Shown: one piece after another, positions 1-34,491 of the stretch
Layout: the number at the start of each line of letters is the position of its first letter
Position numbering within the stretch: the stretch's first letter is position 1
NCBI GenBank assembly: GCA_902812355.1
Contig: CADDZG010000002.1
Location: 1-34,491 of the forward strand
Direction of reading: 5' to 3'
Length of the DNA: 34,491 nucleotides
Source of the DNA: Actinomycetota bacterium
GTDB taxonomy: Bacteria > Actinomycetota > CADDZG01 > WHSQ01
Made by a program: the position numbers and the translations under genes
Notes under the pieces: model-generated
What the model saw: the letters and a program-made list of their open reading frames with translations, nothing else
Told to the model about the DNA's origin: nothing
Database searches by the model: none

Positions 1-383
1 ATCCCGCGCAGGTGGTGCGGGGCGGCGGCGCGCAGGGCCGAGCGGCCGGCGGGGGTCAGGGTCGCGAGCCACCCTCTGGCATCGTCGGGAGCCCGCCGGC
101 GCTCGACCAACCCGCGGGCGACGAGCTGGTCGACCGCCCGGGTGAGTCCGCTGCGGGACAGCAGCACGCTGTCGGCGAGCTGCGCCATGCGCATCGCCTG
201 ACCCGGGGCCTGCGACAGCCACAGCAAGATCTCGTACTGCTGCAGGCTGAGCTCGCTGGTGTGCTGGAGCTCGGCGTCCAGTATCCGCATCAAGCGTGAA
301 TGAGCCCGTAGCAGGGCCCGCCACGCCCGTAGGTCGGTGTCGTCACGGCGCTCCGGCTGGGTGGTGATCGCCGCGGTGTTCAT
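1..383 (-). CDS. MarR-family transcriptional regulator (partial, C-terminus beyond window)
   Basis: The ATG is at 383 and the frame stays open to base 1, giving 127 codons without a stop; the end lies outside the window. The protein has the MarR layout: an N-terminal dimerisation helix (RAWRALLRAHSRLMRILD), then a winged helix-turn-helix around residues 65-115, with AQLADSVLLSRSGLTRAVDQ as the recognition region and a wing containing RRAPDDARGW. MarR proteins are cytoplasmic dimers that bind palindromes and often repress their own gene and a divergent neighbour in response to phenolics or oxidants. Here the divergent neighbour is a YceI-like gene and the 87-bp gap holds two copies of an 18-bp palindrome. 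The family call is secure; the ligand is unknown. Confidence 0.9.
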   Translation of the reverse strand, partial: MNTAAITTQPERRDDTDLRAWRALLRAHSRLMRILDAELQHTSELSLQQYEILLWLSQAPGQAMRMAQLADSVLLSRSGLTRAVDQLVARGLVERRRAPDDARGWLATLTPAGRSALRAAAPHHLRG

Positions 384-402
384 CTGCTCAGCTTAACGGG
401 AA

Positions 403-448
403 TAGTTGCGGGTGCAACCAGGTTACCGGGTGGTTGTAGACACAACCA
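403..448. promoter_or_regulatory. Tandem 18-bp palindromic operators between marR and yceI
   Basis: Two related palindromes, TAGTTGCGGGTGCAACCA (403-420) and TGGTTGTAGACACAACCA (431-448), fit the shared pattern TRGTTGYRGRYRCAACCA. The second has perfect 7-bp arms. They are spaced 28 bp apart. Size, symmetry and location fit dimeric MarR operators controlling both divergent genes. Binding by this regulator is inferred. Confidence 0.7.
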
Positions 449-470
449 CTCCGAGATGGGAGGGATGAAC

Positions 471-1025
471 ATGCCGGGACCGGACCTGAGGCAGCTCAAG
501 GGCAAGTGGGTGTTCGACCCTGCTCACACCCGCCTGGGCTTCTCCACCAAGCACATGATGGTGTCTACCGTGAGGGGGCACTTCACCGACTTCGACGGCG
601 CCTTCAACATCCCCGACGACCCGAGCGAGGTCGAGGGCAAAGTGACGATCCGGGCGGCGTCGGTCGACACCGGTAACGAGGACCGGGACAACCACCTGCG
701 CAGCAACGACTTCTTCGCCATGGACGAGTACCCGGAGATCACCTTCGAGGCCACCGGGGCCGAGCTCGTGTCCGAGGACAAGGCGCGGGTCCACGGCAAC
801 CTCACGGTGCGCGGGGTGACCCGGCCGGTGACCCTGGACGTCGTCCTCGAGGGCCACACGCCCAAGGACGCCTTCGGCAACGAAAGGGCAGGCTTCAGCG
901 CGACCACCACGCTCGACCGCGAGAGCTTCGGGCTCAAGTGGAACAAGGCCCTCGAAGGCGGTGGCTGGCTGGTCGGCAAGGACGTCAAGCTCGAGCTGGA
1001 CATCGCGGCCGTCAAGCAGGGCTGA
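471..1025 (+). CDS. YceI-like family protein (lipocalin-like isoprenoid-binding fold)
   Basis: This 184-residue protein matches the YceI family in length and motifs: an early WVFDPAHTRLGFSTKHMMVSTVRGHF stretch (here broken as WVFDPAHTRLGF and KHMMVSTVRG), the central NEDRDNHLRSNDFF and YPEITFEAT segments, and LTVRGVTRPVTLDV. YceI proteins are beta-barrels that bind long polyisoprenoid lipids. No signal peptide is visible, so this copy is probably cytoplasmic, unlike the periplasmic E. coli protein. In-frame ATGs occur at 456, 465 and 471; 471 was chosen because a GGGAGGG ribosome-binding site lies 6 nt upstream. It is divergent from the marR gene and is probably controlled through the palindromes at 403-448. 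The biological substrate is unknown. Confidence 0.88.
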   Translation: MPGPDLRQLKGKWVFDPAHTRLGFSTKHMMVSTVRGHFTDFDGAFNIPDDPSEVEGKVTIRAASVDTGNEDRDNHLRSNDFFAMDEYPEITFEATGAELVSEDKARVHGNLTVRGVTRPVTLDVVLEGHTPKDAFGNERAGFSATTTLDRESFGLKWNKALEGGGWLVGKDVKLELDIAAVKQG

Positions 1026-1050
1026 CGGCGGACCGGCGGGGGCGGCGGGA

Positions 1051-1938
1051 TCAGGCTCCGTCGCCCTCGCTACGCTCGCGCAGGAAACGCTCGAGCTCGG
1101 CCGCGAGCGCCTCTCCGGAAGGGATCGGCCCCCCGCCGAGCGGGCCCGTCTCGCTGCGGGCGGCAGCACGTTCCTCGAGCATCCTGACGTATGCGGCGAC
1201 GTCCTCGTCTTGAGCGACGATGTCTGACACCCGGGCCTCGTAGGCCTCTGCCGCCCGTTGCAGGTCCGAGGTGTCCACCGGCTCTCCGACCACTGCTGCG
1301 GTGCGGCGCACGAGCGCCAGAGCGGCCTTGGGATCGGGGCTGACCGCGAGGTAGTGGGGCACCGCCGCCCATAGGCTTACCGAGCGCACCCCGTGCGACG
1401 CCAGAGCGTCCTGCAGCACCCCGACGATCCCGGTGGGGCCCTCGTAACGCGAGCGTTCGAGCTCGAGCTCGGCGATCAGCTGCTCGTCTCCGGCCGTCCC
1501 GGTCACCGGGGTGGCTATCGAGTGGGGGACGTCGGCGAGCAGTGCGCCGAGCGTGATCGCCAGGGCCGCGTCGGAGGCCTCGGCGAAGGACGTGACGATC
1601 GAGCAGAAACGCCGCCAGTGGAGGTTGGGCTCGGTGCCGATCAGGATCAGGGCGTCGCGGGGGCCGGACAGGCGGGCCGCGTAGACGTCGTTCGCCGGCC
1701 ACGAGATGCGGCGTGTGAGCCCATCCACGAGCTCGACGTGAGGCCGTACCGCCTGGAAGTCGTAGAAGTCCTCGGGGTCGATCGACGCCACGCGCTCGGC
1801 CGACCACGTCCGAACGAGATGCTGGGCGGCGAAGCTCGCCGCGTCGCCCGCGTCGTTCCAGCCGCGGAAGGCGGCGATCAGCACGGGCGTGCGCAGGTGC
1901 ACGTCGCGATGGCGGATCAGCTCGGGGATGTCGTCCAT
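1051..1938 (-). CDS. PAC2 family protein (proteasome-assembly-chaperone-like)
   Basis: The 295-residue product has the PAC2 pattern: LRTPVLIAAFRGWNDAGDAA near the N-terminus, RPHVELVDG and LILIGTEPNLHWRRF in the middle, and a GVRSVSLWAAVPHYLAVSPDP segment (GVRSVSLWAAVPHYL then AVSPDP) followed by an alpha-helical, charged C-terminus. Eukaryotic PAC2 helps assemble proteasomes; the role of the stand-alone actinobacterial proteins is not established, so no proteasome function is claimed. A GTG at 1941 directly precedes the ATG at 1938, and either could start translation. It converges on the YceI gene with only 25 bp between stop codons. No proteasome gene is seen nearby. Confidence 0.85.
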   Translation of the reverse strand: MDDIPELIRHRDVHLRTPVLIAAFRGWNDAGDAASFAAQHLVRTWSAERVASIDPEDFYDFQAVRPHVELVDGLTRRISWPANDVYAARLSGPRDALILIGTEPNLHWRRFCSIVTSFAEASDAALAITLGALLADVPHSIATPVTGTAGDEQLIAELELERSRYEGPTGIVGVLQDALASHGVRSVSLWAAVPHYLAVSPDPKAALALVRRTAAVVGEPVDTSDLQRAAEAYEARVSDIVAQDEDVAAYVRMLEERAAARSETGPLGGGPIPSGEALAAELERFLRERSEGDGA

Positions 1939-1986
1939 CACGCCCAGGCTACCTGCACCGTTCGCCGCCGGCGGGGCCGGCCCGAG

Positions 1987-2595
1987 CTAGCGTGATGGAG
2001 CCACCAGGTGCGCTCGTACCTTGCGCTTGACGCGCTGCAACGCGTTGTCGATCGACTTGGTGGGGCTGCCCAGCACTTCGGCGATCTCCTCGTACGAGCG
2101 GCCCTGCATGTGCAGGGCGAGGACCTCGCTTTCGAGGGCCGTGAGCGAGCGCAGCATCATGGTTCGCAGCTCCTCGATCGTCTCCGCCGCCAGCACCAGG
2201 GTCTCGGGATCGGTGAGCAGGGAGGCTTCGAGCGCCTCGCTCAGGGGCTCGGGAGCCTGCTCGCCGCGGCCCCGAGCGTCGAGCGAGACCGCGTGGTTGA
2301 GCGGCCCGTGTTTGGCGCGGTTGGCCCCCTTGACCGCGGTCAGTATCTGGCGGCAGATGCACAGGTCGGCGAAGGCACGGAAGGGGGTGTCCTGGCTCGG
2401 ATCGTAGTCCCGCACCGCCTTGTAGAGGCCGATCATCGCCTCCTGGACGACGTCGTCGGGATCAGAACCGGTGAGGTAGAAGGCGCGCGCCCGGGCCCGG
2501 GCGAATCCCTTGTAACGCTGCAGCACCTCGGTGAGGGCGCGGTCGTCGCCCGCACGCGCCGAAGCGATCAGGGTGCCGTCGTCCGGGTAGGTCAC
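1987..2595 (-). CDS. sigH: RNA polymerase sigma factor, SigH/Spo0H-like
   Basis: This 202-residue sigma-70 family protein lines up with Bacillus SigH (Spo0H) throughout. Region 2 carries ARARAFYLTGSDPDDVVQEA, then MIGLYKAVRDYDP and FRAFADLCICRQILTAVKGA. Region 4 carries LTALESEVLALHMQGRSYEE and SPTKSIDNALQRVKRKVRAH. SigH controls early sporulation and stationary-phase genes in Bacillus; the targets here are unknown, and no anti-sigma gene is adjacent. The start is uncertain. GTG at 2595 leaves about 10 residues before the conserved part and has only a weak GGGCGAG upstream. An in-frame ATG at 2739 would add 48 low-complexity Arg/Gly residues. The best ribosome-binding site in the leader (AGGAGG, 2689-2694) points to a GTG in another frame. 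Confidence 0.85.
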   Translation of the reverse strand: MTYPDDGTLIASARAGDDRALTEVLQRYKGFARARARAFYLTGSDPDDVVQEAMIGLYKAVRDYDPSQDTPFRAFADLCICRQILTAVKGANRAKHGPLNHAVSLDARGRGEQAPEPLSEALEASLLTDPETLVLAAETIEELRTMMLRSLTALESEVLALHMQGRSYEEIAEVLGSPTKSIDNALQRVKRKVRAHLVAPSR

Positions 2596-2813
2596 CGTCT
2601 CGCCCGCTGCCGCCTCGTGCCCCCTCGCCCGCTGCGCGTGTCCCGGCAGGGCCCGGGACCCTACAGGTGTTCGTGATGCGCACCGCGGCCTCCTGCCCCG
2701 GGAAACCCTTACGCGGGGCCCGTAGCCGTTGCGTAACATCCGGTAACGAGGGCATCGCGATGGCCGGACGGGGGCCGGTCGCCCACCGTGCGGCCACCGG
2801 GAGGTGGTAACGG

Positions 2814-3014
2814 ATGAGCATCAGGACCGGAGACCGTGTCGTGGTGGAGTCCGAGAAGGTCGGACAGCCCGAACGCTACGGGACGGTGATCGAGGCGGGG
2901 GCGATGCTGCGCATCAGGTGGGACGACGGCAGCGAGTCCCTGTTCTCGCCGAGTGCCGGTTCCCTGCGCGTCCTCGATCGGAGCGAGTCCACCCGGGACG
3001 CCACCACCGGCTGA
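2814..3014 (+). CDS. DUF1918 domain protein
   Basis: This 66-residue protein is a single DUF1918 domain: it opens with SIRTGDRVVVESEKVGQPER, continues with a GTVIEAGAMLRIRWDDGSES strand pair and ends in a short polar tail. DUF1918 is a small beta-barrel, SH3-like family common in Actinobacteria, with no established biochemical role. A clear ribosome-binding site, GGGAGGTGG (2799-2807), lies 6 nt before the ATG. It is divergent from the SigH-like gene across about 217 bp that hold no other convincing gene, and it converges on the next minus-strand gene with a 32-bp gap. Confidence 0.88.
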   Translation: MSIRTGDRVVVESEKVGQPERYGTVIEAGAMLRIRWDDGSESLFSPSAGSLRVLDRSESTRDATTG

Positions 3015-3046
3015 GCCGGGCTCTGGGGCTGCGACGGGCCGGTTTC

Positions 3047-3577
3047 TCAGGTGAACAGGGCCCTCATCACGCGCTGCCACACCGAGGGCGGCTCGGGCTC
3101 GGTGGCCGGCTGCGCGGCCAGTTCGTCGCGCCCCATGACCTCGACGCTGACCCCGTAGACCCGCAACCCCTCGATCGCCGAGTCCGGGACCGAGCCCTCG
3201 AGCACGCACAGCCGCTTGGGGTAGGCGCGCTGCGCCCGCCAACCCTTGCGCCCGACCACCGTGCGGCCCCACAGGAAGACCTCCCCGAGGACTTGGTACT
3301 CGCTGTGGTACAGCGCTCCGAAGACGTGCTTGGGGCTGCGCACCGCGTAGATGCCGCAGCGGCAGCGCTTCACCGGGACCTCGGGCAGGTGCGGGGTGTG
3401 GGTTTGCAGGCAGCGAGCATCCAGCGCCCGACGCACCGGCCATTCGCACGGGAAAGCGATCGAGTACAAACGGGGCGGACCGAACTCGGGCGAACCGTCG
3501 CCCTGGATGCGCCATGCGCGCCACCCCACCAGCGGTCCGACCGCGTCGGGAACCGTGGGGATGGCCGCGTCCGACAT
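3047..3577 (-). CDS. Conserved hypothetical protein with CRCGIYA motif
   Basis: A 176-residue soluble protein of unknown function. It begins with GPLVGWRAWRI and has a cysteine/histidine-bearing middle: FPCEWP, DARCLQTHTPHLPE and KRCRCGIYAVRS. The spacing suggests a metal-binding or disulfide-stabilised fold, but no catalytic motif is recognised. From memory, the GWRAWR...CGIYA pattern recurs in uncharacterised actinobacterial proteins; that needs a search. The ATG lies 1 nt after the stop of a 38-codon upstream gene (TGAcATG), so the two are probably translationally coupled. A proline-rich linker, then WQRVMRALFT, forms the C-terminus. Confidence 0.75.
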   Translation of the reverse strand: MSDAAIPTVPDAVGPLVGWRAWRIQGDGSPEFGPPRLYSIAFPCEWPVRRALDARCLQTHTPHLPEVPVKRCRCGIYAVRSPKHVFGALYHSEYQVLGEVFLWGRTVVGRKGWRAQRAYPKRLCVLEGSVPDSAIEGLRVYGVSVEVMGRDELAAQPATEPEPPSVWQRVMRALFT

Positions 3578-3578
3578 G

Positions 3579-3695
3579 TCAGCCGTTCTCGGCCGGCTCC
3601 TTGGGGGCCTCTACCGGCTCCGCCGGCTGCTCCAGCGGAACTGGGGACTCGACCGGCTCGACGACTATGACTTCCGTTTCCCTGCCGATCCTCAT
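3579..3695 (-). CDS. Small acidic, proline-rich protein upstream of the CGIYA gene
   Basis: A 38-residue reading frame beginning MRIGRETEVIVVEPVESP and ending in a Pro/Glu-rich tail (PLEQPAEPVEAPKEPAENG). A purine-rich GGGGGGTG stands 3 nt upstream of the ATG, and the stop is separated by 1 nt from the next start, which favours real translation. An in-frame extension to 3890 exists but would run through the promoter and start of the divergent ABC transporter gene, so the short form is preferred. The function is unknown; it could be a coupling leader peptide or a small partner of the next protein. Confidence 0.5.
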   Translation of the reverse strand: MRIGRETEVIVVEPVESPVPLEQPAEPVEAPKEPAENG

Positions 3696-3776
3696 CGGCA
3701 CCCCCCGATCCAGAGGTTCGTTGCCGTTCCCATCATCCCACCGTCGGACGACCCCGCGCGCACGACCGGACGCCTG

Positions 3777-3782
3777 TAGTCT
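3777..3782 (+). promoter_or_regulatory. Putative -10 element for a leaderless ABC transporter transcript
   Basis: TAGTCT (TAnnnT type) lies 10 nt before the ATG at 3793, and no ribosome-binding site separates them. That arrangement fits a leaderless mRNA. No convincing -35 was found. Confidence 0.4.
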
Positions 3783-3792
3783 GCTTCCGTCC

Positions 3793-4869
3793 ATGGAACC
3801 CACCCGCACGAGGGTTCGCCGCCACCCGGTGCCGTCCGCGGCCCCCGGAGGTGCGGACGACGCCGTCGTCGAGGTCGTCGAGCTAGTCAAGCGCTATCCG
3901 GGGCTGCCGGCTCCGGCCGTGGATCGTGTCTCCTTCGAGGTCCGCAGGGGTGAGGTCTTCGGCCTGCTGGGCCCCAACGGCGCGGGCAAGACGACCACCG
4001 TCGGGATCCTCACCACCCTAGTGCGTCCGACCGCAGGCATGGCTCGGGTCGGCGGGATCGACGTGCGGACGGATCCGATGCGGGTGCGGGGCCTGGTGGC
4101 GGTGGTGCCGCAGCGCAACAACCTCGACAGGTCGCTCTCGATCCGTCAGAACCTGCTGTTCCACGCGGCTTACCACGGGGTCCCCGCGGCCGAGCGGGCC
4201 GAACGCGCCGCCAGATTGTTGGAGCAGTTCGGCCTCGCCGACCGCGCCGACGACAAACCCGACTTCTTCTCCGGGGGGCAGTCGCAGCGGGTGATGATCG
4301 CTCGGGCCCTGATGCACTCGCCCCTGGTTCTGTTCCTCGACGAGCCGACCACCGGCCTCGACCCCGCCGCCCGCCTGTTTGTGTGGGACCGTCTGCGCGA
4401 GCTCCGAGATTCGGGGGTGACGCTGGTGCTGACGACGCACGACATGGACGAGGCCGCGGCCCTCGCCGACCGGGTCGGCATCATGGACCACGGGCGCCTC
4501 CTAGCCCTCGATACCCCCGAAGCCCTCACGCGCTCTTTGCCCGGGAGCCGCACCCTGGATCTCACCACCGACGACGGCACCGACAGGGTGCCGGAGGTCC
4601 TCGACGCCCTCCAGACCCTGCCGGGGGTGGAGCGCGTGGAGCGCGTGGTCCCGGAATCGCCGCGGGGGCCCGGGGGTGGTGCCGGAGGAGACGGTGCTGG
4701 TCGGGGGAGGTTGCGCCTGCGCTTGTACGTGTCGGGAGACGCACCGGCTCTCGTCGCGCCCGCAGCCGCGGTGCTGGATCGCTGCGGGCTCGAGCTCTCC
4801 GAGGTCGGCATCGGGGTGCCGAGCCTCGAGGACGTCTTCATCCACCTCACCGGGAGGGCCCTGCGGTGA
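3793..4869 (+). CDS. ABC-2 type exporter, ATP-binding subunit (DrrA-like)
   Basis: This 358-residue cytoplasmic ATPase has a Walker A (GPNGAGKTT), a Q-loop (VPQRNNLD), an FSGGQSQRVMIARAL signature, Walker B with D-loop (LVLFLDEPTTGLDP) and a switch histidine (LTTHDMDEA). After residue 240 comes the DrrA-type C-terminal domain ending SLEDVFIHLTGR, interrupted by a Gly-rich stretch of about 15 residues. Such subunits power export of drugs, lipids or polysaccharide precursors; the substrate cannot be read from sequence. The frame is open further upstream to 3514, but family similarity begins after MEPTRTRV and a -10-like element sits just before 3793. The stop overlaps the permease start (GTGA), indicating one operon. 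Confidence 0.92.
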   Translation: MEPTRTRVRRHPVPSAAPGGADDAVVEVVELVKRYPGLPAPAVDRVSFEVRRGEVFGLLGPNGAGKTTTVGILTTLVRPTAGMARVGGIDVRTDPMRVRGLVAVVPQRNNLDRSLSIRQNLLFHAAYHGVPAAERAERAARLLEQFGLADRADDKPDFFSGGQSQRVMIARALMHSPLVLFLDEPTTGLDPAARLFVWDRLRELRDSGVTLVLTTHDMDEAAALADRVGIMDHGRLLALDTPEALTRSLPGSRTLDLTTDDGTDRVPEVLDALQTLPGVERVERVVPESPRGPGGGAGGDGAGRGRLRLRLYVSGDAPALVAPAAAVLDRCGLELSEVGIGVPSLEDVFIHLTGRALR

Positions 4870-5687
4870 GCCGCGTCACCCGGGCCCCGGCGGCGGCCGG
4901 ACCGCGGCTCGAGGGAGCCGGCCCGGCGCACGCATTCGTGGCCGTGCTGTGGCGGGATCTCTACGTCACTTTCAAAGAGTTCTATGCCTTCCTCGCCCAG
5001 GTGATACTGCAGCCCCTCTTCCTGTTGTTCGTGTTCGGCAAGATCCTCACCAGCCTCGGTTACGCCACCCATGCCTACGCCCAGCTGCTGTTCCCCGGCA
5101 TCATGGCGCTGACGGTCGTCGTCACTGCGATCCAGGCGATGGCCTTCCCGTTGGTAGCCGAGTTCGGCTGGACCCGCGAGATCGAGGACCGGCTGCTCGC
5201 TCCGATGCCGACCGGGTTGGTTGCGGTCGAGAAGGTGGTGTTCGCCGCCCTGCGGGCGATCACCGCCACGTTGCTGATGATCCCGATCGGGATCGGGGTC
5301 CTCGGCTCGATCCCGTGGCGCTGGTCGGGCGTGCCCCTGCTTGTCGCGGTAGTGCTGCTCGGCGCGCTGGTCGGAGCGGGGATCGGGCTCTTGCTCGGGA
5401 CCCTGGTGCAGCCCAACCGGATCAACATCGTGTTCTCGCTGGTGTTCACCCCGTTGCTGTTCACCGGAGCGAGCCAGTACCCGTGGCCATCGCTCGCCGA
5501 TTTGCGTTGGTTCCAGGTGATCACCGCGATGAACCCGATGACCTACGTGAGCGAGGGCCTGCGCGCCGCGTTGGTGCCCCGGATCCCGCATATCGACGCG
5601 TGGATCTGCGTCGTCGTCCTGATTGCCTGGACGGCCGCCCTGATCGTCGCCGGGGCCCGCGGCTTCTATCGCCGGGCGATCGCCTGA
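4866..5687 (+). CDS. ABC-2 type exporter, permease subunit
   Basis: A 273-residue inner-membrane protein with about six hydrophobic segments. It carries the ABC-2 family signature (FPGIMALTVVVTAIQAMAFP followed by TREIEDRLLAPMPTGL) and a late ITAMNPMTYVSEGLRAAL motif. It forms the membrane channel for the ATPase encoded immediately upstream; the GTG start overlaps that gene's TGA by 2 nt. Transcription probably ends in the strong hairpin at 5725-5777. The substrate is unknown. No resistance or biosynthetic gene lies beside it, so an antibiotic role is only one possibility. Confidence 0.92.
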   Translation: MSRVTRAPAAAGPRLEGAGPAHAFVAVLWRDLYVTFKEFYAFLAQVILQPLFLLFVFGKILTSLGYATHAYAQLLFPGIMALTVVVTAIQAMAFPLVAEFGWTREIEDRLLAPMPTGLVAVEKVVFAALRAITATLLMIPIGIGVLGSIPWRWSGVPLLVAVVLLGALVGAGIGLLLGTLVQPNRINIVFSLVFTPLLFTGASQYPWPSLADLRWFQVITAMNPMTYVSEGLRAALVPRIPHIDAWICVVVLIAWTAALIVAGARGFYRRAIA

Positions 5688-5724
5688 TCGCTGCGGTCCC
5701 GCCGTCGGCCCCCATGTGGGAGAC

Positions 5725-5777
5725 GTGGGGGCGGACGACAGGGGCGCTCGCCCGAGGCGTCCCGTCGCCGCCCCCAC
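5725..5777. terminator. Long hairpin between convergent genes (likely bidirectional terminator)
   Basis: GTGGGGGCGG (5725-5734) pairs perfectly with CCGCCCCCAC (5768-5777). The stem continues inward through CGAC/GTCG and GGG/CCC, separated by single-base bulges. It lies between the stops of the ABC permease and the debranching-enzyme gene. There is no T-tract, as is common in actinobacterial terminators. Confidence 0.7.
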
Positions 5778-5829
5778 CGGGTTACAGATTACGCGCGTTC
5801 GGTCGGCGCGTTCCACCAGCCGGAAGGGG

Positions 5830-8061
5830 TCAGCCCTGGTGGATCGTGACCCGGATATCGCCGCTGATGTCGAGCACGGCGACCGCGGTGGCCGTGCCCC
5901 GGCGCGAGAAGGAGAGGGCGACCCTGCCCGCCCCCACACGCAGGTTGCGCAGCTCGATCGCGTCGATCCACGCCGGCAGGTGCGGTTGGTGGACCTCGAG
6001 CAATCCGGCCTGCGCCGACGCCGACACCCCCAGCAAAGCCTGCAGGATCATGAACGGTGCCGCGGCCGCCCACGCCTGCGGCCTGCACGCCACCGGGTAG
6101 GCGACGTAGGGGGTCTCGCCGGTACGGGGGAACCCGCACAGCAGCTCGGGGAGCCGGGCCTCGTTGCCGGCGAGGGCGGCATCGAAGACCGCACCCACGA
6201 TCTTCTCGGTCGCCGCCTGGGCCCCGTAGCGCTTGATGCCCGCAGCCACTATGGCGTTGTCGTGGGGCCACACCGAGCCGTTGTGGTAGCTCACCGGGTT
6301 GTACGCAGGTGAGCCGGCCGAGAGGGTGCGGACCCCCCACCCGGAGAAGAGATCGTCGGCGACGAGGCGGTCGGCGGTCTTCCTGCCCTTGTCGGGATCC
6401 GCGATGCCGCAGTAGAGGCAGTGCCCCGGGTTCGAGGTGACCGAGCGGACCTGGCGCTTGGAGCCGTCGAGGGCGAGCGCGTAGGTATCTTCCTCGGGCA
6501 TCCAGAAGGCGTCGTTGAACGCTCGCCTGAGGCGAGTCGCCTCGCGGCGGAGCTCGGCCGCGACGTCGCGCTCGCCGAGCTCGTCGTAGACGTCGGCGAT
6601 CCGCATGCGGGCGAGGTAGGCGTAGCCCTGGACCTCGACCAGAGCGATCGGCGGCTCCGCCCGGCTACCGTCGGCGTGGATCACGGAGTCCTCGGAGTCC
6701 TTCCACCCCTGGTTGACGAGTCCGGCGGGCGAGCGTCGCCGGTACTCGATGAAGCCGTCTCCGTCGAGGTCGCCGTAGGTACGCATCCATTCCACCGCGG
6801 CATCGAGCGCGGGACGCAGTTCGGCGAGGGTGGTCAGGTCCGCGGTCCAGCGGTGGTAGGCGCCTGCGAGCATCAGGAACAGCGGGGTCGCGTCCACGCT
6901 GCCGTAGTAGGGGGTGTGGGGGATGTATCCGCAGCGGGCGAGCTCGCCGACGCGCAGTTCGTGCAGGATCTTGCCCGGCTCCGCATCGCGCTCGGGGTCG
7001 TCGCGCACCGCCTGGTGGCGCGCCAGGTAACGCAGCGTGCCGCGTGCCGCGTCCGGGTCGAGCATCAGCATCTCGTAAGCGGTGAAGAGCGCGTCGCGTC
7101 CGAAGGGGGCGACGTACCAGGGGATCCCGGCGGCGACCAGGCGCTCCCCGTCGGCCTCGATCATGAGGCTGCCGAGGTCGCGTTGCGCTGCGGCGATCAC
7201 GCGGTTGAACGACGGGTACGGGCCTTGGATGCTGGTACAAGAGCGGCGCCACGCAGCTACCTGCTCCTCGGCGGCCCGGCGCGCCGCGTCGATCCCCGTA
7301 TCCTCGCCTCGCTTGCCTTGTAGTGAAGGCGCCACGGAGACGGTGAGCTGCGCCACTCCGCGCGGGGGGAGCCGCAGGGCCCACGACAGGCGCGCATCCG
7401 GACCCTCGACCGCGACCTCTGGAACCGGCTCCGCGGCCACGAACGTCTGGCGGAAGAGCCGATCCTCGCCCCGGTAACCGAACGCGACCCCCGACTCGGT
7501 GGTCTCGGGTTCGAGCAGCTCCCCACGAGAGATGCGCTGGCGCACGCCTCGCACCTCGAAGATGTCGGCGAAGTCGCATCCCAGCCGCAGCGAAACGGTG
7601 AGCTCGACCGGCCGTTGCCCGTGGTTGTGTACCTCGATGCGCTCGTAGAGGTTCTCGTTGACCACGCGCCGACGGCGTACCGACAGGGTCATCTGCGGGA
7701 CCTCGCCGTCGTCGAGCTCGGGGTTCGTGAGCTCGACGTTGCCCTCGTAGGCCGATCCGTTGGCCCACGACAGCAGCACCGGCGCTCTACCGTCGAGGCG
7801 CAGCTGCATGCGCGACAGGTAGCGAGTGTCATCGGCGTACACGCCCTCCCCGGTCGCGAGGCCCGGGTTGATGTCACCGTTGGGGCGCGAGCAGACGAAC
7901 ATGCGTCCGTGCTTGAGCGTCAGGAGCTCGCCTCCGGCCTCGGCGGCGATGCGCGGGGCGGGTCGTAGCTTGACCGGACCCGCCTGCTCGAGGACGCGTA
8001 GGTGCTCGCCACGGGGTCCGGTTATGCGGCGGCCGGCGGTGCCGTCCTCCTGTTCGGCCAT
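5830..8061 (-). CDS. Glycogen-debranching-like enzyme (amylo-alpha-1,6-glucosidase family)
   Basis: A 743-residue cytoplasmic protein. The first 290 residues resemble the bacterial glycogen-debranching N-terminal domain: FVCSRPNGDINPG, GVYADDTRYLSRMQLRLDG and ELTVSLRLGCDFADIFEVRG. The rest is an (alpha/alpha)6-barrel glycosidase: AAGIPWYVAPFGRDALFTAY, LDGDGFIEYRRRSPAGLVNQ, GWKDSEDSV and VSYHNGSVWPHDNAI. The acidic residues in GRDA, DGDGFIEY and KDSEDS are candidates for the active site. Relatives cleave alpha-1,6 or other alpha-glucosidic bonds, but many actinobacterial ones are untested, so glycogen as substrate is inference. The gene lies 55 bp downstream of a GT4 glycosyltransferase on the same strand, a likely operon pairing synthesis with trimming of a glucoside. 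Confidence 0.88.
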   Translation of the reverse strand: MAEQEDGTAGRRITGPRGEHLRVLEQAGPVKLRPAPRIAAEAGGELLTLKHGRMFVCSRPNGDINPGLATGEGVYADDTRYLSRMQLRLDGRAPVLLSWANGSAYEGNVELTNPELDDGEVPQMTLSVRRRRVVNENLYERIEVHNHGQRPVELTVSLRLGCDFADIFEVRGVRQRISRGELLEPETTESGVAFGYRGEDRLFRQTFVAAEPVPEVAVEGPDARLSWALRLPPRGVAQLTVSVAPSLQGKRGEDTGIDAARRAAEEQVAAWRRSCTSIQGPYPSFNRVIAAAQRDLGSLMIEADGERLVAAGIPWYVAPFGRDALFTAYEMLMLDPDAARGTLRYLARHQAVRDDPERDAEPGKILHELRVGELARCGYIPHTPYYGSVDATPLFLMLAGAYHRWTADLTTLAELRPALDAAVEWMRTYGDLDGDGFIEYRRRSPAGLVNQGWKDSEDSVIHADGSRAEPPIALVEVQGYAYLARMRIADVYDELGERDVAAELRREATRLRRAFNDAFWMPEEDTYALALDGSKRQVRSVTSNPGHCLYCGIADPDKGRKTADRLVADDLFSGWGVRTLSAGSPAYNPVSYHNGSVWPHDNAIVAAGIKRYGAQAATEKIVGAVFDAALAGNEARLPELLCGFPRTGETPYVAYPVACRPQAWAAAAPFMILQALLGVSASAQAGLLEVHQPHLPAWIDAIELRNLRVGAGRVALSFSRRGTATAVAVLDISGDIRVTIHQG

Positions 8062-8116
8062 CGCGCGGAAGTCTAGGGAGCGATCGGGACGATGTGGAGG
8101 ATCCTGGGGCCTCGGT

Positions 8117-9346
8117 TCAGGCGGGGGTGGCCGCCGCGGCCTCTGCAGGCGGAACCGCGGCGTGCGCCGGGGCCGCAGTGACGGTCCTCAGCGCACGCCG
8201 GTACATCGCCTCGTAGCCCGACACCATGATGGCGACGTCGAAGCGCTCGAGTGCGCTGCGCCGGCAGGTGACGGGGTCGCATTCCTCGACCCGGTGCAGC
8301 GCCGCAGGGAGCTCGTCGGGAGAATCGCAGATCAACCCGGTGGTGCCATGCTCGACGATCTCGGGGACCGAACCGCGGCGCAGGGCCACCACCGGGGTGC
8401 CGCAGGCGAGCGCCTCGGCCATGACGAGTCCGAACGGCTCCTCCCAGCAGACCGGGGACACAAGGCAGCGCGCCCGGGCAAGGAGGTCCTTCTTGGTCGC
8501 GAGGTCGGCCTCGCCGACGTAGGTCACGCCCGGTCCCAGACGCGGCGCGACCTCCGCCTCGAAGTAGGCGCGCTCGGCGCCCTCCCGGCACTTGGCCGCC
8601 ATCACCAGAGGGAGGCCGGCCGCGCGTGCCGCGTCGATCGCCAGGTGCGCTCCCTTTTCGGGGCTCATGCGTCCGAGGAACAGGACGTAGTCGTCCTTGT
8701 CCTCGCGGAACGGGAACTCGAGCACGGGGATCGCGTTGTGCACCCGGCCGAGCCACGGCAGGTGCGGGGCCAGACGCATCTGCGCATCCGAGATGGCGAT
8801 CAGGCCCACCCCGGGACCGAGCCGGGCGTAGTAGCGATCGCCGAACTCGCCGGTTACCGGACCGTGGGCGGTGACCACCGTGGGGGCGCCGTAGCGACAA
8901 GCCACCAGGGGCCCGGCGAAGGAGTTGTCGTGCACGATGTCCAGGGGGGTGTCGCTCAGCACCTCCGCGGCGGCGAGCGCGTGGGCGACCTCGGGGAAGG
9001 ACTCGCCGAGACGCTCGCTCGGCGGCCGCTCGAAGGTGCAGTGCATGCGCGCCGAGGTGTGCCGGGCGCCTGCGGCCACGAGAATCACCTCGTGGCCTCT
9101 TTCGACTAGGCCCTCGACCAGGTGGTACACCATCGCTTCGATCCCGCCGTAGGCGCGCGGGGGGATCTCGAACCACGGCGGGGCCACCACCCCTATCCGC
9201 AACCGCTGCCGCCCCGTTGGCGGGGAGGCGCGCCGCGACGACAGGAGCTCGTGCAGCGAGCGGTCGTCTTCGGTCAGGGTTGGGTCCGGCGCGTCCACGA
9301 CCGCGTTAGGGCGCGCCAGAGCATCGGGTGCACGCAGAAGTTCCAT
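8117..9346 (-). CDS. Glycosyltransferase family 4 protein
   Basis: A 409-residue GT-B glycosyltransferase. The N-terminal Rossmann half starts at LRIGVVAPPWFEIPPRAYGG and continues with MVYHLVEGLVERGHEVILVA. The donor-binding half carries VLFLGRMSPEKG, YVGEADLATKKDLLARARCL and the family-4 EX7E motif in WEEPFGLVMAEALACGTPVV. It transfers a sugar from a nucleotide donor; donor and acceptor are unknown. The frame is open to 9847, but the ATG at 9346 has an almost ideal ribosome-binding site (GGGAGGTGA) and a promoter just upstream, so 9346 is a confident start. About 60 residues precede the catalytic fold. It heads an operon with the debranching-like enzyme. Confidence 0.93.
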   Translation of the reverse strand: MELLRAPDALARPNAVVDAPDPTLTEDDRSLHELLSSRRASPPTGRQRLRIGVVAPPWFEIPPRAYGGIEAMVYHLVEGLVERGHEVILVAAGARHTSARMHCTFERPPSERLGESFPEVAHALAAAEVLSDTPLDIVHDNSFAGPLVACRYGAPTVVTAHGPVTGEFGDRYYARLGPGVGLIAISDAQMRLAPHLPWLGRVHNAIPVLEFPFREDKDDYVLFLGRMSPEKGAHLAIDAARAAGLPLVMAAKCREGAERAYFEAEVAPRLGPGVTYVGEADLATKKDLLARARCLVSPVCWEEPFGLVMAEALACGTPVVALRRGSVPEIVEHGTTGLICDSPDELPAALHRVEECDPVTCRRSALERFDVAIMVSGYEAMYRRALRTVTAAPAHAAVPPAEAAAATPA

Positions 9347-9403
9347 GCGATCACCTCCCTCGACGGACGTTGCCGAGAAAGGCGCGACGGCCTCTTCCCT
9401 TTC

Positions 9404-9432
9404 CGGATACCTGTGCTCGCGCTGCTTGTCAA
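9404..9432 (-). promoter_or_regulatory. Sigma-70-type promoter for the GT4/debranching operon
   Basis: Reading the minus strand, a perfect TTGACA -35 (9427-9432) is followed by a 17-nt spacer and TATCCG (9404-9409). Predicted transcription starts near 9397, giving a leader of about 50 nt. The rest of the 264-bp gap to the divergent MFS gene shows no gene. Confidence 0.65.
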
Positions 9433-9610
9433 ACGACCTGCTAGAGGAGGCCGCCGGAGGACCCGTGCGGGCGGCGGGGCAACCCGCAGGGGACGGCGCG
9501 CCGGAAGGGTTCGATACCGGGGCGGGCCCCGTGACTGAAGATGGGACGATGCGACTAACGGAGCCGAGGCCCGCCGCGCCGCCGCAGGGGGCCCCCACCG
9601 GGCGTAGGCG

Positions 9611-10957
9611 GTGGACGTGAGCGACGGGGGGCAGGGCCGCGACCCCGCCCTCGGGGGGCCGCGCCCGGGCGATCGACGGGCCGCGGAGGAGGTTCCTCGC
9701 GAACCCGGCCCGGAGCCGGTGGAGGAACCCACCCGGGGCTGGCTCACCGCGGGGGTGGGCAGCGTCGGTGCCACCAGCTTCTTCTCGGATGCCGGACACG
9801 AGATCACTACCGCGGTCCTGCCGGGCTTCCTGTCCTCGGTTTTGCACGCCTCGGCGGGGGCCCTGGGCATCATCGAGGGGGTGTCCGACGCCCTAACCGG
9901 CGTCGCCAAGCTGATCGCGGGGCCGCCGGCCAACGACGAGGACACGCGCCGGCGCCTGGCGACGGGTGGCTACCTCGGCACCGCCGTGGCCACCGGGTTG
10001 ATAGGGCTCGTCAGCGCGGTGTGGCAGGCCGGGGTGCTGAGGGCCTTGGCGTGGATGTCGCGCGGCGCGCGCGGCCCGGCGCGGGATTCGCTGCTGGCAT
10101 CCCTCACGCCGCGGGAGGCCTACGGGCGCGCCTTCGGTCTCGAACGCATGGGCGACAACCTCGGCGCGGTGGCGGGGCCGTTGCTCGCCGGAGGGCTCGT
10201 GTCCTGGGTGGGGATCCGTCCCACCCTGTACCTCGCCGGGGTGCCCGGGTTCTTCGCCGCGGTCACGATCGCGTTCGCGGCGCGCGAGGCACGGCGGCGT
10301 GGCAGGGCGGCGAAGGTCGAACGCAGGGCGCGCCTGCAGCTGGCCGCGCTGCGCCATGCCGGTCTCCTGCGCCCCCTGGTCCCCGTGGCCGCGTTCGAGC
10401 TGGGCAACGTCGCCACCACCCTTCTGATCCTGCGTGCCACCCAGCTCCTTGAGACCGGCGGCCGCTCGGCCGCCGGGGCGGCGTCCCTGGCGATCCTGAT
10501 CTATGCGGCACACAATGCCTTTGCCGCTGCGATCGCTCTGGCCGGCGGGCACTGGATCGACCGGGCCGGGCCCCGCGTCGTGTTCGCGGCCGGAGCCGTC
10601 TCCTACGTCGGGGGCTACGGGATGTTCGCGGCCGGAGCCCATACCTGGCCCCCCTTGCTGCTCGCGTTCGCGCTGTCCGGCAGCGGCATCGGTCTCGCCG
10701 AGACCGCGGAGTCCGCCCTCGTGGCGGGCCTACTGCCCGACCACCTCAGGGGCAGCGGTTTCGGTCTGCTCGGAGGAGTCCAGTCCTTCGGAGACTTCGC
10801 GTCGTCGACCGCCGTCGGACTGCTGTACGCGGCCGTGTCCCCCGCGGTCGGCTTCGCCTACGCGGGTGCTTGGATGGTCGTCGCGGTGGCGGCTTCGGCA
10901 TGGACCCGGCCGCCGGGCCGGGGCCGCGCTCCGTCTGGATCGGCCACGACGTGCTAG
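9611..10957 (+). CDS. MFS transporter
   Basis: A 448-residue membrane protein with a hydrophilic, Pro/Glu-rich N-terminus of about 45 residues, then some 10-12 hydrophobic segments typical of the major facilitator superfamily. Visible features are SFFSDAGHEITTAVLPGFLS, the cytoplasmic MSRGARGPARDSLLASLTP loop, GLERMGDNLGAVAGPLLAGG and GHWIDRAGPRVVF (motif A-like) in the second half. It probably exports or imports a small solute by secondary transport; nothing identifies the substrate. The start is GTG 9611 or GTG 9617; neither has a strong ribosome-binding site. The canonical motif A in the first half (GxLaDrxGrr) is replaced by a shortened loop, AGPPANDEDTRRR. Confidence 0.87.
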   Translation: MDVSDGGQGRDPALGGPRPGDRRAAEEVPREPGPEPVEEPTRGWLTAGVGSVGATSFFSDAGHEITTAVLPGFLSSVLHASAGALGIIEGVSDALTGVAKLIAGPPANDEDTRRRLATGGYLGTAVATGLIGLVSAVWQAGVLRALAWMSRGARGPARDSLLASLTPREAYGRAFGLERMGDNLGAVAGPLLAGGLVSWVGIRPTLYLAGVPGFFAAVTIAFAAREARRRGRAAKVERRARLQLAALRHAGLLRPLVPVAAFELGNVATTLLILRATQLLETGGRSAAGAASLAILIYAAHNAFAAAIALAGGHWIDRAGPRVVFAAGAVSYVGGYGMFAAGAHTWPPLLLAFALSGSGIGLAETAESALVAGLLPDHLRGSGFGLLGGVQSFGDFASSTAVGLLYAAVSPAVGFAYAGAWMVVAVAASAWTRPPGRGRAPSGSATTC

Positions 10958-10960
10958 GGT
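10952..10960 (+). promoter_or_regulatory. Extended -10 promoter for the cold-shock gene
   Basis: TGC-TAGGGT is an extended -10 (TGn-TAnnnT) overlapping the MFS stop codon. No good -35 is present, as is common with extended -10 promoters. It would give a leader of about 84 nt before the cold-shock ATG. Confidence 0.4.
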
Positions 10961-11001
10961 GAGGGGGTTCATCCAGCACAGAACGTGAGTCGGTTCGGTC
11001 C

Positions 11002-11046
11002 AACACCTTTCCCGCCTCGTTCGTGATGTGTGGCAGGGGAGGTGTT
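11002..11046 (+). promoter_or_regulatory. 5' leader of the cold-shock mRNA with anti-ribosome-binding-site pairing
   Basis: AACACCT (11002-11008) is exactly complementary to AGGTGTT (11040-11046), which contains part of the ribosome-binding site GGGGAGGTG. Pairing would form a 7-bp stem with a 31-nt loop and mask ribosome access. Long structured leaders that respond to temperature are established for E. coli cspA; the same behaviour here is inferred. Confidence 0.45.
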
Positions 11047-11050
11047 TTTC

Positions 11051-11257
11051 ATGTCCACAGGCAAGGTCAAGTGGTTCAACGACGCGAAGGGCTACGGCTT
11101 CATCGCGCCGAACGACGGATCCGGTGACCTCTTCGTCCACTTCAGCAACATCCTCGGCGACGGCTACCGTAGCCTCGCCGAGGGTGCCGCGGTCGAGTAT
11201 GAGGAGCGCGCAGGTACCAAGGGTCCGGAAGCCGTGAACGTGCGGCCCGTCGGCTGA
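11051..11257 (+). CDS. Cold-shock protein, CspA family
   Basis: A 68-residue single cold-shock domain. It has the RNP1 motif KGYGFI and the RNP2-like motif DLFVHFSNI, preceded by the family opening [13 protein letters not shown]. These proteins bind single-stranded RNA and DNA, melt mRNA structure in the cold and can act as antiterminators. The start at 11051 follows GGGGAGGTG by 6 nt; an in-frame extension to 11030 would place that ribosome-binding site inside the gene and is rejected. The gene appears monocistronic: an extended -10 lies upstream and a strong hairpin directly downstream. The second half ([18 protein letters not shown]) is slightly divergent but intact. Confidence 0.96.
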
Positions 11258-11268
11258 ACGCCGCGATT

Positions 11269-11298
11269 GCGGGGGCCGGACATCCGTCCGGCCCCCGC
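11269..11298. terminator. Perfect 13-bp hairpin downstream of csp
   Basis: GCGGGGGCCGGAC (11269-11281) and GTCCGGCCCCCGC (11286-11298) form an uninterrupted 13-bp stem with an ATCC loop, 12 nt after the csp stop. There is no T-tract. Confidence 0.75.
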
Positions 11299-11317
11299 GC
11301 CGCGTCCGAAGGTGTTA

Positions 11318-11336
11318 GGCCCGGCTCCGTCGGGCC
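11318..11336 (-). terminator. Hairpin at the end of the two-component/RidA-remnant transcript
   Basis: GGCCCG (11318-11323) pairs with CGGGCC (11331-11336), and one wobble plus one further pair extend the stem. It coincides with the point where RidA similarity stops, so it may serve as the terminator of the minus-strand operon. The stem is short and this call is tentative. Confidence 0.35.
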
Positions 11337-11493
11337 ATACCGGCCCGGTGCCCGACACGAGCATCGTCCCGTCCACGCGCAGCGATCGGCTGAAGCCGAT
11401 CGCGTCTTCGTAGGGCGACCCCGAGGAAGCCGTGGTCCGCGTCGTGCAGTCATCCTGCACCGGCTCGCCGGGGATCGAGGGATCCCGGCTCAC
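11326..11493 (-). pseudogene. Truncated RidA (YjgF/UK114) family remnant
   Basis: The minus-strand frame opens with GTG at 11493, overlapping the response-regulator stop (GTGA). After about 22 poorly conserved residues it reads SSGSPYEDAIGFSRSLRVDG then TMLVSGTGPVWPDG, the characteristic first quarter of actinobacterial RidA proteins. Similarity ends at WPDG near 11326. The frame then continues as meaningless sequence through the csp terminator and antisense to csp, stopping at 11164. RidA enzymes deaminate reactive enamine/imine intermediates and act as trimers; the roughly 100 residues that form the core and the active-site arginine are absent, so this copy cannot be functional. It is most likely a deletion remnant, possibly still translated by coupling. 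Confidence 0.65.
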
Positions 11494-12170
11494 AGGCGTG
11501 CGACGAGACCGTTGCGGTAGGCGTAGGCGACGGCCTGTGCGCGGTCCCGCGCTCCGATCTTGGCGAAGATGTGGTTGACGTGGCTCTTGATCGTCGCCTC
11601 GCTGACGACCAGGCGGGCCGCGATCTCGGCGTTCGAGAGGCCCTCGGCGATCAGGCCGAGTACCTCCGCTTCACGACGGGTGAGGCCGTCGGGCAGCGCG
11701 GGGGCCGAGGCCGCCGGCGAGCCGGGGTTCCGAGCCGCCGCCACCGCCTCGATCAGGTGATGCTGGACGGCGGGATCGATGATGGCTCGCCCGCGCATCA
11801 CCGCTTCCAGAGCGTCGCGGATCTCTTCCGCGCCGGCATCCTTGGTCAGGAAGCCCCGGGCTCCGGCTCGCAGGGCGCCCAGCAGCCAGCGGTCGTCCGC
11901 GTAGGTCGTGAGGGCGATCACCCGTGCCTCTGCATCCTGGGCCCGGATCCGCGCCGTTGCCTGGACCCCGTCGCAACGGGGCATGTGCAGATCCATGAGC
12001 ACGACGTCGGGGCGGCTGCGCAGGTAGGCCTCGACCGCCTCGTCGCCGTCGGCGGCGACGCCCACGACCTCAATGCCTTCCAGCAGCCCGAGCAGGGTGG
12101 CCAGCGCCTCGCGCAGCACCCGCTGGTCGTCCACCAGCAGGACACGGATCGCCGGGACCCGGCCGCTCAT
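11490..12170 (-). CDS. NarL/LuxR-family response regulator
   Basis: A 226-residue response regulator. The receiver domain (residues 8-125) has the acidic pair in [14 protein letters not shown], the phosphoacceptor Asp60 in VVLMDLHMP, the conserved Thr in ALTTY and Lys in GFLTKDAG. The C-terminal LuxR helix-turn-helix (about 163-222) reads [20 protein letters not shown] and [20 protein letters not shown]. It is a DNA-binding transcription factor activated by phosphorylation. The ATG at 12170 overlaps the histidine-kinase stop (ATGA), so they are co-translated partners. An open extension to 12245 lies inside the kinase gene and is rejected. The divergent ABC-2 exporter (13645-15410) is the obvious target, which is inference. 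Confidence 0.95.
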
Positions 12171-13441
12171 GGCGAGCCGGTCGGAACCGTATCGGCGGCG
12201 TGGTCCCCGGGTGCCGGCCCGGTGTCGCGGTCGAGCGGCAGCCACACTTCGACGCGAAAGCCGTGCGCGCTGGGCCCCGCGACCAGCCGCCCGCCGAGCA
12301 GCTCGGCCCTCTCGCGCATGCCGGTGAGCCCGTAACCGCTCCCGGACGCGGCGAGGGCGGGCGGGGCCTGGGTTACGCGCGCCCGGTCTTCGATGGTCAG
12401 GCCGACCTCGGCGTCGCGGTACGCGAGGGTCACCGTGACTTCATCGGGACGAGCATGCTTGCGCACGTTGGTGAGAGCCTCCTGGGCGGTGCGGTAGAGG
12501 GCAACCTGCTGCTCCGGGTCGAGGGGTCGCGGCGACCCGAGCACCTGCAGGGAGCACGGCACACCCGTCTGCCGGGCGAATCCGTCGGTCAGCACGCCGA
12601 GTTGCTCGACCCGGGGAAGCCCGTCGCCGCGCAGCGTCCCGACGGCGCGCCGTGCCTCGTCCAACCCGTTGCGGGCGAGGTGCAGGGCGCGGTCGACGCT
12701 CGTGACCGCGTCTGGATCGGAACCGGGGCGCGACAGCTGGAGCCGGGCCCCCTCGAGCGTTACCACCAGCCCCGACAGCGTGTGGGCGAGGACGTCGTGG
12801 ATGTCGCGCGCCAGGCGCTCCCGCTCGCGCAGCGCTGCGGCCTGGATCTGCGAGTCTCGCGTTGCGGCGAGCTCGGCGAGCAGCTCCTCCGCGTGTGCCT
12901 GTCCCTCCCGCAGGCGGCGGGACAGGAGAGCGATCAGGAAGAAGGCGGCGACCCCGAGCTCGGTCGTGATGAGGTTGGCGAGGTCGCCCTGATGCCCGAG
13001 GAGGTAGGCGGCGACGAACCCGGCGAGGCACAGGGCCAGCAACATCGCCGCCCGTCGCAGTGGCACGCGCGCGGCCGCCGCCCCCGCGGTGAGGAAGACG
13101 CCCAGCCAGCCCGGCCCCTGAGGCTGCATCAGGCTCAACACCAGCGCCCCGACGAAACCGGCGGCGAGCAGGACTTCAATGCGCCCCAAGAGACCCTGTG
13201 ACGGGGACGACGGCTTCCGGGGGCGTGACAGGGCCATCGCTGCGCTGCCGGCGAAGACCGCAAGGGCGAGCGTCACCACGAGGTGCCGGCCGGTCAGGCC
13301 GGGACCGGGATCGCCGAGCACGGTCATGACCGCTATCAGCGCCGCGAGACAGGCTCCCACAGCGCGTAGCACAACCCCGGTGCGTTGTTGCCTTCGGCGC
13401 GTCGAATCCAGCTCTGAGCTTTGGGCGACGTGCTCGGCCAT
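12167..13441 (-). CDS. NarL-type sensor histidine kinase (HisKA_3), membrane-bound
   Basis: A 424-residue kinase with about five to six transmembrane segments in residues 25-175 and very short loops, so sensing is probably intramembrane or indirect, as in DesK/LiaS-like kinases. The HisKA_3 box RERLARDIHDVLAHTLSGL contains the phosphoacceptor His215. The ATPase domain has an N-box-like EALTNVRKHA and a G-box GSGYGLTGMRERAELLGGRL. It phosphorylates the response regulator encoded next. ATG 13441 has no ribosome-binding site but lies 6 nt from a TATGCT -10, so the mRNA is probably leaderless; an in-frame ATG at 13477 is the alternative. It is divergent from an ABC-2 exporter across 203 bp. Confidence 0.93.
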   Translation of the reverse strand: MAEHVAQSSELDSTRRRQQRTGVVLRAVGACLAALIAVMTVLGDPGPGLTGRHLVVTLALAVFAGSAAMALSRPRKPSSPSQGLLGRIEVLLAAGFVGALVLSLMQPQGPGWLGVFLTAGAAAARVPLRRAAMLLALCLAGFVAAYLLGHQGDLANLITTELGVAAFFLIALLSRRLREGQAHAEELLAELAATRDSQIQAAALRERERLARDIHDVLAHTLSGLVVTLEGARLQLSRPGSDPDAVTSVDRALHLARNGLDEARRAVGTLRGDGLPRVEQLGVLTDGFARQTGVPCSLQVLGSPRPLDPEQQVALYRTAQEALTNVRKHARPDEVTVTLAYRDAEVGLTIEDRARVTQAPPALAASGSGYGLTGMRERAELLGGRLVAGPSAHGFRVEVWLPLDRDTGPAPGDHAADTVPTGSP

Positions 13442-13451
13442 GTGCCGAGCA
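13431..13451. repeat. 8-bp inverted repeat around the histidine-kinase start codon
   Basis: TGCTCGGC (13431-13438) and GCCGAGCA (13444-13451) are perfect inverted repeats with the start codon (13439-13441, minus strand) in the 5-nt gap. The right arm touches the predicted -10. It could be an operator or an RNA hairpin presenting the AUG in its loop. Confidence 0.45.
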
Positions 13452-13477
13452 TAGGTAGCCGCCGCCCGGTGCGTCAT
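13448..13477 (-). promoter_or_regulatory. Promoter of the two-component operon
   Basis: On the minus strand, ATGACG (13472-13477) is followed by 18 nt and TATGCT (13448-13453), then 6 nt to the ATG. The match to -35/-10 is 4 of 6 and TAnnnT. The distance predicts leaderless or near-leaderless transcription. Confidence 0.45.
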
Positions 13478-13583
13478 CCACCCGGAGGCCGATCCGCCCC
13501 GGGGGCGAGCTCGAACCGGGGGTGGACGGTCGTGGTGCGCCGGGTCGACGCGAGGCGCAGACGCGATCTGGTCCTACGAGCCG

Positions 13584-13612
13584 ATGACCGGCGGCTTGCT
13601 GCTCCCTAGCCT
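13584..13612 (+). promoter_or_regulatory. Candidate promoter of the second ABC-2 exporter
   Basis: ATGACC (13584-13589), a 17-nt spacer and TAGCCT (13607-13612) precede the ABC ATPase start by about 32 nt. A GAGGAGGAG ribosome-binding site follows just before the ATG. The response regulator divergent to it would be expected to act nearby. Confidence 0.4.
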
Positions 13613-13644
13613 GACGCACGAACGGATCCCCGAGGAGGAGCCTG

Positions 13645-14616
13645 ATGCCGACGAAGGTAGCCCCGAACCCTCCGACCACGGTCCTGGATCGTGACGAGGT
13701 CATATCCGTGCGCAGCCTGCGACGGACCTACGGGACGGTCGAGGCCGTACGCGGCATAGATCTGTCCGTGCGGCGCGGCGAGATCTTTGCCTTCCTGGGT
13801 CCCAACGGGGCCGGCAAGACGACCACGGTCGAAATACTGGTGGGCCTGCAGGCCCGCACCTCCGGCGAGGTGACCGTGTTGGGGGTCGATCCGGCCGTCG
13901 GGGGCCCATCGTGGCGCGCCAGGCTCGGGATCGTGACCCAGGAATCCCAGCCGGATCCGGGACTCACCGTGTCGGATTGCCTCGAGCTCTACGCCGGCTA
14001 CTACCCGCATCCCCGCGACGTCCAGGAGACCCTCGCGCTCGTAGGGCTCACCGCCAGGAGGAACAGGCTGGGCGAGCACCTTTCGGGCGGGGAGAGGCGG
14101 AGGCTGGACGTTGCCCTTGCTTTGATCGGCGACCCCGAGCTCGTGTTCCTCGACGAGCCGACCACCGGCTTCGATCCGGCGGCCCGACGGGCGGCGTGGG
14201 ACATGTTCGCAGGGCTGCGCGAGCTCGGAAAGACCGTGTTCCTCACCACGCATTACATGGAGGAAGCCGAGCGACTCGCCGACCGCATCGCGGTGATACG
14301 CGAGGGCCGCATCGTGGCGATGGGCACGCCGGATGCGCTCGGGGGGAGGGATGCGATGGAGGCCCGTATCTCGGTGCCGCTGCCGCCCGGGGTCACGGTG
14401 GACGACCTCCCCGGAGATCTGCGCTTGGCGGTCCGTGCCCGGCGGGACGGCCGGGTGGTGCTGGGCGTACGAGACGTGCGTGCGTGCCTCGAGGTGCTGG
14501 TGGGGTGGGCCGCCGAGAGGGGCGATGACCTCACCGGTCTCGAGGTCACCCGGCCGTCACTGGAGGACGTCTACATCGAGTTGATCGGGCACCCACAAGG
14601 AGGGCAACAACGATGA
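13645..14616 (+). CDS. ABC-2 type exporter, ATP-binding subunit
   Basis: A 323-residue ATPase with Walker A (GPNGAGKTT), a Q-loop (VTQESQPDPG), signature LSGGERRRLDVALAL, Walker B and D-loop (LVFLDEPTTGFDP) and switch His (LTTHYMEEAE). The C-terminal domain ends SLEDVYIELIGHP, as in DrrA/CcmA-like exporter ATPases. The start is firm: GAGGAGGAG lies about 6 nt before ATG 13645. It shares an operon with the permease (ATGA overlap) and is divergent from a NarL-type two-component system, an arrangement known from drug- and lipid-sensing modules such as Bacillus LnrJK-LnrLMN. The substrate is unknown. It is a paralogue, not a near copy, of the ATPase at 3793-4869. Confidence 0.94.
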   Translation: MPTKVAPNPPTTVLDRDEVISVRSLRRTYGTVEAVRGIDLSVRRGEIFAFLGPNGAGKTTTVEILVGLQARTSGEVTVLGVDPAVGGPSWRARLGIVTQESQPDPGLTVSDCLELYAGYYPHPRDVQETLALVGLTARRNRLGEHLSGGERRRLDVALALIGDPELVFLDEPTTGFDPAARRAAWDMFAGLRELGKTVFLTTHYMEEAERLADRIAVIREGRIVAMGTPDALGGRDAMEARISVPLPPGVTVDDLPGDLRLAVRARRDGRVVLGVRDVRACLEVLVGWAAERGDDLTGLEVTRPSLEDVYIELIGHPQGGQQR

Positions 14617-15410
14617 GCGCTGTGACTCGATCGGTTGTCGGACCACTGGAGCTGCTGCTGCACCAGAGTCGCTACGAGTTCCGTGCCTTCCGGCGCAACC
14701 GGCGAGCTCTCGTTTTCAGCCTCCTGCTGCCGGTGCTGTTCCTGGTCGTGTTCGCCGGGGTATTCGGTAACGGCACGGTCGCTCTCGGCGGCACCCGCGT
14801 GACGGTGGCGACCTACTACGTGCCCGGGCTCATGGCCCTTGCCGTGGTGAGCTCGTCGTTGGTCAACCTCACCACCTCGGTCGTCGCCGAGCGAGACCTC
14901 GGCGTGCTCAAGCGGCGCCGGGCGACCCCGGTGGCGCCGTGGGTGCTGATGGGGGCGCGCGCCCTCACCTCGGTGCGGATCTCCCTGCTGGCCGCCGCGC
15001 TACTGGTTGCGGTGGGCCGCGTGGTCTACGGGGCCTACGTGCCCGGAGACGCGCTGATCGGTGTTGCCGTGACGGTGATGGTCGGGTCGGCGAGCCTGAG
15101 CGCGCTCGGTTACGCGCTGTCCACGTGGCTGACGATGGATTCTGTGCAACCGGTGTTGCAGGTCGTGGTGCTGCCCCTGTACTTCGTGTCGGGGGTGTTC
15201 GTGCCCCAGGACCGGCTGCCGTCGTGGCTGCGCCTGGCGGCCGAGGTGTTCCCAATCGAGCGGATCGCCGGTCCCCTGCACCACGCCTTCGACCCGGCGG
15301 TCACGGGAGCGGGCGTTTCCGCGGTCGACCTCGGGGTGCTTGCCGCTTGGGCCGCGGTGGCGGGGGCGATCGCCGTGCGCCGCTTCACCTGGTTGCCACG
15401 CGCGACCTGA
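14613..15410 (+). CDS. ABC-2 type exporter, permease subunit
   Basis: A 265-residue membrane protein with about six hydrophobic segments. It shows the ABC-2 layout: a cytoplasmic N-terminus, RALVFSLLLPVLFLVVFAGV as the first membrane segment, then YYVPGLMALAVVSSSLVNLT and the conserved AERDLGVLKRRRATPVAPW loop, and late PLYFVSGVFVPQDRLPSWL. It pairs with the ATPase immediately upstream; the ATG overlaps its TGA by 4 nt (ATGA). Expression probably depends on the divergent two-component system. A strong hairpin (15413-15448) follows the stop by only 2 nt. Confidence 0.93.
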   Translation: MSAVTRSVVGPLELLLHQSRYEFRAFRRNRRALVFSLLLPVLFLVVFAGVFGNGTVALGGTRVTVATYYVPGLMALAVVSSSLVNLTTSVVAERDLGVLKRRRATPVAPWVLMGARALTSVRISLLAAALLVAVGRVVYGAYVPGDALIGVAVTVMVGSASLSALGYALSTWLTMDSVQPVLQVVVLPLYFVSGVFVPQDRLPSWLRLAAEVFPIERIAGPLHHAFDPAVTGAGVSAVDLGVLAAWAAVAGAIAVRRFTWLPRAT

Positions 15411-15412
15411 GG

Positions 15413-15448
15413 CACCCGCGCCCCCGGCTCTCGCCGTGGGCGCGGGTG
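15413..15448. terminator. Bidirectional terminator hairpin between convergent genes
   Basis: CACCCGCGCCC (15413-15423) and GGGCGCGGGTG (15438-15448) form a perfect 11-bp stem. Inside it, CGGC/GCCG forms a further 4-bp helix with a TCTC loop. It fills most of the 53-bp gap between the ABC permease and the secreted phosphatase-like gene. Confidence 0.8.
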
Positions 15449-15463
15449 GAGATGTCTTGGGCG

Positions 15464-17806
15464 CTAGCCCTGCGTCGATACCGCCAGGTCGTGCGCGTCC
15501 TTCAGAAGCGTCTCGCAGCTCGCGAGCTCGGCACGCATCGTGCGGTGATCCGGGCGAGCCCCCCCGAACTCGAGCCGGTCCAGTGTCTCCTTGATGTCGG
15601 TCGCGAGCCGGTCGCGCCGATCGGCCAGTGAGCGCAAGCGGGCTTCGATCGTCGCGTAGCGCTCGTCGTTGCCGGGAGAGCCGCTGGAGAGGGCCGCGGT
15701 CGAGGCCTGCAGCGTGTCGCTGCCGAAGGTCCCGACGGACGCGTTGAGTTGCTTGTAGCAGGCGCCGAGGCTCTCACTCTGCTTGAGACGGCCGTTGCCC
15801 TCGAGGATCTGGGTGATCACCCGGCCGTCCATCACGTAGTCGTCGCGCAGCCCGGTGAGGTACAGCAGGGTGGGCCGGATGTCCGTCTCGTCCGCCCACG
15901 TGCCGCGGGTGCTGTAGGCGGGCACCGAACCCCCACCGGAGGGGTCCCGCACCGCCGGGCTGTCGGCCGGCAGAGGTCCGTCGATGCCGAGCCGGCGCAC
16001 GCGGGGTCCGACGAATCCGGTCCAGGTGATGTCGATGTCCGGACTGTAGTAGCCGTGGTTCCACGCATAGCGGGGATAGATCCCGACGCAGTCGGTGGCC
16101 GGCGAGTCCGATGCGCTGCAGTCGGGGTGCGACGCGTCGAAGTAGTAGTCGGGTTTGGGGAACACGGTGAAGGTCGGAGTCCGTTGGGGATCGGCGGTCT
16201 CGAGGTGCAGGATCCGCTGCTCGGTCGCTCCGGCCATGTAGTTGACGATGCGCTGCGTCCTGCCCTCGTAGGGGTCGTAGCCGGTGATCGCCGCGGTGTC
16301 CCGCTCGAGGCGACGCACCGCGGGGTCGTCTGCCGGCGGCGACACGGGTCCGCTGCCGTGGACGTAGATCGCCGCCGCCTGTGGCTCGATGTCGAAGGCG
16401 GTGGTGTCGCCGGTCTCCTTCTGCAACAGGGCCGGGAGGTTCGCCTGCACCTCGCCGATCTCGTCGTGGCCGTAGTTGCATACCGTCGTGACCCCATCGC
16501 AGCCGGCGGGCGTGGGTTCGATCGCACGGCCGACGTTGGCGCCGGCGAGGTGATCGTTCTCCTCCGCACCGATGATGAACAGCGTGTTGCGGGGGGTGAT
16601 GCCGTCCTTGCGCAGCCGGTCGAAGAACCTGGCGAACGCCTCATCGTAGTGGCGCATGTTGTCGACGTAGCAGGAGTCTCCCGGCCCGAGCGCGTAGTCG
16701 AAGCCGGTGGCGTCGGCCGTGGTGCAGTCGTGGCTCCAGTCCTTGCGGGCGTGTAGGTCGGAGATGTAACCGTAGGTGACCGGGATGCCTGCCTCCTGCA
16801 TCGACGCCAGCATTGCCAGGCTCTGGGTGGCGGTCGGGTTGAAGCCGGGGAAACCGACGTTGCCGCGGTAGTCGGCTATCTCGTTCCCGTCGAGGTCGAC
16901 GAGGTTGCCCTGCGCGTCGGCCACCTGATAGGGGGCCGGTGCATGGGCGTGAGCCACGAGGTAGGGCTGGATGTAGCGGTGCCCGAACAAAGCCCGGTAG
17001 TCGGCGTTACCCGGGTCGTTGGTAACAGGCGGTGGATCGTCGACCGCACCTTCGGCGTGCTCGCACGTGGTGTCGCCGATCCCGCAGTGGATCGCTTCAC
17101 CGATGAATGCGCTCGTGGAGTTCGCGTAACCGTCCAGCGGCGGCGTGGTACCGAACACGGTCTGGATGTCGGCGGTGTTCTCGAGCACCATGTTGGCGGT
17201 CGAGAAGTCTCCTACGGTGCAACCCGCTTTGGTGAAGGCGACCCACGGTTCCGGAGTGGTTTGATCCGGCGGCGTGTTGCCGGCCGGCACGGTCGGCGAG
17301 TAGACCATCGACGGCGAATCGTCGGTGCTCGACGGCTGTCCGTTGCTGATCACGGGTGAGGTCCAGTAGGTGAACGACACGTCGCTCTCCGTGGTGCCGT
17401 CGGGACGGTAGGTGCGATAGGAGTTGCTGATCGGCTGTCCGTGACGGTCGCCATACAGTCCCGAGTAGATCGCCAGGCTGTCCTCCGCGGTGTGCGCGAT
17501 CAAGGGCGTGTGCATGTTCGACATCAAGGTGCCGTAGTGCGTGAGAAAGTGATACAGGTGCGGCATCTGCTCGAGGTCCGAGGGAACGTTCGGGTTGTCG
17601 CGAAACAGATGCACGTTGTCGAAGGTGATGCTGATCACGTGCCGGATGCCGTTCGCGAGATGGCATCCCCGAGCTTGCCGCGCGTGTCCCGATGCGGCTC
17701 TAGGCGCGGACCCCGCCAGCGCGGCGGGCATCGAGGCCGCGATAATCGATGCAGCGACCGCAACAACGCCGAAACCCGTCAACCTGCGGACGAGCGACTT
17801 CCGCAT
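15464..17806 (-). CDS. Secreted alkaline-phosphatase-superfamily protein (phosphodiesterase-like)
   Basis: A 780-residue exported protein with a signal peptide (MRKSLVRR, a hydrophobic core, then MPAALAGSA, cleavage near residue 33). The core resembles the alkaline phosphatase/nucleotide pyrophosphatase superfamily: an early metal-site Asp in HVISITFDNVHLFRDN (Asp63), a probable nucleophile Thr106 in HTPLIAHTAEDSLAIYSGLY, a late IIGAEENDHLAG in place of the usual ADHGH-type motif, and WNHGYYSPDIDITWTGFVGP for the final His. It ends with WADETDIRPTLLYLTGL, as family members do, and a coiled-coil-like C-terminal helix pair. It probably hydrolyses an extracellular phosphoester or phosphodiester; the substrate is unknown. 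It lies 67 bp downstream of the AbrB-type gene on the same strand. Confidence 0.75.
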   Translation of the reverse strand: MRKSLVRRLTGFGVVAVAASIIAASMPAALAGSAPRAASGHARQARGCHLANGIRHVISITFDNVHLFRDNPNVPSDLEQMPHLYHFLTHYGTLMSNMHTPLIAHTAEDSLAIYSGLYGDRHGQPISNSYRTYRPDGTTESDVSFTYWTSPVISNGQPSSTDDSPSMVYSPTVPAGNTPPDQTTPEPWVAFTKAGCTVGDFSTANMVLENTADIQTVFGTTPPLDGYANSTSAFIGEAIHCGIGDTTCEHAEGAVDDPPPVTNDPGNADYRALFGHRYIQPYLVAHAHAPAPYQVADAQGNLVDLDGNEIADYRGNVGFPGFNPTATQSLAMLASMQEAGIPVTYGYISDLHARKDWSHDCTTADATGFDYALGPGDSCYVDNMRHYDEAFARFFDRLRKDGITPRNTLFIIGAEENDHLAGANVGRAIEPTPAGCDGVTTVCNYGHDEIGEVQANLPALLQKETGDTTAFDIEPQAAAIYVHGSGPVSPPADDPAVRRLERDTAAITGYDPYEGRTQRIVNYMAGATEQRILHLETADPQRTPTFTVFPKPDYYFDASHPDCSASDSPATDCVGIYPRYAWNHGYYSPDIDITWTGFVGPRVRRLGIDGPLPADSPAVRDPSGGGSVPAYSTRGTWADETDIRPTLLYLTGLRDDYVMDGRVITQILEGNGRLKQSESLGACYKQLNASVGTFGSDTLQASTAALSSGSPGNDERYATIEARLRSLADRRDRLATDIKETLDRLEFGGARPDHRTMRAELASCETLLKDAHDLAVSTQG

Positions 17807-17873
17807 CCCGAACCCCCCCTTCGAGTCGCGCCGCTGGAGCGGAGTGCATCATATCGGGACGAAAGCCGCGCCG

Positions 17874-18947
17874 TCATCCTCGGGGACCCCAGCGCCGTAA
17901 CCACCTGACCAGCAGGGGGGCACTGAGTATCACTATCAGCAGACGAGCCATTTGCAGCCCAAGCACCGTCGGCGTCTGGGCCCCCGTGTCCAGCGCCACG
18001 ATCATCACCGAGTCCATGCCGCCCGGGGCGGTTGCGAGGTAAGCGGTGAGGGGGTCGATGCCGGCCAGGCGGCTGATGCCCCAGGCGAGCCCTCCGCACG
18101 CGGCCATCAGTAGCAGCACGAATCCCAGCACCGCAGGCGCAGCCCGGCCGGCGCGGCGCATCGCATCCGCGTCGAACTGCCCGCCGACGCGGACCCCGAT
18201 CACCGCATAGGCGAGCTCGAGCACCCCCGGGGGCCAGATTCCGTGGCGCACCCCGGCGATGCCGAGTACCACGCCGGCGAGCACCGGGAGGATCAGAGCC
18301 CCTGCCGGCAGCGGCAGGCGCAACGACAGCAGCACCATGGCCAGCGCGACGCCGGCGGTCAGCACGTATTCGGGGACGGAGGCGTGAGCTGCGAAGGGCG
18401 ACACCGTGCTCGTAGAAGGCGCCCCGGCGGGGAAGAGGGGTGCCGTTGCGGTGACCGTCAGCACCGTGAGGACCAAGCGCAGGTACTGCATGAAGGCCAC
18501 CAGACGCGGATCGGCTCCGACCTCGTCGGCGAGTACCACCATGGCCGAGGCGCCCCCGGGCATCGTTCCCACGAACGCCGTCGGCGGCGAGACCGGGGCG
18601 ATCCTGGCGAGGATCACCCCGGCGAGCATCGCGAGGATCAGCACGAGCAAGATCGCGGCGAGCACGGCCGGCCAGCGGTGGGCGAGCACCGGCAGCGACG
18701 ATGCGCTGAAGGTCGCCGAGATCGTGAGCCCCACCACCGCTTGGGCTCCCCTCCACGCCCAGCGAGACACGCGCGGCCTGGCCACGCCCCTGAGGGCGAG
18801 GACGAGGGCGGCGAGCATCGGTCCCACGAGCCACCCGGCCGGCAGGCCGGTGGAGGAGGCTCCCCATCCGGCAAGGCCCGCGGCCGCGGCGACCAAGGCG
18901 AGCCTGGCGAGCCCGGTTCCGCGATCGCTCCTCGGCCGGTGGTCCAC
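17874..18947 (-). CDS. AbrB-family membrane protein (PF05145 type)
   Basis: A 357-residue integral membrane protein with about 10 hydrophobic segments arranged as an internal duplication. Each half carries the hallmark glycine-rich motif: FVGTMPGGASAMVVLADEVG and LATAPGGMDSVMIVALDTGA. The family is often labelled AbrB or putative ammonia monooxygenase; neither name is a demonstrated function here, and a transport or membrane-regulatory role is likelier. The GTG at 18947 was preferred because GGAGGAG lies about 6 nt upstream; an in-frame ATG at 19007 would add 20 Arg-rich residues and has its purine run abutting the codon. It is probably co-transcribed with the secreted phosphatase-like gene and divergent from the lipoprotein gene. 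Confidence 0.85.
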   Translation of the reverse strand: MDHRPRSDRGTGLARLALVAAAAGLAGWGASSTGLPAGWLVGPMLAALVLALRGVARPRVSRWAWRGAQAVVGLTISATFSASSLPVLAHRWPAVLAAILLVLILAMLAGVILARIAPVSPPTAFVGTMPGGASAMVVLADEVGADPRLVAFMQYLRLVLTVLTVTATAPLFPAGAPSTSTVSPFAAHASVPEYVLTAGVALAMVLLSLRLPLPAGALILPVLAGVVLGIAGVRHGIWPPGVLELAYAVIGVRVGGQFDADAMRRAGRAAPAVLGFVLLLMAACGGLAWGISRLAGIDPLTAYLATAPGGMDSVMIVALDTGAQTPTVLGLQMARLLIVILSAPLLVRWLRRWGPRG

Positions 18948-19093
18948 GCGCGCTCCTCCAGCCCCGACGTCGGCACGGCGTTGGACCGGTCGCCTGCGCC
19001 GGGCCATCCTTCCGCACGACGCTCGTGGCCCCCTTCTAGGACGGCCACGCCCTTAGGCTATGAAGGGCACCTGCACCGACGATCGGCGGCTCC

Positions 19094-20713
19094 ATGCTTC
19101 CCCATCCGATCCGCCATCGACCCCGCGGCGGCCGTGTCGCACTGTGTTGGGGCCTGTCCCTGCTGCTGCTCGCGGGCGCGTGCCGGGGGCCCTACCGAGC
19201 GTCGCACTCGGCTCCCCTGCCCGTGCCGCCCTCGGCGCGCGCCCTGTTGCGGTCCGCACCACGGCGCCGAGCGATCGTGGCCGAGAACCGCCGTCCCGGC
19301 ACCACGCGGTGGCATCTGAGCTCGGCACCGCACCGCGGCTGGATCCAGGGCTATGCCGACCGTGTCTCCGTGCAGGACGGCGGCCGGGTGGGGCTTTACG
19401 TTTCGACCCCGGCAGCCCGTTTCCGGGTGCTCGCCTTCCGCATGGGCTATTACGGGGGCCAGGGCGCCCGGCTGGTGTGGACCTCGGAGTGGGTGCGGGG
19501 CGGGGTGCAGCGCGACGTCCGGGTGCAGCCGGTGACCCACATGGTCGAGGCCCGGTGGCACCGATCGCTGAGCTTCTCCGTCACCCGGCGCTGGTTCCCG
19601 GGTGACTACCTGCTCAAGCTCGTGGCATCGACCGGGGCCCAGAGCTACGTGCCGCTAACCGTGCGCGACGACGCCAGCCATGCCGCGGTCGTGATCCTCA
19701 ACGGCGTGACCACGTGGCAGGCTTACAACACCTGGGGAGGCTACAGCCTGTACCACGGCCCACCCCCGCAGGACTCCTTCGACGCACGCGCCCGGGTCGT
19801 GTCCTTCGACCGCCCCTACGCGACCGGTGGCGGAGCCGGAGGCTTCATCGCCAACGAGCTGCCCATCGTCGAGCTCGCCGAGAAGCTCGGTGTGGACGTC
19901 ACCTATGAGACGGACATAGATCTCGCCCGCAGACCGAACCTGTTGCTGCATCACCGGGCGCTGATCTCGCTCGGTCACGACGAGTACTGGTCGGCCACCA
20001 TGCGCTACGGGGTGCTGCGCGCACGCGACGCGGGGGTCAACGTCGCGTTCCTCGGCTCCAACGCGGACTTTCGTCACATCCGCCTGCGCGCCTCACCCCT
20101 CGGGCCGGACCGTGAGGAGGTGTGCTACAAGGTCGCCACGGAGGATCCGATGTACGGGATCCACGACCGGCGGGTGACCTCCGATTGGCGCTACGGCCCC
20201 GTGCCCAGGCCCGAGAGCGTCCTGAACGGAGGTCTGTATCGGTGCAACCCGGTGAGCGCAAACGGTGTCGTCGTCGCCGGACGCTCGTGGTTGTTCCGGG
20301 GGACGGGGCTGCGCCGCGGACGGCACATCCCGAACCTCTTCGAGGACGAGTACGACGGCATCGCGCCCTACTATCCGACGCCGCGCACGATCGAGATCCT
20401 GGCGCGGGGCAGGGTGCGCTGCCACGGGGTGCCGGGGGAAGCCGACGTAACTTACTACACGGTGCCCCGTGCCGGTGGCGTGCTGGACGTTGGCACCAGT
20501 GCCTGGGTTGCAGGCATCACGCGACGCTGCGTGCTTCGCGACGTCTGCTCGCGCCGCTCGAGGTTGCTCGAACGGATGTCCGTCAACGTGTTACGGATTT
20601 TCGCGCGCGGCCCTCTGGGCGTGCTGCACCCATCACAGCCGAACCTGGCCGCGCTGCACATGCACCTCTACGATCCGGTGGGTTTCGGCCCCCGCTCCTT
20701 CAACGCGTCCTGA
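19094..20713 (+). CDS. Lipoprotein with N,N-dimethylformamidase beta-subunit-like domain
   Basis: A 539-residue protein with a lipoprotein signal: a basic N-terminus, LCWGLSLLLLAGAC as hydrophobic core and lipobox (LAGAC, cysteine near residue 29). After a 35-residue linker it shows the domain typical of N,N-dimethylformamidase large-subunit relatives: GYADRVSVQDGGRVGLYVST, RVLAFRMGYYGGQGARLVW, LNGVTTWQAYNTWGGYSLY, FDRPYATGGGAGGF and LISLGHDEYWSATMRYGV. The known DMF-degrading enzyme needs a small alpha subunit, and none is seen here; most relatives are uncharacterised, so amidase activity is not assumed. The Tyr/Glu/His set in these motifs may form the iron site seen in the characterised enzyme. 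It converges on the DUF3048 gene with 10 bp between stops. Confidence 0.8.
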   Translation: MLPHPIRHRPRGGRVALCWGLSLLLLAGACRGPYRASHSAPLPVPPSARALLRSAPRRRAIVAENRRPGTTRWHLSSAPHRGWIQGYADRVSVQDGGRVGLYVSTPAARFRVLAFRMGYYGGQGARLVWTSEWVRGGVQRDVRVQPVTHMVEARWHRSLSFSVTRRWFPGDYLLKLVASTGAQSYVPLTVRDDASHAAVVILNGVTTWQAYNTWGGYSLYHGPPPQDSFDARARVVSFDRPYATGGGAGGFIANELPIVELAEKLGVDVTYETDIDLARRPNLLLHHRALISLGHDEYWSATMRYGVLRARDAGVNVAFLGSNADFRHIRLRASPLGPDREEVCYKVATEDPMYGIHDRRVTSDWRYGPVPRPESVLNGGLYRCNPVSANGVVVAGRSWLFRGTGLRRGRHIPNLFEDEYDGIAPYYPTPRTIEILARGRVRCHGVPGEADVTYYTVPRAGGVLDVGTSAWVAGITRRCVLRDVCSRRSRLLERMSVNVLRIFARGPLGVLHPSQPNLAALHMHLYDPVGFGPRSFNAS

Positions 20714-20723
20714 GCGGCCTGCT

Positions 20724-21845
20724 CTATCGCCCGTAGCTCAGGCTGCCGTGGATCTGGCTGTGGCGATCGGGCAGCACCTCGATGATGGTGTGACCCGGGC
20801 GCAGGGCCATGGGCTTGCCCGACGGGGTGGTGAACCGGTACGGCTGCCTCAGGACACTGCGGTGCCACATCCCCCGGATCACCCTGCCGTTGCGGAAGAG
20901 GTAGGCGCGGCCCGAGCCGAAGGGGTGCAGCAGTATCGGAGCGCCGTGGCCGAGGACGTCGACGTCGGTACGCGACAGCCCGATCCTGCACCTCAGCACC
21001 AGCACGTTGGCGAAGCTCAGCTGCCGTCCGCCGGGCGAGGTGAACGGGGTCGTGCCCTCGTAGCGGTAGTAGCGACCGTGGCGGTAACGGTAGCCGACGA
21101 CGGTGGCTCCTTCGAAGTCGACGCGGATCCGGCGCGCCGCCGGAGCGCGGGGCGCCTTGCGGGCGAAGCGCAGGACGCCGGCGGGCGGAGGGGCGTGGAA
21201 GCGGCGTTCGCCGACGCGTCTTAGCGCCGCCGTATCGGCGTAGAGCGTGTGCTCGTAGGACAGTCCCGGCCTGGGTATGCGGCGCATCGCGCTGCCCGCC
21301 AGGATCTCGCCGGGCCGCCGCACCGTGCCGGTGATGCTCACGATCCCGCCCTTACGCAGCGCGGCGATGTCCTCGGCGTCGCCACCGGCGTCCCCCTCCA
21401 GGCGGGTGATGGGGCGGACGAGGTAAGGATCGATCGGCCTGGCACTGCGCACCGGCCCGGCCTTCGCGGCATCGGAGCATCCGTAGATCGCAACGAAACG
21501 CGTGAGCCCGCCCTCCACGGGTTCTTCGAAGACGAGGTCCGCCCGGCCCAGTCCCGAGTCCGGGTAGGCACCCGGGTAGTTCTCGATCTTGAGGGCCACC
21601 GCGGGCCTGTGCAGGTTACCGGGACGAGAGGGCCGGAGGCCGGTCAGCGGGCAGGTGTGGGGACTACGGCGGGCTCGAGACGCAGGGTTGGCGCTCGCCC
21701 GGGCGGGAGGGCCCGCGCCGCGTATCAGGTAGATGCTCGCCGCGACCGCCGCGGCGACGATCACGGCCACGCCTCCGAGCAGCAGCGGCGGGGGAGGCCG
21801 GAGCCGGCGCAAGACGCCCACGCCCTCGGTACCGGTGACGCGCAC
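20724..21845 (-). CDS. DUF3048 domain protein, membrane-anchored
   Basis: A 374-residue protein with one N-terminal membrane segment (PPLLLGGVAVIVAAAVAASI) and an extracytoplasmic region. The DUF3048 (YerB-like) domain follows: ALKIENYPGAYPDSGLGRAD, LVFEEPVEGGLTRFVAIYG and GPVRSARPIDPYLVRPI, with a C-terminal half holding RYYRYEGTTPFTSPGGRQLS and FANVLVLRC. The family is widespread in Gram-positive bacteria, is surface exposed or lipid anchored, and has no settled function. Start choice is uncertain: GTG 21845, 21869 or 21821 all lack a good ribosome-binding site, and the frame remains open to 22133 inside the divergent sigma gene. Only 54 bp separate the chosen start from that gene, so the promoters overlap. 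Confidence 0.82.
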   Translation of the reverse strand: MRVTGTEGVGVLRRLRPPPPLLLGGVAVIVAAAVAASIYLIRGAGPPARASANPASRARRSPHTCPLTGLRPSRPGNLHRPAVALKIENYPGAYPDSGLGRADLVFEEPVEGGLTRFVAIYGCSDAAKAGPVRSARPIDPYLVRPITRLEGDAGGDAEDIAALRKGGIVSITGTVRRPGEILAGSAMRRIPRPGLSYEHTLYADTAALRRVGERRFHAPPPAGVLRFARKAPRAPAARRIRVDFEGATVVGYRYRHGRYYRYEGTTPFTSPGGRQLSFANVLVLRCRIGLSRTDVDVLGHGAPILLHPFGSGRAYLFRNGRVIRGMWHRSVLRQPYRFTTPSGKPMALRPGHTIIEVLPDRHSQIHGSLSYGR

Positions 21846-21863
21846 CCCGTGGTTCCCGGGACG

Positions 21864-21890
21864 CGTCACGATCCGGCGGTTAGCCTCGTC
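21864..21890 (+). promoter_or_regulatory. ECF41-type autoregulatory promoter
   Basis: CGTCACG (21864-21870), exactly 16 nt, then CGTC (21887-21890) resembles the ECF41 promoter consensus as I recall it (TGTCACA-n16-CGTC), with 5 of 7 and 4 of 4 matches. It ends 9 nt before the ATG of the ECF41 sigma gene, so the transcript would be nearly leaderless. Confidence 0.6.
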
Positions 21891-21899
21891 TACCGGACG

Positions 21900-22850
21900 A
21901 TGACGCAGGAAGCCGCCGCCCGGACGAACCGGGCCTCCCGGGACGACACTCACACCGAGCTTCGGCCGCTGCTCTTCTCGATCGCCTACCGGATGCTCGG
22001 CAGCGCCAGCGACGCCGAGGACGTGGTCCAGGAGGCTTATCTGCGCTACCACCGCGCCGTGGAGCGCGGCGAGGTGGTCGAGTCCCCCCGGGCGTACCTC
22101 TCCGCCGTGGTCACCAGGGCGGCGATCGATCACCTGCGCTCCGCACGCGTGCGGCGAGAGAGCTACGTGGGACAGTGGCTGCCCGAGCCCCTGCTGGTCG
22201 ACGACGATCCTGCCGGGCGGTGGGCCGAAACCGCCGACTCGCTGTCCATGGCCTTCCTCGTGTTGCTGGAACGGCTGTCGCCGGTCGAGCGAGCAGTCTT
22301 CCTGCTACGCGAGGTGTTCGGATACGACCACGCGGCGATCGCCCCGATCGTGGGCAAGAGCGAGGTCAACGTGCGGCAGATCGCCAGCCGAGCGCGCCGC
22401 CACGTGGCCGCCGGCCGGCCTCGTTTCGAGGCCGACCGGCGCCGTCGCGATGAGCTGGCACAGCGCTTCTTCGCCGCGGTCGCCGAGGGGGACACCGACG
22501 AGCTGGTGTCCCTGCTGGCCGCCGATGCCGTGCTGTGGGGGGACGGCGGCGGCAAGGCTCCCGCCGCGGCCCGTCCGGTGGTCGGGCGCGACCGGGTGGC
22601 CCGCTTCCTCGCCGGACTGGGCCGCCAGGCGCGGCGCCAGGGTCTGCGGATCGCGCCCGTACCGGTCAACGGGCAGCCCGGGGTGATCGCGCACGACCCC
22701 GCAGGGGCGGTCGTCGCGGTGATGACGATCGACGTTGCCGACGGCGAGGTGCAGGCCGTGCGCTCGGTGGCCAACCCGGACAAGCTGCGGCACCTGGGGC
22801 CGGTGCGAGACGCAGCGGGTGCGCAGCGCGGGCCCGGCTCGAGCCGCTAG
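21900..22850 (+). CDS. sigJ: ECF41-group sigma factor (SigJ-type) with SnoaL-like C-terminal domain
   Basis: A 316-residue extracytoplasmic-function sigma factor. Region 2 has FSIAYRMLGSASDAEDVVQE and AVVTRAAIDHLRSARVRRES; the linker has the family motif WLPEPL; region 4 has LSPVERAVFLLREVFGYDHA. The extra C-terminal NTF2/SnoaL-like domain carries the two ECF41 hallmarks, DGGGK (from residue 215) and NPDKL (from residue 292). In this group the fused domain replaces an anti-sigma factor and tunes activity. ECF41 genes usually sit next to an oxidoreductase or carboxymuconolactone-decarboxylase target; none is adjacent here. The ATG at 21900 lacks a ribosome-binding site but directly follows an ECF41-type promoter. 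It is divergent from the DUF3048 gene, a possible co-regulated partner. Confidence 0.93.
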   Translation: MTQEAAARTNRASRDDTHTELRPLLFSIAYRMLGSASDAEDVVQEAYLRYHRAVERGEVVESPRAYLSAVVTRAAIDHLRSARVRRESYVGQWLPEPLLVDDDPAGRWAETADSLSMAFLVLLERLSPVERAVFLLREVFGYDHAAIAPIVGKSEVNVRQIASRARRHVAAGRPRFEADRRRRDELAQRFFAAVAEGDTDELVSLLAADAVLWGDGGGKAPAAARPVVGRDRVARFLAGLGRQARRQGLRIAPVPVNGQPGVIAHDPAGAVVAVMTIDVADGEVQAVRSVANPDKLRHLGPVRDAAGAQRGPGSSR

Positions 22851-22933
22851 GCACTGCCCGGATCTACGGGGGCCGGCGCGGGGCGCAAGGGGCAAGCGCC
22901 GCTCACTGCGGTGGGCATAGGGTGGAGGTGCCG

Positions 22934-24616
22934 ATGACCAGGCCGACCCAGCGTCAGCTTGCCGCCCTCGTCGAGTCGGGGATGATCCTCGCCTCGGACC
23001 TTCAGCTCGACTCGCTGCTCCAGCGGGTGGCCGACCTCGCGTGCGAGATCGTCGGGGCGCGTTACGCCGCGGTGGGCGTGCTGGACGACGACGGCAACCT
23101 CGCTCGCTTCGTCTACTCGGGGATCGATAGCGATGCCGCCGCCAGGATCGGGCATCTGCCCACGGGCCGCGGGGTGCTTGGGGTCGTGATAGAGGAGGGA
23201 GCGCCCCTCAGGCTCGCGGATATCTCGCAGCATCCCCGAGCGGTAGGTTTCCCTGCTCACCATCCGCAGATGCGTTCCTTCCTCGGCGTGCCGATCACCA
23301 TCAAGGGACGGACCTTCGGACGTCTCTACATGACCGAGAAGCAGGATGCCCCCGGCTTCTCCAAGGACGACGAACGCATGGCGTGCACCCTCGCCGCACA
23401 GGCGGGGCTGGCGATCGAGAACGCTCGCCTGATCGAGGAAGCTCGACGGCGGGGCGAGGAGCTGGCACGCCGGGTGGAGGAGCTCGGATCGGTGTACCAG
23501 ACCGGATCGTTGCTCACCTCTGCAGGCTCGCTGGACGAGACGCTGGCGGCCGTGGTCGAAGCGGCCCGGCGGATCACCGGCACCCGCTTCGCCACGCTCA
23601 TGCTGCTCGACCATCCCACCGGTGAGCTGGAGCTGCGCATCGCCTCCGGAAAGGGCGGTGAGAATGCCTCTCTGATCGGCAAGCGGTTCGCGCCCGGGAC
23701 ATCGAAGGCTCACGCGGTCCTCGCCCGGCATTGCGGCGAGGTCGTAGCGGACATCGCCGCGGACCCGGAGATACACCGTGATGTCGTCCGTCTGCTCGGC
23801 CGTCCTCGGAGCGGGATCTTCGTGCCGCTATTCGTGGGGGGTCGGGATATCGGCGCCCTGGCTTGCTACGACCCCGAGGACGGGCGCCCTCCCACCGAGA
23901 CGGATCTCCTTCCTCTGCAGGTGCTGGGAGCGATGGCGGCCGTGGCGGTCGAGAACGACCGGCTCAACCGGGCGCTGCGCGACATGACGCTGCTCGAAGA
24001 GAGGGAGCGGATCGCCAGAGACCTCCACGACGGGGTGATCCAGTCGATCTACGCGATCGGTCTGTCCCTGCAAGGGGCCCTCGTCAAACTCGGAGACCGG
24101 GAGCCGGAACTGAAGCGCGTGATCGAACGGGCGATCTCTGGTCTCGATCACGTCGTTCGCGACGTCCGCAACTACATCTTCTCGCTCGAGCCGATGGTGG
24201 CATCCGGACGCGATCTGAGGCAGGCGCTGCTCGAGCTGGCGCGCGAGCACGAGGCCGATACCCTGGCTCACGTCGTCATCTCGGTATCACCGGACGTATC
24301 CCGCCTCACATCGCATCGCTCGGTACATGTGCTGCACGTCGTTCGGGAGATCCTGTCCAACACCGCCCGCCACGGCCACGCCCAGATGGTGTCGATCGAC
24401 GTGTGCATCCAGGGTGACGAGCTCGTGCTGACGATCGAGGATGACGGGGTCGGTTTCGACCCCGACGCCGTGGAACCCGGCCACGGCCTCTACAACATCC
24501 GTCGCCGTGCGCTGGAGCTGAGAGGGACGCTCGACATCTCCTCCCGTCCACAGGGAGGTATGGCTCACGTCCTGCGTGTGCCGCTCACTTCACAGAGGGA
24601 GGTAGGGCGTGTCTGA
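22934..24616 (+). CDS. devS: DevS/DosS-like GAF-GAF sensor histidine kinase
   Basis: A 560-residue soluble kinase with no membrane segment. Residues 25-165 form a first GAF domain very like that of mycobacterial DevS/DosS: FVYSGIDSDAAARIGHLPTG, then ADISQHPRAVGFPAHHPQMR and SFLGVPITIKGRTFGRLYMT. His110 aligns with His149, the haem ligand of DevS, and His100 with His139. A second GAF spans about 195-340. The HisKA_3 box ERERIARDLHDGVIQSIYAI holds phosphoacceptor His365, and the ATPase domain includes EILSNTARHGHA and IEDDGVGFDP. Haem binding and sensing of O2, NO or redox state are inferred from the conserved histidine. A GGAGG lies 5 nt before the ATG. The stop overlaps the response-regulator start by 8 nt. 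narK follows, which points to control of nitrate respiration. Confidence 0.9.
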   Translation: MTRPTQRQLAALVESGMILASDLQLDSLLQRVADLACEIVGARYAAVGVLDDDGNLARFVYSGIDSDAAARIGHLPTGRGVLGVVIEEGAPLRLADISQHPRAVGFPAHHPQMRSFLGVPITIKGRTFGRLYMTEKQDAPGFSKDDERMACTLAAQAGLAIENARLIEEARRRGEELARRVEELGSVYQTGSLLTSAGSLDETLAAVVEAARRITGTRFATLMLLDHPTGELELRIASGKGGENASLIGKRFAPGTSKAHAVLARHCGEVVADIAADPEIHRDVVRLLGRPRSGIFVPLFVGGRDIGALACYDPEDGRPPTETDLLPLQVLGAMAAVAVENDRLNRALRDMTLLEERERIARDLHDGVIQSIYAIGLSLQGALVKLGDREPELKRVIERAISGLDHVVRDVRNYIFSLEPMVASGRDLRQALLELAREHEADTLAHVVISVSPDVSRLTSHRSVHVLHVVREILSNTARHGHAQMVSIDVCIQGDELVLTIEDDGVGFDPDAVEPGHGLYNIRRRALELRGTLDISSRPQGGMAHVLRVPLTSQREVGRV

Positions 24617-25286
24617 ACGCGCACGGGTGATGCTCGTCGACGACCACGAGGTCGTGCGCGAGGGTCTCAAGGCGCTGCTCGAAGCAGAAGGCGACATCGA
24701 GGTCGTGGCCGAGGCCTCCACGGGCCCCCAGGCGGTGTCGATGGCCAAGACCTACCGGCCGCAGGTCGTGGTCATGGACGTGCGCATGCCGGGTGGATCA
24801 GGCATCGAGGCGTGCCGGGATATCCGCGCCTTCGACGACGGCATCCAGGTCATCATGCTCACGTCCTACTCGGACGATGAGGCGCTGTTCGACTCAATCA
24901 TGGCGGGGGCCGCCGGCTTCGTGCTGAAGCAGATCAGGGGACGAGACTTGGTCGACGCGGTGCACAGGGTGGCTGCCGGCGAGTCGTTGCTCGATCCCAA
25001 GGTGACAAAACGCGTGCTCGAGCGGCTGCGCAAGGCGAGGGTCGACGACCGCGATCCCAAGCTGGCCCGGCTCTCTCCCCAGGAGGAACGGATCCTCGAC
25101 ATGATCGGCGAGGGCATGACCAATCGCCAGATCGCCGAACGCGTCCACCTTTCGGACAAGACGATCAAGAACTACGTGTCGGGGATCCTGCAGAAGCTCG
25201 AGGTGTCGCGCCGGGCCGAGGCTGCCGCCTACGTGGCTCGTGTGCGGGCGAGCGAGCAGGCGCGCCACGAGGATCCTGGAATCTGA
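24609..25286 (+). CDS. devR: DevR/NarL-family response regulator
   Basis: A 225-residue response regulator that aligns without gaps to the start of mycobacterial DevR with a 3-residue offset: Asp57 (VVVMDVRMP), Thr85 (MLTSYSDDEAL) and Lys107 (GFVLKQIRG) match DevR Asp54, Thr82 and Lys104. The LuxR helix-turn-helix has LSPQEERILDMIGEGMTNRQ and HLSDKTIKNYVSGILQKL; the K-T-x-K-N series that contacts DNA in DevR is retained. It should bind DNA as a phosphorylated dimer. The GTG start at 24609 overlaps the kinase gene by 8 nt, so the pair is translationally coupled. A textbook DevR box was not found nearby, so its operator may differ. narK and narGHJI are the obvious candidate targets. Confidence 0.92.
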   Translation: MSERARVMLVDDHEVVREGLKALLEAEGDIEVVAEASTGPQAVSMAKTYRPQVVVMDVRMPGGSGIEACRDIRAFDDGIQVIMLTSYSDDEALFDSIMAGAAGFVLKQIRGRDLVDAVHRVAAGESLLDPKVTKRVLERLRKARVDDRDPKLARLSPQEERILDMIGEGMTNRQIAERVHLSDKTIKNYVSGILQKLEVSRRAEAAAYVARVRASEQARHEDPGI

Positions 25287-25293
25287 TCGGTCG

Positions 25294-25315
25294 CGCCCCC
25301 CGGCCTGCTGGGGCG
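25294..25315 (+). terminator. Hairpin downstream of the devR-like gene
   Basis: CGCCCC (25294-25299) pairs with GGGGCG (25310-25315) across a 10-nt loop, 7 nt after the response-regulator stop. It may end or attenuate the sensor transcript before narK. There is no T-tract. Confidence 0.4.
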
Positions 25316-25337
25316 TGACCAACGGGCCCACGGGAGC

Positions 25338-25370
25338 GGGCCGTCCGGCCCTAGGGACGGGGCGGCGTCC
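25338..25370. promoter_or_regulatory. Nested palindromes upstream of narK (candidate operator)
   Basis: Three overlapping inverted repeats occur here: GGGCCG-TC-CGGCCC (25338-25351), CCGTCC-n8-GGACGG (25341-25360) and GGACG-n6-CGTCC (25355-25370). They lie 72-104 bp before the narK start. The GGGAC/GTCC half-sites recall the DevR box, but the spacing is wider than consensus. Confidence 0.35.
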
Positions 25371-25395
25371 GGCCGACCCTGGACGGCAACGGGGT

Positions 25396-25422
25396 GCCGG
25401 TAGGTCGCCCCGCACGACCGGC
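25396..25422 (+). other. Inverted repeat in the narK leader, just before the ribosome-binding site
   Basis: GGTCG (25403-25407) pairs with CGACC (25415-25419), and GCC/GGC can extend the stem through a 4-nt bulge (25396-25398 with 25420-25422). It ends 6 nt before the AGGAGGG site. It could be an operator or an RNA structure affecting narK translation. Confidence 0.3.
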
Positions 25423-25441
25423 ACGATCAGGAGGGACGATC

Positions 25442-26680
25442 TTGACGACGAGGTGGCATGGCAGCCGGATGCCGCAGGGCGCCCGGCGGGCGCTGATCCT
25501 GGCGACGCTCGCGTTCATGGTCAACTTCTGGGCCTGGAACCTGCTCGCCCCCCTGGCTACCACGTACAAGGAGTTGCTGGGGCTCGGTCCGGTCGAGGTA
25601 TCGGTCCTGGTTGCGGTTCCGGTGATCGTGGGTTCCCTGGGGCGCATCCCGCTCGGCTCTCTCACGGATCGCTTCGGCGGACGGTTTGTCTTCGCGCTGC
25701 TCAGCTTCGCCCTCATCGTTCCGATCGCCTTTCTCGCAACCGCCGGCTCCTACCCCGCACTGCTGGCAGGCGGCTTCGTGCTCGGGCTCGGAGGTGCTTC
25801 GTTCGCCGTCGGGGTCCCCTTCGTCAGCGCGTGGTTCCCTCCGGAGCGCCGCGGGCTCGCTCTGGGCATCTACGGACTGGGCAACATCGGCACGTCGATA
25901 TCGGGTTTCGTGTCGCCGCGCGTCGTCGACGCGGCCGGCCGGGAGTGGGCTTTCCTCATCGTCGTCGCGCCCCTGGCGCTGATGGGCCTGCTATTCCTCA
26001 CGGTGGCGCGCGATGCACCGGGATGGAAACCGGCCACGGAGCCGTTTCTGCAACGTTGGGTCGCTGCGCTGGGCCTGCCGCTGGTGCGCCGGCTCGCGCT
26101 CCTGTACGCCATAACCTTCGGCGGCTTCGTCGCCTTCGGCGTCTATCTGCCGACGTACCTCGTGTCCGGTTACGATCTGTCGGTGGCCGACGCCGCGCTC
26201 CGGGCGGCGGGTTTCGTCATGCTGGCCACCCTCGCGCGCCCGCTCGGCGGGTGGCTCGCCGATCGGTACGATCCGATCAAGATCCTCGCCCCGGCCCTCG
26301 CCGGGGTCACGGTGGGGGCGACGGCGATCGCTCTGCAGCCGTCGCTGGCCGTGGTGACGGTTCCCTTCCTGGGCGTTGCGGTCTTCCTCGGGCTGGGCAA
26401 CGGGGCGGTCTTCGCGCTGCTCGGGCGGCGGATCCCGCCCACGCAGGTCGGCAGTGCCACGGGGTTGGTGGGCTGTGCCGGTGGTCTCGGCGGCTTCTTT
26501 CCTCCGATCGTGATGGGGCTCGTCTACCAGGCAACGGGCTCGTACTCGATCGGGTTGGGACTGCTGGCGATCGTTGCTCTGGCCGCCGCCGCTTTTACGT
26601 GGCGGGGGCGCGACGTGCCCCAGGAAGCCTCTTCCGAGCCGTCTGCTCCCACGGACCAGCCCGTCGGCCACGCGGTGTGA
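25442..26680 (+). CDS. narK: NarK-type nitrate/nitrite transporter (MFS, NNP family)
   Basis: A 412-residue inner-membrane protein with about 12 hydrophobic segments. Family signatures are visible: the motif-A loop GRIPLGSLTDRFGGRFVF, the first nitrate-signature-like helix ALGIYGLGNIGTSISGF, and the second, GLVGCAGGLGGFFPPIVMGL, preceded by GLGNGAVFALLGRRIP. NarK proteins import nitrate and/or exchange it for nitrite, feeding the cytoplasmic active site of NarG. The start is TTG 25442: AGGAGGG lies 6 nt upstream and no ATG or GTG fits as well; an ATG at 25394 would place that site inside the gene. It follows the DevSR-like pair by 155 bp and precedes narGHJI, with a hemerythrin-cupin gene between on the other strand. 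Confidence 0.92.
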   Translation: MTTRWHGSRMPQGARRALILATLAFMVNFWAWNLLAPLATTYKELLGLGPVEVSVLVAVPVIVGSLGRIPLGSLTDRFGGRFVFALLSFALIVPIAFLATAGSYPALLAGGFVLGLGGASFAVGVPFVSAWFPPERRGLALGIYGLGNIGTSISGFVSPRVVDAAGREWAFLIVVAPLALMGLLFLTVARDAPGWKPATEPFLQRWVAALGLPLVRRLALLYAITFGGFVAFGVYLPTYLVSGYDLSVADAALRAAGFVMLATLARPLGGWLADRYDPIKILAPALAGVTVGATAIALQPSLAVVTVPFLGVAVFLGLGNGAVFALLGRRIPPTQVGSATGLVGCAGGLGGFFPPIVMGLVYQATGSYSIGLGLLAIVALAAAAFTWRGRDVPQEASSEPSAPTDQPVGHAV

Positions 26681-26681
26681 G

Positions 26682-26705
26682 CGGACCGGTCCGGGGCGAG
26701 CCCGG
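26682..26705. terminator. Palindromes between convergent narK and hemerythrin-cupin genes
   Basis: A 12-bp perfect palindrome CGGACCGGTCCG (26682-26693) overlaps a small hairpin CCGGG-GCGAG-CCCGG (26691-26705). They fill most of the 32-bp gap between two convergent stops, the place where a shared terminator is expected. Confidence 0.4.
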
Positions 26706-26712
26706 CCGCGCC

Positions 26713-27480
26713 TCACCGCCGCGGCGGGGGTCCGATCCGGACGCCGGGTGCCGCACCGTGGATCGTGAGGTAGCGGACCCCTCGAGGGCCGGCCGTGAGA
26801 CTGCGCTCGCTCCCCTTGGGGACGAGCAGCAGCACACCCTCATCGAGCTGCTCCTCGACGCCGTCGATCGCCACGGTCGCTTCGCCGCTGATGCCGATCA
26901 TGACGACGTCGCGCTCCTCGTTGATGTGGGGCGCGACGCTGTCGCCGGGCGGCCGGTCGATCAGGTTGACGTCCAGCTGAGCTGTGGCGACGGTCCACAC
27001 GGGGCCTGTACCCCTGCCGGAGCGCAGGCCGACGGCACGCTCGCCGAGGACCAAGCCCGCGCCGTGGTGGGGCCGGGGCAGGTGCTCGAGCCGGTCGGCA
27101 GCGATCTCCTCGAGCAGCGGGAACAGGGCGCGCTCTTCGAATCGGACGTGCTCCTGGAGCAGGCTCCCGGCGGTATCGGCTACCTCCGGGGTGGGGGCGT
27201 GCCGGAGCGCGGCGGCGAGGCGGTGCAAAGCGGCATGCTCGCCGAGGGCCCTGAGAAGGTACTCCCGCTGGGTGCGGTCGTCGGGATCCAGCAGGGGGAA
27301 CAGCTGCTCCTCCTCGTAACGCATGTGCGCCATGGTCTCGCGTGCGAAGAGGGCGAGGAAGGCTGTGGCGGCCCGATCGAGATCGCTTCCAGACGCGGCG
27401 GCGCGTAGGTTACGGGCCGCTGCCAGCGCATGATGGTGGTCGTGTGTCAGGGGGATCAGACTGTCGTGTCGGCGCGCCAT
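26713..27480 (-). CDS. Hemerythrin-like domain fused to a cupin domain
   Basis: A 255-residue soluble protein. Residues 1-125 form an HHE/hemerythrin-like four-helix bundle with candidate di-iron ligands: His13/15/16/17 (LTHDHHHAL), His52 with Glu56/57 (AHMRYEEEQLFP), His82/86 (GEHAALH) and His111 with Glu115/116 (EHVRFEERALFP). Residues 160-245 form a cupin barrel (PPGDSVAPHINEERDVVMIG, then GVLLLVPKGSERSL). The cupin keeps His185 and Glu189, has Asn at the second His position and lacks the late His, so its metal site may be lost. Hemerythrins bind O2, NO or iron; stress-protection and Fe-S repair relatives occur near denitrification genes. The ATG has AGGAG 4 nt upstream. It sits antisense between narK and narG and is divergent from narG. 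Confidence 0.88.
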   Translation of the reverse strand: MARRHDSLIPLTHDHHHALAAARNLRAAASGSDLDRAATAFLALFARETMAHMRYEEEQLFPLLDPDDRTQREYLLRALGEHAALHRLAAALRHAPTPEVADTAGSLLQEHVRFEERALFPLLEEIAADRLEHLPRPHHGAGLVLGERAVGLRSGRGTGPVWTVATAQLDVNLIDRPPGDSVAPHINEERDVVMIGISGEATVAIDGVEEQLDEGVLLLVPKGSERSLTAGPRGVRYLTIHGAAPGVRIGPPPRR

Positions 27481-27547
27481 CGGGCTCCTATCAGTGCTCG
27501 GCTGCGATGCTTCGCCAGCAGGTTACGACCACATCGGTGCGGGGAGG

Positions 27548-27589
27548 ACGGCTGCCGTACCGAGAGTAAATGCGCATGTGTTATGACAT
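27548..27589. promoter_or_regulatory. Candidate operators in the hemerythrin-narG divergent intergenic region
   Basis: An 11-bp inverted repeat ACGGC-T-GCCGT (27548-27558) and a looser ATGT-n6-ACAT repeat (27576-27589) lie in the 121-bp gap. The second lies in the most AT-rich stretch nearby (GTAAATGCGCATGTGTTATG), where the narG promoter is expected. No consensus FNR site (TTGAT-n4-ATCAA) or DevR box was found. Confidence 0.35.
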
Positions 27590-27601
27590 CGCTGTGGTCG
27601 C

Positions 27602-30600
27602 GTGGCGCTCGGACGCACGAGCGGCCTCTGTGCGAGGGATGCGGTTCCGGTGACTCCGGACCGTAGGGGCCCCGCGGCGACTCCCGGGCTGGACGGTGAA
27701 GTCACCGAAGCGCTGTTGCGCCTAGGGCGCCACCTGCGTCGCGGCGAGACGTCGGCCGATCTGCGCACCATTATCGAGGTCGGGGGCCGCGAGGCCGACG
27801 CCTTCTACAGGGACCGGTGGTCGCACGACAAGGTCGTGCGCTCCACGCACGGGGTGAACTGCACCGGCTCCTGCTCGTGGAAGGTGTACGTCAAGGACGA
27901 CATCATCACGTGGGAAGCCCAGCAGACGGACTATCCATCGGTGGGCCCCGATCGCCCGGAGTACGAGCCGAGGGGGTGTCCGCGCGGGGCTGCCTTTTCC
28001 TGGTACACGTATTCACCTACCCGGGTGCGCTATCCGTACGTGCGCGGGGTTTTGCTGCAGATGTTCCGCACGGCCAAGCGGGAGGCCGGAGGCGATCCCG
28101 TCGAAGCGTGGAGTCTGGTAGCCGACAACCCCAAACGCCGGGCCGCGTACGTGTCGGCGCGCGGCAAGGGCGGGTTCGTGAGGGCGTCGTGGCGTGAGGC
28201 GATCGAGATCGCCGCGGCGGCCCACGTGCACACGATCCGGCGGTGGGGGCCGGATCGGATCGCCGGCTTCTCCCCGATCCCGGCGATGTCGATGGTGAGT
28301 CACGCGGTGGGAGCGCGTTTCATATCGCTGATCGGCGGTGTCATGCTGTCGTTCTACGACTGGTTCGCCGATCTGCCAGTGGCCTCGCCGCAGGTGTTCG
28401 GCGATCAGACCGACGTCCCTGAAAGTGCGGACTGGTGGGACGCCGGCTACCTCATCATGTGGGGAGCGAACCTTCCCGTGACGCGCACGCCGGATGCGCA
28501 CTGGATGGCCGAGGCGCGCTACCGGGGGCAGAAGGTGATCGCGGTGTCTCCGGACTACGCCGACAACGTGAAGTTCGCGGACGAGTGGTTGCACGCGCAG
28601 CCGGGCACCGACGGCGCGCTGGCGATGGCCATGGGGCACGTGATCCTCAACGAGTTCTTCGTACAGCGCGAGACGCCCTACTTCACCGGATACGTGAAGC
28701 GGTACACCGATCTTCCGTTCCTGATCAAACTCGACGAGCGGGACGGCTACTTCGTCCCACGCAAGTTCCTGACCGCAGCGGATCTGGGTTCCGAAAGCGA
28801 GGGTGCCGCCTTCAAGACAGTTCTGCTCGACGCTGCCACGGACGAGCCTTTCGTTCCCAACGGCTCGCTCGGGTTCCGTTTCGGACAGCAGGGGGAGGGC
28901 CGGTGGAACCTCGATCTCGAGGGTCGCGATCCCTTGCTCACCCTGGCCGGAGGCGGGGCCGAGGCGGTGCCCGTCCGCCTCGTGCGCTTCGACACGCCGG
29001 ACGGCACCGGACGGGTTCTACGCCGAGGCGTGCCGGCGCGACAGGTCGCGGGGCATCTCGTCACAACAGTGTTCGATCTCCTCCTTGCGAACTACGGCGT
29101 ACGTCGTGAGGGTCTCCCGGGAGATTGGCCCTCGGGGTATGACGATCCCAACCATCCCTACACCCCCGCATGGCAGGAAGCGATCACGTCGGTCCCGGCG
29201 GCGGCCGCGGCTCGGATAGCGCGCGAGTTCGCCGATAACGCAGCCCGGACGCGCGGACGTTCCATGATCGTGATGGGGGCGGGCACCAATCACTGGTTCC
29301 ACTCCGATCTGATATATCGTTCGTTTCTCGCCTTGCTCACGCTGACCGGGTGTCAGGGTGTCAACGGGGGCGGTTGGGCGCATTACGTCGGTCAGGAGAA
29401 GGTCCGCCCGCTGACCGGGTGGACGCAGTTGGCGTTCGGGCTCGATTGGTCGCGCCCTCCGCGTCAGATGGTGAGCACGCCGTTCTTCTATCTCGCTACC
29501 GATCAGTGGCGTTACGACGCTCTGGATCCGGGGATCCTGGCCGCGCCCGGTGAGGCCGAACGGCTGGACGCTTCGAGCACGGCGGATCTGATCGCCCGTT
29601 CGGCTCGGATGGGGTGGATGCCCTCGTACCCCACCTTCGACCGCAATCCGATCGAGCTCGTCGAAGAGGCCGAGGCGCGGGACGAAGACCCGATCGCCTA
29701 CACGGTCGGCGCGCTGCGTGACGGCAAGCTGAGGTTCGCATGCGAGGACCCCGATGCCCCGGAAAATTGGCCGCGGGTGTTGACGGTATGGCGTTCGAAC
29801 CTCCTGGGCTCATCGGGCAAGGGCAACGAGTATTTCTTGCGGCATCTGATCGGAGGTGACTCCGCGATACGTGACGAGGAGGTGCCCGCCGATCGTCGGC
29901 CTCGCGAGGTGACTTGGCGCGAGCCGGCCCCGATAGGCAAGCTCGATCTGCTCTTGAGTCTGGACTTCAGGATGACGAGCACCACGCTGTTCTCCGACGT
30001 CATCCTACCGGCCGCGACCTGGTACGAAAAGCACGACCTCTCGAGCACCGATATGCACCCCTTCGTGCACGCGTTCAGTCCGGCGATCCCGCCCCCGTGG
30101 CAGACGCGTACCGACTTCGACTGGTTCCAGCTGCTGGCGCGTGCGTTCAGCGACATGGCCCGGGTTCACCTGGGCAAGCGCAGAGACCTGGTGGCCGGTG
30201 CCCTGATGCACGATAGCCCCGACGAGCTCTCGGTGCCGGGCGGCGCCGCCCGCGACTGGAAGAGAGGACAATGCGAACCGATCCCCGGGGTTACGATGCC
30301 GCGGCTCACCGTAGTGGAGCGCGACTACGAAACCGTTGCCGAGCGTATGACCGCCCTGGGCCCCCTACTCGACCGGCTGGGAGCGACGACGAAGGGTACG
30401 ACCTTCGATCTCACCGCCGCGGTAACGCAACTGAAGATGAAGAACGGCGTGATCCGAGGGGGTGCCGGCGACGGGCGACCCTCTTTGCTAGAAGACGTCC
30501 ATGCCTGCGAGGCAATCCTTGCTTTGTCGGGTACTACCAACGGATCGTTGGCGGTGCAGGGCTTCCGCGACCTCGAGCGCCGGACCGGCATGCGCCTCGC

Positions 30601-31354
30601 CGATCTCGCGGAGGAGCGGGAAGGGGACCACATCACCTTCGCTGACACACAGGCACGTCCTATGCCTGTGCTGACGTCTCCCGAATGGTCCGGTTCGGAG
30701 AGTGGGGGGCGCCGCTATTCCCCCTTCGTGATAAACGTCGAACGCCTGAAGCCGTGGCACACCCTCACCGGGCGCCAGCATCATTATCTCGATCACGATT
30801 GGATGGCTGCCTTCGGCGAGCAGATGCCGGTGTTCAGGCCGCCGCTCAACATGAGCCTGCTGTTCGGCGAGCCGCAGCTCGGCTCGGTGACGGAGCTCGG
30901 TGTCACCCTCCGTTACCTCACGCCTCACTCGAAGTGGTCGATCCACTCCGAGTACCAGGACAACCTTCTGATGCTGACCCTATCGCGTGGAGGACCCACG
31001 ATCTGGATCAGCCCCGCCGATGCGGCCAAGGCGGGGATAGCCGACAACGACTGGATAGAAGCCGTGAATCGCAACGGGGTGGTCGTGGCCCGGGCGATCG
31101 TATCGCACCGCATGCCCCAAGGTACCGCCTACATGTATCACGTGCAGGAGCGGGTGGTCGATGTCCCGGTGGCCGAGACCTCCAGGAAACGAGGTGGTAT
31201 CCACAACTCCCTGACCCGTCTGGCAATCAAGCCCACGCACCTGATAGGCGGCTACGCTCAATTGAGCTTTGCTTTCAACTACCTCGGCCCAACAGGCAAC
31301 CAGCGTGACGAAGTGACCATCATCAGACGGCGGTCCCAGGAGGTCACGTACTGA
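27602..31354 (+). CDS. narG: Respiratory nitrate reductase, alpha subunit
   Basis: A 1250-residue molybdenum enzyme subunit of normal length. The FS0 iron-sulfur site is visible as His83, Cys87 and Cys91 (HGVNCTGSC) with Cys126 (PRGCPRGA). Asp253 in MLSFYDWFADLPVASPQ corresponds to the Asp that ligates molybdenum in E. coli NarG. DQTDVPESADWWDAGYLIMW, TRTPDAHWMAEARYRG and VILPAATWYEKHDLSSTDMH are family hallmarks. It carries bis-MGD cofactor and reduces nitrate to nitrite in the cytoplasm, held at the membrane by NarI. No twin-arginine signal is present. The start is GTG 27602 or GTG 27650; neither has a strong ribosome-binding site. The stop overlaps the narH start (TGATG). Confidence 0.96.
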   Translation: MALGRTSGLCARDAVPVTPDRRGPAATPGLDGEVTEALLRLGRHLRRGETSADLRTIIEVGGREADAFYRDRWSHDKVVRSTHGVNCTGSCSWKVYVKDDIITWEAQQTDYPSVGPDRPEYEPRGCPRGAAFSWYTYSPTRVRYPYVRGVLLQMFRTAKREAGGDPVEAWSLVADNPKRRAAYVSARGKGGFVRASWREAIEIAAAAHVHTIRRWGPDRIAGFSPIPAMSMVSHAVGARFISLIGGVMLSFYDWFADLPVASPQVFGDQTDVPESADWWDAGYLIMWGANLPVTRTPDAHWMAEARYRGQKVIAVSPDYADNVKFADEWLHAQPGTDGALAMAMGHVILNEFFVQRETPYFTGYVKRYTDLPFLIKLDERDGYFVPRKFLTAADLGSESEGAAFKTVLLDAATDEPFVPNGSLGFRFGQQGEGRWNLDLEGRDPLLTLAGGGAEAVPVRLVRFDTPDGTGRVLRRGVPARQVAGHLVTTVFDLLLANYGVRREGLPGDWPSGYDDPNHPYTPAWQEAITSVPAAAAARIAREFADNAARTRGRSMIVMGAGTNHWFHSDLIYRSFLALLTLTGCQGVNGGGWAHYVGQEKVRPLTGWTQLAFGLDWSRPPRQMVSTPFFYLATDQWRYDALDPGILAAPGEAERLDASSTADLIARSARMGWMPSYPTFDRNPIELVEEAEARDEDPIAYTVGALRDGKLRFACEDPDAPENWPRVLTVWRSNLLGSSGKGNEYFLRHLIGGDSAIRDEEVPADRRPREVTWREPAPIGKLDLLLSLDFRMTSTTLFSDVILPAATWYEKHDLSSTDMHPFVHAFSPAIPPPWQTRTDFDWFQLLARAFSDMARVHLGKRRDLVAGALMHDSPDELSVPGGAARDWKRGQCEPIPGVTMPRLTVVERDYETVAERMTALGPLLDRLGATTKGTTFDLTAAVTQLKMKNGVIRGGAGDGRPSLLEDVHACEAILALSGTTNGSLAVQGFRDLERRTGMRLADLAEEREGDHITFADTQARPMPVLTSPEWSGSESGGRRYSPFVINVERLKPWHTLTGRQHHYLDHDWMAAFGEQMPVFRPPLNMSLLFGEPQLGSVTELGVTLRYLTPHSKWSIHSEYQDNLLMLTLSRGGPTIWISPADAAKAGIADNDWIEAVNRNGVVVARAIVSHRMPQGTAYMYHVQERVVDVPVAETSRKRGGIHNSLTRLAIKPTHLIGGYAQLSFAFNYLGPTGNQRDEVTIIRRRSQEVTY

Positions 31355-33009
31355 TGCAGGTGATGGCACAAGTGGCCATGGTGATGAACCTAGACAAGTG
31401 CATCGGGTGTCACACCTGCTCGGTGACCTGCAAGCAGGCATGGACGAACCGCACTGGGGTCGAGTACGTCTGGTTCAACAACGTCGAGACCCGCCCGGGC
31501 CAGGGATATCCCCGTCGCTACGAGGACCAGGAGCGGTGGCGGGGGGGCTGGGAGCTCGGCCGGCGAGGACGGCTCCGTCTCAAGGCCGGAGGCCGGGTGC
31601 GCAAGCTGCTCACGATTTTCTCAAATCCATTGATGCCGAACATCTCCGACTACTACGAGCCCTGGACCTACGACTACGAGAACCTGATGACCGCGGGGCC
31701 GCAGCAGACGACGCCGGTAGCGCGGCCGAGGTCCCTGCTTTCCGGCAAGGACATCCGGATCTCGTGGAGCTCGAACTGGGACGACAGCCTCGGCGGAGGG
31801 CCCGAACTCACGAGGCAGGATCCGGTGCTGGAGCGCGTGAGCGAGGAGGTCCGGCTCGAGTTCGAGAAGGCATTCATGTTCTACCTTCCGCGCATCTGCG
31901 AACACTGCCTCAACCCGAGCTGCGCGGCCTCCTGCCCGTCGGGGGCGATCTACAAGCGCACCGAAGATGGCATCGTTCTCGTGGACCAGGATCGCTGTCG
32001 CGGCTGGCGGATGTGCGTGACCGGTTGTCCCTACAAGAAGGTTTACTTCAACCACCGGACCGGTAAGGCGGAGAAGTGCATGTTCTGCTACCCGCGCGTA
32101 GAGGTGGGGATGCCGACCGTCTGTGCCGAGACATGCGTTGGACGCCTGCGCTACATCGGCGTCGTGCTGTACGACCCGGAAAGGGTGCTCGGGGCGGCCT
32201 CGACGCCCGATCCGAAGGATCTGTATCGGGCGCAGCGGGAGGTGTTCCTCGATCCCTATGATCCCGAGGTACAGGGCGCGGCCGAGCGCGCAGGGATCCC
32301 GCCCGACTGGATAGAAGCGGCGCAGGCATCGCCGGTGTGGTCGTTGATCCAGCGCTTCGAGGTTGCGCTACCGTTGCATCCCGAGTACCGCACCCTGCCG
32401 ATGGTGTGGTACGTCCCTCCGCTGTCGCCGGTCGTGGACGTGCTCAGGGACACCGGACACGACGCCGAGGATGCGGGCAACCTCTTCGGGGCGATCGACG
32501 CGCTGCGTATACCGATCGGTTATCTCGCGGAGCTGTTCACGGCAGGGGACCCCGGCCCGGTGCGCGGTGCGTTGCAGCGCCTGGCGGCGATGCGCTCGTA
32601 CATGCGAGCCGTCAACCTCGGCGATCCACCCGACCCGTCGATCCCTGCGGCGGTGGGGATGGACGAGCGGGACGTGCAGGACATGTACCGACTCCTGGCG
32701 TTGGCGAAGTACGACGAACGCTACGTGATCCCGGCTGCGCACGCCGAGGCCGGCGAGCGGCTTGACGAGCTCGCCTGCACGCTCGACTACGAAGGCGGAC
32801 CCGGTATGGGAGGGTGGGGTCCCTTCGGAGAGGGCTCCGGAGGTGTGACGCCGGTGGCGGTTGAGACCTTCCACGCGCTCAAGGATCGGCAGCGCACGGG
32901 GGCCTTCGTCGATCCTGCCGACGGACGGCGGCGGGTCAACCTGCTCAACTGGGACGGCCGGGGTGAGGCGGGGGAACTCTTGCCACAGGACGGGGATGCC
33001 GAAGGATGA
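31354..33009 (+). CDS. narH: Respiratory nitrate reductase, beta subunit
   Basis: A 551-residue electron-transfer subunit with four iron-sulfur clusters. The first cysteine group is Cys16/19/22/26 (CIGCHTCSVTCK). Others are CEHCLNPSCAASCPSG, CRGWRMCVTGCPYKK and KCMFCYPRVEVGMPTVCAET. The Trp in CRGWRMC replaces a cysteine, which gives the [3Fe-4S] cluster as in E. coli NarH. The C-terminal PVWSLIQRFEVALPLHPEYR and LPMVWYVPPLSPV region contacts the other subunits. It passes electrons from NarI haems to NarG. The ATG shares one base with the narG stop, and the narH stop overlaps narJ (ATGA), so the subunits are made from one mRNA. About 40 extra polar residues at the C-terminus look like a lineage-specific tail. 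Confidence 0.96.
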   Translation: MQVMAQVAMVMNLDKCIGCHTCSVTCKQAWTNRTGVEYVWFNNVETRPGQGYPRRYEDQERWRGGWELGRRGRLRLKAGGRVRKLLTIFSNPLMPNISDYYEPWTYDYENLMTAGPQQTTPVARPRSLLSGKDIRISWSSNWDDSLGGGPELTRQDPVLERVSEEVRLEFEKAFMFYLPRICEHCLNPSCAASCPSGAIYKRTEDGIVLVDQDRCRGWRMCVTGCPYKKVYFNHRTGKAEKCMFCYPRVEVGMPTVCAETCVGRLRYIGVVLYDPERVLGAASTPDPKDLYRAQREVFLDPYDPEVQGAAERAGIPPDWIEAAQASPVWSLIQRFEVALPLHPEYRTLPMVWYVPPLSPVVDVLRDTGHDAEDAGNLFGAIDALRIPIGYLAELFTAGDPGPVRGALQRLAAMRSYMRAVNLGDPPDPSIPAAVGMDERDVQDMYRLLALAKYDERYVIPAAHAEAGERLDELACTLDYEGGPGMGGWGPFGEGSGGVTPVAVETFHALKDRQRTGAFVDPADGRRRVNLLNWDGRGEAGELLPQDGDAEG

Positions 33010-33668
33010 GGAACCCGATGAAACGACGGGTCCGGGTGTCTCCCACCGAACAGCAGTTGGTGACCGGCTTCCAGGTTGCATCCCTGTTGCTCGGTTATCC
33101 GGATGGAGAGCTGTTGCGACGGTTACCGCTGCTGCGCCGTGGAGCCGGCACCCTGCCCGAGGTTGCAGCGCGACCGTTGTTGCGCTTCATCGATCACCTG
33201 GAAGAGAGCGACCTCGAGCGCGTCACCGTCGAACATGTCGAGACCTTCGACCTCGAGCGGCACTGTTGCCCCTACCTCACGTACTACTCCCATGGGGACA
33301 CGCGCAGGCGAGGCATGGCGATCCTGGCGTTCGTCCATGCTTACCGTTCAGCAGGTTGGGAGGTGGGCGGTGATGAGCTGGCGGATCACCTCGCCGTTGT
33401 CCTGGAGTTCTGTGCACGGGGAGACCTCCGCACCGGTCTACGGCTCCTCACCAGGCACCGCGCCGCGATAGAGCTGCTGCGTGCCGGGCTCGAGGAGAGG
33501 CGTTCTCCCTACGTCGACGTTCTGGACGGCGTGCGCGCGTTGCTGCCCGAGCCGGCACCGGCCGACCTCGAAGCGGCCCTAGAACTTGCCCGCACGGGCC
33601 CTCCCGCCGAGGAGGTTGGACTAGAGCCCTCCGCTCCTCCCGACTACATGGGGGGCGCACGGCGGTGA
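33006..33668 (+). CDS. narJ: Nitrate reductase molybdenum-cofactor assembly chaperone
   Basis: A 220-residue cytoplasmic helical protein of the NarJ/TorD chaperone family. The clearest motif is VETFDLERHCCPYLTYYSHG followed by DTRRRGMAILAFVHAYRSAG; the opening QVASLLLGYPDGELLRRLP also fits. NarJ binds apo-NarG, lets the molybdenum cofactor and FS0 cluster be inserted, and is not part of the final enzyme. The ATG overlaps the narH stop (ATGA); an in-frame ATG at 33018 is a possible alternative. The stop overlaps the narI start (GTGA). The last 40 residues are acidic and proline-rich. Confidence 0.94.
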   Translation: MRNPMKRRVRVSPTEQQLVTGFQVASLLLGYPDGELLRRLPLLRRGAGTLPEVAARPLLRFIDHLEESDLERVTVEHVETFDLERHCCPYLTYYSHGDTRRRGMAILAFVHAYRSAGWEVGGDELADHLAVVLEFCARGDLRTGLRLLTRHRAAIELLRAGLEERRSPYVDVLDGVRALLPEPAPADLEAALELARTGPPAEEVGLEPSAPPDYMGGARR

Positions 33669-34405
33669 AGACCTTCCTGTGGGTGATCGTCCCGTACGTG
33701 TCCATCGTGATCTTCGTCGGCGGCCACGTCTGGCGCTACCGCTACGACAAATTCGGGTGGACGACGCGGTCGTCGCAGCTCTACGAGAGCCGCTTGCTGA
33801 GGCTCGGCAGCCCGCTGTTCCATTACGGGATCCTGTTCGCGTTGGTGGGCCACGTCATCGGGATACTCGTGCCCCAGAGGGCCACCGAGGCCGCCGGCAT
33901 CGGCGATCCGATCTACCACGTGCTGGCGATCTCGCTCGGGGGGGTCTCGGGATTCATGACGCTGTCGGGTCTGGCGATCCTCGTCTATCGCAGACGCACG
34001 GTCGGGCCCGTCTTTTCCGCCACCACCGTCAACGACAAAGTGATGTACGTCTTGCTCGCGGGGGCCATAGTCCTGGGGTTGTTGGCGACCGTCTTCGGCA
34101 ACGCCCTGGCCGGTGGTTACGACTACCGGGAGAGCGTGTCCCCCTGGTTCCGTTCGATCTTCTACCTTCACCCGCGGGCCGACCTCATGGCGCATGCCCC
34201 TCTCGTGTTCCAGGCGCACGCGATCAGCGCCTGGGTGCTGTACGCCGCGTGGCCGTTCACCCGGCTGGTGCACCTGTTCAGCGCGCCTATCGGGTACCTC
34301 TACCGCCCTTACATCATCTACCGCAGCCGCCCCCAGGGCCTGGGCGCTCGCCCGATCCCCCGGGGGTGGGAGCGGGCCGATATCCGGCCTCGCCGGCAAG
34401 GGTGA
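33665..34405 (+). CDS. narI: Respiratory nitrate reductase, gamma subunit (cytochrome b)
   Basis: A 246-residue membrane protein with five hydrophobic segments. The four haem-ligating histidines are His53, His63 (LFHYGILFALVGHVIG), His185 and His203 (FQAHAISAWVLYAAWPFTRL then VHLFSAP); the spacings of 10 and 18 equal those of E. coli His56/66 and His187/205. Other hallmarks are VGGHVWRYRYDKFGWTTRSS and PWFRSIFYLHP. It oxidises quinol on the outer face and sends electrons to NarH, conserving energy as a proton-motive force. The GTG start overlaps the narJ stop by 4 nt. It is the last gene of the operon in this window; only 86 bp follow. Confidence 0.96.
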   Translation: MKTFLWVIVPYVSIVIFVGGHVWRYRYDKFGWTTRSSQLYESRLLRLGSPLFHYGILFALVGHVIGILVPQRATEAAGIGDPIYHVLAISLGGVSGFMTLSGLAILVYRRRTVGPVFSATTVNDKVMYVLLAGAIVLGLLATVFGNALAGGYDYRESVSPWFRSIFYLHPRADLMAHAPLVFQAHAISAWVLYAAWPFTRLVHLFSAPIGYLYRPYIIYRSRPQGLGARPIPRGWERADIRPRRQG

Positions 34406-34437
34406 GTCGCATCGGGCGGCGGGTCCCCGAGGTGCGG

Positions 34438-34451
34438 TCGCAGGCCTGCGA
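34438..34451. terminator. Perfect 14-bp palindrome after narI
   Basis: TCGCAGGCCTGCGA lies 33 nt after the narI stop. GGGTC (34421-34425) and GACCC (34452-34456) flank it and can pair, with extra unpaired bases on the left side. It may terminate the nar operon. No further gene is seen to the window end. Confidence 0.35.
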
Positions 34452-34491
34452 GACCCGATCGGGCCACCTGTAGCACCCCGAAGCCTCGCCG

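Follow-up and report, generated by a model that had tools for sequence, protein, structure and literature searches.

What does a hemerythrin joined to a cupin do between the genes for a nitrate transporter and a nitrate reductase? The question is raised by a gene in the window, the whole analysed stretch of 34,491 nucleotides, which is contig 2 of an actinobacterial MAG (2.43 Mb in 307 contigs, 93% complete).

Architecture of the locus

The right third of the window carries a DevS/DosS-type histidine kinase (22847-24616, + strand), a DevR/DosR-type response regulator (24609-25286, +), narK (25394-26680, +), the fusion gene on the opposite strand (26713-27480, −) and narGHJI. The kinase, whose start is uncertain, contains two GAF domains, HisKA_3 and HATPase according to Pfam, and matches PDB entry 2vzw (E 1.6e-47) as well as DevS chains. 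The regulator matches DevR (PDB 3c3w, E 2.1e-54). The NarK-like protein is a nitrate/nitrite MFS transporter (MFS_1) with a TIGR00886 score of 222.5 bits, below the cut-off of 311.7. The reductase genes, assigned by Pfam, are narG for the alpha subunit (27602-31354, +; the true start may be downstream), narH (31354-33009, +), narJ (33006-33668, +) and narI (33665-34405, +). The fusion gene converges with narK, which ends at 26680, and diverges from narG at 27602. The antisense placement between the two given in the preliminary description is therefore correct, while the term "embedded" is not, as the gene lies inside no other gene.

The open frame has 255 codons in the ORF list and begins with ATG. 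A likely ribosome-binding site, AGGAG, can be read in the sequence 4 nt 5' of the start codon (27485-27489, −). The Hemerythrin HHE domain spans residues 11-123 (27112-27450, −), as assigned by Pfam, ligand alignment and AlphaFold2. The cupin region covers residues 137-255 (26716-27072, −), with a Cupin_2 match at 175-228, and is supported by Pfam, alignment, AlphaFold2 and Foldseek. The open frame, the ribosome-binding site and the family matches for both domains rule out a chance ORF or a frameshift artefact. The neighbouring genes described below run cupin-HHE, opposite to the HHE-cupin of the fusion, so that a lost stop codon between such genes would not yield it. The HHE-cupin fusion is a real gene, although its first description needs several corrections.

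We judged a misbinned contig unlikely. The nearest relatives of DevR are found in its own class (70-78%), the best matches of a gene far upstream in the window come from f2, within that class, and a tree places the HHE domain among the HHEs of the class (support 89/93, on a branch that is not starred). The fusion is the one hemerythrin gene found in its genome. The 93% complete MAG contains no RIC match and no NirK above the cut-off; the COX1 family gives three matches of 525-540 bits.

Hemerythrin half

The HHE domain scores 43 bits with PF01814 against a cut-off of 25.3 (residues 11-123). AlphaFold2 predicts a bundle of four helices for residues 1-140, with a pLDDT of ~97. The best structural match of this part by VIA-align is NMB1532 (PDB 2p0n; Z 14.4, 136 residues, rmsd 2.8), a protein of unknown function that has no cupin itself. 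The hemerythrin DcrH-Hr has a Z of 10.4, much like those of unrelated helical bundles (10-11), and a Foldseek search with the full-length fusion model gave nothing significant.

The di-iron ligands of YtfE are H84, H129, E133, H160, H204 and E208, with E125 and E159 in the second shell (PMC9268430). In a weak alignment with the fusion (E 0.08), in which the HxxxE and EH motifs coincide, H129, E133, H160, E125 and E159 correspond to H52, E56, H82, E48 and E81, while H84, H204 and E208 were paired with H15 or H16, H111 and E115 by motif only. A 20-row HHE alignment has R4, H15, H16, L19, E56, H82, R113, E115 and E116 as invariant positions and H52 and H111 as nearly invariant ones. The alignments thus bear out the full ligand set first read from the sequence: H15/H16, H52, E56, H82, H111 and E115, with E48 and E81 as the putative second shell.

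The domain resembles the RIC proteins YtfE and ScdA (TIGR03652) in its predicted four-helix bundle, six iron ligands and equivalents of E125 and E159. It differs from them in its C-terminal cupin, in having no ScdA_N domain (PF04405, no match at E 1) and in its family score, which at 19.5 bits is far below the TIGR03652 cut-off of 204.7. Judged by alignment and family score, the HHE half has all YtfE-type di-iron ligands, yet is not a RIC. We predict that the fusion is a di-iron protein.

Cupin half

The Cupin_2 match (PF07883, residues 175-228) reaches 24.4 bits, below the cut-off of 27.2; an unfused relative (locus L044) scores just above it, at 28.4 bits. The AlphaFold2 model of residues 137-255 has a mean pLDDT of 80, and the matches listed by Foldseek for it are cupin-type folds, with a best E of 1.7e-07. 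These predictions support a cupin double-stranded beta-helix fold.

Metal-binding cupins carry the canonical site motif HxH...E...H. The corresponding positions of the fusion are H185, N187, D191 and R226, which do not make up the canonical metal site. The preliminary description had the metal ligands partly lost, with the His, Asn and Glu kept and the late His missing. H185 and N187 are indeed present and the canonical late His is R226, but the place of the Glu is taken by D191, and E189 is an extra acid. Nor is the loss specific to the fusion gene. H185, D191, R226 and H241 are kept in 22 of 22 alignment rows, which means that the subfamily as a whole is without the usual metal site, and that an invariant His, H241, stands at a different late position. 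The remaining invariant residues are G159, W162, V192, G199, G215 and L238. Unlike the subfamily, the window cupin is without the two near-invariant Arg residues (RR) after H241. The replacement of the canonical metal His by an invariant Arg raises the idea that the cupin binds an anion or another ligand, and a role as a ligand sensor is possible.

Linkage to nitrate respiration

Among 396 genomes of the phylum, a homologue was found in 50, narG in 46 and both in 24, against 5.8 expected (Fisher 1e-12), with the best few candidates scored per genome, so that misses are possible, and with genomes of one family not being independent. In 14 of these 24 genomes narG and a homologue are no more than 25 kb apart, against 0.6 expected under random placement. 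The 14 consist of the window and 13 others: nine in family f13, three in f31 and one in f21. In the other ten the two genes are on different contigs (seven) or more than 100 kb apart (three). In G174 the HHE gene starts with a GTG and has a 4-bp overlap with the narI stop, and G261 has the gene order narGHJI-narK-HHE. Of 55 narG places we scanned 54: the window and 50 loci, together with L110, L114 and L115 (the short contig of G132 was left out). In 16 of them the retrieved stretch contains an HHE-type or RIC-type match, a count without a background rate. The HHE relatives in f2 and f3 have none of the queried neighbours.

The closest relatives of the window narG are those of G044 (74%), G069 and G199 (73%), G160 (72%), and G324, G101 and G237 (71%). 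In G044, G199 and G101 an HHE gene lies between narK and narG, all on the same strand, and in G069, G160, G324 and G237 no HHE match lies beside narG. A comparable arrangement is on record for S. coelicolor, where a table lists the hemerythrin-domain gene SCO0212 with narK SCO0213, near narGHJI2, in the predicted OsdR regulon (PMC5069765). The window resembles all four in having an HHE protein beside narK and narG. The HHEs of G044, G199 and G101, however, begin with CEYCGC, look like another subfamily, point in the same direction as narK and narG and lack a cupin, while the window gene is antisense and fused. By this comparison the window appears to keep an HHE in the narK-narG slot, but one of a different subfamily, reversed and fused. 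In the other class genomes no narG was found at 1e-200, which hints at acquisition of the nar genes.

Myxococcota were considered as a second example of a nar/nor setting and rejected, as this held for one locus only (L017) and 24 further HHE loci gave no rule: RIC is present in three and a weak NorB match in two. In L017 (1-9943), from a Polyangiaceae MAG, narJ, norC-, norB- and norQ-type genes and a VWA protein are found together with a Crp-type regulator that overlaps the HHE gene. The methyltransferase after this HHE gene shares 61% identity with one that neighbours HHE genes in f13.

The observations support an association with nitrate respiration. The link to nitrate and NO genes drawn in the preliminary description thus holds in its nitrate part, by co-occurrence, proximity, the overlap in G174 and the narK-HHE-narG slot. 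Its context of Fe-S repair is found in one family, f13; the fusion is not a RIC, and its genome has neither a RIC match nor a NirK above the cut-off. A lack of association with nitrate or NO genes, named there as a reason to give up the idea, is not what we found for the HHE and the cupin-HHE pair; such neighbours are nevertheless missing around the majority of cupin-only copies and of Myxococcota HHEs. The locus suggests that HHE proteins of the di-iron type often accompany actinobacterial nar clusters and have been little studied.

Fused in one lineage, adjacent in another

Full-length matches to the fusion were found in none of the 23 other class genomes, leaving the window alone among 24, and the window is also the only such match in the 396 phylum genomes. 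None of 235 Myxococcota genomes has a full-length match, and 25 have HHE-only matches. A peptide-pattern scan of the contigs of species genomes, a method that catches close relatives only, gave five HHE-only loci and no second fusion. Plasmids contain no fusion and three cupin-only records, from Streptomyces and Streptantibioticus, and searches of phage and viral contigs returned no relatives. The rarity of the fusion holds for these sampled sets and not for all bacteria. The cupin subfamily was not found in the other class genomes, where a single weak match (G014, 31%) looks like another kind.

Adjacent cupin and HHE genes, on one strand and with the cupin first, were detected in eight sampled genomes, all of family f13 (G072, G083, G103, G123, G132, G162, G201 and G211). 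In six of the eight the pair is within 25 kb of narG; both contigs of G132, at ~5.4 kb, are too short to show linkage, and G211 has no narG at the threshold. The search for further fusions and their neighbours proposed at the outset thus yielded no second fusion in the samples, but nar neighbours that recur for HHEs and for cupin-HHE pairs. A RIC is near the HHE or the pair in six of ten f13 HHE loci, and RIC or SufT is close by in several. In cupin-only genomes, 22 of 24 have no cupin near narG; only G191 and G199 have one there.

Domains that are fused in one lineage and adjacent in another usually form a functional pair, and by this rule the cupin and the hemerythrin should act together. 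A hemerythrin-cupin fusion or pair is not described in the open-licence PMC literature that we searched. While an HHE gene beside narK is already on record for S. coelicolor, the coupling to a cupin appears to be new.

A second cupin occurs in family f13 as well, close to narG and with a gene for a DUF1858-hemerythrin after it (L044; Pfam). In G103 these two genes overlap (L044, 4517-5609) and lie between narG and a cluster of RIC, SufT and the cupin-HHE pair. Related cupins are near narG in G072, G123, G162, G083 and G191.

DevSR setting and regulation

A palindrome script and a pattern search identified GGGCCGNNCGGCCCTA before narK (25338), within the DevR/OsdR-type box CGGGCCGTCCGGCCCT (25337-25352, +). 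The palindrome agrees with the OsdR consensus AGGGCCGATCGGCCCT, which was tested by EMSA in S. coelicolor (PMC5069765). The window box matches 13 of 16 positions of this S. coelicolor consensus, and 0.4% of equal-length stretches of the window score as well. A DevR/OsdR-type box upstream of narK is likewise present in G044 and G199. Elsewhere GGGCCGNNCGGCCCTA occurs twice in the DevSR-MCO-HHE locus of G015, once in that of G012 and once in a G014 HHE contig. Exact matches were found in 8 of 180 loci, all from the genomes of the window, G015, G012 and G014, with L001/L169, L014/L061/L170 and L002/L073 duplicating the same places.

The GAF domain of the DevS-type kinase keeps an HHP...LY motif, which we take to have heme roles. 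DevR and an HHE are at most 5 kb apart in three of the seven class genomes that have both (the window, G012 and G015), and G015 and G012 contain DevSR-MCO-HHE clusters. The boxes suggest a DevR regulon in the family of the window. Shared control of the fusion and narG, which had been proposed from their divergent starts, is not borne out. The best DevR-type box between the two starts reaches 10/16, which is ordinary for the window, leaving the one upstream of narK as the sole strong box, and the same stretch contains no sigma-70-like site, no GGGAC-N4-GTCCC match and no FNR-type match. The fusion itself might still be controlled by DevR.

The boxes lie at 2906-2921 and 4914-4929 in L061, 12587-12602 in L064, 1397-1412 in L073 and 25337-25352 in the window. 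In all, four genomes from the family of the window carry them, near DevSR, the multicopper oxidase and narK and on an HHE contig. The G015 locus (L061, 3064-12260) has the order DevS, DevR, multicopper oxidase (N-terminal cupredoxin), HHE, membrane protein, NasC-like molybdoenzyme, FeS, Rieske and HPP, and L064 reads DevSR-MCO-CBS-HHE. The palindrome TTGAT-N4-ATCAA, with at most two mismatches, occurs six times in the window, a number that none of 100 shuffles reached (mean 1.7), and is absent before narK, narG and the fusion.

Proposed function

We propose, with our confidence evenly divided, that the fusion is a cytosolic di-iron protein that protects a hypoxic nitrate respirer from NO, its cupin modulating the HHE. 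Its place would be that of hemerythrin partner in a nitrate-respiration locus associated with DevSR. NarG makes nitrite, from which NO would form, and the fusion would lower the resulting nitrosative damage. The HHE bundle would bind two irons through four His and two Glu and react with NO by scavenging, by peroxidase-like chemistry or by donating iron for Fe-S repair. The cupin, a companion domain that is elsewhere encoded directly before the HHE gene, probably acts on the HHE as a modulator, either through a small anion or ligand that it binds or through dimerisation.

Several described proteins offer parallels. A mycobacterial hemerythrin-like protein has NO peroxidase activity (PMC8913304), and NorA of denitrifying Ralstonia is reported to protect from NO (PMC9045102). 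The mycobacterial proteins Rv2633c and Mka HLP are likened to the fusion by description only, as actinobacterial hemerythrin-like di-iron proteins with known NO chemistry, and no cupin is reported for them. In Desulfovibrio desulfuricans an NO-induced cupin is found beside hcp (PMC5701242). Again by description, its likeness to the cupin half is that of a small cupin induced together with an iron protein that handles NO (PMC5701242), but it is a separate gene and its partner is Hcp.

A wider proposal, which we put forward tentatively and consider rather doubtful, is that a cupin and a stand-alone HHE together make up a di-iron module in two parts that has so far gone unrecognised in the nitrate respiration of actinobacteria. 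The cupin, of a non-metal type and bearing an invariant Arg, would sense an anion such as nitrite or nitrate and switch how the HHE reacts with NO. In the window the module would take its one-chain form, a class-native HHE joined to a cupin subfamily absent from the other sampled class genomes, in the narK-narG slot where related nar clusters hold another HHE subfamily. Should the cupin prove to gate the HHE, the single chain would offer a compact model of such gating.

The adjoining DevS-type heme sensor and DevR raise the alternative that HHE binds O2 and the cupin relays its state, tuning nitrate respiration as oxygen becomes low instead of clearing NO. Hemerythrin domains are O2 or redox sensors in other bacteria (PMC9388753), and the S. 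coelicolor HHE is listed as an oxygen-transporting protein of the predicted OsdR regulon (PMC5069765). We regard this as unlikely: Pfam finds no DNA-binding or signalling output domain in the fusion, its four-His/two-Glu ligands are of the YtfE type as opposed to the five-His hemerythrin type (PMC9388753), and the f13 loci have RIC neighbours. A catalase- or peroxidase-like or iron-handling protein that acts against oxidative stress, with an incidental position at nar, would fit the catalase activity of Rv2633c-type proteins (PMC8913304) and the many HHE relatives without nar neighbours, but is quite unlikely given a narG proximity that in three other families is far above random expectation. 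YtfE has also been reported as an NO-generating nitrite reductase (PMC9052748). The fusion has the same ligand set, and the nitrite made by NarG would be its substrate; a di-iron nitrite reductase or NO source is nevertheless very unlikely here, as the family score does not identify the fusion as a RIC and the ScdA_N domain is missing. A dormancy factor like PA2171, which binds the ribosome and FtsZ (PMC13041383), is highly improbable despite the DevR-type setting and a match of the unfused HHE of G103 (L044) to NF053874 (E 7e-8), since the fusion scores 13.9 bits with this PA2171 persister family against a cut-off of 190 and its neighbours are respiratory genes.

Protection from NO would bear on how bacteria survive the NO that they produce themselves, and the locus links this question to the DevSR gas sensing known from dormancy.

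Other genes of the window

Two further genes of the window were recorded. At 15464-17806 (−) a predicted protein of 780 residues has a secreted-looking N-terminus and no Pfam match at 1e-4. The gene at 21249-22850 (+), whose start is uncertain, encodes an ECF-type sigma factor with a C-terminal SnoaL_2 domain in the second half of the ORF.
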